Assembly (NCBI GenBank): GCA_017654735.1
Contig: JADPYG010000088.1
Location: 4,712,001 to 4,776,000, forward strand
Source: Vishniacozyma victoriae
Taxonomy: Eukaryota; Basidiomycota; Tremellomycetes; Tremellales; Bulleribasidiaceae
Length of the DNA: 64,000 bases
Reading direction: 5' to 3'
Part shown: piece after piece, positions 1 to 64,000 of the stretch
Layout: each line of letters opens with the position of its first letter
Numbering within the stretch: position 1 is the stretch's first letter
Notes under the pieces: model-generated
What the model saw: only the letters and a program-made list of their open reading frames with translations
Told to the model about the DNA's origin: nothing
Databases searched by the model: none
Program-made: the position numbers and the translations under genes

Positions 1-580
1 GGACTTTTGCTCAGTCTGGAGGAGCGGGACCGGGCGGTAAGCCCGCTTAGGTCTTTTTTTGGTTTGGTGGGCTCTTGGTTCTTGGTTGGTGACTCTTGAC
101 TCTTGATTCGGATAGAACATACATTACATTTCATATATCATATTTACATTCATTGCCTATAGTCTTTCTCCTTCTCATTCTCGGTTTGATCGATGAATAT
201 GATACCTCGTCCAGATGAATACACTGTGTATTCCCTGTGCCAGTCTAGCTCCCTCACCCGGTCCTGGCCAACAAAAGCTCTCGAGCCACCGCCTGCGAGA
301 CACTGCGGGAGGCGGTCACAGCATGTCTTTTCAGCGCGTCGTCATGTACTCTAACAAGGCAACCTGTCTTTTCGTGCCTAGCAATAATCAAGTTGAACGT
401 ACACCTTCTGCCCAGTGTCTGCAGATGTCTTCTGACACATTTGGACAGACTGGATCTTGGAACGTCGACTGCGATCCTGCTGCCAGAGATCCGTAGATGG
501 AAGCATGACATGTCCGCACATCCTGCATATTTCGACACTACTGTATGTACACTCTGCTGTTTGTCCGTGATGCCTTCCTT

Positions 581-625
581 TCCATTGACTACGATTCCAT
601 TGACTTCGATTCCATTGACTTTCTT
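581..625. repeat. 15-bp tandem repeat, three units
   Basis: Three adjacent 15-base units begin TCCATTGACT at 581, 596 and 611. Units one and two differ by a single base and the third diverges at its end. The unit length is a multiple of three, so overlapping reading frames also show 5-residue repeats, but no gene is supported. Confidence 0.75.
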
Positions 626-1972
626 GTCTCCCAAACTCTGATTGCATTGAGCTTCCTTGTAATTCTTTAGCTCGGCGCGATGATCAACATCGGGCACATG
701 TGTCCAAGTAACAATCCATAAGTTTGATCGCGACACTACCACCGAAGGGAGATGGAAAGGGCTTGCCCTCGCATCAGTGGTAACAATTTCCGATCACGGT
801 CCATCGCCTTCACTACAATACCCCTCATAAAAATCCCCATGATCTCCTCCTCATTGGATGTTGGCTTGTTTGGGTCCAGCGTCACATGACGCCCAAGATG
901 TGTAGAAAGCTTCGGGACCGCTGGTAGCGTAGTCGAACTGGTAATAGAGGAGACTTTCTTGTCGTACGGTTCCCGCGAAGGTCAGGAGCCACATAACTTC
1001 GGTCGGTCGCCAGTATCAGTTATGATACTGCTAGGCCTAAGCGAGCCAACGGCTTGTTTGGTGTAGACCTTGTGAGCGGTGAATGATGGTTGAGATCTAG
1101 ACCATTGATCCTCTGTTCGACGACAAGACTCTCAGTCCAGCTTGCACCTCCGTCAGGCGGCTAGTAGCATCTGCGATGATGCCAGAGACTGGGGTGTCCC
1201 ACCACAGGCTACTGGGTAACAATAGATGAAATAGGAAGTTGGCCAATTCAAGAGATGTGGGGATATCAGTATGCTGGTTTGATCGTGCAACTTTACCCAC
1301 CTTGGCTCTTATTCCCGCTTTAATTGGTAGACATCCTCTCAGCATCATGCAGTGTTTCTGCCATTTGACGAGAGCGAGGCTGGAAGAAACTAATTTGCTT
1401 CATTCGGAGTCAATACCTGCAGGTACGACATCCGAATTGGAGCGACGACGATCGAGATTGATCGACAGTCTGGGGCTGAGGAGGCATGGGACTCGAAGAT
1501 GACCCTAAAATTGGCTCCACCAGATTGCGTAGCTGACGGGGAGCATCTGTGCTCACACCCTTTTACTACGTCAGACTGCATACTCGCGCAACTCCGACAT
1601 GCAGAATATGCATACGCCCGGGACCGGTATACCACACGTCTAGAGTACCGAACATCGGGTCCTGACGTTACTAAATCTCGACCGAACGTTGACGGACTGG
1701 TAACATTACTGGTACGTAAGCTATCAACGATTGTGAATCTTTTGTCTAAGCTCAATTGGGACATCGGCAAGCAAACAAAATATAGTCCGCTCGCCTCGCT
1801 GCCAGCCAGACGGCAGCAAGCGCCGGTATGTAAGCTTGACAGGCATGGTACCTGCTTGGCTATCCGCGAATAACCAAGGGCCTATGCACTCGCCCCACTC
1901 TACCCCGGTTTCTTCGGGCAGAGACTTTCACCGTCAATGCGCTTTCTCCGGGATCAAATGTCAGCTCAATTA

Positions 1973-2127
1973 GACACGGGAGCGAGGTGGCGTAATGGAA
2001 GACGCCGACAATGCTGTCGGTGTGCACTGCCAGGTCAACGAACAATCCAATGAACAATCTACCGCAATGGAAAAAAGAGCATGGGTAACGAGCAACATTG
2101 GACCTGACGTCGTAAAGGTTTCGGGAT
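1973..2127. repeat. Diverged duplicated segment A, copy 1
   Basis: This stretch starting GACACGGGAGCGA is similar over about 150 bases to the stretch starting at 2611. Shared blocks include the GACACGGGAGCGA start, a GACGCC..CAA block, and later CTACCGCAA versus CCACCGCAA and GGACCTG blocks. The copies are in direct orientation about 640 bases apart. No coding role is evident. Confidence 0.55.
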
Positions 2128-2275
2128 CGTCGCGCGGAGTGGGGTCGGTATCCCCGCAGGAAGCGAAGGCTTTCGGATTGTCTGGGTTCCGTGCTTTGGG
2201 TTATGGATTTTGATCACGGGAATTTATATTAAAAATTTGGGAATTGGGGTCAGCGTTTTGGAAAAGGGAATTTGG

Positions 2276-2371
2276 TATTTGAATATATTGTCACTATGCA
2301 GATCTAGGCCTGCCATCTCTGCAGACCCCAATTCTGCACGTGGCGTGGCGAGGACTCTTCGAAATCTTCTC
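2276..2371. repeat. Diverged duplicated segment B, copy 1
   Basis: Similar to 3820-3918. Shared blocks are CTATG-A-ATCTAGGC-TGCCATC and CTCTTCGAAATCTTCTC versus CTCTTCGGAACCTTCTC. On the minus strand both copies translate to related short peptides (LDLHS.N..YQIP-like), but neither has a convincing full gene. The second copy lies in the upstream region of the GPI-protein gene at 4083. Confidence 0.55.
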
Positions 2372-2610
2372 TTGTCGTGACATTGTGGTGACATGCTGTA
2401 GTTGCCTTCTGGGGACAAAGTGACAAGGGCGTATCCAGACAGAGCATCAGAGAGATGCCCTCGGCATGACCTGGTTGTAGGACGGGAGCAGAGGAATACA
2501 ATGTCAAATGAGGGTCTATTGACCTGCAAGCCTCTGTCCGGATCGACTAGACAAGGGCTTTCATCGCTAATGTGATCCTTCCTTCGGATCTAAGGTGGTC
2601 GCTGAAAAAA

Positions 2611-2757
2611 GACACGGGAGCGATGGGGCGCAATAATAGACGCCAACAACGATGTCCGTGTGCATTGCTAGATCGAGGATACTCGGCTGGACCATCCACC
2701 GCAAGGAAAGAGTACGAGGGACACTATCGTCGGACCTGGCGCAACAAGGGGTTCGGC
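2611..2757. repeat. Diverged duplicated segment A, copy 2
   Basis: Second direct copy of the segment at 1973-2127, with scattered substitutions and small indels. The order A, B, A', B' across 1.9-3.9 kb suggests an ancient duplication of a larger unit into which the gene at 3234 now falls, but this is inference. Confidence 0.5.
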
Positions 2758-2993
2758 CATACCGGGCAAAGTGGCGCTCTTTTCCCCCTTGTCGTGCCTT
2801 TGGCTTGGTCCCGTCACACTGGATCCGCGTTTCGACCTCGGTTCCGGTACCTGATCACCCGTACGTATTCCGTGCATTGTATACAGGTGAGAGGTAGTAC
2901 TTCCCGTGTCAGTGAGAGGCGTCGAGCATCGTCTGTTGATAGAGGTATATCGACAAGATCCCAGTGGGCATCACAGGAGTAAACTGACTGGAA

Positions 2994-3014
2994 TGTTCCT
3001 GGCGATCAGGAACA
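2994..3014. other. Perfect 8-bp inverted repeat (hairpin)
   Basis: TGTTCCTG at 2994-3001 and CAGGAACA at 3007-3014 form a perfect inverted repeat around a 5-base centre. It lies about 220 bases upstream of the secreted-protein start, so it may be a protein-binding dyad. No T-run follows that would suggest a terminator. Confidence 0.6.
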
Positions 3015-3116
3015 GGTACGGATTTATTATTCGGATCCAGCGCGATTCCGTAAAACTGGGATATCCGTTCTGAGCTGAATAATCCGAGGTCATGTCCGAG
3101 CTGAATGGGTTAAAGG

Positions 3117-3123
3117 TATATAG
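3117..3123 (+). promoter_or_regulatory. TATA-like element of the gene at 3234
   Basis: TATATAG about 112 bases upstream of the start codon at 3234. A clear TATA element suits an inducible secreted-protein gene. Confidence 0.4.
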
Positions 3124-3233
3124 AGCAAACCCAGGATACTGATCCGTCCATCCGCAATCTCCCAAAGACGCCATCTCTCCAACTCACTCCAAGCGCCAAC
3201 CAACCACCTACATAACCACCTCAACTTCAAACA

Positions 3234-3689
3234 ATGTTCCGATCTATCCTCACCGTCCTCACCTTAGCCTCTATGGCTATCGCTACAAGACAGGCAGGCT
3301 ACTGCTACGAAGACAACTGCTACCGAGCCGTCCAGCGAAAATGGCAAGGTATGGATGTCTACTCTCAACACCTCCGAGATTGTACCACCAACCTCGCTTG
3401 CGCTTCCACTCCTGCCGCCTTCGTTGCGACCGTCACCGAGGTAGTCACCACCGGTACCTCTACCGTCACCCTTAGCAGGGCCACCAACGCCCCATCGCCC
3501 GTCGACGCTGTTGTTACTTGCGGTACAAACCTTCCAGACTACCTCACCCAACAGTGCGATGGCCAATTTACTAGCTACTCCAGTGCCTGCAGCTGCGCCT
3601 CAATTACCGCTTCCACCTCGGTCGCTGCTACCCCCACCATTTTCGCTACCGTTACCAACACCGTCCCCGCCTCGATCGTCTACGTCTAA
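3234..3689 (+). CDS. Small secreted cysteine-containing protein
   Basis: A single uninterrupted frame of 151 residues. It starts with a classic signal peptide (charged start, hydrophobic core about residues 4-17, small residues before a likely cut near 18-20). The mature part has an EDNCYRAVQ motif with paired cysteines (GYCYEDNCYR), further cysteines spaced like an eight-cysteine secreted fungal domain, an SSACSCAS block, and Ser/Thr-rich linkers that would be O-glycosylated. Motifs of the form DNC.RAV plus YSSACSC recur in many uncharacterised secreted fungal proteins; the function is unknown. It lacks introns, unlike nearly all its neighbours. The next gene also encodes a secreted protein. 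Extracellular location is well supported; any effector or wall role is guesswork. Confidence 0.8.
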   Translation: MFRSILTVLTLASMAIATRQAGYCYEDNCYRAVQRKWQGMDVYSQHLRDCTTNLACASTPAAFVATVTEVVTTGTSTVTLSRATNAPSPVDAVVTCGTNLPDYLTQQCDGQFTSYSSACSCASITASTSVAATPTIFATVTNTVPASIVYV

Positions 3690-3819
3690 GCGTGACATCT
3701 ATTTGATATCAAGCAGCACAATGAGAATATGGGTCGGCATTCGGATCTTTGGGTGTGAGGCCTTTGAATTTTGGGATACGTGAGGTAATTGAATCTAGGA
3801 TCTGGGATTTGGGATCTGG

Positions 3820-3918
3820 GTATATAGGCTATTTCTTTCGCTATGTAAATCTAGGCGTGCCATCCTTGCATGCTTCAATTCCTCCGGTAATAGTTCGGTG
3901 CCTCTTCGGAACCTTCTC
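3820..3918. repeat. Diverged duplicated segment B, copy 2
   Basis: Direct copy of 2276-2371 (see that entry). It begins at a TATATAGGC element at 3821, 262 bases upstream of the GPI-protein start codon, so this copy may act as promoter sequence. Confidence 0.5.
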
Positions 3919-4082
3919 GCACTGCAAGACTGACCCATGAGGCACAACACTGCTTCCAATCCGAGCGCGGCGCCCCCGCTCATCTTTACCGGAACTCCCC
4001 CTATGTCGTGCAGGAATTATAAGCAGGCACTCAGCAGTCACTCCTGTCGTTCTCCCCTCTCACCGACATAACATACTGCACC

Positions 4083-4983
4083 ATGATATCACTTTCACTT
4101 TTTCTTGTATTCGCTGGCTTCTCGACACGCCTTGCTCTTGCTCAAGAGTCCAACTCGACTGGGTCTGGGATCTACGGAGGTAGCGATCTTCCAGCAGGGG
4201 AATGGTTTGGGGTCACGCCATTTATATGTTCTGAAGGATGCTATACGCCGTCAGCTGTTTACTAGTGAATTGCATTCTAGACAAGATCGTCATTGCCAAG
4301 CGCTAACGGCTCAGTTTCTGCTTCCTTAATACGACCCTTTGGGATGGCCGTCAAGCCGACCAGAACGAGTGCAACGATTATTTGTGCCAACAAGAGAATT
4401 ACGACCAATTGGCCGCATGTCTCAACTGCATTGTAGCCAACGGAAACGAACGGTCGTCGAGTATGGCAGCTACCGACGATTCCCTTGGGTCCAATATCGA
4501 ACCGGTCGGAGGGTACATCAATCTGGAAAAGGCCAACGGCTGGCTCGCGAATGTGACCGAAAGGTGCCAAAGTGCTGGATCTGCTATCAATGAAGGCGTT
4601 ACGACTACTGTCACAGCTTCTCCTACCACCACGTAAGCACAGGCACCGGTCTGGGCATTCCAAGCCTGGCTGACCGTTTCAGGGGTCCATATTACACTTC
4701 ATGGTCAAGTGGCCAGTCGAGGGGTTTCGCAACATGGACTGGTCTTACCGAATACGCTGATCAATTTTTTCCCACCGTAACCCCTGTTTTCGGCGCGGCC
4801 GAGACCGATTCCAGCGGATCGACCATGAATGCGTCCAGTGGTATGTCCACCTCGTCCGGGCCGTCTAGTGCAGCAAGCGCCTCGGAACAAGCGACATCTG
4901 CTCCAAACTCGGGAACAATCCAGGCCAGTTCGAGTGGGATGTTATGGATGATTTCATTTCTCGGTCTCGTTGGGCTACTGTAA
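4083..4983 (+). CDS. Putative GPI-anchored cell-surface protein
   Basis: Three exons, 4083-4264, 4315-4632 and 4683-4983, separated by two 50-bp introns with GCTAAC and GCTGAC branch points. Joined in frame they give 266 residues. There is an N-terminal signal peptide (about residues 1-20, ending ALAQ), then a cysteine-bearing domain (FICSEGC, NECNDYLC, AACLNCIV, and a later ERCQ) and several N-glycosylation sites. A long Ser/Thr/Ala-rich stalk follows, and a hydrophobic C-terminus (MLWMISFLGLVGLL) without a charged tail: the usual layout of a GPI-anchored wall protein. The protein family is not recognised. The gene is convergent with the regulator gene ending at 5105. Confidence 0.8.
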
Positions 4984-5104
4984 GCTGTGAACGTTTGTAT
5001 CAAGCAGTGTAATTGAGGAATCTGTATTATAGATAATGAAGTCAAGTTAATTAAGCGAGCAAGCAAGTAAATGCATTCCCTTGGATTTGAGTCCAAGTAG
5101 CAAG

Positions 5105-7866
5105 CTATACTATTTGGGTCCCTTTGGGATAGACCACACTAAATCGGCTATCCGTGGGAGAGTGCATCGTCCCAGAGAAGCTCAATCCCATGACTATCAT
5201 CAGCTCCATTACAAGAGATGACTCACTATCACTATTTTGCTTAGAGGAGGCATTGGCGATCCACTCAGATACCCTATTCGGTACACTCAGATCCTCTCCT
5301 TCTCCCACTAGGCTGATTTGAGCTACTCCCTCCCCCTTTTGAACGAGAACACTCCGAATGTACCGTACTCCGCCCCAGTATGACTCTAGAACTTCTAGAA
5401 CGTCGACTACTTTTTGGAAGTTTACTCGAGCGATTTTGGCCATGTGTAGTCTGCCTGTTTGGGCTGGATCTGAGGTGTTGTCGACCGGTGTTCCGGTTGG
5501 CAGAGTCTGGGATACTGATGAATTAGCTGAATTCGCCCGGTGGAGCTGTTCTGCTTACAGAATGTACGGCCTGCGGTATAAAGGGGATAGTTGACCCAGG
5601 GCTGAGTGATTGCTTTAGGGTCGATCTACAGGTCAGCTACTGATCGCGAAAAATGTCAAACAGCTGTACCAATTCAGCAAAGACGACAATGTCCAGTATC
5701 GTCTTCGCAGAACTTGCGGAAATCTCCTTGCTTGCTGGTGCTTGACTGTCTGCTTCCAGAGAGGGAAGGTCCGAGTAGATAATGGTGGGCTGGTAGGCGA
5801 GGATAATGAGACTGCTTGGTCAGTGCGACACCCATTCAGCACAGCGAGAATACTGACGTGTGGAACCATAGCTGAGAGTCCATCAGCATCATCCCGGATT
5901 GCTGGATTAAAGGAGACTCACGTGAATCAGGACAAATGCACCACCTTGTGAGATGGCAGCATAATTACGGAAAGTCGATGTTTCGAATCTCAGTTCAGCC
6001 GGTAATGAGCTATTGAACTCGTTCAGATCGCTCTGAGCCTTTTCCAGCAGATCCGCAGCATTGATCACGTCAGGGCGAACCAGGACTTGAGTAACTTGAT
6101 ACGCAATAGCGAAGATTTTGATCAGGTGATGGAATGGGTCGGGAAGCCCAGAACTGGCCAGTGGTGGGAAATGTGGAATGTCGGTCGATGATGAGGGGGT
6201 AGGATACATCCCCGAGCGACCAGCTATATGTGTCAGTATGTAGTTGGATTCTTGAGGAACTACTCACTACCAATAGTTAGTATAGCATCTTGGATCAAGA
6301 GTGAGCCAGCTATACGAGGCCGAGGCGATTGATGGCCGAGTGGACTTTGAGCGGGATCATAACAGACGGAATCGAGACCTTCGATGTCAGCTCTGGCCCC
6401 TTCATGCTTATGGATTGACTCACCCAGATCTTGTCCCATACGAAGACTCATACCCGAGTACCTGACGAATCAGCTTTCATTCTTTCAATTTGGGGGATCA
6501 GCCTGCTCACATCCATAGACCCTGGTTGTCAGCTGTCGGTTCAACGGACATGGAACCAGCTTACACTATCTCTGTCCTGTCCAAACTCGTACCAGCTGAT
6601 CATCAAGAGAGTCTGTACCATATCCCCATCCGAAATAGCTAATCGTTGAGAAACCTGTTCCTTCGCCTTTGATGCCCAAGTATGAGAAGCAGTATTCGAC
6701 TCGTCCGTCGCTTGAACACCAGTACGTCTAGATCCAGAGTAGATGGGCGAGTAGCGAGCAGCAAGAGCGCAGATGATGTTGATCAGATGAGGTGGATAGG
6801 AAGTGTATTGATGAATGGGAGGTGGTTGTAGTGGGAAGAAATAGGAGAAGTGGAGTTGGAATAGGGGTAAGAGGTGATTAACCGCTTCGACAGATGGGTA
6901 TTCGCCTGCCGCGTCCATGACTGGTGTTGGTAAGGCTGATAGGGCGAAATGCCGATGTGTTGGTGAGGGTGGTGCAGAAACATCTGCGATGACTTGGCGA
7001 TATCCTGGTGCGATGGCTGTAGGTCCGCTGCTGGGTCAGTTTCAACACCTTGTAGTCTCCGCCCGACCTACAAGAATCTATTGATCAGCTCGCTACTTCG
7101 TACACGAGAAGCACCCGAAGACTTACCTAAAGTATGGTACCCTGAACTTCGCCTGGCTCCGACGCTTGGCTAGGGGCTCTCCCTTGATGTCCGTATCTCC
7201 TTCCATCCGGGCTGATCCAGCTGATCCCATATCCACTTGTCCTGCTTGCATCCCATTCGATGTCTGCGGCGCCAGTGACTGCAGTGGAAGCGGAACTTCA
7301 TCTCCGAAATCATAAGCCAAGAAGCTTTCCAGCCATGCGTTGTCGACAGGAGTTCCATCATATCCGTTCTGCGTATGTAGAGGAAGCGAGTCCGCCGTAA
7401 AGTCCAATATCGGGAATTGATTATTGTTGACATAGGAGTTCGAGTCGGAGGGAAGTGCTGGTGTCGCGTAATGATGCGGTGCAGGTGTCCCAAGTTCGTG
7501 GATAGAACTTTGCCGTCTCTTCGAGGTACTTGCTCCAGTTTTGTCTGCCTCGGATTTCCCCTTTCTTTTCCGGGAGATGTGTAGTGGGTAATCACATTCC
7601 TGATTGTTCTTTGCGCACGTCTTGCATATAGGCCGATCACCGGAACATTTGATCTTTCTGGACCGGCAGTTGGAGCACGCTCCCACTCTTGCAGATTCCG
7701 AGCCGTTGTCGGTGGTAATTGTGGTAGTCACTACCGAAGACTTCTTACGTGCCTGTGCCGTAGTCGATGGACCAGGACCAGCTTGACTCGTGGTATCGTC
7801 GTCAATCTGGCTTAAGATGGGGTCGTATGGTAGCATCACCAGATCTTGTCGTACCCGTATATTCAA
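5105..7866 (-). CDS. Zn2Cys6 fungal transcription factor (regulator 1)
   Basis: Minus-strand multi-exon gene. The first exon (from 7866) carries a binuclear zinc cluster near residues 60-90, with the C-x2-C-x6-C pattern in ACSNCRSRKIKCSG followed by CKTCAKNNQECDYP. Acidic and Ser-rich sequence follows. Later exons encode the fungal-specific transcription factor domain: AVNHLLPLFQLHFSYFFP, then a conserved region reading RDSGLWMYSGMSLRMGQDLG when two introns near 6450-6560 are removed. The last exon ends at 5105 with an AKIARVNFQKVVDVLEVLESYW helix. Expected size is about 770 residues. The start at 7866 is the first Met in the zinc-cluster exon; a Met ten codons later is an alternative. It is divergent from the dehydrogenase at 8276 and may control it. 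Target and inducer are unknown. Confidence 0.85.
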
Positions 7867-8275
7867 GTGCTTGGCTCACAAGGTAGAAAGTAAATGTCAA
7901 CAGATCTAACGACTGTGCAAGCGTGCCTGAATTCAACGTAGGAGTTGTGCGATAAAAACGGACCAGACGCCTTCGGCTCCTCAGTAAGCTCCAAGGTTCA
8001 CAAGGGCGACAGCTGTGCACTACGTCTCGTCCTATGGCCTGCATTATTATCGGTCTTTCCCCTTTTCAGCGCTGCAAATCACTGCTAAACACAAAGGACC
8101 ATGATGAGCACTTGTAACCCGCAACGGATCTCGGGCCGAGCCATCCACCGCACAACTCGGATCTATCATGACTGTAGTTGATACTCGCGGCCCGAGCCAG
8201 TCACCTGGATACCAGTACACGAGCTGTATGCAATAATCGAGTCTACCTTTTCGATTCATAGTATATACTTGCATA
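7867..8275. promoter_or_regulatory. Shared divergent promoter, regulator 1 / dehydrogenase
   Basis: The 409-base gap between two divergent starts holds two related GC-rich palindromic sites. One is CTCGGGCCGAG at 8130-8140, which contains a CGG-N1-CCG inverted repeat. The other, CTCGCGGCCCGAG at 8184-8196, carries the same CTCGGGCC core on the opposite strand. CGG triplets are the usual half-sites of Zn2Cys6 proteins, so these are candidate sites for the adjacent regulator. A TATA-like AGTATATACT lies just before the dehydrogenase start. Confidence 0.45.
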
Positions 8276-9399
8276 ATGACTCAGACTAATGGAAACGGAG
8301 ACGCCAACAGTGTTCACCCAACCAAGGACAAAACGGTCGATATTACCCAGGGTCAGACCGCCGTAGACCTTGCGGTAGCTGGTGGACCCGCTGATATCCC
8401 CGACAAAGAACGTAAGTAGAATAAGAGTTGAGGTTACTACACATAGCTGACGCCATCAGAACCCAACGCATCCATCCCCGCCAACAAACTTTTCAGTCTC
8501 GCACACACCGCTGTCATCGTCACAGGAGGTGCCAGGGGTCTCGGTCTAGCTACCGCTATCGCTTTGCTCGAATCCCACTCCCCCCACGTCTACTGTACCG
8601 ATATCCTGCCCAGTCCTGCCGAGGCTGAATGGAAGATCGCCCAGGAGACTGCGGAGAAATACGGCTCCAAGGTCGAGTATCGACAATTGGATATCACGAA
8701 TGAGGAGGCAGTGGACAAGACTTTCGAGAGCATGTACAATGATTGCGAGACCCCAATCGGAGCGTTCTTCGGTGCAGCTGGTATCCAGCAGCAGATCCCC
8801 GCTCTAGACTATCCCGCAAAGGACTTTAGGAGGATCATGGAGGTCAACGTCACCGGTGAGTCACCCGGACTGGAATTGGGAAGTGTATGCTGACGAATAG
8901 GTACATTCTTGTCGGTCCAGGCTACTGCCCGACAGATGAAGAAGAGGAATATCAAGGGTACCATCTGTATGACTGCTTCGATGTCTGGGTCCATTGCAAA
9001 CAAAGGTGAGTCTGCAGTCGTCATCATGAATACGGCTGATGGCCAGGTCTCACTTGCCTCGCTTACAACACGTCCAAGGCAGCATTACTGCAAATGTGCC
9101 GGAGTGCAGCTGCTGAGTGGGGAGCATACGGTATCCGAGTCAACGTACGTGACGATTTAATCGGATGTGACTTGGCTAATGAGCAGACCCTCTCGCCTGG
9201 TTACATCCGCACGGCGATGACCGATCAGTTGCTGGCCGAGAACCCAGATCTAGAGAGGGAATGGCTATCCGGCAGTATGCTTCACCGACTCTCAACTCCG
9301 GACGAGTTCCGAGGCCCTGTTTTGTTCCTACTCAGTAAAGCAAGTAGTTTCATGACTGGAGCCGATCTCCTCATTGATGGTGGACATACTGCCTACTAG
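8276..9399 (+). CDS. Short-chain dehydrogenase/reductase (sorbose/mannitol type)
   Basis: Five exons: 8276-8411, 8460-8855, 8901-9005, 9047-9144 and 9187-9399. The four introns are 41-48 bp; total 315 residues. The classical SDR layout is visible: nucleotide-binding TGGARGLG near residue 65, a CTDI acidic stretch after strand 2, the NVTG segment, the catalytic Ser region MTASMSG, Tyr-Lys in YNTSKAAL (formed across a splice), and a SPGYIRT loop followed by an FMTGADLLIDGG C-terminus. The best family match by eye is the cytosolic NADP(H) sorbose reductase/mannitol 2-dehydrogenase group (Sou1-like), acting on polyols or ketoses; the exact substrate cannot be told. A ~60-residue unstructured N-terminal leader is present. 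It is divergent from regulator 1 and convergent with the DUF1772-like gene, 48 bases away. Confidence 0.87.
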
Positions 9400-9447
9400 A
9401 TACATAGTATATGGAAATGTGATGATATGTATGTACAACAAGCGCTA

Positions 9448-10002
9448 TCAGAATAGTAGGGTGTATAGCCCAATAGCTCCTCCAGCCCAGAATAGCCCGC
9501 CTCGAACCAGATTTTGCTGCCTGAATCGCTCCAGAAGCTCACAGATTTGCAATCTCTTGGCCTCTACTTCCTCCGTCTTTCGTGCTTTCGCCTTGTCGTC
9601 GAATGCGAGGATCTTGTTGTTGACGGTGGGGATCATGTACAATGTAGTGAAGGGGAGAATACTGAGGCATCCAATCGTCGCACCGACAAAACCGCCTCGT
9701 TTGACTGAGTGAGCGTAGGCAAGAAATGAGAACAGTGCTCCTGATACCAAAGCTAGGGGTGGGAATATGTACTTGCCTGCATAGTCAGACCTGTCTTTGG
9801 ATTGAAGAGCCAGCTTACCGGTCTCAAAGTACCATCGGACATGTCGTAAGGCAGTGACTGGGTCATCCTTTGCGATAGACCGCAAGATGGGCGCCTGTAA
9901 GAACGAGAACGAGGCAATGGTAGAGGCGGTCGAGATCGCGACCAGAGGGGCAAGTAGAGCTGCTAGCTTGACAAGCTCTGGAGGACTCACGAAGGTTGGC
10001 AT
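9448..10002 (-). CDS. DUF1772-like (anthrone-oxygenase-type) membrane protein
   Basis: The frame is open for 184 codons, but a stretch at 9777-9818 has all the marks of a 42-bp intron (GTAAGC donor, TCTGAC branch, GCAG acceptor) whose length keeps the frame. Splicing would give 170 residues and restore a continuous WYFETG-KYIFPP segment. Four hydrophobic helices are visible (starting about residues 10, then the LVSGALFSFLAYA, GATIGCLSILPFTTLYMIP and GGLFWAGGAIGLYTLL stretches), with a conserved NNKI after helix three. This fits the DUF1772 fold that includes fungal anthrone oxygenases; many members have no assigned role. It is divergent from regulator 2 and convergent with the dehydrogenase. 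Confidence 0.75.
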   Translation of the reverse strand: MPTFVSPPELVKLAALLAPLVAISTASTIASFSFLQAPILRSIAKDDPVTALRHVRWYFETGKLALQSKDRSDYAGKYIFPPLALVSGALFSFLAYAHSVKRGGFVGATIGCLSILPFTTLYMIPTVNNKILAFDDKAKARKTEEVEAKRLQICELLERFRQQNLVRGGLFWAGGAIGLYTLLF

Positions 10003-10208
10003 TGTTGTTGGACGAAAGTGGATGAGGCCAGTCGACCTAGGCCTGTTTTATATCAGCTGTTTATTTGCCCGAATGCCCGAAGGTCATCACGCAACTCCGC
10101 GATCCGGAAAGGTCCAAACAAAGTTTAGATCGGGATCGCCGCGATCCGTTGATTTTATCATTCCCATCCGTTATCTGTACCATATATATATTATACACGA
10201 GTTGATCC

Positions 10209-12402
10209 ATGCCAGGGGAGTTCAGAGTCAAGGAGAGTTGTGCTCCTTGGCAAGTACATGTTCCTACGTATGAGTTAGAGTGAGCTGACTTGACAGCAAG
10301 AAACGAAAGAGCAAATGTGATGCCCAGCAGGTGAGTCTGACTGGAAGTGCAAAAGCTAACCTACCAGCCATGCGCATCCTGCATTCTTCGTAATACACAC
10401 GATAGGTGCCAATACGCCAATGGACCGCCTCCATCGACAGGTGGACGTGGTCCAGACCGTCACCAACTATCGGTCGATCACCGAGCTTCACCTTACCCTC
10501 GATCCACCGAAATTAGCGAGTCTTCGGCAGCACCTACCAAACGCGCCATGCTCGAGATTGCCAAGCTAAAGAACTCGATCCATCATCTAGAAGGTCATGT
10601 TAGGGATCTGGCTCACCTGGAAAATGATCTAGTGGTGGAGGATGAACCTGCGACCCCGAAAGAAAAGGAGAATTGGAACAAGCTTTTGGCCTGCATCCCA
10701 CCGAAAGCTGTTGTCGAGGTGCTTTTGGAATACCTGATACAGGAGGTGAGTGCTTTTGGCGATGGACCCATAGGGTACGACTGTGCTGATGATATAGTGT
10801 GACTGGTTATGGCCTTCTGGTGACATCTTGGGCTACTGGCAACGGGCGTGCCGAAGAGGAGGGGCTTGCTCGTCTACCGCTGGGCTGCTCGCCATGTCAC
10901 TGTCTCTTCCGGCGCATATGCTCGGACGCCTCCAAGGCAATCTATACCGCCTGCCACTCGAGACACCATCGTTTCATCCCGCCATGTTTGAGCTATCGCA
11001 TTCTTTTACCGTCCCCTACCCATCGACCTTGCTCGATTTTGAGCATTATTCAGCCATGATCTTATATCAAGTCTACTCGGGACGGCACGATCACCTGTTG
11101 GAAACCGATTGCCATGCGAGCGTAAAATCTGCGCGGGAATCTGGTTGGCTAGATGAAGGGCATCCCATCTGGCAGACGGTCATTGGAGCTGAACGGGAGT
11201 CCGCAAGAAGGATCATAGGAACGCTGGTCTCGAATTACAGGTGTGTCCTCTCAAGGTCACCACGAGTGTTGAGCTGACGTCTCAGCTGGACCAAAATGAT
11301 CGATTCATCCCCAAGTCTGCTCGATGACCAGCGCGTCAACTATTGTCGTGCCACGACTCAGCACCCTTTCTTAAAGGGTCCCATCGAGCTGGACCTACCG
11401 GGAAATGCCGAACTAGGATTTCGTGTTTTTCGAACAGTGTCACAACATGAACGATCAAAATCCGCCCACTATCAGAACCTGATGGCAGACCTTGACGTGA
11501 TTGTGGCAGATATACGGGCCTACAACAAGCGAACTATGCATGGGTTCGACAACGACTTGGAAAGGCATAATCTTGCGGCTCACTGTCAAAGTCTATACGC
11601 TTCCTTGTTCGACATCCGCGAACGAAAAGCACCTCAATTAGGTTTCAGCGACACCAATTTGGAAGAGCTCGACCTGAATGATCCGGCCAGTGCTAGATCC
11701 GCGGCCATGGCTCTAGTCATCCACAATGCCATTGGCTACTTGTCATCATCGATCACCAGACCTTGGCTCATCGAGGATCCCCGCAACCCGGGAGAGCAGA
11801 CTCTCCACGATGCGTGCTTGGAGACGGCAACTCGGGCCATGAGTACCATGTCGGTAACAAAAGCACTCGTGGCTACGCGAAACGCACCATTTGTCCCAGC
11901 TTTCTCATCCGGCAACTTGTTCAATTCAGCCACCTCTTTCGCTGTACCAGTCCTTCGCGCCGTAAAATTGTGGACCAACGAAAACAGAGATGAAGATATC
12001 AAGCAGCTTCAGGTGACACCAAACCTACACAAACAGCACCCCGACTCGGCGATTGGACCAGGCCATAAACTGCCTTCGACAATTTATATTGATGGCACCA
12101 TCCGGACATACGCCAACAACATTCTTCTCATCCTCGACACTTTGAAAGCTTTAAACATCAGTCCTCTCGGCGCCGAGGCAGAAAAGAGGCTCTCGATGTT
12201 GATCCAAAAGTTTGGATTGCGAGACAGTCAGGAATACGATATTCCATTCCAGCCCGACATGACCTGGAATGGCAATGTCACCTGGACAACACCTCCCGAA
12301 GCGGAACAGGGCATGGATCCGGCGGTGTTCAATCAGCTACTCTTGCTCGATACTAGTATTTGGCAGGGCCTGATGGATGCGCCATTCCCACAGAACCAGT
12401 GA
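10209..12402 (+). CDS. Zn2Cys6 fungal transcription factor (regulator 2)
   Basis: Five exons: 10209-10249, 10297-10330, 10368-10745, 10798-11240 and 11286-12402, joining in frame to 670 residues. The zinc cluster is assembled across the first three exons: SCAPC ends exon 1, KKRKSKCDAQQ fills the 34-base exon 2, and PCASCILRNTHDRCQY opens exon 3, giving the six-cysteine pattern within the first 45 residues. The first intron uses a GC donor (GCAAGT), supported because only that junction gives the second cysteine. A coiled-coil-like helix (about 95-135) and a long middle-homology-type region follow. The protein is likely nuclear and DNA-binding. A TATATATA run at 10183 lies just before the start. 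Target unknown; it is divergent from the DUF1772-like gene across 206 bases. Confidence 0.85.
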
Positions 12403-12730
12403 AGACTTGTGGAACGCTAGATCGGCCGTGTAGTGAGAGACTCTGAGTATGCATGCAATAGTTCCTTTTGCTCCATTCGAATGCATCCATCATCCCTAAA
12501 GACAGCTGCAATGGCCTTCTGCGCACTAGGATTCTGACCAAGATTAGGCCATTCCGACGGAAGCAGAGCGGATGGTCTCGATATCTGTTTGACGTCTACT
12601 GTATCCTACCTTATTCACAATACGACGGCTCAATCGTGCACTAGGCTTCGTATTCGTCTCGGGGATCGTTATAGCTGCTTGTCGACTGTATAATCCACTT
12701 TCTATCTCAGCGCCTATCCCTCCAGCAACC
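12403..12730. other. Intergenic gap, no gene seen
   Basis: The 328 bases between regulator 2 and the thioesterase gene hold the 3' flank of one and the promoter of the other. No conserved frame or clear element was seen. Confidence 0.6.
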
Positions 12731-13684
12731 ATGTCGACCACTGCAGCTCTAAAGCACCTAAAAGTAGCTCCGAAAGAAGCGCACAAGGCGACCGTGATCT
12801 TCCTCCATGTAGGTCAGTCCCTTCAAATCTGATATCTTAGCTGATGAGATCAGGGACTTGGTGATAGTGGTACGTTCATTCGCCCCACTCAGCCAAGTGT
12901 AAGCTCATCAAATAGGTGCAGGATGGTTACCTGTAGCCAAGATGCTCTGGGCATCGTTCCCGCATGTCAAGTGGATCCTACCTCATGCGCCCGAGATCCC
13001 AATCACCCTCAATGGCGGTCAGTAATTTCTGTTGGCCGTACTCATGAAGCTAATCATATAGGTATGCGAATGCCAGGCTGGTTCGATTTATCCTCCCTTG
13101 ACGACCTCACCGATTCGCAATACGATGATGAGCAAGGTCTACTAAAGTCGGTGGAGGCTGTCGATAAATTGGTCCAAGCTGAGATTGATTCTGGGATTCC
13201 GGAGAACAAGATCGTAGTAGGAGGATTCAGTCAGGGAGGAGCTATTGCGATGTTATACGGTCTGACCAAGGGGAGGGATCTTGCTGGAATGGTGGGCTTG
13301 AGTACATGGGTCGTTCTCAATCACAAGATTGCAGAGGTCAGCGCATATATCTGGATAGCATTGAGACTTGCTGACGAAATAGATGACTAAATCGAATTCA
13401 AAGAACGTCCCTGTCTTTTGGGGTCACGGAAAAGCGGACCCTGTCGTACAGTACGAATGTGAGTAGAAGCTTTCGAACGCTAGGCAATATAAGGCTGACT
13501 TGTAGATGGCAAGAGATCGATCGAGCTTCTTACAAAGAAACTCGACTTCCCACTCCTACCTGCCGATACCATCTTCCAACGACCAGGAGTTCGATTCGAA
13601 AGTTATCCTGGGATGGGTCATTCGAGCAGTGACCGCGAGATCCGGGATCTCAAGGCCTGGTTACAGGAGTGTCTCAAAGACTAG
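12731..13684 (+). CDS. Acyl-protein thioesterase 1 (carboxylesterase)
   Basis: Six exons: 12731-12808, 12854-12869, 12916-13017, 13062-13336, 13383-13458 and 13506-13684, giving 241 residues. The second exon is only 16 bases and encodes the middle of the oxyanion segment HGLGDSGAGW, which confirms the splicing. The alpha/beta-hydrolase triad is visible: Ser in GGFSQGG, Asp in HGKADPVV and His in GMGHSS. The HAPEIPITLNGG and GMRMPGWFD blocks are characteristic of APT1/LYPLA enzymes, which remove S-acyl (palmitoyl) groups from cytosolic faces of proteins such as Ras and G-alpha. Length matches the family. The partner activity, an Akr1-type palmitoyltransferase, is encoded about 40 kb to the right. 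Confidence 0.92.
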
Positions 13685-13743
13685 CGAAGAAATTGCATGA
13701 AGGGAAATAGGAGTTTTCTATGTACTGACGATATCTGATCTGT

Positions 13744-16700
13744 CTACAGACTGATCTTCAAGGTCTTGATTTCAAACCCTCGCATGTTCAGGTCTACTTC
13801 GATCGTTCCGTCTAATTCCCTCCATGACGCCTCGGAGCCAGTAGGCATGGGCTCCTCCAGGATATTCACCCACGTCAAGGAAGTCGGTTTGACGCCTCGT
13901 CTGGTTGATCAGCTCTTTGCCGACATGATGTGGATGACACATACAGGTTTACCGTCCCTTTGGCTCTTCCTCCCAATGACTCGTACATTCGCAAGATTAC
14001 AGTTCGCTCGCCCTTGATATCATCGTCCTCGCCTCTCTTTACGGTATCGAGTATTACCCCAGACGCTTGATCGCCTCGGATGGAGAATCGAGTGCTTTCG
14101 AGAATGGAGTGAACCCCTGGCGTAGTCCTCACGTACACCTCGTTCGTATACCTTCTTGCGGAATCGATGACTCCTGATTCGACCATTCTCCCTGGATGAG
14201 GCATGATAGCAAACGAAAATCGATGCTCGCCTTGGTCCTGATTGGCATCCGGCGCCGTAGCCGATCGTAGAATCGACAATCTCGCCACATCAGCTCAGTC
14301 ATGTATCTGTACCACCACCGATACATACCGCATGGTATTCCCCTCCACGGCGTATCCATACTTGTACTCGCTGGCTAGCGCAATACCATACCCCGTCTCG
14401 CTTAGGTCTGCGATCATGTGAGCGATGATCTCAAATTTAGCCTGGTCGAGGGTAGTATTTCGATGAGTCGGTCTCTCAATCAAACCGTACTGGGTACCAT
14501 ACGTGGCATTTGGAGCGTGGATGTCGACCGGTAGTGCGACTGCATGTCAGAGCAGTCATCCAAAGGGAAGAGACACGCACATTTGAGGAACTTGTGTTTC
14601 TCATGCCAGTCAACATACGTGTCGATCCGAATGTACGATCTCTCTGACGGTTTAGCCTGCGAATCGACAGCGTCGAGCGATAACTAAAATCAGCGAATCT
14701 CTCCTTCAGCATACGTACAGTCAACACAGCTCGACTCTTGCCAAAGCTACAAGTCGCCCGGAGACTAGCTCGTAGAGGACCATCAGCAGCTATCTCGACC
14801 TTATCAAATTGCAAAGCCTGCCCGCATTCGAGATGATACACCTCGGCATCCCAGGCATCATAAGCCAGTGGAAAGTCATCATACAAAACCAGTCCGGCGT
14901 TCTCGGAACCAGGACCTGGCACGATGAGTTCCCTTTCGAGACGAACATCGACAAGACTGGTGATCCGGCCTGAAGCTATGGTAAGGTGGAAATCGGCATT
15001 CGACAGCTCGTAAACCTCGCGATGCTGCTTTACGGTTGGCGGTAGGAAGCCTTCGTTGTCGACAAGGTGTCCTAATCCTTCTGGGCCGGATCTCAATAGC
15101 GCCAAGGACGATTGGGCGTCTACTTTCTGCGAAGTTGTTGTGGTCGAATCTGCAAATGAAATGGTGACTTCGATGACCTCGTTTCGCGCCAAGCGAGCTG
15201 GATCTAGGACGACTACCTTCTGATCCTTCCCATCTACGGGACCGTTCGTTGTTGACGACTCCGGATACAATGCCGACAGAGCGGCATCGAGCAATCCTTC
15301 AGCTTGGGCAATTCGTTCGACGTAAATGGCTCGAGCATCTTCGTTCACCATCTCGATGGATGATCCCGGCAAGACATCATGGAACTGGTTCAACATCACG
15401 TCGTGCCATATCTCGTCAAACTCGGCTCTGCATGATTAGCGATCATCAATTGAGGGGGTGACTTACTTTGGATAGATGTACGAACCCACCTGGAGGGAAG
15501 CGATGGTGGCATAATACTCTAGATCGCGGAGTAACTTTTCCATCTTTTTGTTTCCCTCTTTCAATTTTGCTTGACTAGTGTATGTCTACTCGTCAGCATG
15601 TGCTTGACTACTGACTCACCCCTCGATGGAGTTCAAAATACAATTCTCCTCGCCATGTGGGCAAAAGTCGACCATTATTTGTGTTGGAGCGGATCGTATC
15701 CCAAAAGTCCGAGATGTCAGCGGCTTTGACCGAGGGTAGCTCTGCGTTAGTAGCAGTGACTGATTCGAGCCGTTCGAGCTGGTTATGAGCATGGATCACA
15801 TGGCTGGTAAAAGTCTCTCACCTTCTCCAGCATCCAAGCAGTCGGACCTCCTCCGCCATCACCATTACCGAATAGTAAGAGACACTGATCCGTTACTTCA
15901 AGAGTCTTGTTGTTCTGGACCCCCTTGACGATCTCTGGGAAGTTGACTTGTGAATTGTAGCTATCGACTGGGGTCATGTGCGATAATACTTGGCTGCCGT
16001 CGATACCGACCCAATTGAAGGTAGAGTGTGGAAAGACGTTGATGTTGTTCCACGATAGCTAAACACAGTCAGTCCCATATCCTTTCTCAAGCATACCTTT
16101 TGGGTGAAGAAGTTCTCAATACCCGCTAATCTGAGGATCTGAGGTAGTTGACTAGCATAACCGAAAGTGTCGGGTAACCAAGCTTCCTTGCATCGCTGTC
16201 CAAAATGTTTCTCAAAATATCGCTGGCCATATAGGTATTGGCGACATAATGATTCTCCGCTAGGTAGGATGCAGTCGTGCTCCAACCATGATCCTCCCAC
16301 AGGATGGAATCTGCCGCCTGCGATCGTCTTTTTTACAGACTCGAATAGAGTCGGATATAGTTTCTCTAGCCAATGATACTGCTGCGCGGAGGATGCTGAG
16401 AAATGATAGGTTGGAAATCGGTTTATCAAGTCGATTTGGGAGGAGAAGGAACGGGCAATCTTTTGCTGGGTTTGGGTATATCGCCATAACCATGCAACGT
16501 CGATATGACTGTCAGTCAGCAATCATCGATTGCCTAGTTGGGAACTTGCCAATGTCCCGTGGCCCAAATTTTGACATCCTTGAGTCCTGCTTGACTGGCC
16601 CGCAGCTTGGTGATACCCTTGCTGTCAAGAGGGCCGAGGATCTTCCACGCGATACGCCGACATCGCTGAATAATCGCGTCAAGCGAGCCGTCCTCGATAT

Positions 16701-17659
16701 CACCGGGACTTCGCCCGAATGTCGACACGATCGTGTTGGCTGCTTTGAGAGCCCTGGAAGCCGAGCTAGATGCTGCAGCATTAGGAGCCCGAGCGATCTG
16801 AGTCAAGATGACAAAATCTGCTCTGAGTGCTCGGGCCTCGGAGCGAGGTACAACCAGGTCGGCAGTATGCAAGGTGAAATATTTGTTCATCTATCGAGTT
16901 AGCTCCGTCAGTTCAGCACATGAGAGCACTAACATCAGGTCGCTGGTATCGAAATCCATCGAGTCCGAGACCAAACATGGCATTGATCGATATCTCAATT
17001 ACGCAGTGATAACTTCCAGCCTTGACTGCTTCCGAGGGTATGATGTGCTCGATCCGTCGATCCTCTTGAAGGCCCATCATACCCCCATCTTTAGTCGAAT
17101 TCGGACCTCCTGATATGGCTGAACGTCAGGTCAAGTCATCGTCCAGACGAAAATCACTTGCCATGAATTGGGTCACCTGCCAAAGTGTATATGAGGGCCT
17201 CGCAACCAGGATCAAATTCCACTGCATCATTAACCTACGGTCCGAAGAGACCTTGACAGACTTACAAATCACTGGCTCATCGCTACCTCGCAGCTCTTGA
17301 GGAATGACAATATCCACCTTGACCCAGTGGTTTGTCCAACTTGGACCCAGCTTATCCCCAGGCCGGTATGGCTTCAGATTACCACTTTGCAGTGAGGCTG
17401 TAGCTTCCTCAAAGGTCGGCTTTGTAGTCCCAGGAGCTGACCAGACTTGCATCTGGATTACATCGTCACCTCCAATCCGGATCCGCTCTAGCGCTGAAGA
17501 AAGATTGTGCTCCGCATAATGGCCTTGTAGGAAAAGGTCCAGGCGTTTATCGGCCTGCCATCAGCGGCAGGTCCAAGGATAATGAGGATGATGTCTTACG
17601 ATGCCTTTCAGCAAAGGGTGGTTCACGCTCTCGGTCACTTGAGGATACGGGATGTCCAT
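13744..17659 (-). CDS. AMS1: Alpha-mannosidase, GH38 (Ams1-like)
   Basis: Minus-strand multi-exon gene starting MDIPYPQVTESVNHPLL at 17659 and ending EIKTLKISL at 13744; roughly 1,100 residues. GH38 hallmarks are clear: the zinc-binding DSHIDVAWLWRYTQT, GGSWLEHD, the nucleophile Asp in AWLPDTFGYASQLPQI, FFTQK, and the second zinc site in MLNQFHDVLPGSSIEMV. The N-terminal Ams1-type domain (LQGHYAEHNLSSALERIR) points to the class II vacuolar/cytosolic alpha-mannosidase that trims free mannose oligosaccharides. No signal peptide is seen, as expected for cytoplasm-to-vacuole delivered Ams1. It is convergent with the thioesterase (59 bases) and divergent from a sugar transporter. Confidence 0.92.
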
Positions 17660-18221
17660 ATTTGATCTGGAAATAGTGTTACAGAGGTCAGTATGGAGTT
17701 AGACCTACACCAGAAATGTCGCGCTTCAGTGCTCCTCAATCTCGACGTCCACCGGAATCCACCCGGTATCAAGTGGATTACGGTTTCTCTAGTGGATCGC
17801 AAGGCCGCTTTCAACCGCTTGCTCTCCTCTGCCAAGCTCGCCGGAAAGACCTGTATAATTTTAACTATGTCCGTATATCCACGACAGAGACACCCCAGAG
17901 CAACCCCACTCTATTTCAGGGTTCCGGACGAAGTAACACCGAGCTTCGGGCAATTCCACACTCGTTGTTTTAGCTGTTCCTCTTTGATGTGTGCAACCAA
18001 GGTTATGCCCAGACCGAGCTATCCGAAGCCATGCATGCGATACACCTGTAGTCCCGGTCCGACTGTCCGCCGTTATCCACTTTACGAGCTAGGTGATCGA
18101 AGTGGATCTGCAGGGTCTAAGTGGACATGAAAGCCCCAGTGAAGCTTACATATGCCCCTACTTATACCTTGGGTCCCCTAGCTCCCTCGGACAATCCTTA
18201 CCGGGAACGATAATAGACAGG
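17660..18221. promoter_or_regulatory. Shared divergent promoter, alpha-mannosidase / sugar transporter
   Basis: A 562-base gap between two divergent starts, without introns or family motifs in any frame although short frames exist on both strands. It holds several CCCC-A/T stretches and CGG triplets but no element I can assign. The shared promoter suggests coordinated expression of mannoside breakdown and sugar uptake. Confidence 0.4.
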
Positions 18222-20260
18222 ATGAGTAAAGACAACGAAGCCATTATGCCTACTCTCGATGCCTCTCCTCAGGAAGACACCAACAAGGGCGAAGTGTACG
18301 CTCTTGAAGATATCACCAAGGCCAACGATGAGCATGATGACGATATCATGGCTCAAAAGCGGAAAGCGCTAGACGAAGGGCAGTCAGTACAGCTCAAGTC
18401 AGAGTTCGATACGCTTGGGACATTAAAGGCTATCTCGGTCTTTCGAAAGACTGCATTCATCTGCGCAATTGCTGGGTTTGCTGCATCTACCGATGGTGAC
18501 TTCTTTTATCACTTCCCATGGTCCAGGCTAACATCACAGGATATCAAAATCAGATCGCTGCCAACGTCATTGCTAATCGTGGATTCATCAACCAGTTCGG
18601 CGGCATGCACGGTGGAGTCTGGAAGCTAGACCCAACTCACGTCTCTGTCTTTGGAGGCATTTTCAGGTCAGTCTTCCGTAGGCGACCAGTAGCTCGAGCT
18701 GATTCCGCAGTGCCGGACAAGTCATCGGTCAATTCTCTATCCAGTGGGCAGCCGAGTGGATAGGTCGAAAAGGTGCAATGTGGACTTTTACTGCCATCTT
18801 GACCGTTGTAAGCTTCTCCACCTATATCGAGGTCCCTGTTCACCATCAGTCTGCGATAATCGAGTCGACCAGCAATACCTGGTGGCTTTGGGCATTGGGT
18901 AAATTCATCGGTGGTATCGGGATCGGAAGTGTTCAAGCGAGTTTACCTGTCGTATGTCTTATATCTGTTCTTTGTTGACGAGTGCTGACCATTCAGTACA
19001 TCAATGAACATGCTCCCGCCCAAATTCGAGGATCATTAGTCGTGGCTTACAGCATGTGAGTCATCCCATCCCGAATCTGGACGTAATCTGATAGATAGGT
19101 GGTTCCAGCTTGGTGGTCTCATGGCTTCTACCGCTCTAAAGGCGCATTCGGTGACCAAGCCCTTGGATTGGAAGACTCCTGTATACTCTCAATTTGCCAT
19201 GATCGGTTTGAGCATCATCATCTTTGTTTTCCTCCCCGAATCTCCTTGTGAGTGACTGACTTTCGTCAACGGCACGTGAACCTGAGCTCACAATATAGGG
19301 TGGTTGATGTCAAAAGGCAGAGTTGACAAAGCCCGAATGGTCCTCCACAACAAACACAAGAATGTTAAAGGCTATAACATCGACGGGGAACTGGCCATTA
19401 TCGCCGCTACGATCGAACAACAACGAGCCATGGCTGCTGCTGGTAAAGCGGAAGGTCCTTTTGCTATATTCAAAGGTTTAAACGGCAAAAGGTTCCTAAT
19501 CGGATCATGGCCCAAAGTCCTCCAACAATTTGTCGGCCTCTCGATCTTCAGCTCTTACAACGCTTACTTCTTTCAATTGGCAGGGAACAAGGATCCGTTC
19601 ATGGTCACTGTCATCCTAGGTATTGTTACCCTTTCAGCAGTGTTTGTGGACGCCCTACTTGTCGATCGGATCGGGAGGAGGAGGATGACCTTGATCGGAT
19701 TCACTGGGGCTTGTTCGGGTGTGTTGTTGATGGGTATCATTGGATGTCTGGATTACGAAACTCCTCAACTGGGAGCTCTTCTCGTATTTGCTGGGGTCGT
19801 CGCCAATTTTTGTAACTCATTCCAGAGTTCTACGTCTTATGCCTATCTCACCGAAATGCCCGAGCAGAGGTTCAAGGCAAGGGCAACGGGATGGGGTCTG
19901 GCATACTGTAACCTGTGAGCGTTCTCAAGTAAGCCCTCGATCGGAGCTGATAGGTTAGATATGCGGTCCTATTCAACTTTACAGTACCCCTCATGCTTGC
20001 TCAGTGGAAAGTCAAAGCTACATTCTTCTTTGTCGCTTTAGGAGTACCGTAAGTCCCCCAGGCTCCTTGAGATGATACCTGACGATCCCAGGGGCACCAT
20101 TCTAGCTTTCTTCATCATGCCCGAGAGTTCTCAGAGGTCGCCTGCGGAAGTTCAAGAGATGTTTGTCGACCGTGTTCCGTTGAGAAGATGGAGAGGATAC
20201 AAGACTGCTGTCGAAAGGGACCTGGAGACTAGGATGGCCAATCAGGAGGTCTACGCGTAG
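18222..20260 (+). CDS. MFS sugar transporter (alpha-glucoside type)
   Basis: Multi-exon gene with an acidic cytosolic N-terminus (about 85 residues). Twelve hydrophobic segments are readable, beginning AFICAIAGFAASTDGYQNQ once a 44-bp intron is removed. Sugar-porter signatures are WIGRKG after helix 2, a FIGGIGIGSVQASLPVYINE block, HAPAQIRGSL, the PESPWWL motif before the central loop, VDRIGRRRM in the second half and MPESSQRSPAEVQEMF at the end. The architecture is that of fungal hexose/maltose permeases at the plasma membrane; the substrate cannot be fixed. The start at 18222 is the first Met of the open frame that leads into the acidic region. It is convergent with the DAACS gene and divergent from the alpha-mannosidase, which hints at a mannoside or disaccharide substrate (inference). 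Confidence 0.88.
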
Positions 20261-20481
20261 TCGTTGGAGTATCGCGTTTTTGTAGCTGCTAGTACATATG
20301 GATTGGAGTGTCGATCTTCTTATCTGCCCAGATTCAGAAATGCCCGTCCGTAATGAAATCGAAATCAACAATGTTTGCATCTGACAGCGGCGGTCAATTT
20401 GCAAGAAGGGAACAAGAATATAAATCTTTCCACCTCATATCCCTCCAAATACCGGTCCCTGGTAACACCATGACACCACGC

Positions 20482-22018
20482 CTACCCAACCCTGGTCTCC
20501 CGCTCGTACATCTCCTGAGCATGTCTCGCCGCCATATCCGGATCCATCTGATCCTCTGGATCATCTACAATTCCAGTCAACTTGGCCAAGATGCCAGCAG
20601 CGTACATATCTCCAGAGACGTTCAATGCGGTCCTGAATCGATCGACGAACCAATCGATAGCTACTACCACCGCGTACATTCCTGTGACCGGGAGATTGAT
20701 GGAATTACAGATCATCACCATCAATACGAGAGACGCTGATGGGATTGGGGTGACTCCGATGGATGCGAGGGTCGAGAGGAGGACGACGATTACGTATTGA
20801 GTTGCTGAAAGGGTGGTTCCTTGTGTCTGAGCGAGGAAGACGATGACGATAGGAAAGTAGATCGCGGTTCTAATCATCAGCTGAAAGCTTTGCTCATGAG
20901 GCTAGCGACTTACCCGTCCATGTTGATCAAACAACCCAAGGGTACGGAGAATTTTGACAAGGTACTGGGAACACCTCGCTCGATCACACATTTCATAGTG
21001 AGAGGCAAGGTAGCGGCGGAAGAAGCAGTTCCCCATGCCGTGATCCATGCCTTGGAGCATTTGAACCAATATGAATAAGGGTTACTTCGGACGACCGCAA
21101 AGAATATAATGGGTAATACCACAAACAGGTGAAAGGCCATGGTGGCAATTGCTCCGCCGACGAGGATTCCCAAGTTGGCTCCAATTTGTGCGATATCGAG
21201 CCTCATCAAATTCGACAAGATTAGGAAAAAGACTCCGATCGGTGCGAGTTGAATGAGGAAGGTGATGATAACGGTAATGATCCTTTCGATTTCTCTAGTG
21301 ACTCGTAGAATGGACGAGTTTGGACCTTTGATCATGTACCCAAGGACGATCGACATGATGAGGACACCAAGGAGGTTATTGTCGGAGAAGGCAGCTACGA
21401 TATTGTTGGGGATGAAGGAATCGAACATGTCGACTACGGCTTCATGAATTTGTAATTCACCTCGTTCATCGACCAGTTCTTGTTGACTATCGGTATTTTC
21501 AAGGGCGGAACCGGTGACTTCGTCAAAGAATCGCCTCCAGAGTAGAGTGACGAGGAGAGTGGAATGGACGATAGCGATGAGGGTCGTACCGACATAGTAT
21601 CCCACTGTCCATCGTGCCAAAAGTCCACCGCCTCTGGCCATATCCTTCAATCGTTGAACGGCTAGAATCATAGCAGCCACGATCAATGGCAATACTGCTT
21701 GTCAGTTTTGACCGAAACAGAGAAAGAGGACATACCGACAGCTTGTAAAGCTCTCAACCAGAGTCGACCGGGAATACCAAGGATAGCAATAGCCGCAGGA
21801 GGTACCTCATCAACAGTAACATTGACCACCATTCCGATGATAATAGCCAGTACGGCAGCACAGATGATCTGAACCGCTGAACCAGGTTCGAAAAACGGTC
21901 GGAACCATCTCCCCTCTCCTATCTTTCGTTTAGGTGGTTGATCTTCGGAATCATTATAGATTGGAGTGACTGATACTTCCTGCTCTTGTGAAGCAGTCTG
22001 ATGTAGTTTCTCAGACAT
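20482..22018 (-). CDS. Dicarboxylate/amino acid:cation symporter (DAACS)
   Basis: Three exons on the minus strand, with introns near 21693-21735 and 20878-20922, joining in frame to about 480 residues. Family hallmarks: the LPLIVAAMILAVQRLKDM helix, an AWGTASSAATLPLTMK serine-rich hairpin 1, INMDG split by the second intron and followed by TAIYFPIVIVFLAQ (the NMDGT motif), PIPSASLVLMV of hairpin 2, and DWFVDRFRTALNVSGD with the substrate-binding Asp and Asn. This is the glutamate/aspartate/C4-dicarboxylate carrier fold (TC 2.A.23). The start is put at 22018 (MSEKLHQ); a Met six codons upstream at 22036 is also possible. It is convergent with the sugar transporter. Substrate unknown. Confidence 0.9.
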
Positions 22019-22544
22019 GATCAATGAGTGATACAAAGTAGGATTAAAGTCGGCCGGTGGACAGCCTCAATGAGAGCACGAGTTGGATATATACCAACAC
22101 AGCTCCACAACTGATTGCCTTATCGCGAGTGTCACCAGAGGATTCACCTGAGCTGGTATATTGCACACATTCAGATCGCCAAGATACATGACCTGGCGGT
22201 GTTAGAGTTCACGCCAAGTAGCCCAGCATCAGTGCCAAAACCAACGCCCGTGTTCTACGCCTTCAGCACACATTAGCCAAGAGGGTCTTATCAGCCATTC
22301 CGAATATCGCATGCACGAGAGAGCGGGTAGGACCAAAGTCGTAGCGAAGACCAAGGAATTAAGGGAGGGAAGAACAATCTCTTGCTCCCTCTCGCGCACT
22401 GTCAGCAGTGCTTGGCGAGATAGGCGTCCCTGCAATTTACACCGGTATTACCGGGCGGATCCAGTTTGCCAAGGTTGGAGTCCCATGCTTGGTGATTTGG
22501 TACCCTTGTTCCTTGGTCGGCAGCGTGGTGCAATCTTGGATGTG

Positions 22545-22765
22545 TGTGGAGAATTCGAAATGATACGATTAGGGGTTGTTGGGGTTTTCCAATGGAACGA
22601 TGTTTATTGGGTAATTACCCGAGCCAGAATCTTGGAGACGGACTGGCGCGGGGGTCTGCCTAGATGGTAGATAAGCTATCGGCCTCTGTCCGGCCCCAAC
22701 GGTTCCTCGCATGGCGCATTAAACCTTGAGACGTCGCCATTGATCGGTGAGGACGTCTGGGAAGA
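22545..22765. repeat. Non-coding tandem duplication, unit 1
   Basis: This unit and the next share, in order, TGGAACG, ATTGGGT-ATTACCC, TCTAG, AGATAAGCTATC, GCCTAGA/GCATGGCGC-like spacer, CTTGAGACGTCGCCA versus CTCAAACGTCGCCAA, and a GTGAGGACG-type end. Offset between units is about 210 bases. The blocks are not coding, so the order and spacing suggest duplicated regulatory DNA or a small repeat element. Confidence 0.6.
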
Positions 22766-22980
22766 CTTGTAACTGACATGATCAGGGGCGCGAAGGTTTC
22801 CACTGGAACGTTGATCATTGGGTGATTACCCACGGAGGTCTGACCGCGGACCGGTCTAGGCATCAATCAGTGGCAAGATAAGCTATCAACCTTGGATTGA
22901 ACCCAATCTCATAGCAATGCGTTGTGCCTAGACGCCTCAAACGTCGCCAATCATGAGTGATGGTCGAGATCGGTCCCGGA
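22766..22980. repeat. Non-coding tandem duplication, unit 2
   Basis: Second unit of the tandem pair (see unit 1). Conserved blocks include TGGAACG at 22804, ATTGGGTGATTACCC near 22817 and AGATAAGCTATC near 22876, against the equivalent blocks in unit 1 about 210 bases earlier. Confidence 0.6.
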
Positions 22981-23122
22981 TATGCCGGGCTTCAGGCTAA
23001 TAAGGCTTCTTCTCTCTGAGATGCAATGCAATGCATAGTACAGGCAAACAAGAGACCGAGTACAGTACAACAAGCATATTAAGTAGTATGACAATATAAA
23101 GTATGATTAGATCAATCACAAC

Positions 23123-25592
23123 TCAAACCGACCCCTCACCAATACTCTTCCGTTTCTCATCCTCAGGTCTAAAACTGATAATCTCCAGCGCAGTTCCCCC
23201 ATTCCTCTGACAGAGGACAACAGCTCTATCATCTTTAAATGTAACTCTCCACACACTTTCACAAGGTCTAGTGAGTTCCCTCAAGAACCTGCCAGTTTGG
23301 ATATCCCATACTTTTGCTCGTCCGTCGTTTCCGCCCGACAAGATGAATCGTTGGTCGAATTGTAGACATGTTACTGAATTGTCGTGGGCGCATAAGCGTT
23401 CCAGGCAATTCATGGTTGCTAGGTTGAATACTATGATTCGACCGTCTGAACCGCCTGTTGTGAGGATATCGTCGGTCAGCTGGAGTTGGCCCACTAGGGA
23501 AGTATGGCCTTGAAGAAGGGCTATACATTCGCTGGGAGTCAGTATATTATCTAAAACGGTAAATCAGACGTACCCTGTACTAGCGGACCAAACACGAATA
23601 GTGGAATCGGCACTCCCAGCTACGATCCGTAGACCATCAAATGCAACAGCGTAGATCTCTCCCGTGTGACCAGATAACACATGTAGGCATTCACCCGTAT
23701 CAGCATCCCAGAGCTGGTCGTCAGCTCAATCTCGTGCAAGATGGGTGGAGCTTACACGACAAGTATGATCATAACTTCCAGAAACGATTTGATTTCCTGC
23801 AACTTCCAAACACCTGACTGCCGTAGCGTGACCCCTCAGATCGTGGATCAAGCGACCGGATTCGATATTCCAGACTTTGACCGTAGCGTCTCTACTTCCG
23901 GTGACACAGATGGGGCGGCCATCCAGCATCTTGAGACATCGCAGTGTTGAGCGGTGACCATCGAGTTTATGGATACAGAGACTATCATCAGTCTCAATCT
24001 CACTTGCGAGAAGTGGACTTACCCTGTCTCGAGATCCCAGACTCGTAACGCTCGATCGCTACCACCGCTAACCGCCAGATCCTTTCTCAACCCAGGCCAT
24101 CCCATGGAAGATCCACAAACTTCACTCGATTTCATCCGTTTCGCTTCCCTAGGTCCTGAGGTAGAAGCATATCCAGTAGCAGTACTAGGTCTCCTAGGTC
24201 CACTATCCAATATCCCAAACGCAGGCAATATACCAAACTGCATACGTGCGGTGGTATCGATCGACGCTCGTCGACTTTGACTCATTGGATCTTCAGCTCC
24301 GCCCATTGATGATTTTGAACGATGGTTCGGAGCGGACGTGTATTGTGATTCGGCGTCTATTGGGTTCTTTGAGATTAGACCTAGAGCCCATACACCTTGA
24401 GTATGACCGTATAGGTTTCGTTTGAGTTTACCGGTCTTGACGTCAAACACGTGTATGCGTGAATTTGCCATGCCGATTGCAACGTATTTATCGTCCATAC
24501 ACAAGGTCGTGACAGGCCCGTCGTCCGATCGGATAAAGTTGGCCCTGACCTGTCCACCATGCAACCAATTGGATTCTATCATTAGCCTCCAATCTAATGA
24601 TTAGTGTTGACAGGACCCACCGGTGAGGTATGCAGTCTTGAATTGCTGTTTGAAAGAACCACTACTAGCCCTGTCAGCAAATGGCCTGCCTCCCAAAGTC
24701 TCTCCGAATGGATTGCGCCAGCTCCCATTCATCTTTCGACTAGTACCTCCGACCGGCGTGGCCCGTCTTGAAGTGCTACCGTCCGTACTCGTGCTTGTAC
24801 TTTCCTGCCTTGATCGGAATTGAGCCGAATGAGTTATGAATGGCGAATCGGAAGGAGGTACGAAGCTCGTATCGGATCTTCCTACATGTCGATCATAAAT
24901 CTCTTTCCAAGTCTGTTCGTCGGAGAAAAGCTGGTTCCAGTATCGTGACACTCGAGCCGCTCTACCAAGGGTCCGAGCATCACTTATCTAATCATCAGCT
25001 ATTACTCTAGAGTGATGGGAAGGGGGACATACGAAGCTCATACAATGTAGAGCTAGCTCTAATGGTAATTCCTTCAAGAAATCCCTCCGCAGTCTTGGCT
25101 CAATCTTTCGTGATACAGCAACAGCTTCATCCAGAGCGAGATCATCCATGAGACTGGCTAAGAAAGCCATTCTTTCCTTCTTGCCTAATCTCTGAACTCG
25201 TAGGAGTAGAGCATCAGCACCTAATTATAAGCGTGCATACACAGCTTTCCTGAGCTCAGCTGACCATTATCAACTGAATCCTGACGTCTCAAATCCGGTC
25301 CGACCAATTCTCCATCCCTAGCTCTTGCTTTCCCTTTCTCTAGAAACTTATTCACTCCTTGCTCTTCCATATCCGTATCTCCATCAATGTACCTCGATAA
25401 AAGTGTAGGACTTGGCGCAGGCGTAGGTGGCCTACTTACTAGATCTACACTCTCGGCCCCTCCAGGGGGTTTGAGGATGGGATCACCAGATTGGGGTGGA
25501 GTAGATGGTGCTGGGGTAGGTAAAGGTGCAGGAGCATGTCGGATTTGAATCGGATCTGGCCTTCCTGACCGGTATGTCGGGTCTAGAGTCAT
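23123..25592 (-). CDS. F-box/WD40 repeat protein (Cdc4/Fbw7-like SCF adaptor)
   Basis: Minus-strand gene with at least six exons; start taken at MTLDPTYRSG (25592). Layout: a Pro/Ser-rich N-terminus, a dimerisation-like helix (LLLRVQRLGKKERMAFLASL), an F-box starting DFLKELPLELALHCMSF and continuing ARVSRYWNQLFSDEQTWKEIY, then a Ser-rich linker and WD40 repeats. The first repeats read GPVTTLCMDDKYVAIGM and LYGHTQGVWAL; later ones read LAVSGGSDRALRVWDLETG, ICVTGSRDATVKVWNIESG, ILSGGNDGRAKVWDIQTG and similar. GHT.GVWAL followed by SGG.DR..RVWD resembles Cdc4-class adaptors that bring phosphorylated substrates to the SCF ubiquitin ligase. Substrates cannot be read from sequence. Confidence 0.85.
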
Positions 25593-26423
25593 CCTTGATT
25601 TAGGTCTGTCCACTGTTGACTCGTGAAGCGGTAAGATATGTATAATTATGATCGTAGATGGTAGATGGTCGGAGGTGTAAGATATCAAGTCCGAGCGGAT
25701 TTCAAGCCGAATATCGATTCCCCGAAGTACACGGATGGTAGTCTGTGTATTGTGTGTGTTTATTGCTAAGGGGTCGAGGTGGGGGGACAGAGTGCCTTTC
25801 GATTAATGATTATGGACTTTAAAGGATACTTATAGCATGATCGGAAGAGGTAGTATGGCAAGAAGGATGTATACAAGCAAAAAGGAATGAGTACTGAGTG
25901 ATGTATAAGGTTAATTGACCTATACTATAGACAAGGTTCATTACGGCTGGACGCGGCTGATTGGCGGCGGTGTGGCGTAAGTAAAGCCTTTAAGCCTAAT
26001 CCGGACATTTCAATCATGGTAGATGCGCATTGTCTTGCTCAAGTGGATCATACATGCATACCTCATATGTAGACTGGTCGCAGCAGGACGCATCCTTCTC
26101 TGGGATCCAGCTGTAGCTCCGAAAATTAGCAGCTCAAGCGGGTCGAGTATGGCGGAAATACAATGATGGTACACCTCATAATCAATGGTTCTTATAAAAC
26201 GATGACACTCTAAGCTAGACGGCTCACCTCCTCGCCTTCGGTCTCCACCAGGCTGTTTAGATGTGGTGAGCGGTGAGCATATTGGAAATGACCGGATATC
26301 GCGAACTTCATGAATGTATCGCGAACTTCATGAATATCACAAATTACTGCATCTCAAAATCTAGAGAATTAAATTATACTTTCAAACCAGTGTCCTCCGC
26401 TCCTCCTTCACACGGAAACGTAC
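25593..26423. other. Intergenic region with a 20-bp direct repeat
   Basis: About 830 bases between the F-box gene start and the Rds1-like gene end. No gene seen. It contains GT-rich runs near 25740 and a tandem 20-base repeat at 26298-26335. Confidence 0.6.
26298..26335. repeat. Tandem 20-bp direct repeat
   Basis: ATCGCGAACTTCATGAAT occurs at 26298-26315 and again at 26318-26335, separated by GT. Both copies are identical. It lies about 90 bases past the stop of the Rds1-like gene, so it may be part of its 3' untranslated region. Confidence 0.8.
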
Positions 26424-27594
26424 CTAGTCAGCCTGGTAAAGACCGAAAGCGAGGAGGTGATCGTTGAGGAGGGAAAGGTTGTATGGGGTGACGTAGAGAT
26501 CGGTGTCGGTAAGACCAACAAACATGGTGTCGTTGACAACTGGGTCGTAGATACCCTCAAAGACGTTTCCACCGGGCTGGTAAGTCTGTCCCATACCCTC
26601 ACCAGTGATCTCGAGTGGGGTGTAGGTAACGTTCAACTGAGAGATCCAAGCGACGAAAGCGGGAGTAGCGGTCTCGTTAGCGACGGAAGTGACGTATGAC
26701 GAGTTGGCGGAAACGTTCTGTCCTGGAGTCTCCCAGCTGAAAGTAACGGTTCGGTTGGCTTCAGTGAGGGAAGGCTGGATAGTGTTGATAGCTGCCTGAG
26801 AGTTCTTTCGAGCAAGGGACTGGTCGTTGGTGACGTTGAGGTAAGGGAAGATTTGCCATCCGACTCGAGGGTTGGAGTCGGGACATCCTATGATGTACTT
26901 GGATAGCAAGGTCCAAGCCATTGATTGGGAGATACCAGTCTCGAAGTGGAGGGGCATGGCGAGAGCACCGGACAACTGCCGGAAAGACATCTGCTGTCGA
27001 GCTTCGGTGGTGATAGACTGGAGGAGGAGGGTAGCGGCAGGTCGAGAGTCGAGGTGGGATAGGAAACCGTAGACACCGGATTCTCCCCTGTTCATTAGCA
27101 TCACACAAAGATTGTAGTAAATGGAACGTACCATCGAGTCAATCGCTGACAGAAGTTGACAAACTCCCTAGGTGACTCGAAATAGTACCTGTACTGGCAC
27201 TGCTCGGCTGCATCTCGTCCACCGTTCAACTGGATGTTCGAGATCAATCGAGCGTGGCCGACTTCCTGAGCACCCATGAATTTGATGTACTCGATGTCGT
27301 CCTCGGTGATACCAGCTTCGGCAAATTCCTCCTTGGAGAACCGGTTGGCACCGTAGTAGAATAGATCAAGCTCGATCCATTCCTGGTACAAAGCCAAGTT
27401 GAAGGACTCGAAATCGACTAAATGGTCAACTTTTGATCGAGATCGATATGATGGGACTTACAGTCTGACATGGGGGCGTAGACGGGAGCAGTGTCGTTAG
27501 GCCTGACTCCGACACCACCGTTGGGGACGGCAGCGGGAGCAGCGAGGGTGGAAGGCACAAGTGCCGCAAGGACTGGTAGGAGGGATGACCACAT
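26424..27594 (-). CDS. Rds1-like secreted ferritin-like domain protein
   Basis: Three exons on the minus strand (27594-27462, 27417-27132, 27087-26424) with two 44-bp introns; 360 residues. A signal peptide (MWSSLLPVLAALVPSTLAAP) is followed by a ferritin-like segment: LYQEWIELDLFYYGANRFS, then EVGHARLISN and, after the splice, TTEARQQMSFRQLSG. These supply the Glu and His residues expected of the four-helix fold. Several N-glycosylation sites lie in the C-terminal half. The family (Rds1 of fission yeast and relatives) is linked to stationary-phase and stress expression; the biochemical role is uncertain. A strong TATA box at 27645 suggests regulated expression. Confidence 0.87.
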
Positions 27595-28275
27595 TTTTAA
27601 TAAGAGTGTGAGAGTGAGTGAGAAGCAAACGAGTCAACGGGACAGTATATATACTTGATGACTTAGTAAAACCGGGTAATAGAACTTCGTCAGCCATGAC
27701 CAACTCACATTCTGATTATTTCTCTAAAGAGGACACGATGATGTCAGGAAGCCAATTTAGCTTCTTAGGCACCATCGAAAGATACCCATAAACGACGTAG
27801 ATCGAGGTCTGCCTCTCGTGTTTCCCACAATTGATTCGGCCGTGAATGCGTTTATTGCGGCATACCTACCGGTGTCAATTGCTGGAATCGATTTATAACG
27901 GAACTGCTGTGCTGAAGCAGCTTCTTTGGGATAGCAAGTGCTAAAACAAGCTGACTATAACCCCGTCAGCAATTTAGAAATTCACCGACCTCCACCCTCC
28001 ACTTTAACTTTCAATTTCACCTCCACCCTGTTAGGTGCGTCAAGGTCTGCAAGATTAGGCCTGCCTGTTCCACGTGTCACACTATCCACTCCCCCCATCT
28101 GCCGTGACTCTCGGACCTCTACGACCGGAGTGCACGAGCGTCCAGTGTTCAGCGATCACTTACGCCTACCTCTGCTTCACTGTTTCGAGCTATCTACTTA
28201 ACCCAGATCATCACCCTCGAATACAAGCAGACCTATCATCTATATTCACAATCGATCGGAACAAAGACCCACAGA
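27595..28275. promoter_or_regulatory. Divergent promoter region, Rds1-like / VMA6
   Basis: 680 bases between divergent starts. A palindromic TATA run, GTATATATAC at 27645-27654, lies about 50 bases upstream of the Rds1-like start and is the clearest core promoter in the window. CT-rich leader sequence lies before the V-ATPase gene. No gene seen. Confidence 0.55.
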
Positions 28276-29550
28276 ATGGAAGCACTAGGATTCAACGTAC
28301 GTCCACCTCACACCCTCGTCAACCCAACTTACCATATAGGCATCGAGTGGATTCCTAGAGGGTATCGTTAGAGGATACAAAGCTGGATTATTGACCCAAG
28401 GGGCATATCATAATTTAACCCAATGTGAGAATTTGGAAGGTGAGTCATTCTTGGTTCTCCATTTTAAACGTGTCGTGTCCTTTGAACGTAATCGCCATCA
28501 TCGCCTCAATAGTCTCGCTGGCCTCTCGCTTCGCTCAAGATCAGAGCTGATCATCAGACTTCCGAATGCAGCTCTCTTCAACAGACTATGGAAATTTCCT
28601 AGCCAACGAACCCCTCCCCCTCTCCACATCCACAATCGCGGACAAGGCAACCGAGAAACTCGTCGCTGAATTCCATTACCTCCGAACCAACGCCAACGAA
28701 CCTCTGGCGACTTTCATGGACTACATCACATATGCTTATATGATTGATAACGTCATTCTCCTCACTCTGGGCACGTTACATGAAAGGGATACACATGAAT
28801 TATTGGAGAGATGTCATCCGCTTGGAGTATTTGATACGATGCCTGCACTTTGTGTCGCTACCAACATTGAGGAGTTGTATCACAGTGTCTTGGTCGAGAC
28901 TCCTCTTGGTACGTCTCTTCACTCCAAAGGATCTTAAAGAGAGCAAGAGCTGACGACTAGCACCATACTTCCAAGACTGCCTTTCCGCCCAGGACTTAGA
29001 CGACCTCAATATCGAAATCATCCGAAACGCACTCTACAAAGCCTACCTAGAAGATTTCTACGCATTCTGTCAAACACTCCCCTCCCCCACATCCGAAATC
29101 ATGTCTCGAATCCTAGGGTTCGAAGCAGACAGGCGAACTCTAAACATCACAATAAACTCCTTCGGTACCGAACTATCAAAAGATCAACGAGCACGTCTAT
29201 TCCCAACCATCGGTCGACTCTACCCAGAAGGAAACAATGTCCTAGCTCGAGCAGATGATATCGAAACGGTTATTTCGGCTGTGGATCATATTTCAGAATA
29301 TAAAGCTTTCTTTGATAAAGCAAATATCAATTCCAATACCGGAGGAGAAGATGCTGGAAGTTTGGAAGATGAATTCTTCAAATATGATGTTGAGCTCAAC
29401 AAACAATCTTTCCTACAACAATTCCAATATGCCGTTTTCTTTAGTTTTGTTAAACTCAAGGAACAGGAGGTTAGGAATTTGACTTGGATCGCAGAGTGTA
29501 TTGCTCAGGATGCAAAGGATAGGGTGGAGGATTACATTCCGATCTTCTAG
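28276..29550 (+). CDS. VMA6: V-type ATPase subunit d
   Basis: Four exons: 28276-28296, 28340-28439, 28558-28908 and 28961-29550; 353 residues, matching the usual ~345-350. Family signatures are [18 protein letters not shown] at the N-terminus, [12 protein letters not shown] across a splice, [52 protein letters not shown] and, at the end, [18 protein letters not shown]. Subunit d couples the peripheral V1 stalk to the membrane c-ring of the vacuolar proton pump and acts on the cytosolic face of vacuole and endomembranes. The first exon encodes only seven residues. The second intron (118 bp) is longer than most here. Confidence 0.96.
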
Positions 29551-30032
29551 ACGAGCCGCCCGAGCGTAGCGAGGGTGTGCGAGCGAGGACGCGGATATAG
29601 GAAGACTAGCGACTCGGGAGGAAGAGAGAGGTGTGACGAAGAAGTGGGATGACAAGGATGAGAGCGTGAACGAGGGTTTCGGATCTAGAAGTATGCTGGC
29701 ATATACATGTATTGTATGACTATACGCGCTGCATCTCGTGTCAAGTTTACGAAAGATGATTGCTTTTGCATCGGACAATCTGCAACAGTGCAAGCTTGTC
29801 TGATGTTTAATTGCGTGTTTGCACCTGGGCGACAATAACTGAAGCTGAGATAGCCATTGGAAACAGGATCATTAAGCGACACCAGGTCGATACATCATTA
29901 ATCAAGAATCGAGATTCAAGTCATAGACAGCTAATTACAATGAGAAGGAAGAGCATAGACTGATACTATAGAGATAGATAGGGGCGATAGCGAAGTATGG
30001 AATTATGGGTATGTATACAGGAAAGCGAACAA
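29551..30032. other. Intergenic gap between convergent genes
   Basis: 480 bases holding the 3' flanks of VMA6 and the kelch gene. No gene or RNA signal seen. Confidence 0.6.
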
Positions 30033-32739
30033 TTAGGCGGGGATATCGTTTTGGAAACTCCTCGTTTCGTCTACTTCGAAAGTAGTCTATCGTCAGTCAT
30101 GTCTCTTTTCTCCGTCTTTTCCCTCCATTGATCATGGGAGGCAGCAAGTGAAGGCAGAAGGGGGAGGGGGGCGGAGGTAAGGGAAAGAGGAGAAAGAAAG
30201 AAGAGAGCAGGAGGAGGGAAAAAGACATACTACCTGAGGTAAATAAGCAGCTGCAGACAGATCTAAAGCCCATAAATCGTCGAAAACGGAAACACCATTA
30301 TACCCACCCGAAATGAATATCCTAGCATCATGGAGTAATGCGACGTGATATCCCCTTCCGGGGGGTGCTTGGCCTTTGGGGATCTTAGCTTCCCATTGGA
30401 GGGTTACTGTTGTCAGCTCTTTGCCTCACCTTCTCTCTTTCTTCCTTCCTTCCTTCGTTTTTCCTTCTCTTTCGCTTCCTCTACCTTTTATATAGACGAG
30501 GCAATGGGAAGTAGAGTAGAAAAAACGAAGACAGGAACGTACCTAGATTGAAGAGTAGAACGTCTTGGGCGTATGATTGACCATTATGACCTCCTAGGAT
30601 GAATAGGTATGAACCTACTTGGGTCGAAGTGTGGGAGAGGCGATTATGCTTGATGTCTGTTATTACTGTTGTCCACATTAGGTTTTCTGTACATCAGCCC
30701 TCTTTTCTTTCTCTTCTGATCATCTCTGCTTCTCCTTTCCACCTCTCAACTAAGAGAAAAACTCACTCAGGTTTAATACGTGAACATCGGCAAAACTAGC
30801 GTGCCCATCACTACCCCCAAAAACAATCATCTTATCCCCAACCAAATTAGCAGTATGATAACCTTTCCTAGCAGGTGCTTCACCCTGAGTAGGCCATTCT
30901 TCCCATGTTAATCTGGTTGGATCGGAAATATCGAGTGCCCAAATATCGTTTAATGCAGTTTGACCATTTCCACCTCCAAAAATCACGAGGAAATTACGGT
31001 ATAGGACTGTAGTATGTGCTCGGCGAGGTGGGGGCAGTTGGGTTTTGGGAGTTGCTATTTCCGGTTTTGAGAATCTGTGGCTCACTACCAGTCAGTGACG
31101 TTCGGATTAGAGCGGAGAGTGAGAGGAGTTACCAGTATCAAAGACCCAGACGTCGTTACTGTATGTAGGCCCATCACCTCCTCCAAATATGTACAACCTA
31201 CTCCCTACTGCTGTAGTGGTATGTGCCCTAAGCGGGGGCAGGGCATCACCAGCAGTTTCTACCGTACTCCAGAGCAGAGACTCGGTATCATACCAAGCAA
31301 CCCCCCTCCAGCAATGTTTGGAATCAACTCCACCAATCATCCATATCCTATTCCCCACAAGCGTACCCGTATGCGCACGTAATGCTTGAGTTGGGGGTCG
31401 ACCGTGATAGGGTAAAAGGGAGAAATACATTGATGATGCCGCTACCCTCCCTACCAATTTCGCCGAGGGTAATGAAGGTTGCGCGACATATGTGGGAGTC
31501 TTGATTGCGCCAGGGCGGGATTGTTTTCGAGTTCGAGAAGAGGGATTGATATCGCCTGATGAAGGAGTCGTTGTTGATTCCTTTATATCCTTGGGTCTGT
31601 CGACTGCTGATTTTGTCGTTGCCCTCTTCCTCGTTGCCACATCGTTGCCTCCACTATCGGATTCAGTACCGCTATTTCCATTCCGCCCATTCAATCTTGT
31701 ATCGCCGTTGGTAGTATTGATTCTTGAAGGGAGTTGCTCTGCCTTGATGATCGACTCCTTTCGCCTCGGGACACCAGTAGGTGGTCCGCCAGGTCCAGGT
31801 TCCGGTCCGACATAATCCAAGTTGGCGGTAGGTACTCTCTCATGACCCCTCTGGTCGTCGATTTGATTGCTATACCGGCTAGGAGTGACGATATCCCTCG
31901 TCCTGGGTGCGATCCTATTCCAAGAGGGGAGAATGGTAGGAGTCGAATACATACTCGTCGTCCCCGTCGCGGGTGTGGAAGGAGGCGGAGTTGAGGAGGC
32001 TGAAGAAGGTCCTGCTTCAGGAGGAAGACGTTGAGCGAGATGCGAAGGGTATGTGATTGGTTCCATATCGTCCATTCCTTGCGAAGCAGTTCCGCCAAGA
32101 ATGGGAACAGGTGGTGCGAGCGCAGAGACCATCGCTTCTTTCATAGATCCCTTCTGTGGGAATGGGGATAATGGCGGTGGTGTCGATGTGGATTCGGCGC
32201 CGGGGGTTGTTGGTAAAGAGGAGGTACGTGGTGTAGGTCCAGGTCCAGGGGTGAGATTCGGGATTTCGTCAATCCGTGATATCGAGCTAGTAGATTGTGG
32301 TTGTGGAAATGATGTGGTACTTGAACTAGCGGTAGTCGAAGGAGTGGATGAATCCCCTAAAACACGAGATAGAGATGGGAAAGTTAATGTCCTTGAATGT
32401 CCATTTCCAGATGTAGATGTAGAAGGTCCGTCCTCGTTGATAGTCTCCTCCTTGTACTTCTCCTTCTCCTTGTCTTTGTCTTTATCAGGATTCCTACGAA
32501 AAGGTCGAGCAAGCGATGGTAATCGTCGGAATGTCGACGTCGACGTCGATGTTGTTGTGGCGGAAGGAGGTGTAGGAGCAGGAGATGAAGTTGTGGTTAA
32601 GACAGGTGTCCGATTTCTGCCTAAAGGAGGGTCGTTATCAGCTATTGATTCTTTTGCCGGTGTATATGTTGAATCTAAGGAATATGGATAGAAGTATGGT
32701 AGATAGAAGAGATCGAATTTACTTACCATTCGAATCCAT
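30033..32739 (-). CDS. Kelch-repeat protein
   Basis: Minus-strand gene. The start codon at 32739 gives a tiny first exon (MDSN) joined by a 52-bp intron (32675-32726) to a long Ser/Thr/Pro-rich region of about 400 residues. A run of kelch repeats follows: RAHTGTLVGNRIWMIGG, RAHTTTAVGSRLYIFGG, RAHTTVLYRNFLVIFGGGNG, KGYHTANLVGDKMIVFGG, LSHTSTQVGSYLFILGG and RGYHVALLHDARIFISGG. These predict a six-bladed propeller. Proteins of this build (Tea1/Ral2-like in fission yeast) act in cell polarity or signalling, but this assignment is only by architecture. The last three introns are unusually long (about 100-147 bp) and strongly purine- or pyrimidine-biased. The last exon adds only TTFEVDETRSFQNDIPA. 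Confidence 0.83.
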
Positions 32740-33157
32740 TTTCACTCTTTGTTTCAGATATACTCCAGACCCCTGGCCGGTGAGTGAGGGTGAAGGTAAA
32801 CCGTCCGTGCGCAAGTGAGCTGTACTTCCTTTACCGGTCCTGGCCCTGTGACGATTGATCTTTGAAGCGTGATTATCGTAGTAGTATTCGTTGACTGTAT
32901 GCTGGACTGATTGATAGTATACAATACGGATATGAATATGATTATTACAAGCAGATAAACATGAGCTATAGCTTCTACTCTTACTACTTACATCTACTTG
33001 ATCTATACGCGACTTTTGAAGATCGCCCATAGTTAAAGTAATTCAGGGTTGTCTTTAGTATCTCAGGGTAACTTATATACTAGTTTACAATTTGAATAGA
33101 TCATGCATCAGATAGAATGCAACGAATTTCTGATTCTACAACTGCTTAAATGACAAG
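32740..33157. other. Divergent intergenic region
   Basis: 418 bases between the kelch gene and the Nepro-like gene, AT-rich, with the frame running through it on the minus strand explained by chance extension of the first kelch exon. No gene seen. Confidence 0.55.
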
Positions 33158-33988
33158 ATGACAGAGAGACGACTACATCCTTCAATCCCCTCTCATCTCT
33201 CAACAGACCTAGAGGTCTTGAGGGCAGTGATTGAAAGATCTAAATTTCAACATCGGAGTCAACCTTTCTTACGGCGTATGAGAGAGGTCCTGAGGTTAGG
33301 GAGGCGGGTAGAACTGCTTAATACGGACATGATGAATGATCGATCTAAAGCCGTAGAAGGGGAGATTATAGTCAAGGTACGTTTCTTCTCCCTTGCATTT
33401 GTGAACAAGCCAAGAGAAGAAGCTAATAGGTAGTTCATTCAGTGCCTGTTGAAAGCTACCGTGTCAATTCAACAAATTATCGAATTGGAACATTTCTTAC
33501 CTACCGTCATAAGCGTCATGGCAATCTACGGCCGTCTCTTCGCGATAGGAAGCAGTATAGCGAATACTCTAGGTATGGAGATTGAGGAAAGTCTGGGCGT
33601 CCCAAAGCGGATAATCAAGCAAAAGAGGAAGAGGGAGGAACAAGATGAAATAGCGGAAGTGATGGAGGAATACGTTCACACGCCAGCTGTAGGGAGGAAG
33701 AACCCGACGTTTGATCTCGGTCAAAAGATTGCTCGGCCAGTACGATCGCCTTCGCCCGAACCTGTTCTCCCAGCCTCCGGACCCGCACCCGTGCCGGTAT
33801 TGACGCCGTCAGAGGAATCGGGATCACCTCCGCCCAGTTCACCTGATATCCCACCTTCGCCCGTCCGCATACCCACCCCTCCAATAGAGAAACCAAAGAA
33901 GAAGAAAAAGACGTTAGCTGAGGCTGGGAAGGTCAAGAAGGGGAAGGGGAAGAAGAAGGATGACATGGATGATATTTTCGGCTTTTAG
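33158..33988 (+). CDS. Nepro/Rmp1-like nucleolar protein (RNase MRP-associated)
   Basis: Two exons, 33158-33376 and 33443-33988, with a 66-bp intron; 254 residues. The N-terminal half is helical: DLEVLRAVIERSKFQHRSQPFLRRMREV followed by LLKATVSIQQIIELEHFLPTVISVMAIYGRLFAIG, a pattern seen in the Nepro domain (human NEPRO, fungal Rmp1), proteins linked to RNase MRP and rRNA processing. The C-terminal half is a Pro-rich linker and a lysine tract ending KKDDMDDIFGF; a (D/E)DIF-G end after a lysine-rich run is typical of such fungal proteins. The assignment rests on pattern recognition, not a search. Confidence 0.6.
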
Positions 33989-34259
33989 CCACGCTCACGA
34001 CTATTCACGAACGCAATCTGGCATAAACACATTACCACCGCGACAATCACGGCACGATGCAGCGAGCGACGAGCCAACCCCTCCAGATCTTTATGGGCAC
34101 GAGAACCGGCAATGACGAGAGTGAAAGGGAGTCTGGACAGGAACAGCTGTGAAACGCATGACCAAGAACAGGCAGTGGAGATGATGGTTGGGTAATTGTA
34201 AAGGAATTATAGTTGACATATTCTCTACAACAGCAATATAATCTCGAACAGTACAATCA

Positions 34260-36595
34260 CTACTCCTCGTTATACATATCCAATGCTCTCCACTTTGCTC
34301 TCAACTGTTCAGCGGTCGGCCTCGACTCTTTATTCGGTAATACCATATCCCTCAAAGTCGTCCAGATTGCCTGATCAACCCGGTCTTGGCCATCTAGGAA
34401 GAACATCGCAGGCGTTCCATCAGAATAAGGTTGTCCTGTCGGTTCGCGATTATCGTACATTTCCTCTGGTTGCGATTCGATAGGAGATGGAGTTGAAATA
34501 TCGACTTCGAGTGTTGATCTCGAGTTTGGGTATGTTGGACTGATTGGGCTTATGATTGGTGGATCATCCGCTAGGAGGATCGAGATGGGATCGGTACCAC
34601 CACTACGTGGATTCGAGATCCATTTCCCCCATAATCGAACTGCTGCTGGGGATTCTTCATGCCCCACATCCTCCGAGGCGCGTAATGATTCGGTCGATCC
34701 CATCCTACCCAACCTCGGTCTTTCTACGATTCCTCTCTGATTCCCTTTCGGTACTCTCAAACTCCCCGCTCGCCTTACACCACCACCATAATCTGTCCTC
34801 CAAGCTGAAGGGTAAGGGCTGGGGGCAATATCAACTTCCCTCTCTTGTCCTATCCTACCCAATCTTTCCCTTTCTTCGTATGGCCATAAATCACCTTTAC
34901 GGACATGATGCATCATCTCGATAGTCCGGCATCCGCGATACGGTTCTCTTCCTGTTAGGCATTGATATAGTGTAGCGCCCAGGGAAAAGATATCGACTGG
35001 AAAAGAAAAGGTGGATTCGGGATCGACTAGTTCGGGAGGGGAAAATGGGAGTGTACCCAGCCCAACACCGTCGGTGGGTGGGTGAGAAGGATGAATGAGG
35101 AGTGAAGACCCAAAGTCCGATAGACGAATATCGAGGTTTGCAGTCAGCTACTCGTCAGCTAACGTCGAATTTGAAGGGGGAGATAGCGTACAAGTAGATT
35201 ACCAGCTTTGATATCCGCATGTACGATCCCCTTTCCATGAACCCAACTTAAAGCATCCGTAGTCTGAACAGCCCATCTATTCCAAATCTTTTTGCCCACT
35301 AATCCAGGACTAGTCCTCAAGAACCGATCCATCGTTCCTAGCGGTGCATGTTCGAGAATGAGTACCAATCTCGATAAAGCGGGTGCAGTCTCTATTTCAG
35401 ATTTAGCTGCCTTGGCGAGGGAAGGTAAAGAGGGATGAGAGTTGAGTGTAGAGATGTTTTGTATTTCGTCATTCTTTCTAGATGGAATTTGGTTCTGATG
35501 TAGACGATTCATCATTGTTGAACTTCTTTGTCGGACTAGCGTCCCCCGAGATCCCTCTTGAACTGCATCGGATACTGATCGACCGTGCCCTGCTGTCGTT
35601 CGAGGTGGGATATCTTCTTTGACTGCGACGAGCTTGACGACGTATACGCTACCATTTCGGTTGGATGGAGTGCCAGGTTCACGTCTTGATCCGTCCCTCA
35701 ATGGGCTCACTGCTCTCGTCCTCCTCGAGTGATATCCTCCGCCGCCCATCAGGGATGGTAATCCGTCGATTGGCGAAGTGACGGTAGCTGCCAGCCTATT
35801 CAGGAAGAAAGCCTCCCTCAAACCCATTGTCTGACTTTGTCGATCAGGTGCCATCCGCTTCGCAGCGCATAATCTCCAAGATCCACCAACGAATCCATCC
35901 CCTTCTTCATTTACTTCCATCTCCTCCTCTCCATCACCCTGCTTCGGTGTCGATTCGGTCACTCGGACGCTTGGACCATGAGGGAGATACGGATTCCTAG
36001 ATCTCCCCTTGCCCTTGACGTCCTTCTTGTAACTTGCTAGATAGACTGTTGCATATCTCCCCTCACCTAGGAGGTACATTGACCTCTGTGTCAATCTGAG
36101 TGAAATATCATCCGAACAAGGTGGTCTCGGGGGATTCCAATCAGCTATAGCGGGTAGCGAGGGGGATTGATGGAGTGGTGATAGAGGTTCCGTATCGATT
36201 GGGCGGGGTGTAGGAGGCTTACTAGTAATGTAATTACTAGAACCCGTATCGAGTGGTAGAGGTGGTGGGCGGTTTCTCAAACTTGAAGAACGACCTAAGT
36301 TCGATGGCGGGATTGGAAGTTCGGTAGGTTTATCGAAAAACGATGAAGTTCTAGATGCCTGTGGACTGGGAACGGAAGGGGTAACAGGCATTGATATCGA
36401 AGACGGAAAACCGATATCGATATCCTGTCGTAATCGAGGTAAAGTAGATGATGAGACGGGTATACGCGGTGAAGGCGGTAAAGGAGGAGGCGGTAGAGCT
36501 AATGGTCTAGGAGGTCTAACCTCAGTTGCCCAAGAGGTATTGAACAAATCATTACGCGATGAAGTAGAGTCGGAACGTGGTTTAGTTGTTGTCAT
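34260..36595 (-). CDS. Protein kinase, non-RD, with long disordered N-terminus
   Basis: Minus-strand gene from MTTTKPRSDS (36595). About 165 disordered Pro/Ser-rich residues precede a kinase domain. The glycine loop is LGEGRYATVYLAS; the ATP-binding Lys sits in LCAAKRMAPD only after a ~50-residue acidic insert. LVLILEHAPLGTMDRFL is the hinge region. The catalytic loop reads VHADIKAGNLL (Ala instead of the usual Arg), DFG is in IRLSDFGSS, the P+1 region is GTLPFSPPELVD, and DIFSLGATLYQCLTG follows. Large inserts also separate the N-lobe strands. The end, with RPTAEQLRAKWRAL, closes the C-lobe. All catalytic residues are present, so it should be active, but the subfamily is not recognised. Confidence 0.85.
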
Positions 36596-36961
36596 CTTTG
36601 TTTGTGTAGGTGTGGTATGGTTTGTATTCGGTATAGGAGCATTATTGGGACATGTATCGATTATGACAAGGACAGTGACAGGATATATAATCTAGAGGGG
36701 ACAGTTTGATGATAGTAATGAGTCGGATTATAGATATGATAACAGAAAACAAAGAAGCAACAAAGGTACGAATACCAAAATAGTGACTAACCACTTTTGG
36801 AACATTCACTACTTCACCTATCAATCATCCATCTTTTTATGTTTCAGCAACGAGTAGCATCAACAGCAGCGACAGCTGACGAATTAATCGATAAATCATC
36901 TTTATACATTGACTACGCAGCTTGAGATATCCATGCCTACAAGAGCGTGCGGAGTGAACGT
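36596..36961. other. Intergenic gap, AT-rich
   Basis: 366 bases between the kinase start and the end of the pseudogene-like paralog. AT-rich, no gene seen. Confidence 0.6.
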
Positions 36962-37952
36962 CTAAACAAGCTCCAAGACGCTACATTCGCACACCCTCAA
37001 CCTCTCCTTATCATACTGTCTCGAAGGAGGCTGAACCACATCTCGCCAATCGATCCCGACCCTTCTCTTAAAAATCACATCCCAATCTCCCATATCGCCA
37101 AGTAAGACTCGTTGAAAGAGCATCAACACTCTAGTAAGAACAGGTAATGCATCCTGGCTGATTTCGAGTTTCACAATGTCCCCGTGGACGGTTTGGGGGA
37201 GGAAAGTGAGGGCGATATACTCGTATCCTCGGCATAATTGGATACAGTGACTACGATCAGCCCAATTTTTTGAATTGACGAGAAGACGAACAGGATGAAT
37301 GGAGTCCGTACGGCTGGAGACTGATGTTCAGCAGAACTCTCTGTATGCAGATATTTACCAAGCCTAAGTAACTCAGTGTGGATTCAAGATACCTCCCAAT
37401 ATCCTGACTAGCTTGGACAGCGAGATTCCGTTGATCGGGACAAAGCCTGTACGTGGGGGAGAAGATCTCGTGGTCATTGTTTGACCCGGTACTAATATTC
37501 CTCGTCATCAGATACACAATCACACCGGTCTCAACAAGTTGACGTACTCGGCTGAACATTCAATCAAGCAACAATTCATCACGGGACAACCACTCACCTT
37601 CTCAGAAGAGATAAGGCACCTCAACCTCCCGGTGCTCCCACGCCCCATGGAATGGAACTCGCGTTAAATCCCAATCAATAATCTGCTGCGGATCCTCTTT
37701 CTTTCTCACATCAGATGAATGTTGGGGTGGCCACATTGCCTTCATTACTACCACATATATGAGCGGCTGTTCTTTGGTGGACTTACAGTTGGGTGGAAGG
37801 TGGTAGATCATCCTGACATTCACCTGAGTAGCATTTTGCTTACTCTCTTCACTGGGGTTCAAGCTGATGAATGATTGTATTCGACGTCGTGGTACGTTTG
37901 AGTCCATTCTAGTAACGCGGTGGCCGACTTTATTGATTGGTGCAATAGACAT
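36962..37952 (-). pseudogene. Truncated paralog with Trp-to-stop change (array copy 1)
   Basis: This minus-strand locus matches only the C-terminal module of the gene at 38156-40187. Aligned landmarks are VPYLF (paralog VSYLFWEG), LCPDQRNLAVQASQDIGRYL (paralog LSPNQSNNIVLPSPDVSMYL), AVRTPFI (paralog EARTSFI), EYIALTFLPQ (paralog PYIALTFLSQ) and LTRVLMLFQRV (paralog VTRVFMLFQKV). Where the paralog has TTC TGG GAA G before an intron donor, this copy has TTC TGA GAA G before GTGAGT: an in-frame stop at 37602-37604. Downstream exons otherwise stay alignable, and splice sites persist. The N-terminal and ubiquitin-like modules are absent; upstream lies only the neighbour's 3' flank. It is probably a 5'-truncated tandem duplicate that has lost function; stop readthrough or a short product remain possible. 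Confidence 0.75.
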
Positions 37953-38155
37953 CGAGTGGTGGATGTTGAGTTAATGGGATGACAGATTACCCCGCCCAAC
38001 ACGCCCAGAAGAAATACGAGATTGGCAATCTTAATCAATCACACACCAAGATCTTCGGGCTTGACGTCAAACCTCGCCCCAATCATTCTCCAAGGGTGGT
38101 GAATACAGATGGCGACAATACATGATTACATGAGTACTCAAATCATACTGGCAAC

Positions 38156-40187
38156 TCAAATGATTTCCATTCCTCCCCATTCAAGTACCCTGAATAAATT
38201 CTGATCTTCCTGTCGGTCCTTACTCTCAACCCCTACAATAGCTCGCCAGAATTCTACATCATCTTCCGCCCTCTTTGCTGCTTCTGCCCAAAGGTCAAGC
38301 TGATCGACAGCGACTTTTTGGAAAAGCATGAATACACGAGTTACGATATCGGGTCGAGGTGAAATATCGAGTGGGGCAGCTTTACTATACATATACTGGG
38401 ATAGGAAGGTGAGAGCGATATATGGGTGTCGCTGACAACGCGGAAGCCAGTATCTATATAGTCAGTCATCTCTGATACTTGGTCATGAATGGGGGACTTG
38501 CGTGATGAATGATGTTCGAGCTTCGGTATGCTGTTGGATCAGTATGAAGCACTCTTAGGCCGAGGGTATTCACCAGACCCAGGACCTTCAATGCCTTGTC
38601 GAGATACATCGAAACATCTGGAGAAGGTAGGACGATATTATTGGACTGATTAGGCGACAGTCGGGTGCAGCATGGCTCGAAGATTTTGATCTCGCCCTTC
38701 ATCTCATGATTGCGCATCTCCTTGGCGCCACCACCTCGAGTCCTGTCTATTAGTACTGACACCAAGTAAAGTGACTAGGTTCTGACATACTCGGCTAATA
38801 GATCAGCATCCCCATATTCGGCAAATAAGATAGAAGACTAATCACCTTCCCAGAAAAGATACGATACCTCCAGACCGGTTGCTTCATCCGCCATCGTCCC
38901 ATCAATTTCAGCATTCACCGTCCATTTCACTCGTTCACAGTCATTCGCTGTCTGGGCAGAATCGGGCTTGAGAACTGGCGTTGGAGGATGAACAGCTGAG
39001 ATTGCCCCTGCGATCATCAGCGTCAATCGCATGGAATGGACAGGATAGACTTGACATTGTGGACAAAGCGAGAGGGTCACGTCGACCGACATGGGCTGTG
39101 GAGGGTATAGGTAGATGACTGGTTTCCCACCAATCTGCTCCATGATGACATCAACAAAAATCGGCTCTGTCTCGATGTCGGCTGTATCCCCAAATTCCTT
39201 GAGTCCCATTTGATGTACCGTTTGATCCCAAAGCATTATTCCATAAGATGAGCTGAGGATGAGACGGAAACTGCGGTCTGGTACTACCATCGATCGGGCT
39301 ACTACCTCGTATATCTTCCGCCCTTTTGTCGAGGGCTTGACAGAGAACATCAGGGGCCGGTCATGCCAGTTCACGTATACGTTTCTGCGGTCGTTGCTGA
39401 CTTGTTGACCTTGGTTGCGTTCTGGCGAGGGCATGGGTTCGAGCTTTGACACTCTTCTACCTGGGCGGTCCACTTCTGCTCGACTTGAGTCAAAAAGTGA
39501 TCTGATCGAGGGCAAAGGCTCCTCATCGTCGATATGTGACGTACACGTATCGCTTTCAGTCGAACGGTCTTCCATGTCAAGGCAGTTTCGTTGCCTTTTC
39601 TGCGGCTTGATCTGCCTGGTCATAATCTGATCGGCTCGGCGGAACCTGGTGGTTACCTTCCGTCTGATATCGGCTATTGAGACCGAATTCGAAGTATTCA
39701 GGGGTGGTTTCTGCGAAAGACCCCTCAGTTTGGGGGTTTCCAATTCATCCTCCTCCCATTGCTTGCCAATCAGATGTTTCGCTTTCCATACCACACCGTC
39801 CACATCCTCCTCCAGATCCTGCTCTGTAAGGTCCAAGCTGTCACCATCCACATGAATTGACGCAAGTCGAATAGGAGACGTTTGATCGAAAATGTGAACC
39901 TGCCCGTTATGAGAATATGTCGTAGGCCAAGTTTGATGATCTACCGAGTAGGTAGTCGTTACGCCATCCACAACGAGGTTGATGGAAAGCTTGATATCGC
40001 TGAGATCAGGATTGAAAGGTGTGAACCGGTCGATATTGGACTGATTTCAATTAGTTGATTGGCTCGTGAAGGGGGAAATTGGACCTACGATCCATGATTT
40101 GTCGAGCCTGAAGACCAACTTGATATCACCTTCTGGGCTTATGGCTGTTGCTGCCCCTCCACTGGCTCTTTCACCTGATTGAGACAT
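38156..40187 (-). CDS. Unnamed-family protein with ubiquitin-like segment (array copy 2, full length)
   Basis: Starts MSQSGERASG at 40187; an intron near 40029-40085 leads to the long second exon. Three regions are visible. The N-terminal module (residues about 18-110) begins GDIKLVFRLDKSWI. After a charged linker, about 252-337, comes a beta-grasp-like stretch from NVYVNWHDRPLMFSVKPS through IMLWDQTVHQMG to FVDVIMEQIGG. The C-terminal module starts GGKPVIYLYPPQPMSVDV and runs through VKWTVNAEIDGTM to LEVSYLFWEG. The tail exons then give VLGLHTEARTSFITYWLP (across a GC-AG intron) and TRVFMLFQKV to FRVLEWGGMEII. I have the impression that similar IYLYPP/YLFWE proteins occur in other basidiomycetes, but I know no function for them. 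No signal peptide or membrane segment. This is the complete member of a three-copy array. Confidence 0.8.
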
Positions 40188-40388
40188 TGAGTGGTTGGCA
40201 GTAGGTGGTGAGCGATGGTAAGAGCTGTCACGACTGCAGCGATCTGAGTGAGATAGATGAGAGACTTGTTCCAGACCTTCCCGCATGTGTAAACACACAC
40301 ATACAGGTCAACAGGGATTCCGATGAAACAGGACATGTCCCCCTTGAACAGCTTGGCATATGTCATAGGATGCAAAGTATCCATGGCA

Positions 40389-42686
40389 TCAAGTATGCAT
40401 AACTGCACTATATGTAAGCTCCACCTCGATCAAGGATGACCGTGACGTCCCAGGCGCCAGCAAGCTCCAAAGTCCTATCTGCTGAACCGTCCAACTCGGT
40501 AGCCAAAGCTTTCCGTCAAGATAAAGACCAACATTCGTAGCTTGAGAGCCATACACCCCTTCCAGCCATCCTCTATTCTTGAAGACTTGTGATATAAGTC
40601 CAGCCCGAGTTTCCGCCGTAACACTAAATCGCAGGTCATGTGATCGGAATCCACGTTTGATCTTGAGCCATCGATGTTCAGCGCCATTATTGTCGAGTAC
40701 GGTCTGAAATTGGGATAGTTCCAGTGCAGAGTACTCTTGGTTTCGTGATAATGTTGAGGGTCTGGGAGGTAAAGACGGGTGTAATGGCGGTCTTGTCGAA
40801 ATGACTGTCGGCGGGTTTGCCTTTTGCGTACGGGCGAGATTGGAGGGATTTGAACTCGTGCGACTCGGCGCCCTGATAATGGACGCGCCTGTGTTAGCTG
40901 GGCGAGAGTGAGCGGGTGCGGGGGTAGAATGCGGGATCAGGCCAGCGGACGGATCAGATTCTTTTGCCCCTTTTCGAAGCACAGTTGCTGAATGTGGGGT
41001 TCGGAGATGTCCTTCCACCGAGTACGTATCTGTAGCCGTATGCGAAGGGGTCACTTCTGCGACGTCGATTGAAGGGACTGACGAGCTGTGCCCATTTCCT
41101 AGGAGCGGGGTCGGCTGGGGCGATTGGGGTTCAGGGTTGGAAGTTGGGGGCGGCTCACTTCTGGAGTTTGGCTTGATTGGAGAGAGTGATGATTCGTCCA
41201 ATGGCCGATTGGCTGGGATAATCGATGTCATTGATTCAGTGGATGTTTGGAAAGGAATCCGAGGGGTAATCGGCATAGCATGTGTCCGGGAGCAAAGAGA
41301 TGTCCGATAGGTCAAGGGGTGCGTGAGCTTGAGAAGGAACTGAGTTCGGAGTGGGAAGAGTGATTTTCTTGGTGGCAGCTATTGGCGATATTGTATGGCG
41401 GTCACTTGTCTCGGCAGTCGTTACCTGACTCTGCTGTCTCAGCGCAGACATGGCGACAGGTGATTGACACCTATTCTCATCTGGTGGCTTCCTGTATTCA
41501 GCCGTTTCTACCAGCAGTCTACTCGTAGAGTTCTGCGCCTTCTCCAGTGTCTCGGTATCGTCCTTGTCGGCTCCAATACCCGTCGGCTTGGGATCACTCT
41601 GGCTCCGAGGAGGAGAGTAGGGAGATGAGCGATGCGGTATCATGACGACTGGTGTCAGGTTCTTTGTCGGGCGTGAGATGGGGTTAGGCTTCCCATGAAT
41701 CGATGACAACAAAGCGTGTGACAGTGGAGTAATAGGTCTCGCCGATGATGATGAAGCGGACTTGATTGAATTTGTAGACGGAAGTGGAGTAGAAGTAGGG
41801 ATTGTCGATGTCGATATGTTGGCCGTATCGCTCTCGATGACCTTCTGATTCGGGCTTTGCAAGTTGGTAGGGTGGGAGGTGGACTTTGAAAGGTTGTGTG
41901 TTGTTCGTATCGGCGAACTTGCAGATCTTACGGCGTCTTCGACCGACCGCTGACTAAGTGAAGTTGGCGTATGATTCCGTATTGGGTCCGATCCAGATGA
42001 GGTTCGAGCATCGATGATAGTGGCCGGTACCGTCATTTCCTTACGAACGAGTGTAACATACTCTTCCCTTCCAGCTCCCTTTCCGGCTATAGATCCCTCT
42101 CTTGATATCTGGGCAGAGTCAACCCGCAGCATTGGTTTGATGTCGTCACTATTGTCGCGTTCTTTCGGCACCCTGACCATTTCGTCGTCATCGTCGTCGT
42201 CGTCGTCCGATGAGTCGATATCTATAGGACACTCATGCGTTCCTTTACGGCCTTTGGGAGTTACTTTCCTCTTCTTACGAGGCGTAGGCTCTGGCGAGCT
42301 AGCGACGACAGTCGATTTTTGGCGTGTCGATGTTGGTATTGGTGTCGGTGACGGTTCCATGACATTTTCTTCAGGAGACTCTGGATCGATCACATTCTGT
42401 ATAATTTCTGCGAGGTGCATTGACGAGTATCCTCCTGCTTTATCCGGTTTCTCCACGCGACAGACGAGTGTGACATATTGATCATCGTTCTTGGCGGTGA
42501 TGTGGAAGGAATATACGAGTTCATTGATGGTAGGGATGTATTGTCTGATGATCTCCTGCGGTATAAGTTGCGCACATTGCTTGTTTGAACACTTACCAGG
42601 CCAGATTTATCCATCTTGAACACACCTTCGATCTCCTCGTCTACCACCCGGCAATTAGCTAGAGCTTTTGTGAATGTCTTGCTCAT
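40389..42686 (-). CDS. Paralog lacking the C-terminal module (array copy 3)
   Basis: Starts MSKTFTKALA at 42686. The N-terminal module (EEIEGVFKMDKSGL, spliced to EIIRQYIPTINELVYSFHI) aligns with the same region of the central copy. A very long disordered Ser/Thr/Pro-rich linker follows, with a nuclear-localisation-like PRKKRKVTPKGRKG and an acidic SSDDDDDDDDE run. A ubiquitin-like stretch ends the protein (WLKIKRGFRSHDLRFSV to VGLYLDGKLWLPSWTVQQIG, ending IEVELTYSAVMHT). The linker and the last part lie in different frames. An 85-bp intron, 41340-41424, with a CAG/GTAACG donor and AACTCAG acceptor, would join them; otherwise a frameshift must be assumed. The IYLYPP/YLFWE module is missing. 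Function unknown; likely nuclear. Confidence 0.65.
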
Positions 42687-43911
42687 GATTGTTGAGTAGT
42701 AAATGACAGTTAATGACTGAGCACAGAACAGGAGTCGCGTAGCCAAGCAAATACACATATCCACACACACAAGCTACGAGCCCTGAGACGAGTTTCCGCC
42801 TTTGAGTATTTCAGTCAGTCTTTCTTTATTTCCAGACCGCATTGCGTTGTAGAACTACTACATGCCCATGCCTTGACCTAGCGCTTACCTCTTTGCCGGC
42901 TGGCCCATTGTATACGGCCTGGAGGAACACCGCTGTTACTCGTTCCACATGATCATCAGAAAAGACACAAGCCACGTGCTAGATGTCGGTCTTTCGGGGA
43001 TATCCCAAGTGGCACCATAGTCCGGGCTTAGCCGGAGCTGGAAATTGTAGTAGCCAATAAGATTGCGTCATTATTCGATTGAGTAAGGGTTAAATCGCAA
43101 AGAGAGAGAGAGTGAAGGGGGAACAGAGAAGAGCAGAGGGGGACAAGGTGAGCAGCCGCCCCTTGTTGTCATCCATCTATAGCTCACAGCCCACACCCCC
43201 TTCAACCGTAGTAGTAGTTGTAGCTTATCCCTTTGCTACGGCACTTGCACCTCGCTTTTCTACTTTTTCCTTATTTTCCCACACTACCCACAGTTCGCCA
43301 CAATCTACATTTACCCGACTCTCCGGGCCACGTCGCCGTAAGATCTACCAGAAGAGAAGCGCAGAGCGAGGAACCAAAGCAAAGCAAGCCGAAAGGGACC
43401 CGTTCAGTTACCTGTTGGTATCCTCCCCTTCCCTTTGCCCTATACAGTACACTTCACACTCTACGCCCAAAGCCCATTTTAGCTCATATCCCACATCGAC
43501 TCCTTTGCTTCCATCCCTTCCATCCCTTGCACACCGCACCTACACCGCCCAGACCCCGCACCAATATACAATTACAAACCATCAAGGTCAAACATCTAAA
43601 GGTGAGTAAGCACGGTCGTGGCCCATCCCCCCCCTCATCCTGCCTAAAACATCCGAGCGTTCCGTTGTCGCTGCCTTTACCCCCGCTCTCATCCATCCCT
43701 GCCTTTACCCCTCCGCCCTCTTGACATCATCCTCTTCTTATCAGATGGGACCTGGTCGCGTGGTTATCATCAACCGCGCTACCATCATCATCAACACCGC
43801 CGACACCATCACGTCTCAAGTCGTCGCCACCCCACTTCCCTACCTCATCGAAACCTTTCCCCTCACCATCCATCACCAGCACAATGACTAATCCAACAGT
43901 AACTGCACGGC
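42687..43911. promoter_or_regulatory. Divergent region with long spliced leader of the HMG-box gene
   Basis: Between the array and the HMG-box gene. An (AG)n tract lies at about 43100 and CT-rich sequence follows. A probable leader intron, 43602-43744, has a GTGAGT donor and TTATCAG acceptor. After it comes an upstream ORF of 48 codons (43745-43891) and an overlapping ATG at 43884 that is out of frame with the main protein. These suggest translational control of the HMG-box protein. Short frames in the leader look like chance. Confidence 0.5.
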
Positions 43912-46550
43912 ATGCAGAGTGGTGCCGGTACAATATCCCAACCAGGCTTAAATCCGTGGAACGTGAGTCCTTTGATCCCATCCTTCATACTAGCCGTTTC
44001 AAAACCTGCCTTCCGACCGACCAACCCTCTCCCTCGCTCCATGCCTTTGTGCCCTCTTGCCTTTCCTCTCCCTATCTTCCACTCTTCACCCCTCTGCTCT
44101 GGCCCTTGCTCACTCCATTGTAGAATACCCTTCCTACGATGTACTCAAATAATCAACAACAACAACAGCAGCAGCCGCAGCAGCAGCAACAACAGCAACG
44201 GAATACGTCAAACCCACGAGCCTTCCCTCAATCGGATTCACCTATTGTCGGTGGCGAAAGAAGGGATGATCAGGCATATGCTACGGATAATCAGGGAAAT
44301 CATCAATATGGCAACTACCAGCAGCAGCAGCAGCAACAGCAACAGCAGCAGGGATCGTATAGTGCTGTGCCTAATTATGGTCAATACAACTCGCCTATGA
44401 AGTGAGTCTGTTTCACTCTTCCTTCCTTTCCAAGCTAACGTCACCAGTGCCTACAACACCGCGTCGCCTACTGTTGCTGCCGCATCGGGTTCGCGTCGTA
44501 CATCCAATCCTAAAGCTGGAACGACACCACCCGCCATCAACACCCAAGCTGCCTCTGCGAGGTACTATCCTACCCAAGGCTCGACCGATCCTCAATACCC
44601 CTCATCCGCCCCTCCCAACATCACATCACATTCCCAGCATACCCAACATGCTTCGACCCAAACCGGGCAGCCGATGACTGCTCATGCCTACGGTGCTGGC
44701 TATGGATACTACCCTCCAGAGTCCTATCCAGGCTACTACCCCAACCAGACTCCTTCCACATCCCGCCCGAGCGCTGCTCCCCAGTCGAGTACACCAGTCA
44801 CCGCCATGCCCACTACTGCGACCATGGACACTGGACGTTCGGGTAGCAGTGCTTCTTACGACTACAACCAGCCCATGTCGGGTGGCTATCCCTCGGCTCA
44901 GTACCCTCCATATCAATGGCCTCAACAGCAATCTCGGTCAAGCATGCCCCCCGGTCAATCAAGTCAATGGCAGGGCTACCCCATGGCTTCGCAGCCTATG
45001 CCCCATGGTTATCCCAACCATATGCAGCAGTACCCCATGCAGTCATGGCCTGGCTACTATCCTCCCGGAACGCAACCACACCCATCGACCATGGCGCCAA
45101 TTGCCAGCAAAAAGGGTAAAGACAAGGGCAAGGACGAGTACAAGACTGGCAACAAACGATTATCGGAAGCAGCCGACCTCTCGCCTACCGACAAGAAAGG
45201 AAAGAAATTGAAAAAGGACGAGGAAAAGCCGATTCCTAAACCACCACCCAAGTCGCACCTCAAGGCTCCACCTCAGGCTCAGAGCATGTGGCAGTTGTTC
45301 TTCACCGATGAGCTCAACAAGGCGAAAGCAGCTGCTCGAGCGACCTCACCTGGCGGCACTGTCCAGAATGCTAAACTCAATGTCGCCAAGATCGCTCAAG
45401 AAGCCGGTATCGCCTACAACAAACTCAACGACGAACAAAAGGCATACTACGGAACGAAAGTCGCAGAGAGTAAAGCAGAGCATGAAGAGGCCCTAAAGAA
45501 CTGGCACAAGACTTTGACTCCTGAGGATATTCGAAAAGAAAATGTATACAGGGCTCAGATGAGGAAAGAGGGTAAATCGAGAAAAGGGAATCTTAAAGAT
45601 CCTAATGCGCCAAAGAAACCTCTTTCCGCTTATTTCTTGTTTTTGAAGGGTATTAGGGAGAATGACGGTTTACGGGCGGAGGTTTGGGGCAAGGAGACGG
45701 AAACTACCAAGCAGAGTGTACTTGCTGCCGAGCGATGGCGGGGTTTGTCGGATGATGAACGACGAGTAAGTCACCTCCATGTCGAAAGTGTAGTGCTGAC
45801 CGATAGCCATTCTTAAATCAAGCTGAAAACGACAAGCAGACATATGAAACTGCTCGAAAGGTCTATGAAGAGGAAGCTGCCGCTCGAGCCCGAGGCGAGA
45901 TGGTCGACCCTAAAACCGACCCTACTGCTGAAGCCTCTACCGTCGTTCCTCCCATTCCTATCGCTGCGCATACACCAGCGACCCAGACTATGATCGATAT
46001 CAATGATCATGTCCTACCCCCGCCCACTCCAGTCGATGTCACCCAAACTCCCCGAGTTACCGAGACACCGGATTTCGCTCAATTTACAAATGATTCGGAT
46101 GAAGAAAAGAAGCCATTGCCCAGTACCTTCGATACCTCTCTTGACGATTTCCAAGGTTTCACTCCTCTTGAAGATATGGGATTCCCAACTAGCACGGACG
46201 CAAACCAATGGGACGATCTACATAATCTCATGGGAGAACAAGATCAAACTCCGGCTAAATCAGATGTTGATGTGGCTCCTACTATGGAAGAAGCAGTTGC
46301 AGCGACTACCGAATTACCATCTGCTCCTGTTGCTACTACCGAGAATGATATTCAGCAAGTTGCTGCCGAGGCTGAGGGGGCGGTAGGACTTCCGGATGGG
46401 GGAGAGGGATCGGGTGAACCTACCGAGGCAGTCAGTGAGATGCCTCCGGTCGAGACGGAAGGGCAGGCATTCGGGAGTGGAGAGTCGACATTCGGGAATC
46501 AGGAATCGGTCTTGGATGTCCCAGCTTCTCCACCCGTCGAGTTCCAGTGA
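43912..46550 (+). CDS. HMG-box chromatin protein with glutamine tracts
   Basis: Exons 43912-43962, 44124-44401, 44448-45765 and 45807-46550 join to 796 residues. The start at 43912 (MQSGAGTISQPG) is preferred because it splices in frame to the next exon; a Met at 44139 (MYSNNQQ) is the alternative. Glutamine runs sit near residues 26-45 and 80-95, followed by a Gly/Tyr/Pro/Ser-rich low-complexity region and a lysine-rich linker. A diverged HMG-like domain comes next (SMWQLFFTDELN to AEHEEALKNWHK). A canonical HMG box follows (DPNAPKKPLSAYFLFLKGIR to AERWRGLSDDERRPFLNQA), then an acidic Pro-rich tail. HMG boxes bend DNA; the layout suggests a nuclear or mitochondrial DNA-architecture or transcription protein. 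The glutamine runs are mixed CAG/CAA. Confidence 0.87.
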
Positions 46551-46833
46551 AGAAAGGGGGTTTCTTCAATTTTCATTTTTGGGGGTTAATTTCTTGTTGA
46601 TACATTCCATTCTGGGGTTCAGTCGTATAATGTACCAGTAGGTAGTTGGAGATACAGTAGAGAAGCAAAGCAGTGATCATCAAATGCATCTTTGAAGTGC
46701 ATCGTCATCATCGTATTCAACAATCACAACTCAAGTGAAGTCGCGTCAGGAACGACGCATCAACATTTATCTGAATTGCCATCACTTTCGCATTCATTAG
46801 ACTCTGTCAACGACAACAAGATATAGAATAAAG

Positions 46834-49800
46834 ATGGAAGAGGGAGCGACTCCATTCCCAGTTCTCCCTCAACCAGATTTGGACAGAGTAGCAGAGGTAC
46901 CTTCTTCCCATATCCCCAATAGACGTATACATGAGACGCTAATATACAGACAATATTACATCTCTTCTCACCTGGTGTGTCTTCGAATCCTGAAGATGCG
47001 GGTAGGCTGCAAGGGGAGCTACAGAGGATACAAGCTACTCCTGAAGCTTGGGGATTGATCTCTGGACTAGCTGGACATGAGGTGAGTCTCCTCGTACTAC
47101 CACTCTAGCCTGCTGGGCGGAAAGAGGGGCGAAGTGAATCAAGCAAACTCGAGGATGGGAGACATGGGTCCAGGTTGGGATTGAGTAAGCGGAAATACTG
47201 GTGATACGGAGAGAGGAGCAAGGGGACATCCAGGAAAGGCATGCTGATGATAGGATCCGAATGTCCGATTCTTCTCAGCCCACACTGCTCAAGTCAAGAT
47301 TTCCAGGGATTGGTACGTTCATCTCTAGTCTGTACTGGTGAAGCAAGGTATTATGGGAACTGATGAGAAGGGATACATTACCGACAGATTGGCAGACCGC
47401 TCTATTACGATTATTACTTCAGACATTGTCATTTAGTTTATCGCCTTCGAATCCTAGAACGCATCAGGGTGGGAATGGGATTGTGGTTAGGAAATTGTTT
47501 GGTAGTGTATGTCCTTCTCTTGATCCCTCCTCTTGTTCTTGACCCTCTCCACGAAGCCACTGTCCACCCACATTCTACTCCAATACCCCGCAAGCCCCGA
47601 TAGGGATATAAGCTGACGATCAAGCTAGCATCACTTCTCCTCCGTATACCTCCTCATCAATTCCCAAATCCCCTTATTACCGTAATCAACTCGATCCAAT
47701 CTTCCACAGCAGCATCCGCGCCTCTCCCAGAATCAGCCCCCGGGTCGGGGTACAATACACCCCTAGACGGCCAAGGGCAAGGTTTCTGGTCAACTCAGGA
47801 AGGAAGGGGATTGAGCCATAAAGTCAGGTTGTGGAGTTTGGAATGGTTATCTATCTGTGTACAGGAATTGGGTAGGGCTGCTATTGGGGAACAGAAAGCG
47901 TATGTCCCCTTTTCTTATATAATGTCATGGTCAAGAAGATGCTGATAATAGATTGGCATTGAGGAAACATATAGAGCAAGATATGCCGGTGGTGATGACT
48001 ACCCTCACTCAATGCATGATGCCTCCTGCAAATTCAGATATGGAAAAAGAAGCGGAAGCTGCTTGTCAATGTGCGGAGAGCTGGGTCACATATGGGATAG
48101 GAGCAGAGTACGTCCGCCATCTAACTCTCACTCACTTCGCTTGAGAAGCTGATGATAGTGAATTATCAGAATTGCTGCCGCACCTATATGGGCTACTTCC
48201 ACTGCCTGCAGCATCTTCTGCTCTAGTGGAGGTGTTATCGGAAAGTATCTTCAAATTCGGAAAAGGGGCCAAGATTTTGACGGAACCTCTACTGAGTTGG
48301 TTTACTGGTCCAGCATTTCAAAACGTCTTGTCGAAAGAAGATGGCGGTGAGTCTTTCTTCCTTCTTCTCATCTCTTCTAACCCCGCATATATACCTACTG
48401 ATGGTAGAACCGGGTGACGAGATGATGGGCCTTGCCAAACTCCTCGCTGCTCTCGTCGAACATTCTGCAGATTGGTTCATCGCCCGTTTAGCTCAGAATG
48501 AAGTTCAAGCCCTTTTAGGTGTAGTACTCCGCCTAACCGGCTGGCAAGGGACAGGTAACGTCGATGAACAAATTAGTGAAGTACGTCCTCCCCATCCCTC
48601 ATGACTGCATACTGATGAATAGCTCACATTACCAATATACCCATTGATTCAAGAAGCTATAATGGACTCTGAATTATTTTCAGCTCCATACGATACAGAT
48701 CCCAATTGGACCATTGCGAAATCGTTTTTCCGGGAATTAGTATCTACGACACGTCAAAAGGTCTGTTGGCCCGGGGATGAGGGAGGTGGTCTGGGCTTGG
48801 GAAAGGAAGATAGAGAAGGGTTTGATAGTTGGAGAAGAGATGCTGGGGAGGTGATTGTTGGAGCGTATGTTCTCCTTCTTTCTCTTTGTCTATTGACGTT
48901 CACAGCAAGAGAGCAAGAGCTGATGGTAGATATTATATACTTAGAGATGAGATGTTGGGGGATTTAACGAGATTGGCGGGGGAGCAGGTACAGGGTAATG
49001 CCCCTTGGCAGGTGGGTCTTCTTTTCTAGCATTATTGATCAGATGTGATCGTAGACAGTAGACTGATTAACAGGACATAGAGGCAACATTACATTGTATC
49101 CGCTATTCATCAGAAGCAGTCCCCTTAGGCGAAGAAGCCAATCTACCAATATTATTCGGGAACGATATCTTAGGGACATTAGCTACTCGTCCAATATCAG
49201 GGAAAGGCGAAGAGAGATTACGTCTAACAGTAGTCTGCCTCATCCGTACGTCCCCTTCACCACCCCATCACTGCTTCTCTTGCCCTTCTTTTCCGAGAGA
49301 ACGATCCCTTCCTTGCCTTCGGGAGGAGCTAATGATCAGAGGCATATGAAGAATGGTTCAAATTCCATCCAACCCACCTCCCACCCGTCTTATCATACTT
49401 AGTCCCATCATTATCTTCTTCCCACGCTATATCGCGCTCGGCGGCAGATGCGTTAAAAGCTCTATGTGATATGTGTAGGAAAAATTTGGTTGAGCATATT
49501 GGAGCTTTTGGGGAGTTGCATGGCAAGATTGGAGATTTGGGTGTGAGTCTTTGCTCCCTTTTCCTCCTCTTCTTCTATTCATCTTCTTCTGACACTCCAT
49601 TCTCATCTCACACGACTTTACCCACTTCCCCACCCCCACCTCCTTCGGTCATCATTCCATATCTAGTCTCTGGCGCTCGTGCTGATGATAGCCCGATGAA
49701 CAAGTCAAAGTCATTCAAGCAATCACGAGCGTCATCCAAGCCCTAGCTCCCAACGACGCAATTGACCCAGTATATGTAAGTCCATGCCTGTGAGATATCC

Positions 49801-51253
49801 CCAAAATATCAAGAACTAATGACAGGGAATCCTAAACCCAATAATATATCGCCTGAACCAATCGATCTCTGCAGCCCGCACCGACCCAGCCTCCCAACCG
49901 ATCCTCGTCCAATCCCTAAACTGCCTAACAGCGTGCTTTAAAGGCCTCTCACCATCTGATGATGAAATGTGGGATTTGAATGAAGATGAGGAATCTGTTG
50001 AGAATCGGAAACGAGCTACGGAGTTGGTTAGATCTGATGGGCGGATTGTAGAGTTGAGGAGTGGGATTGAAAGTGCGCTGGGGGGTTTGGTTAGTGTTTG
50101 GAATGGGGATAGTGAGGTTGCGGATGTACGTCTAACACATTTATTCATAACGTGGAGTATGATAGCTGACGACTAGTCAATATCATCCCTTGTGAAATAT
50201 TCGACTCTATCCTCCGATACTCTGATTTCATTATCGCCTTTACCACTCTTGAAACTGGTTACTGACGCATGTACGAACGCCCCATCCGCTCTATGGGTAT
50301 CATTAGCGTCAACCTTGACTCTCCGTATAAATTCCCCACCATCAGCTTTAACGCAGAAAAGGGATAAGACGCCACAAGAGGTTACTCAGCATGAGGCTGA
50401 AGAGAGGGAGAGATGGGAAGTTGTAGGAGATGCTTCGTCCCGTTTATTAGGGGCTGTTGGTGGTTTGATAAGTCAAGGAGGTGTCGGCGAGGTGAGTCTC
50501 TTATCTCATCATCAAGGATATTGTGACTGATAATAGCACCCTGATGTCGTTGAGGCCTGGTTCAAATTCTCTTCAGCTGTATGTCCAACAATCCAAGATA
50601 TGGCTAATGGAAGGTTGCAACTCGTTTCCCGGGTGTTTTACTTCGTTTATCGGACGAGGTTGTACAGGGGTACATATCACTCGGTATAATCGGTCTCTCC
50701 GCCCAAGAGAGATTTTCTTTGAAAACAGCTACTGAATTCTTTGTACGTCCCCCCTTTTACCACTCATACAGGGCTCATGGATAGGTGGCATTATTATCCA
50801 ATACCCGTTACCCATCACCTCTCGAACCAGCGGTCGAGACACTTCTGAGTCACTTTGGATATCAAATCCTTCGCGCTATTCTCTTATCTGCCGGATCGGA
50901 AGGACCTCGTTCGGTCATTCCGAACTTGGCTGAGTTGTTGGCTGTTTTCACTACTCGAGTAAATGGGATTCAGATGGGTGAATGGTTGACTGCTATCCTT
51001 GGAGAGGAAGGGTTTCCAAGTCCGAAAGCTACTGTTGAATCAAAGACGAAATTGAAAGGTGCTGTCCTTAGGTGAGTTTCTATTCCTTCTTCAGACAGCA
51101 GGAGAGATGGTTCAGGAGGGAAGGAATAGAGGAGAGAAGGATTGGGCTGACGATAGATCACGGACTACACGTAAAATGCGAGAGGCTTTGCATGAGTTCT
51201 CACTTGTCGCTAGGGGACTTGATGGGACTGTATATGGTAGTGCTACCAGCTAA
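46834..51253 (+). CDS. Karyopherin-beta, importin-13/Kap-type
   Basis: A large gene of at least 16 exons with short introns, about 1,000 residues; starts MEEGATPFPVLPQPDLDRVAE and ends GLDGTVYGSATS. The N-terminus matches the importin-beta/exportin helical repeat pattern: a first helix LDRVAETILHLFS, then LQRIQATPEAWGLISGLAG, VRFFSAHTAQVKISRDWDTLP, and later AADALKALCDMC. Resemblance is greatest to importin-13, whose yeast relatives (Kap122/Pdr6) carry cargo between cytoplasm and nucleus in a Ran-dependent way. A middle repeat reads HPDVVEAWFKFSSAVCPTIQD. No cargo can be predicted. The gene is convergent with the next one, 73 bases away. Confidence 0.85.
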
Positions 51254-51326
51254 TTATGATGATGTAGACAAGCATATGATCTGCTATTATTAATGCATAC
51301 AACTTAAACGGACCATTATGATACAT

Positions 51327-52261
51327 TTACAATCCACCCTCCCGCATACATCTCCCCAGTAATAATGTCAATTTCCTCTGCCTTTCCACACCATCCCACC
51401 CATCACTCCCACCTTCGGGGTCAGTGTACCATTTATATTCCCCACCCGCTCCATCTGGTATACACCCCACAAGGAACTCCCTCATTATACTCTCTACAAC
51501 TTTCACATCGTCTATATGACCATTATATTCCCCTTCTAATATTATATGCTGTGCTGATCCTGTTGTACTGGGTATATGGAGTGTTAGAGTTATAGGAGGG
51601 AATGGGTCGGAGAGGGGCGGGAAGAGGTAGCCTGATATCGTCGTTGTTGTACCCTGTAGTGCTGTCGGTGTAGCTTTTTGAGCTGTCGTAGAGGCCGCCT
51701 ATATGTTAGATTATTGATGTAGATATGAGAGGATGACTCACTTGTCTGGCAGACTTGCTTATACCCATTACGAATGGATTTAACAAATTCTGTAACATTG
51801 GTACCACCGCTCCAGAAGGTTTGACAGCGATAGTCTGATAAGGTGTATGTTTCCGTTTCTTCCTCTCTGGCCCTTCCTCTTTATCACCTTCGGTCATATC
51901 AACAATTTGAATATCCGCATCGCCAGTCGTAGGAGCATCGTTTGAGCCTTTATCTTCTAGTAAGAGGTAGGCGATATCTTCATTATCCCGACCTATGTAT
52001 GTGTATGCGTACATTGATAATATCTTTGCTCGAGCTTTGAATGTTCTGATTGATATGGAGGTACGTGATGTATATTGGATCTGAGATCAGCTTTGTTTGG
52101 ATAGTGAGCGGGAGGCATACATGATAATGCTCTAAGACTCTTGTAATGATCATCTCTGATTGGGGTGTAGTACCCCTCGGTGCGGCTATTGTCCATTGTA
52201 AGAGACTGGTTATGAGCTCTTGATTCGACCGACCTCTATCAGCTTACATAGTATAGCCCAT
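51327..52261 (-). CDS. Unassigned protein, possibly Mediator subunit 20-like
   Basis: A four-exon minus-strand model. It starts MGYTI, spliced after the fifth codon to LLQWTIAAPRGTTPQ; a 40-bp intron near 52083-52123 follows, then a long exon with ISIRTFKARAKILSMYAYTYIG, YLLLEDKG and an acidic/basic patch (GPERKKRKHTPY). A 43-bp intron leads to the final exon (YLFPPLSDPFPPITLTLHIP to GGEYKW and a WDGVERQR end). Reading frames join cleanly at all three junctions, which supports a real gene. The MGYTILLQW start followed by beta-rich sequence recalls Mediator Med20 (Srb2), but identity is too weak by eye to be firm. The first exon is the least certain part. Confidence 0.55.
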
Positions 52262-52495
52262 TGTAATATGTAGAGTAGAGTCTACAGTTAGTTGAATTGG
52301 ACATTGCAAGTGGAGGAACGGAATCAAATCTACTAGTACTTCAAGACGCGTCGAGGCTGAGGCTAAGAGAAGACAAAGACAATCAACGATAACGATACAA
52401 GTTATAACGACAACCTTACAAATATACACATGGCAATCGCTATCAATCGCTGACACCAACCACCGCACCTACTTGAACGATCGGAAGCGCCAAGG

Positions 52496-53247
52496 ATGAA
52501 ATTCTCAGTATCCTCCTATCACGCGGTAGCAGTATGGAAATGGGATACACACCCAAACTCATCCGATCAACATAAACTCTATCATTACGCTGCGAAACCT
52601 TCGGCCGATAGCTATGGGTATGGAGATGAGGACGAGGACGATGATGATGATGAGGAAGATGATGTCTGCGGAATTTGTCGGTTGGCTTTCGAGAGTACTT
52701 GTCCGGAATGTAAGATTCCAGGCGATGATTGCCCGCTTAGTACGTCCCTCTACCACTATCCACCGTATTTGAGATGGGAGGTGAAGCTAATGAGCAGTAT
52801 GGGGAGAATGTACGCATGTATTCCATATGCATTGCCTCCTAAAATGGATTGATACGGAATCGTCAAAGGGACAATGCCCAATGGACAGGCGGCCATGGGG
52901 TGAGTCATCCTTCACACTATATCTGAAACGTCGAAACTGGTCCTGAGAGATGTGCGGGCTGACGGATAGAAACGATGGACAGAGCACCAGACCGTTTACC
53001 AACCACAACAACCGGCGAACCCGTAGCAACAGTCCCCTCCGGTCCTATACCAACTGCCGAGACACAAGCAGACGTCGAAGAAGCAGAACAGAACGAACAG
53101 GGACAGGGAGTCAGGCTTGAAGTACCGGATCCTAGCGAGGAGGACGGTGAGGAAGAGGAGGAAGAAGTAGAAGAGGAAGAGGAGGATAGTGATAATGGGA
53201 TGGATGTGGATGATTCGGAGCTGCATCCTGCTTCTGTCCGTGTATAG
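52496..53247 (+). CDS. APC11: Anaphase-promoting complex RING-H2 subunit Apc11
   Basis: Three exons (52496-52739, 52798-52899, 52970-53247), 207 residues. The RING-H2 is nearly textbook: [25 protein letters not shown], then a splice, [19 protein letters not shown] and [10 protein letters not shown]. It starts [16 protein letters not shown], a conserved Apc11 opening. Apc11 is the catalytic E3 subunit of the APC/C, pairing with Apc2 to ubiquitinate cyclins and securin. Odd points: an acidic loop ([14 protein letters not shown]) before the RING, and after the conserved Trp an extra ~90-residue tail rich in Glu/Asp, not part of the usual ~85-165-residue protein. The tail is open to the stop and in frame, so it appears genuine. 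Confidence 0.93.
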
Positions 53248-53527
53248 GCCGATCGTCCTTATCCTGTACTATAACATACATCGCATAGCATTGTAATCAT
53301 AGCTGTTGTACTAGTACATATCATCTCGGTCATATATATGATATATGATTTAGGCATAAATGAATGGGGACTCCAAGCCAAGAAATCAGTCACCAACGAT
53401 ATCTACATCGCCTCTGTCAACTGCACAGTCTATCAATCTACTCTCTATATCACTCAAGACCGCTCAACAGTGGCCTTCTACAGCGGCATCAAAGTCAGGG
53501 ATACTGTCAAGATTGTTCATAGGCGAG

Positions 53528-56279
53528 ATGGCTGCTCCGACCAGTCAAGAAGCAGGCCCCTCGAGGTCACCACCGCCAAAGGAGTATACACCGGACGTTG
53601 TATCTACCGACCCTCTGACCGATACGAAAGAGGACGGAGAGAATGAAGGATTCGCTGATACTCAGACGATACGCGAGGCACCACCTCCTCCAGATGTACG
53701 TCCCACCCCTGACTACACGTCAAGTGATTGCTGACTTGTAGTTATCAATCCACGCATTATCCCAACGAGGCGATACCCAAGCTCTCATCAACTTGTACGA
53801 AGCGAACCCCTCTCTAGATATCTCAGAGAGAGATGAGCAAGATGTAACACCACTACATTGGGCATCTATAAACGCCCAAATGTCGACTTGTAGATGGTTA
53901 CTAGACCATGGTGCTGAGGTGGATGCTATTGGAGGAGACTTGAAGGCTACGCCATTACAATGGGCAGCTAGGAATGGGCATCTGTATGTCATCCAGCTAC
54001 TGCTGAGTAGAGGGGCGGATCCCAATATCGCGGATGATCAGGGGTTTAATACGCTTCATCTGATTACGCATTCAAGTGGGGTTATGCCTTTGTTGTATAT
54101 CGTAAGTCACTTCCCGGAGATCATGGCTGATTGGGCAGCTACATCAACCAATAGCGATAGACGCAAAGGATACAGATGGCCACACAGCCTTGATGTGGGC
54201 AGCATATCAAGGTAAAGCTAATCACTCTACACCGAAACGAGGCTGACATCAGGCGACGCCCTCTCGGTCCACCTCCTACTCCGCCATGGCGCATCAGTCG
54301 AGACGTTCGATAACGCCGGCATGACCCCTCTCCACTGGGCAGCAGTGAAAGGGTCCAAAGCGTGTATCAAACACCTAATAGAAGCTGGGGCAGATCTCAA
54401 TGTCAAGGAAGGACAAGGCAAGACGCCGAGGGATATGGCAGAGGAATTGAAGGGTGTTGTTCCGTTTACAAAGGGATTAGAAGAGGCTGGGCATACAGAG
54501 TTGGGAACACCTATATTGAGCAGATTCGGCGAGGTGAATCCATTCAATATCAAGAGTGGGTGAAGCTGACAAGTAGCGCAATACAACGATTATACTATTC
54601 CTACTGCCGACTTTTGCTTTATGGCTCTTCTTTCAATTATTCGCATGGCTACCGATATATACAAGTCTACCCTTAGTCCTGGCTTTCTTCTGGCTCACAC
54701 AATTGGTACGTCTGCTTGTTTCCACATACTTGTCAAAAGCTGAATGGCAGTTGGTAACGAAACATTTACTGGTCCATCGACCCGAGGAAGATAGAGTTAC
54801 AGGTTCACCGTATTTCTCCGCCATTATCGTCGCAAGTCTGATATGGGTAACATACAGCTGGGCAACTCGACTACTCCGCGGTACTCCAGGTTACTTGGCT
54901 ACAAATACGATATATATCCTCTCAGCTATCGCGTGTGCCTATAACCTGTACAAGGGTATTACGACTGATCCGGGCTTTGTTCCCAAGTCGATCAGTGATA
55001 CGGAAATCAAGATGGTATGCTCTTCACTATATGGTGGAATGTAGTACTGATATAAACAGGTCATTGAGGATCTTGCTGATTCCGGACGGTTGAATGGGAC
55101 GAACTTTTGTATCGAGTGTATGACCAAGAAACCACTCAGGTCAAAACATTGTCGAAATTGTGATCGGTGTGTTGCCAAGTTCGACCAGTAAGTGGATATT
55201 GTACGCTTAGTTTCCCTCGACTGACTATCAGTCACTGTCCTTGGATCTGGAATTGTGGTATGTTTGCGAGTTTGATATGGTGATCTGCACTGATGATCAG
55301 TCGGGTACCGGAATCACCGTTATTTCATCCTGTTTATCCTCTTCCTCATGGTCGGCATCACCTCTTTCGATGTACTCACCGTAGCATGTAAGTACATTGA
55401 TAGACTAAGGATGACGCCGCTGACTCTCCAGACTTCCTAGAAAACGCCCCGCCCTACACCCCCGGTCCCGAATGGTCATTCTGCGAAATCTCCAACACAG
55501 TCTGTCGAGCCTCTTCATACGATACATTCCTTCTCTGCGTCGCTATCTGGGCTTCAATCCAATTATCATGGACCTCTATCCTAGCTGTATCTCAATTATG
55601 GCAATTATCACGTCAAATGACTACATTCGAAGTTTCCAACCTTGGCAGATATGGATTCATGGGTGGCCGAGGAGGTCAATCTTTGAGGGATCAAAGTGGA
55701 GCTATGCGTCAAGCTGGGACAATCGGTGCGGGGACTGGAATGAGTGGTGCGCTTGAAAATGGTGTCCCTGGCGAGGCTGGGGGTACAGTTGGTGTAGATG
55801 GGAATTTGGTATTACCCCCTCCACCTGATGGGACTTATGATCATGGACATGGGCATGGACATCACCATCATCAGCATGGGATTAGGGGATGTTGTGCTAA
55901 TCTCGGCAAGGCGATTAGTGGGCCTTTGTTCAAGATCCTGGGGCTGGATAGGTTTACGAAAGGGAAAGCCATGTCTGGAATGGCAAGGGCTGGGAGGGGG
56001 CAGAATCCATTTGATATGGGTGTTGTTCAGGTATGCTTCCCCTTTCGCGTGGTGTAAAGCTGATAGGCAGAACTGTGCAGATTTCTGGAGACCAGGTGGT
56101 GATGTCGATTGGACACAGGTATATGATGTTCCACTAGAAGGTCAGTCTCCGTTCCATCCGCGATATCTTGGACTGGGTAGGATAAGAGCTGATAAATAGG
56201 ATGGCCAGCATATCGCCGTAAATTAGCAATGTCCCAATCAGGAGGAGGCTACGAACCAGTCAGTAGAGAAGAAGTATAG
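53528..56279 (+). CDS. AKR1: Ankyrin-DHHC palmitoyltransferase, Akr1-like
   Basis: Multi-exon gene starting [17 protein letters not shown]. After a disordered start come about five or six ankyrin repeats, for example [41 protein letters not shown] and [20 protein letters not shown]. Membrane helices follow. The catalytic DHHC cysteine-rich domain reads [20 protein letters not shown] and [16 protein letters not shown], with the active Cys in DHHC. Two further helices and a cytosolic tail complete the Akr1/HIP14 plan. These Golgi/endosomal enzymes attach palmitate to proteins such as casein kinases. The tail has an unusual histidine cluster, [14 protein letters not shown], near residue 600. End assigned at EPVSREEV. 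Confidence 0.92.
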
Positions 56280-56312
56280 TATGATGTAGTATTATCATGC
56301 ATTACTGTCATT

Positions 56313-57527
56313 CTAGTCGTATAAATCATCATTCTCATTCTGACCTTCTTCACTTTCCAATTCTATATCACTTTCATCGTCCGATACTTCGTATGTGTTC
56401 CCTCCTCCTTCTTCTTCCTCCTCGAATTCCGACTGGAGGGTATGAGCGGGTACATATCCTTCTGCTTGTAGTCTCGAAATGATTGTTTCTTGGATCAAGA
56501 CCCCTATCCTATCAGATGACAACGTAATGTAAGACAGGGAAGACATACCAAGAGTCAGGAGAGCGGAACCGTCTAGGGCGAGGTACATATCCTTTAATTT
56601 CCGCTTTCCATGCTGACCACCCCTCTTCCGCGGTCCCGTCTCTACCTCACTTTCGTCATCACCAGACCCATTCCCATTCTCATTCCCCTCTTCTCTATCA
56701 TTATTACTACCCCTCGCCACTTGATTGGACCCATATTCCGATCCAGACTCTTCGTCTGGTACCCTATCCACTTCCCTTATCGGAGTATTTGGCCTGGACA
56801 TTGATCTAATTTTACCTGGCCCATGGCGTATTCGCTTATACGGTTCGAGTAAGAGATTGTTGGCCGTGTAATATCGACTTGAATACGATTGGAGGGATTG
56901 TAGTAGATCCTTCATGTCAGCTCCCAGTTCTACTGACGAGTTGAGGTAGAGATACATCATTAGGTACATCGGGAACATCATCCCAGTCCAAGTCGAGTAA
57001 AGGGTCCAGAGCCGGTGTTGACCAACCACTTCCACTCCTCGAGATACCTACCTCATTAGCTTACTTGCGTGAAAAGACTTACCATCTCGGTAACTTAGTT
57101 GATTCGTCCCCCATCCTAGACTAAGTAACGAGTTTGACGCTTCCAATGCCTCAAACCTCTCTTTCTGCCTTTCTCGTTTCGTTTCCCAAGCTTTTAAAGC
57201 TGCTGCTTGATATAGTGGATTCTTGTCTTTCCTTCTACCTTCTTGCTCTTTCTTCTTGCCCTTGTCCTTTCCTTTACTTGGCGATATCGGAGCACTAGTC
57301 TCCGAGGATTCGATCAATTCGCCATTCTCGGTTACAGGGGCGTATCCACGCGAAGGGCCTGGCTGTGATGGTTCCGGCTTGATCGCTCGTGGATAAGGCT
57401 CAACCTCTGGCGCGAGGTATATTGATTCTTTGGCGTGATTGTATTTACGCCTCTTTCTCGCTCGATGTCGAGGCCGCGTGGCATCATCGTTAGGAGCTAC
57501 TGAAGCCTGGGTGGGCGGGATTGACAT
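56313..57527 (-). CDS. Unrecognised nuclear-type protein
   Basis: Minus-strand gene starting MSIPPTQASVAP. The N-terminus has a basic cluster RHRARKRRKYNHAK (likely nuclear signal), a low-complexity region and a lysine-rich coiled-coil-like stretch. A second exon starts GISRSGSGWSTPALDP. The frame shift between exons is best explained by a 46-bp intron ending near 56917 (GTATCT donor, GCTGAC branch). A third exon has YYTANNLLLEPYKRIR and MYLALDGSALLTLG, then an in-frame 45-bp intron and VLIQETIISRLQAEGY, followed by a very acidic C-terminus. The ALDGSALLTLGVLIQE stretch may be conserved, but I cannot name a family. Position and charge suggest a transcription-related factor. Confidence 0.5.
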
Positions 57528-57677
57528 GTCAGCGGGTTGACATTGCTATAACAAGAGAGAGAGAGAGAGTGACGATAAACGGTTCATCAACAACTTTTGA
57601 TTTTAAGGCACATTATTCTGAAATTTCAATGACGGGATATCAAGGTGGATTTGAGTCTGTATCATATATCATCAAGA

Positions 57678-59040
57678 ATGTCCGCTTCAGCCAGTCAAGT
57701 AGGAGGAGTGGAACTTCCAGAAGAACTCATTCATTTGGGTTTAGCTCTACTCGAAGCATCGCGAAGTGCCGATATTGAAACTATTAAAGCCATACTCGAA
57801 AAAGGTGCTCCGGCATGGTATCAGGATCAAGCTTTGGGTTGGTCATGTCTCCATTACGGGGCTGAGAGACGTGATCCGGAACTACTCCGGGTGTTGTTGT
57901 CTGGGGGAGCGGTTTGGAATGCTGTTGATAAATGGGGAAGAACAGCTGGGGAGATCAGTCTGAGTTTAGGAGATAGGGAGGGATGGGAAGTCATCAGGAA
58001 TGAAGGTGTAAGGTCTGGTACGTCGTCCCCGTGACGCAAGAGAGGGAGTGCTGATAACAGAAATGTTACATCACGCTATGAAAGGTGCAACTGGGGGAGA
58101 TGCGAATATGACCCTGCGAGCCGAGGACGATTCATCAGCAGGAGATAATCTCGCTTTCCTCAAATCAAAGTTGGTCTGGGATATGGGACAAGATGGGAAA
58201 GAGAGGGTACTAGATGCTGATGGCAACGGTGTAATGATGGGCTGGGAAGAACCACTCAGTCAGTCTTACTGTCTTCTTATGGAAGGTAGCTGATAGCCAG
58301 TGCAAGAGCATGTTAGACTGATGACTGAATCCCACCCCGACGCTCAGGAGGGTGGAAGTGGAATATCAGTCCTGAATGTAGGATACGGTCTCGGTATCGT
58401 ACGTCCCTCTCCCCTTCCACTTCAGCGCTGACATATGTAGGTAGACCGTATATTCCAAAACGCATCCCCAAAACCAATCCATCATACTATCATCGAAGCT
58501 CATCCCCAAGTCCTAGCCCACCTCAGGGAACAAGGAGTAGATAAATGGCCTGGAGTACGTATATTAGAAGGAAGATGGCAGGATGTTCTGAGTCCTGAAA
58601 ATATCGGGGGGGTATTGGAGGGTACACCGGATAGTGCTGGATTTGATGCTGTTTTCGTTGACACCTTTGCTGAGGGGTATGAGGGTGAGTCGATCCCATA
58701 TTGGAGATGGCGGGTGGCTGATGATAGATTTGAAAGCTTTCTTTGAGATTCTGTTGGATATACTGGAACCTGAAAATGGGGTGTTTTCATTCTGGAACGG
58801 TCTAGGAGCGACGAGTAAGTCTCTCGTTTTGGATTAAGATTAATGCTGATGATAGATCCGACGATATACTCTGTAGCATCAGCTCTAGCAGAACTACATC
58901 TCGAAGATGTAGGCTTAAATGTAAACTGGCACGATGTCCCGATATCAGAGAGTCTAAGGGAAGAAGTCTGGAAAGGAGTCAGGAGACGATATTGGGAATT
59001 ACCTAGTTATAGGTTACCAATTGCCCGTATGGGTTTATAG
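57678..59040 (+). CDS. RMT2: Protein arginine N5-methyltransferase Rmt2
   Basis: Exons begin at 57678 ([10 protein letters not shown]) and run through several short introns. An ankyrin-like N-terminal pair ([21 protein letters not shown], then [15 protein letters not shown]) is followed by the connector MGWEEPL. The SAM-dependent fold comes next: [18 protein letters not shown] (motif I), [15 protein letters not shown] (acidic motif), [28 protein letters not shown] and the C-terminal [10 protein letters not shown] block ending LPIARMGL. Ankyrins followed by this methyltransferase type identify Rmt2, which modifies the delta nitrogen of arginine on ribosomal protein Rpl12. Confidence 0.92.
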
Positions 59041-59073
59041 CACCGGACTATTTAATGATGAATTGTATACGAT

Positions 59074-60577
59074 CTAGTCCATTTTCCATCTACTTGCGTT
59101 ATCGATATCGTCGTCTGCTTCTAGTAGTAATTCTAGAGACCAGGTTGCTAGGAAGATGGTGATGTTTACCCATCTCCACCATGTTTGGGAGCCTGCATCC
59201 AGTACTATCTCGTCAGCTGCATTACCAGACAAGTGATAAGGTGGGAACGTACGGAGAAGATGTGTATAGACTGCTATGAGGATAGCGCGTCTATAAGCCA
59301 ATACCACCGTAGTCGGTCTCATACTCTGCCAAATTAGCTCCTGTCGTCAAGGGCACAGGGACTCACCATCGGTTCCTCCCCTAAGCTCCTGCCGTCCCAG
59401 AAAGATCCTGGCCTCGTCTCATCACTCATCCCATCATCATACCCCATCGAATTCTTCCTAATCGCAGGTATAATCCTAGCAGCGAAATGTAAGACCACCA
59501 CCCGGTATACCAGACTCAGTAGGAGGTGTGGGGGTAGGGTGAGGGCTATATCGGTTACACTGTCGAAGATACCACTTGCTGCGCGGGAGAATAAGCCTTG
59601 AACGGTCGTTTCGGGGAATGAGAGGGGTTTAGAGGGTGGGAAAGTCGCTGGGGAGGGGAGCCAGCCGGAACCATATGTCCGTGGTCTATCATCAGTATCA
59701 TACCTGTCTGTTTGAGTATGGGACTTACTCCATCTCGGCTTCGACTCCGGATAGCCAGGCCGAGTACTGCTAGTCAGCTGCCGTCGGTATTTCAGTTAAT
59801 ATTGTAGCTTACCACGACGTAAACAAAGACAAGACTCGTCTCTAGTACATTCGTCCGACGTAGTGTGAAGCCAATGAGAGATAGAAAGAGGACAGTAGTG
59901 AGTGCCGCACCAAGCATGAAAGCTGGAATTGACGATGCTGGTCCACTTGGGAATTCCTGTCTCGTTAGCTACTACCCTCACTTTGAAACTCACCATAATA
60001 ACCCCAGCAAGCCCTGCACAATACACCAAAGCAGCAGCGACCAGACCCAACAATTGTCTCCATTCTATTCCTTCTTCTTTCTCTTCTTCATCTGCCCATC
60101 CCTTTCCTACTTTCCCCACCACTTGGATCACTAGTAATGTCGAAATCCCCTCTGCCAGGGTAAACAACGGGCTGACCCATCTTAGGATGTTTGCGTAGAT
60201 GTAGGGTAAGACGTTTACTAAGACATGACTTCCACCATTTATGAGTCCTGTCGAGGAAGGTTCTGGTGGATGGAGGTAAAAGTATAGTGTGATCGCTATA
60301 CAGATTGTCGTAAAGAAAGGGGAGAGGATAGAGAGGAAAGCAACCAGTGGTGCTAGTGGTGTATTCTTTAGGAAGAGGCGGATGGTCGAATAGCAGAAAT
60401 GATGTATCGTTACCAATAGTGATAGTAGTAGGAATGAAGGTGCTCCTGGCTATCAGTACTGGTTTGCTACCGTGGAGGTGACATACCGAGGAGGTCGAGA
60501 GTCATGGGTAGAGCCAGGAAGATTTGGGCAAACGTCGCCGAGCCCCCCACTAGGCCTATCAACCTTGTCAAGACCAT
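59074..60577 (-). CDS. ICE2: Ice2-type ER membrane protein
   Basis: Minus-strand multi-exon gene, start MVLTRLIGLVGGSA. About ten hydrophobic helices are spread through the frame, for example TFAQIFLALPMTLDLL, APLVAFLSILSPFFTTICIAITLYFYL, LLGLVAAALVYCAGLAGVIM and TTVLFLSLIGFTLRRTNVLETSLVFVYVVYSAWLSG. The last is the characteristic LRRTNVLETSL core of the Ice2 family. A Pro-rich loop and IALTLPPHLLLSLVYRVVVLHFAARI follow. In yeast, Ice2 sits in the ER, helps shape cortical ER and links lipid droplets to membrane synthesis. Here it is convergent with Rmt2. The start is the first Met of the first exon, preceded by no other in-frame Met. Confidence 0.86.
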
Positions 60578-60726
60578 TTCGATATTATTGACACGCTAGG
60601 AGGTTGTATGGAGAGGTGAAATGATGTTATAAGCCCATAGTCAGATAAATGTAATTGATGAGTTGAAGAAGTTGGGGACGCGAGTTGACTTTGGTCAATT
60701 TCATACTTCTACACCCACTTTATTCA

Positions 60727-62585
60727 ATGCTACGACAGATTGCCTCAAGGTCGGCTCATGCCTCCCGGCAGCATCTCGTTCGATCGAGGATGCCTGTCCG
60801 ACGGGCCTATGCGACTAGTCCCATGCCTGGAGGGGACAAGACGGTTCGCCGAAACGCCCTTCTCGCCGGTGGATTACTAGCTACATCCGCCTTACTCTAT
60901 TACTACGAAGTCACCACCGCTGGACCTTCCGAAGCCCTCAATTCCCTCGTTACTGAATCATTCACAATCAAAGCTGGAGGAGAAAACCATACATTCACTC
61001 GATTACCAGCTGCCGAGGCCGAAATGAAACTTACCGCTCATCAGGAAACTCGAGATATCAACCGACCTGGAAATCCCGTGTTTAAAGTCGATAGAAGTTG
61101 GTTAGGGAGTAATGAACCATGTGAAGATCGGATGGCGGCTGATTTAGTCCCTAGAGATACTTTACCTGGAGGACCTAAAGTGGCAGGAAGGGAAGGAGCG
61201 AACGATATGCTATTTGCATCTGTACTAGATGGGCATGCTGGGGATGCTACTAGTATCTTGCTCTCGAGCGTACTACACCCCACCCTGAGTGTCGCTTTGG
61301 CGGGACTTCAGTCTGGAGATGTACCCAAGGCCACGGGCTGGAAAGCGGTTCTCGACTGGACAAACCCAATGAGCTGGATTGGAGGAAACGTTTGGACTCC
61401 AGCTAATATCGCTCAGACTATCCAGTCAGCGTAGGTCATCTTTCCCCGGTCCATGGACTCTCTGACATATAGGTTCACATCACTCGACCATAACATCTGT
61501 TTTGGCCCCCTAGAAAATCTCCCTAAACCCCAAGCTGCCGATCTAGCAGTGACCGAGGGCCCAACACCCGCTCAAACATTCATCGCCCTAGCCAAACCAG
61601 CAGTAGCAGGAGCATGCGCCATTAGCGCTCTCGTCGACTCGACCACAGATGGATTATATGTAGCCTCAGCAGGAGATTGTAGAGGAGTAGCAGGCTGGCA
61701 GAGGGAAGATGGGACTTGGAGATGTGATATCCTAAGTGAAGATCAGATGGGGGAGAACCCAAAGGAGATTGAACGGTGTGTGGAAGTAAAAAATGGCGCT
61801 AATGATAGAATGCGATCCGAGCATCCTGCTAGTGAGAGGGATCAGGTCATTCGAAGGGGAAGAGTCTTTGGTGGTTTACAACCTACAAGGGCATTCGGTG
61901 ATGCAGTATACAAGTGGAATCTAGAACAGGGTAATGCGTGAGTCCCAATCTCTCCCGTCGCAATCTCTCCTGGGACCCGAGCTGACTCACAGGGTAAACG
62001 AGATCTTTGAAGCAGAAGGTGAAAAGGGCCGAAAACAATCCAAATTAATCGCGACTCCACCATACGTAACAGCCCGACCAGACGTTTCATTCCGTAAAAT
62101 CCATCGACCTAATGAGAAACTCAGATTCGTAATCCTAGCAACAGATGGTTGTACGTCCCCTCGTCCCTATCTTGAGTAGTACTGACAAATAGTATGGGAT
62201 AGAATATCCTCAGAGGAAGCAGTCCTACTAATGGCCTCCTACTTAAACCCACCCCCTACCTCGGCAATCCCAAAAACTCACATGGTAGAACAATATCACT
62301 TGACCCCACCTATTGAACCTAGACCATACCCCGCCGACCCACTTCCTGCTAGTACCGACGAAAAGAAATTGGGATCATGGGTATTTGGTGATAAGAATGC
62401 TGCTACCCACCTCATCCGGAATTCATTGGCTGGAGGTGATGAGCAGAAGAGAGGGGAGTTGTTGAGTATACATGGTGAGGTTGCTAGGTGGTTGAGGGAT
62501 GATATCAGTGTTCAGTACGTCTCTGATTGTCCAAATTGATCCCCAGAGCTGATGACGCAGGGTCCTCTTCTTCGATGACAAGTAG
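60727..62585 (+). CDS. Mitochondrial PP2C-type protein phosphatase (Ptc5/PDP-like)
   Basis: Multi-exon gene. The start at 60727 gives MLRQIASRSAHASRQHLVRSR, an arginine-rich, acid-free mitochondrial presequence, followed by a membrane helix (ALLAGGLLATSALLYYY). An upstream in-frame Met at 60685 is less likely. PP2C metal-binding motifs: LFASVLDGHAGDATS (DGH), LYVASAGDCRGVAG, QPTRAFGDAVYKWN, FVILATDGLWD (formed across a splice) and RDDISVQVLFFDDK at the end (DD). The long inserts resemble pyruvate dehydrogenase phosphatase/Ptc5. Expected location: mitochondrial intermembrane space or matrix. The final exon starts after an intron ending at 62560. Confidence 0.9.
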
Positions 62586-62824
62586 ATAGTAGCCAGACAT
62601 GAACTCTATGCATATAATGGGGAAATCTCGCCCCAGGGCTAGCAAGACTCCATTGATACGCTCCAACTGTCTTGCCGCGTCTGCTGATACGAGATCCATG
62701 CAAGCGCCGAGCAGTCTGCCTCCGACATGAAGCCCAAGCATTACATCATATCCCATGAAAGCGGCGATGACGAACCAGCATCATGTCCTGCTGTGCAGGA
62801 GGATGGCCGACAAACAAAAAGTAA
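62586..62824. other. Intergenic between PP2C gene and tRNA
   Basis: 240 bases. A minus-strand frame is open here but has no conserved motifs or splice support, so no gene is called. Confidence 0.5.
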
Positions 62825-62914
62825 TACACTAAGAGGGAATCGAACCCCCCGCGAGTGCTGAACTCAACTGATAACAGATGGAAGGCGCTCATGTTACCAA
62901 TACACCATTAGTGT
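62825..62914 (-). tRNA. tRNA-Gly(UCC), intron-containing
   Basis: Minus strand: ACACTAA acceptor arm pairs perfectly with TTAGTGT; D stem GTGT/ACAT with GG in the loop; anticodon loop C-T-TCC-A with UCC at positions 34-36; T arm GGGGG-TTCGATT-CCCTC; discriminator A. A 19-base intron sits right after position 37, the standard place. One C-A mismatch lies in the anticodon stem. A TTTTTG run follows as RNA polymerase III terminator. Confidence 0.9.
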
Positions 62915-63320
62915 CACGTGTTCGTGTCTCTGCCCCCACAACGGGGGATATAAAGGGCCTGGGCGCGTGCAGGCCCTATCGCAAAGTCAATCGACGCTGC
63001 TGTGACGGCAATGGCTTGTAAGAGAGTATAGCAGCTCCATGTGAGCTGTAGTGACTGTTGGCTATCGAAGAAGGCAAAAATCATCACCTCTAAACTCAGC
63101 CAGAGCGTCACTGCAAGCGAGGTTTCAAGACACCATGCTTTCATCAGATTCACTCTTGCCTTGAGCTCTCGGCTACTCGACAGTCCCCTTCTCTCTCTCA
63201 GCCAGCTTCATTCTTTATTTGTCAAGAAAAACAACACTCCATCTTCAAAGCTCCTCCCTAGGATCCTAGGCGAGCAGGACGTCGCCTGTGACAGGCCAAA
63301 AGTAAGACAAGCAAAAGATA
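62915..63320. other. Spacer between the two tRNA genes
   Basis: About 400 bases. A GGGCCTG...CAGGCCC inverted repeat lies near 62955-62976. The open frame on the plus strand is not supported by any motif. No gene seen. Confidence 0.5.
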
Positions 63321-63412
63321 TACACTAAGAGGGAGTCGAACCCCCCGCGAGTGCTGGACTCAGTCGGTAACTAGACTGGAAGGCGCTCATGTTACCGATA
63401 CACCATTAGTGT
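63321..63412 (-). tRNA. tRNA-Gly(UCC), intron-containing, second copy
   Basis: Same structure as the tRNA at 62825-62914, and the mature part is 71 bases in both. The differences are one base in the D loop, one in the T loop, and a 21-base intron of different sequence after position 37. Discriminator A, followed by a TTTT terminator a few bases later on the minus strand. Confidence 0.9.
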
Positions 63413-63573
63413 TTCGCGTTCATTGGCTTGAAACCCTGTGAACGGTTATAATATATACCCCAGATCTCCCCTGGGCTTGAGTGCACCTGTGCCTAGATCT
63501 CACATGTTCAGAGCAGGTGTTCAAAAACAGCTCCAACGTCTTGATTTCACTTGTATTTCCCCCCATTCCCGAA

Positions 63574-64000
63574 ATGAACTTAACGACCCCCGTGACCCCT
63601 TCCACTGGCTCTGATCTGGATTTGAAGGTCTCGACGAAACCGGTTCTCGATCGACATACCATCGCTCAACGTATATGCTCCGGCGAGCTCCTCTTCATCT
63701 ACCACTCTCTAGTAATAAACGCGTCGGCATGGTCAGCTAAGCACCCGGGAGGTGTACTTGCTATTCTCCACTTCGTTGGACGTGATGCAACAGACGAGGT
63801 CGAAGCGTATCATTCGACTGAAGCGATCGCTCGACTTAGAAAATACGCGATAGGGAGAGTGGAGTACGATGATGAGATCGGATGGGCTGCCCTCACACCT
63901 CCCATCGCCCTTGGGTTGATCCGACATCCGAACGGGGTGAAGGGCGATTGGAAAAGGGAAGGTGCTGTACGCCTAGCCGGTGGTGTTGATGATGGGCCTA
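63574..64000 (+). CDS. Cytochrome-b5-domain sphingolipid desaturase-like, partial
   Basis: The gene runs off the right edge of the window; 142 codons are visible, starting MNLTTPVTPSTGSD. The cytochrome b5 fold is clear: ICSGELLFIYHSLVINAS and then WSAKHPGGVLAILHFVGRD, with the first haem-ligand His in HPGG and the second in EAYHS. The phrase HPGG-LAILHFVGRDATDE is typical of delta-8 sphingolipid desaturases, which carry an N-terminal cytochrome b5 followed by a membrane desaturase with histidine boxes. Those boxes would lie beyond the edge, so the catalytic part is inferred, not seen. ER membrane enzyme expected. Confidence 0.78.
   Translation, partial: MNLTTPVTPSTGSDLDLKVSTKPVLDRHTIAQRICSGELLFIYHSLVINASAWSAKHPGGVLAILHFVGRDATDEVEAYHSTEAIARLRKYAIGRVEYDDEIGWAALTPPIALGLIRHPNGVKGDWKREGAVRLAGGVDDGP

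What the first reader, a model, noticed from the sequence alone, without database searches (positions are those of the whole stretch)
36962..42686. Three-gene tandem array with complementary loss of modules
The central gene (38156-40187) has modules A (N-terminal), B (ubiquitin-like) and C (IYLYPP to EWGGMEII). The right copy (40389-42686) keeps A and B only and ends near where C would start. The left copy (36962-37952) keeps C only. This split could be decay of duplicates or a deliberate partition into separate partners. Family function is unknown to me. A ubiquitin-like segment in a rapidly changing array is worth attention.
Basis: partly seen in the sequence, partly recalled or inferred. 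Interest (0 to 1): 0.78.

Follow-up and report, generated by a model that had tools for sequence, protein, structure and literature searches.

The report
Ubiquitin-like fusion gene and two neighbours
A fungal chromosome carries one apparently intact gene in which a ubiquitin-like domain is joined to an unnamed domain shared with mushrooms and some bacteria, next to a dead remnant of that domain and a second gene with another possible ubiquitin-like tail; the three look like gene turnover rather than a designed split, but the fusion family itself is large and unexplained.

Summary
The three head-to-tail genes (minus strand) are real; the 'complementary loss of modules' mostly is not. Central: intact here; N-terminal region, linker, ubiquitin/SUMO-like domain, module C (581 aa). 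C belongs to a family without a Pfam or NCBIfam model: 4935 proteins at E<=0.01 in one capped search, with a few bacterial relatives on secreted or surface proteins. A mushroom C is predicted at pLDDT 93.7 with no clear PDB match. Left: homologous to the later part of C, but with an in-frame stop in a hallmark and the other hallmarks lost; a relic. Right: marginally like central (A reached by 4, B by 37 of 2000 shuffles), same first-intron position; relatives with a complete tail also lack C (6 of 6), so no sign of loss; here it carries a frame change. One close relative has a different tail. Most interesting: C starts right after the Gly-Gly at which ubiquitin or SUMO precursors are cut (82 of 156 copies; 8 of 8 in this lineage). 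Either a fusion scar or an undescribed class of ubiquitin-like precursor; cleavage is untested.

The parts
38156..40187 (-). Central gene: N-terminal region, linker, ubiquitin/SUMO-like domain (B), module C; exons 40187-40089, 40040-39056, 39007-38846, 38794-38791, 38742-38574, 38530-38502, 38453-38156; 581 aa (597 if intron 39055-39008 is kept)
   Evidence: gene model by splice sites and alignment to relatives; closest relative 96% identical over 63% of the model
39126..39389 (-). Central ubiquitin/SUMO-like domain, ending EQIGG (39140-39126)
   Evidence: hhalign E 1.5e-21 to mushroom ubiquitin-like domains; Pfam ubiquitin E 0.0012 and Rad60-SLD E 0.01 for a relative's domain, both below the curated cut-offs, and 0 families for the window's own
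38159..39125 (-). Central module C, KPVIYLYPP to EWGGMEII, with hallmark motifs KPVIYL, YLFWE, EARTSFITYWLP, TRVFM, EWGGME
   Evidence: alignment A1, motif check, family search
39008..39055 (-). 48-base intron with a non-consensus donor; open if retained
   Evidence: homologues lack the 16 residues; position; donor reading by eye
38791..38794 (-). 4-base microexon CCGA, also present in the left relic (37551-37548)
36962..37970 (-). Left unit: degenerate relic of module C
37602..37604 (-). In-frame TGA at the W of the YLFWE hallmark in the left unit
40389..42686 (-). Right gene: short first exon (42686-42597), second exon from 42555, N-terminal region, long linker, conserved tail; no module C
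42184..42228 (-). PIDIDSSDDDDDDDD, a SUMO-interacting-motif-like stretch (consensus recalled)
   Evidence: sequence; PIDID[SA]SDD is kept in all eight relatives aligned
41236..41265 (-). Place where the right gene changes frame relative to relatives whose frame is continuous
   Evidence: coordinates
40392..40718 (-). Right gene's conserved tail, ubiquitin-like by pattern only
   Evidence: 51 to 55 of 56 residues identical to six relatives in alignment columns 661-720; no Pfam match

Best explanation
The central gene is a living member (no stop or frame break in this assembly) of a large family, seen mainly in basidiomycetes, in which a ubiquitin- or SUMO-like domain is joined directly to module C, a beta-rich domain also found in bacteria. 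The left unit is a dead remnant of a tandem copy. The right gene is an old, separate neighbour, probably a distant tandem relative, with a SUMO-interacting-like acidic stretch and a conserved, possibly ubiquitin-like tail; none of its relatives with a complete tail shows C. The array changes by duplication, decay and perhaps exchange of tails, not by planned division of labour. Most likely working (inferred): the central protein stays whole and acts as an adaptor, the ubiquitin-like domain docking on ubiquitin/SUMO-pathway proteins and C binding a ligand or partner, as C probably does on bacterial secreted and surface proteins. Shown: anatomy, family membership, relic state of the left unit. 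Inferred: adaptor function, ligand binding by C, homology of right to central.
Against: No expression data. No structure was predicted for the window's own spliced proteins, only for mushroom relatives, whose module A does not match the window's (hhalign E 0.44 for central; E 0.01 at 4.1% probability over 22 columns for right). The positions that form ubiquitin's hydrophobic docking patch are poorly conserved (0.18, 0.36 and 0.28 in 50 chosen rows; equivalence of positions from recalled ubiquitin), which speaks against a standard docking mode, while the Gly-Gly is well conserved. Left versus central dN/dS (0.62/2.43 by NG86, 94 aligned codons) shows past constraint on the pair, and the last exon is still an open frame, though open stretches of 95 codons are not rare in this window (254 of 3446 sampled, coding ones included); the left unit died late or is under some residual constraint.
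Confidence: 0.55

Rival explanations
1. The central gene encodes a precursor: a protease of the ubiquitin or SUMO system cuts after Gly-Gly, releasing a mature ubiquitin-like protein and a free module C, as for ubiquitin-ribosomal fusions or SUMO precursors.
For: C begins exactly after the Gly-Gly. In the window and its 7 relatives 8 of 8 have Q-x-G-G before KPVI. In the wider set 82 of 156 C copies with at least 20 residues upstream have GG: 37 SUMO-type Q.GG, 37 ubiquitin-type, 8 other. In 50 chosen mushroom rows the two G columns are 0.88 and 0.80 identical against a mean of 0.37 for the ubiquitin-like module; only one other column, also a glycine, reaches 0.88. Precedent: FUBI-eS30 is cut and needs its diglycine (passages of PMC8354635); SUMO precursors are processed to expose GG (passage of PMC2946365).
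Against: 74 of 156 copies lack GG, including 19 of the 50 most ubiquitin-like, so cutting cannot be essential in all. The positions of ubiquitin's Arg72 and Arg74 are only 0.24 and 0.48 identical (equivalence recalled). The junction is fairly well ordered in the model (mean pLDDT 91 and 85 for residues 181-190 and 191-200), leaving little room for a protease. The sample is the top of capped lists, not random.
Confidence: 0.25
2. One reading: right (A and B) and left (C) work together as split partners of the central protein.
For: Only position: three units on one strand, close together.
Against: Left unit has a stop and has lost the hallmarks; right relatives with a complete tail lack C and the right B is only marginally like the central B; the right tail ends without Gly-Gly.
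Confidence: 0.03
3. The right gene is not related to the central gene; they are neighbours by chance and share only a general plan.
For: BLASTP not significant; hhalign weak; B score reached by 37 of 2000 shuffles.
Against: A score reached by only 4 of 2000 shuffles and the first intron at the same aligned position and phase 0; neighbours in a relative as well (P0016).
Confidence: 0.35
4. The stop in the left unit and the frame change in the right gene are sequencing or assembly errors, so all three genes are intact.
For: Only one assembly is held; the right gene's relatives read on in one frame.
Against: The left unit has many further changes (hallmarks, splice sites), which errors would not give. 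For the right gene an error cannot be excluded.
Confidence: 0.08

Closest known systems
Basidiomycete 'ubiquitin family protein' / 'ubiquitin-like domain-containing protein' genes (e.g. P0090 Amanita phalloides, P0020 Hebeloma, P0007 Candolleomyces)
   Same: Ubiquitin-like domain joined directly to module C, tandem copies, GG at the junction in these three
   Different: P0090's N-terminal module A folds as a second ubiquitin-like domain by prediction; the window's N-terminal region does not match it
Ubiquitin-ribosomal fusions and FUBI-eS30 (PMC8354635 passages, PMC11354881 passages)
   Same: Ubiquitin-like domain followed at Gly-Gly by an unrelated protein
   Different: Tail is module C, not a ribosomal protein; cleavage untested; GG missing in 74 of 156 copies
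SUMO (precursor with tail after GG) and Rad60-type SUMO-like domain proteins (PMC2946365, passages seen)
   Same: Q-x-G-G end in the central gene (SUMO end recalled); right gene has an acidic SUMO-interacting-like stretch
   Different: No match of the window's domains to Rad60-SLD in Pfam
Linear di-ubiquitin and ISG15
   Same: Two tandem ubiquitin-like folds in a mushroom relative
   Different: Followed by module C; not shown for the window's gene
Bacterial secreted/surface proteins with module C (L011, L013, L018)
   Same: Module C at or near the C-terminal end, same hallmarks in L011 and L013
   Different: No ubiquitin family found by Pfam in L011 or L013, no GG directly before C in these two

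Membership tests
Basidiomycete ubiquitin-like-C family | Module C with KPVIYL, YLFWE, YWLP, RVFM, EWGGME | tested here: met
   central gene, five of five motifs; alignment A1
Basidiomycete ubiquitin-like-C family | Intact module C in the left unit | tested here: not met
   stop in YLFWE, other hallmarks lost; homologous remnant only
Basidiomycete ubiquitin-like-C family | Module C in the right gene | tested here: not met
   absent in the window's frames and in the 6 relatives with a complete tail; P0191 stops short
Ubiquitin-like (beta-grasp) domains | Sequence profile similarity of central B | tested here: met
   hhalign E 1.5e-21 to mushroom ubiquitin-like domains; but Pfam finds 0 families in the window's domain and direct comparison with ubiquitin is at chance level
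Ubiquitin-like (beta-grasp) domains | Sequence profile similarity of the right tail | tested here: inconclusive
   E 0.077 to mushroom domains, E 0.01 to central B, both at low probability; no Pfam match
Cleavable ubiquitin-like precursors | Gly-Gly exactly at the domain end before a tail | tested here: met
   EQIGG|KPVIYL in the central gene; 7 of 7 relatives
Cleavable ubiquitin-like precursors | Proteolytic cleavage after Gly-Gly | not testable with these tools
   needs an assay
Rad60/Esc2-type SUMO-like domain proteins | Rad60-SLD domain at the curated Pfam cut-off | tested here: not met
   none in the window's domains; relative P0194's tail 20.4 bits against a cut-off of 23.8
Known structural families for module C | Similar solved structure | tested here: inconclusive

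The most novel reading that the evidence does not exclude
Basidiomycetes carry a large undescribed class of ubiquitin-like precursors, of both ubiquitin and SUMO type, that are cut at Gly-Gly to release a modifier and a module C of bacterial type; lineages that lost the Gly-Gly turned the pair into a fixed two-domain protein, and tandem arrays such as this one are where copies, tails and remnants turn over.
Probability: 0.2. Interest if true: 0.75.

Novelty: new variant of a known kind. Interest (0 to 1): 0.45.

Why it matters
The array itself is ordinary gene turnover. The family behind it is poorly described as far as I could see: thousands of proteins (capped) carry a domain with no Pfam or NCBIfam model and no clear solved-structure match, many of the listed ones joined to ubiquitin- or SUMO-like domains, with relatives on bacterial secreted and surface proteins. 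Whether the Gly-Gly junction is cut is a simple experiment with a yes/no answer and would tell if mushrooms own an unrecognised set of ubiquitin-like modifiers.

Full report
What is there. All three units lie on the minus strand, head to tail, with about 0.2 kb between them. I modelled the central gene from splice sites and from alignment with relatives: seven exons, 581 residues, including a 4-base microexon (38794-38791), a GC-AG intron (38501-38454) and an intron with a non-consensus donor (39055-39008) which stays open if retained and then gives 597 residues. Its best relative is 96% identical over 63% of the model, five more are 70-75% identical, all from unnamed assemblies; most of the other listed hits are proteins of genera that I recognise as basidiomycetes, at roughly 35-50% identity over less than 70% of the model.

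The ubiquitin-like domain. Profile-profile comparison links the central B to the ubiquitin-like region of 49 mushroom proteins (E 1.5e-21). Against this, the window's B alone has no Pfam match and compares with ubiquitin itself no better than shuffles, so it is a strongly diverged member. For a mushroom protein with all three modules (P0090; pLDDT 88.0, pTM 0.67), modules A and B together match linear di-ubiquitin and ISG15. The window's N-terminal region does not match the mushroom A, so 'two ubiquitin-like domains' is not claimed for the window. Since pTM is moderate for the whole and no inter-domain error was returned, contact of A-B with C could not be judged.

The Gly-Gly. In the central gene and its seven relatives the ubiquitin-like domain ends Q-x-G-G and C starts at the next residue (8 of 8). 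In 156 C copies with at least 20 residues upstream, drawn from the 194 proteins held (12 copies with less upstream left out), 82 have GG: 37 of SUMO-like form Q.GG, 37 of ubiquitin-like form, 8 other; 27 have one G followed by another residue (GD 8, GK 7, GA 6, GE 3, GI, GR, GH 1 each), 47 are counted as other. Among the 50 most ubiquitin-like, 31 have GG; among the 77 least ubiquitin-like, 35. In 50 chosen rows the G columns are 0.88 and 0.80 identical against a mean of 0.37 for the ubiquitin-like module, and one further glycine also reaches 0.88. So Gly-Gly is kept better than most of the domain, yet is missing in many. The names 'SUMO-type' and 'ubiquitin-type' rest on recalled ends of those proteins. 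A review passage (PMC11354881) describes how fusions that become resistant to deubiquitinases may turn into fixed ubiquitin-like domains; this family could hold both states.

The left unit. DNA alignment with the central C shows shared structure down to the microexon, but a TGA replaces the W of YLFWE, the donor after the fourth coding stretch is gone, and YWLP, RVFM and EWGGME stand as HCIQL, RVLM and ECSVLE. The middle and last stretches are homologous (0 of 2000 shuffles each), the first is not recognisable (399 of 2000). Over the last exon 33 of 94 aligned residues are identical and differences by codon position are 46, 31 and 60; dN 0.62, dS 2.43. That ratio reflects both branches, including the constrained central one. 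I read it as a copy that was long under constraint and then died.

The right gene. Seven relatives (629-685 residues) and one chimeric model were found among 7986 scored candidates (capped). The six with a complete tail carry no C; P0191 stops short; the chimeric P0016 carries only the start of C, from the central gene. In six (P0188-P0193) the tail is nearly unchanged (51-55 of 56 residues in alignment columns 661-720) while the linker varies widely. P0194 is the closest to the window in the first part (157 of 166 in columns 1-180, 294 of 332 in columns 1-360), then drops (16 of 50) and ends in a different domain (7 of 56 in columns 661-720; Rad60-SLD E 0.00046, below the curated cut-off). 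P0191 matches P0189 at 112 of 113 residues in columns 1-120, then at 38 of 52 and 15 of 48, then at 46 of 57. Both patterns suggest exchange of segments; chimeric assembly is possible. In the window the frame changes at about 41236-41265 relative to the seven relatives, whose frame runs on; whether this is a broken gene or an assembly error is open.

Is right a copy of central? BLASTP no; shuffles 4 of 2000 for the N-terminal region and 37 of 2000 for the ubiquitin-like region; first intron at the same aligned place and phase. I hold it at about two to one in favour of a distant tandem relative.

Verdict. The finding is real as a locus, but its 'complementary loss' is not a balanced split: one intact fusion gene, one relic, one separate neighbour. 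Adjacent locus tags among the listed hits (Tulasnella M407DRAFT_18959/18960, Ceratobasidium BDV93DRAFT_544909/544910 and FRC12_020809/020810, Candolleomyces EST38_g13960/13961, Agrocybe D9613_010306/010307) show that tandem copies occur elsewhere in the family. The open question worth a bench test is whether the Gly-Gly junction is cut.

Noticed in passing
L010 (G000:C6:250000-257500), about 3190-5270, minus strand: A second, more diverged gene of the C family in the same genome (32% identity over query residues 66-179), with its own N-terminal part.
   Followed up: partly
P0194 and P0016 against window 40392-42606: A close relative of the right gene carries a different, SUMO-like tail; possible allele or segment exchange at this locus.
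   Followed up: partly
L013:1498-3339: A serpin with module C at its end in a genome of the family of a Fusobacteriaceae MAG.
   Followed up: partly
L018:1429-3546: Module C at the end of a protein annotated as leucine-rich-repeat surface protein on a Ruminococcus albus plasmid.
   Followed up: partly
MT835506.1:4428-4952: Module C relative in an unannotated phage record from human faecal samples (33% identity).
   Followed up: no
window 34263-36691: A protein kinase gene just downstream of the left unit, read in two open stretches.
   Followed up: no
window 44401-45813: A reading frame with HMG-box domains on the plus strand beyond the right gene.
   Followed up: no
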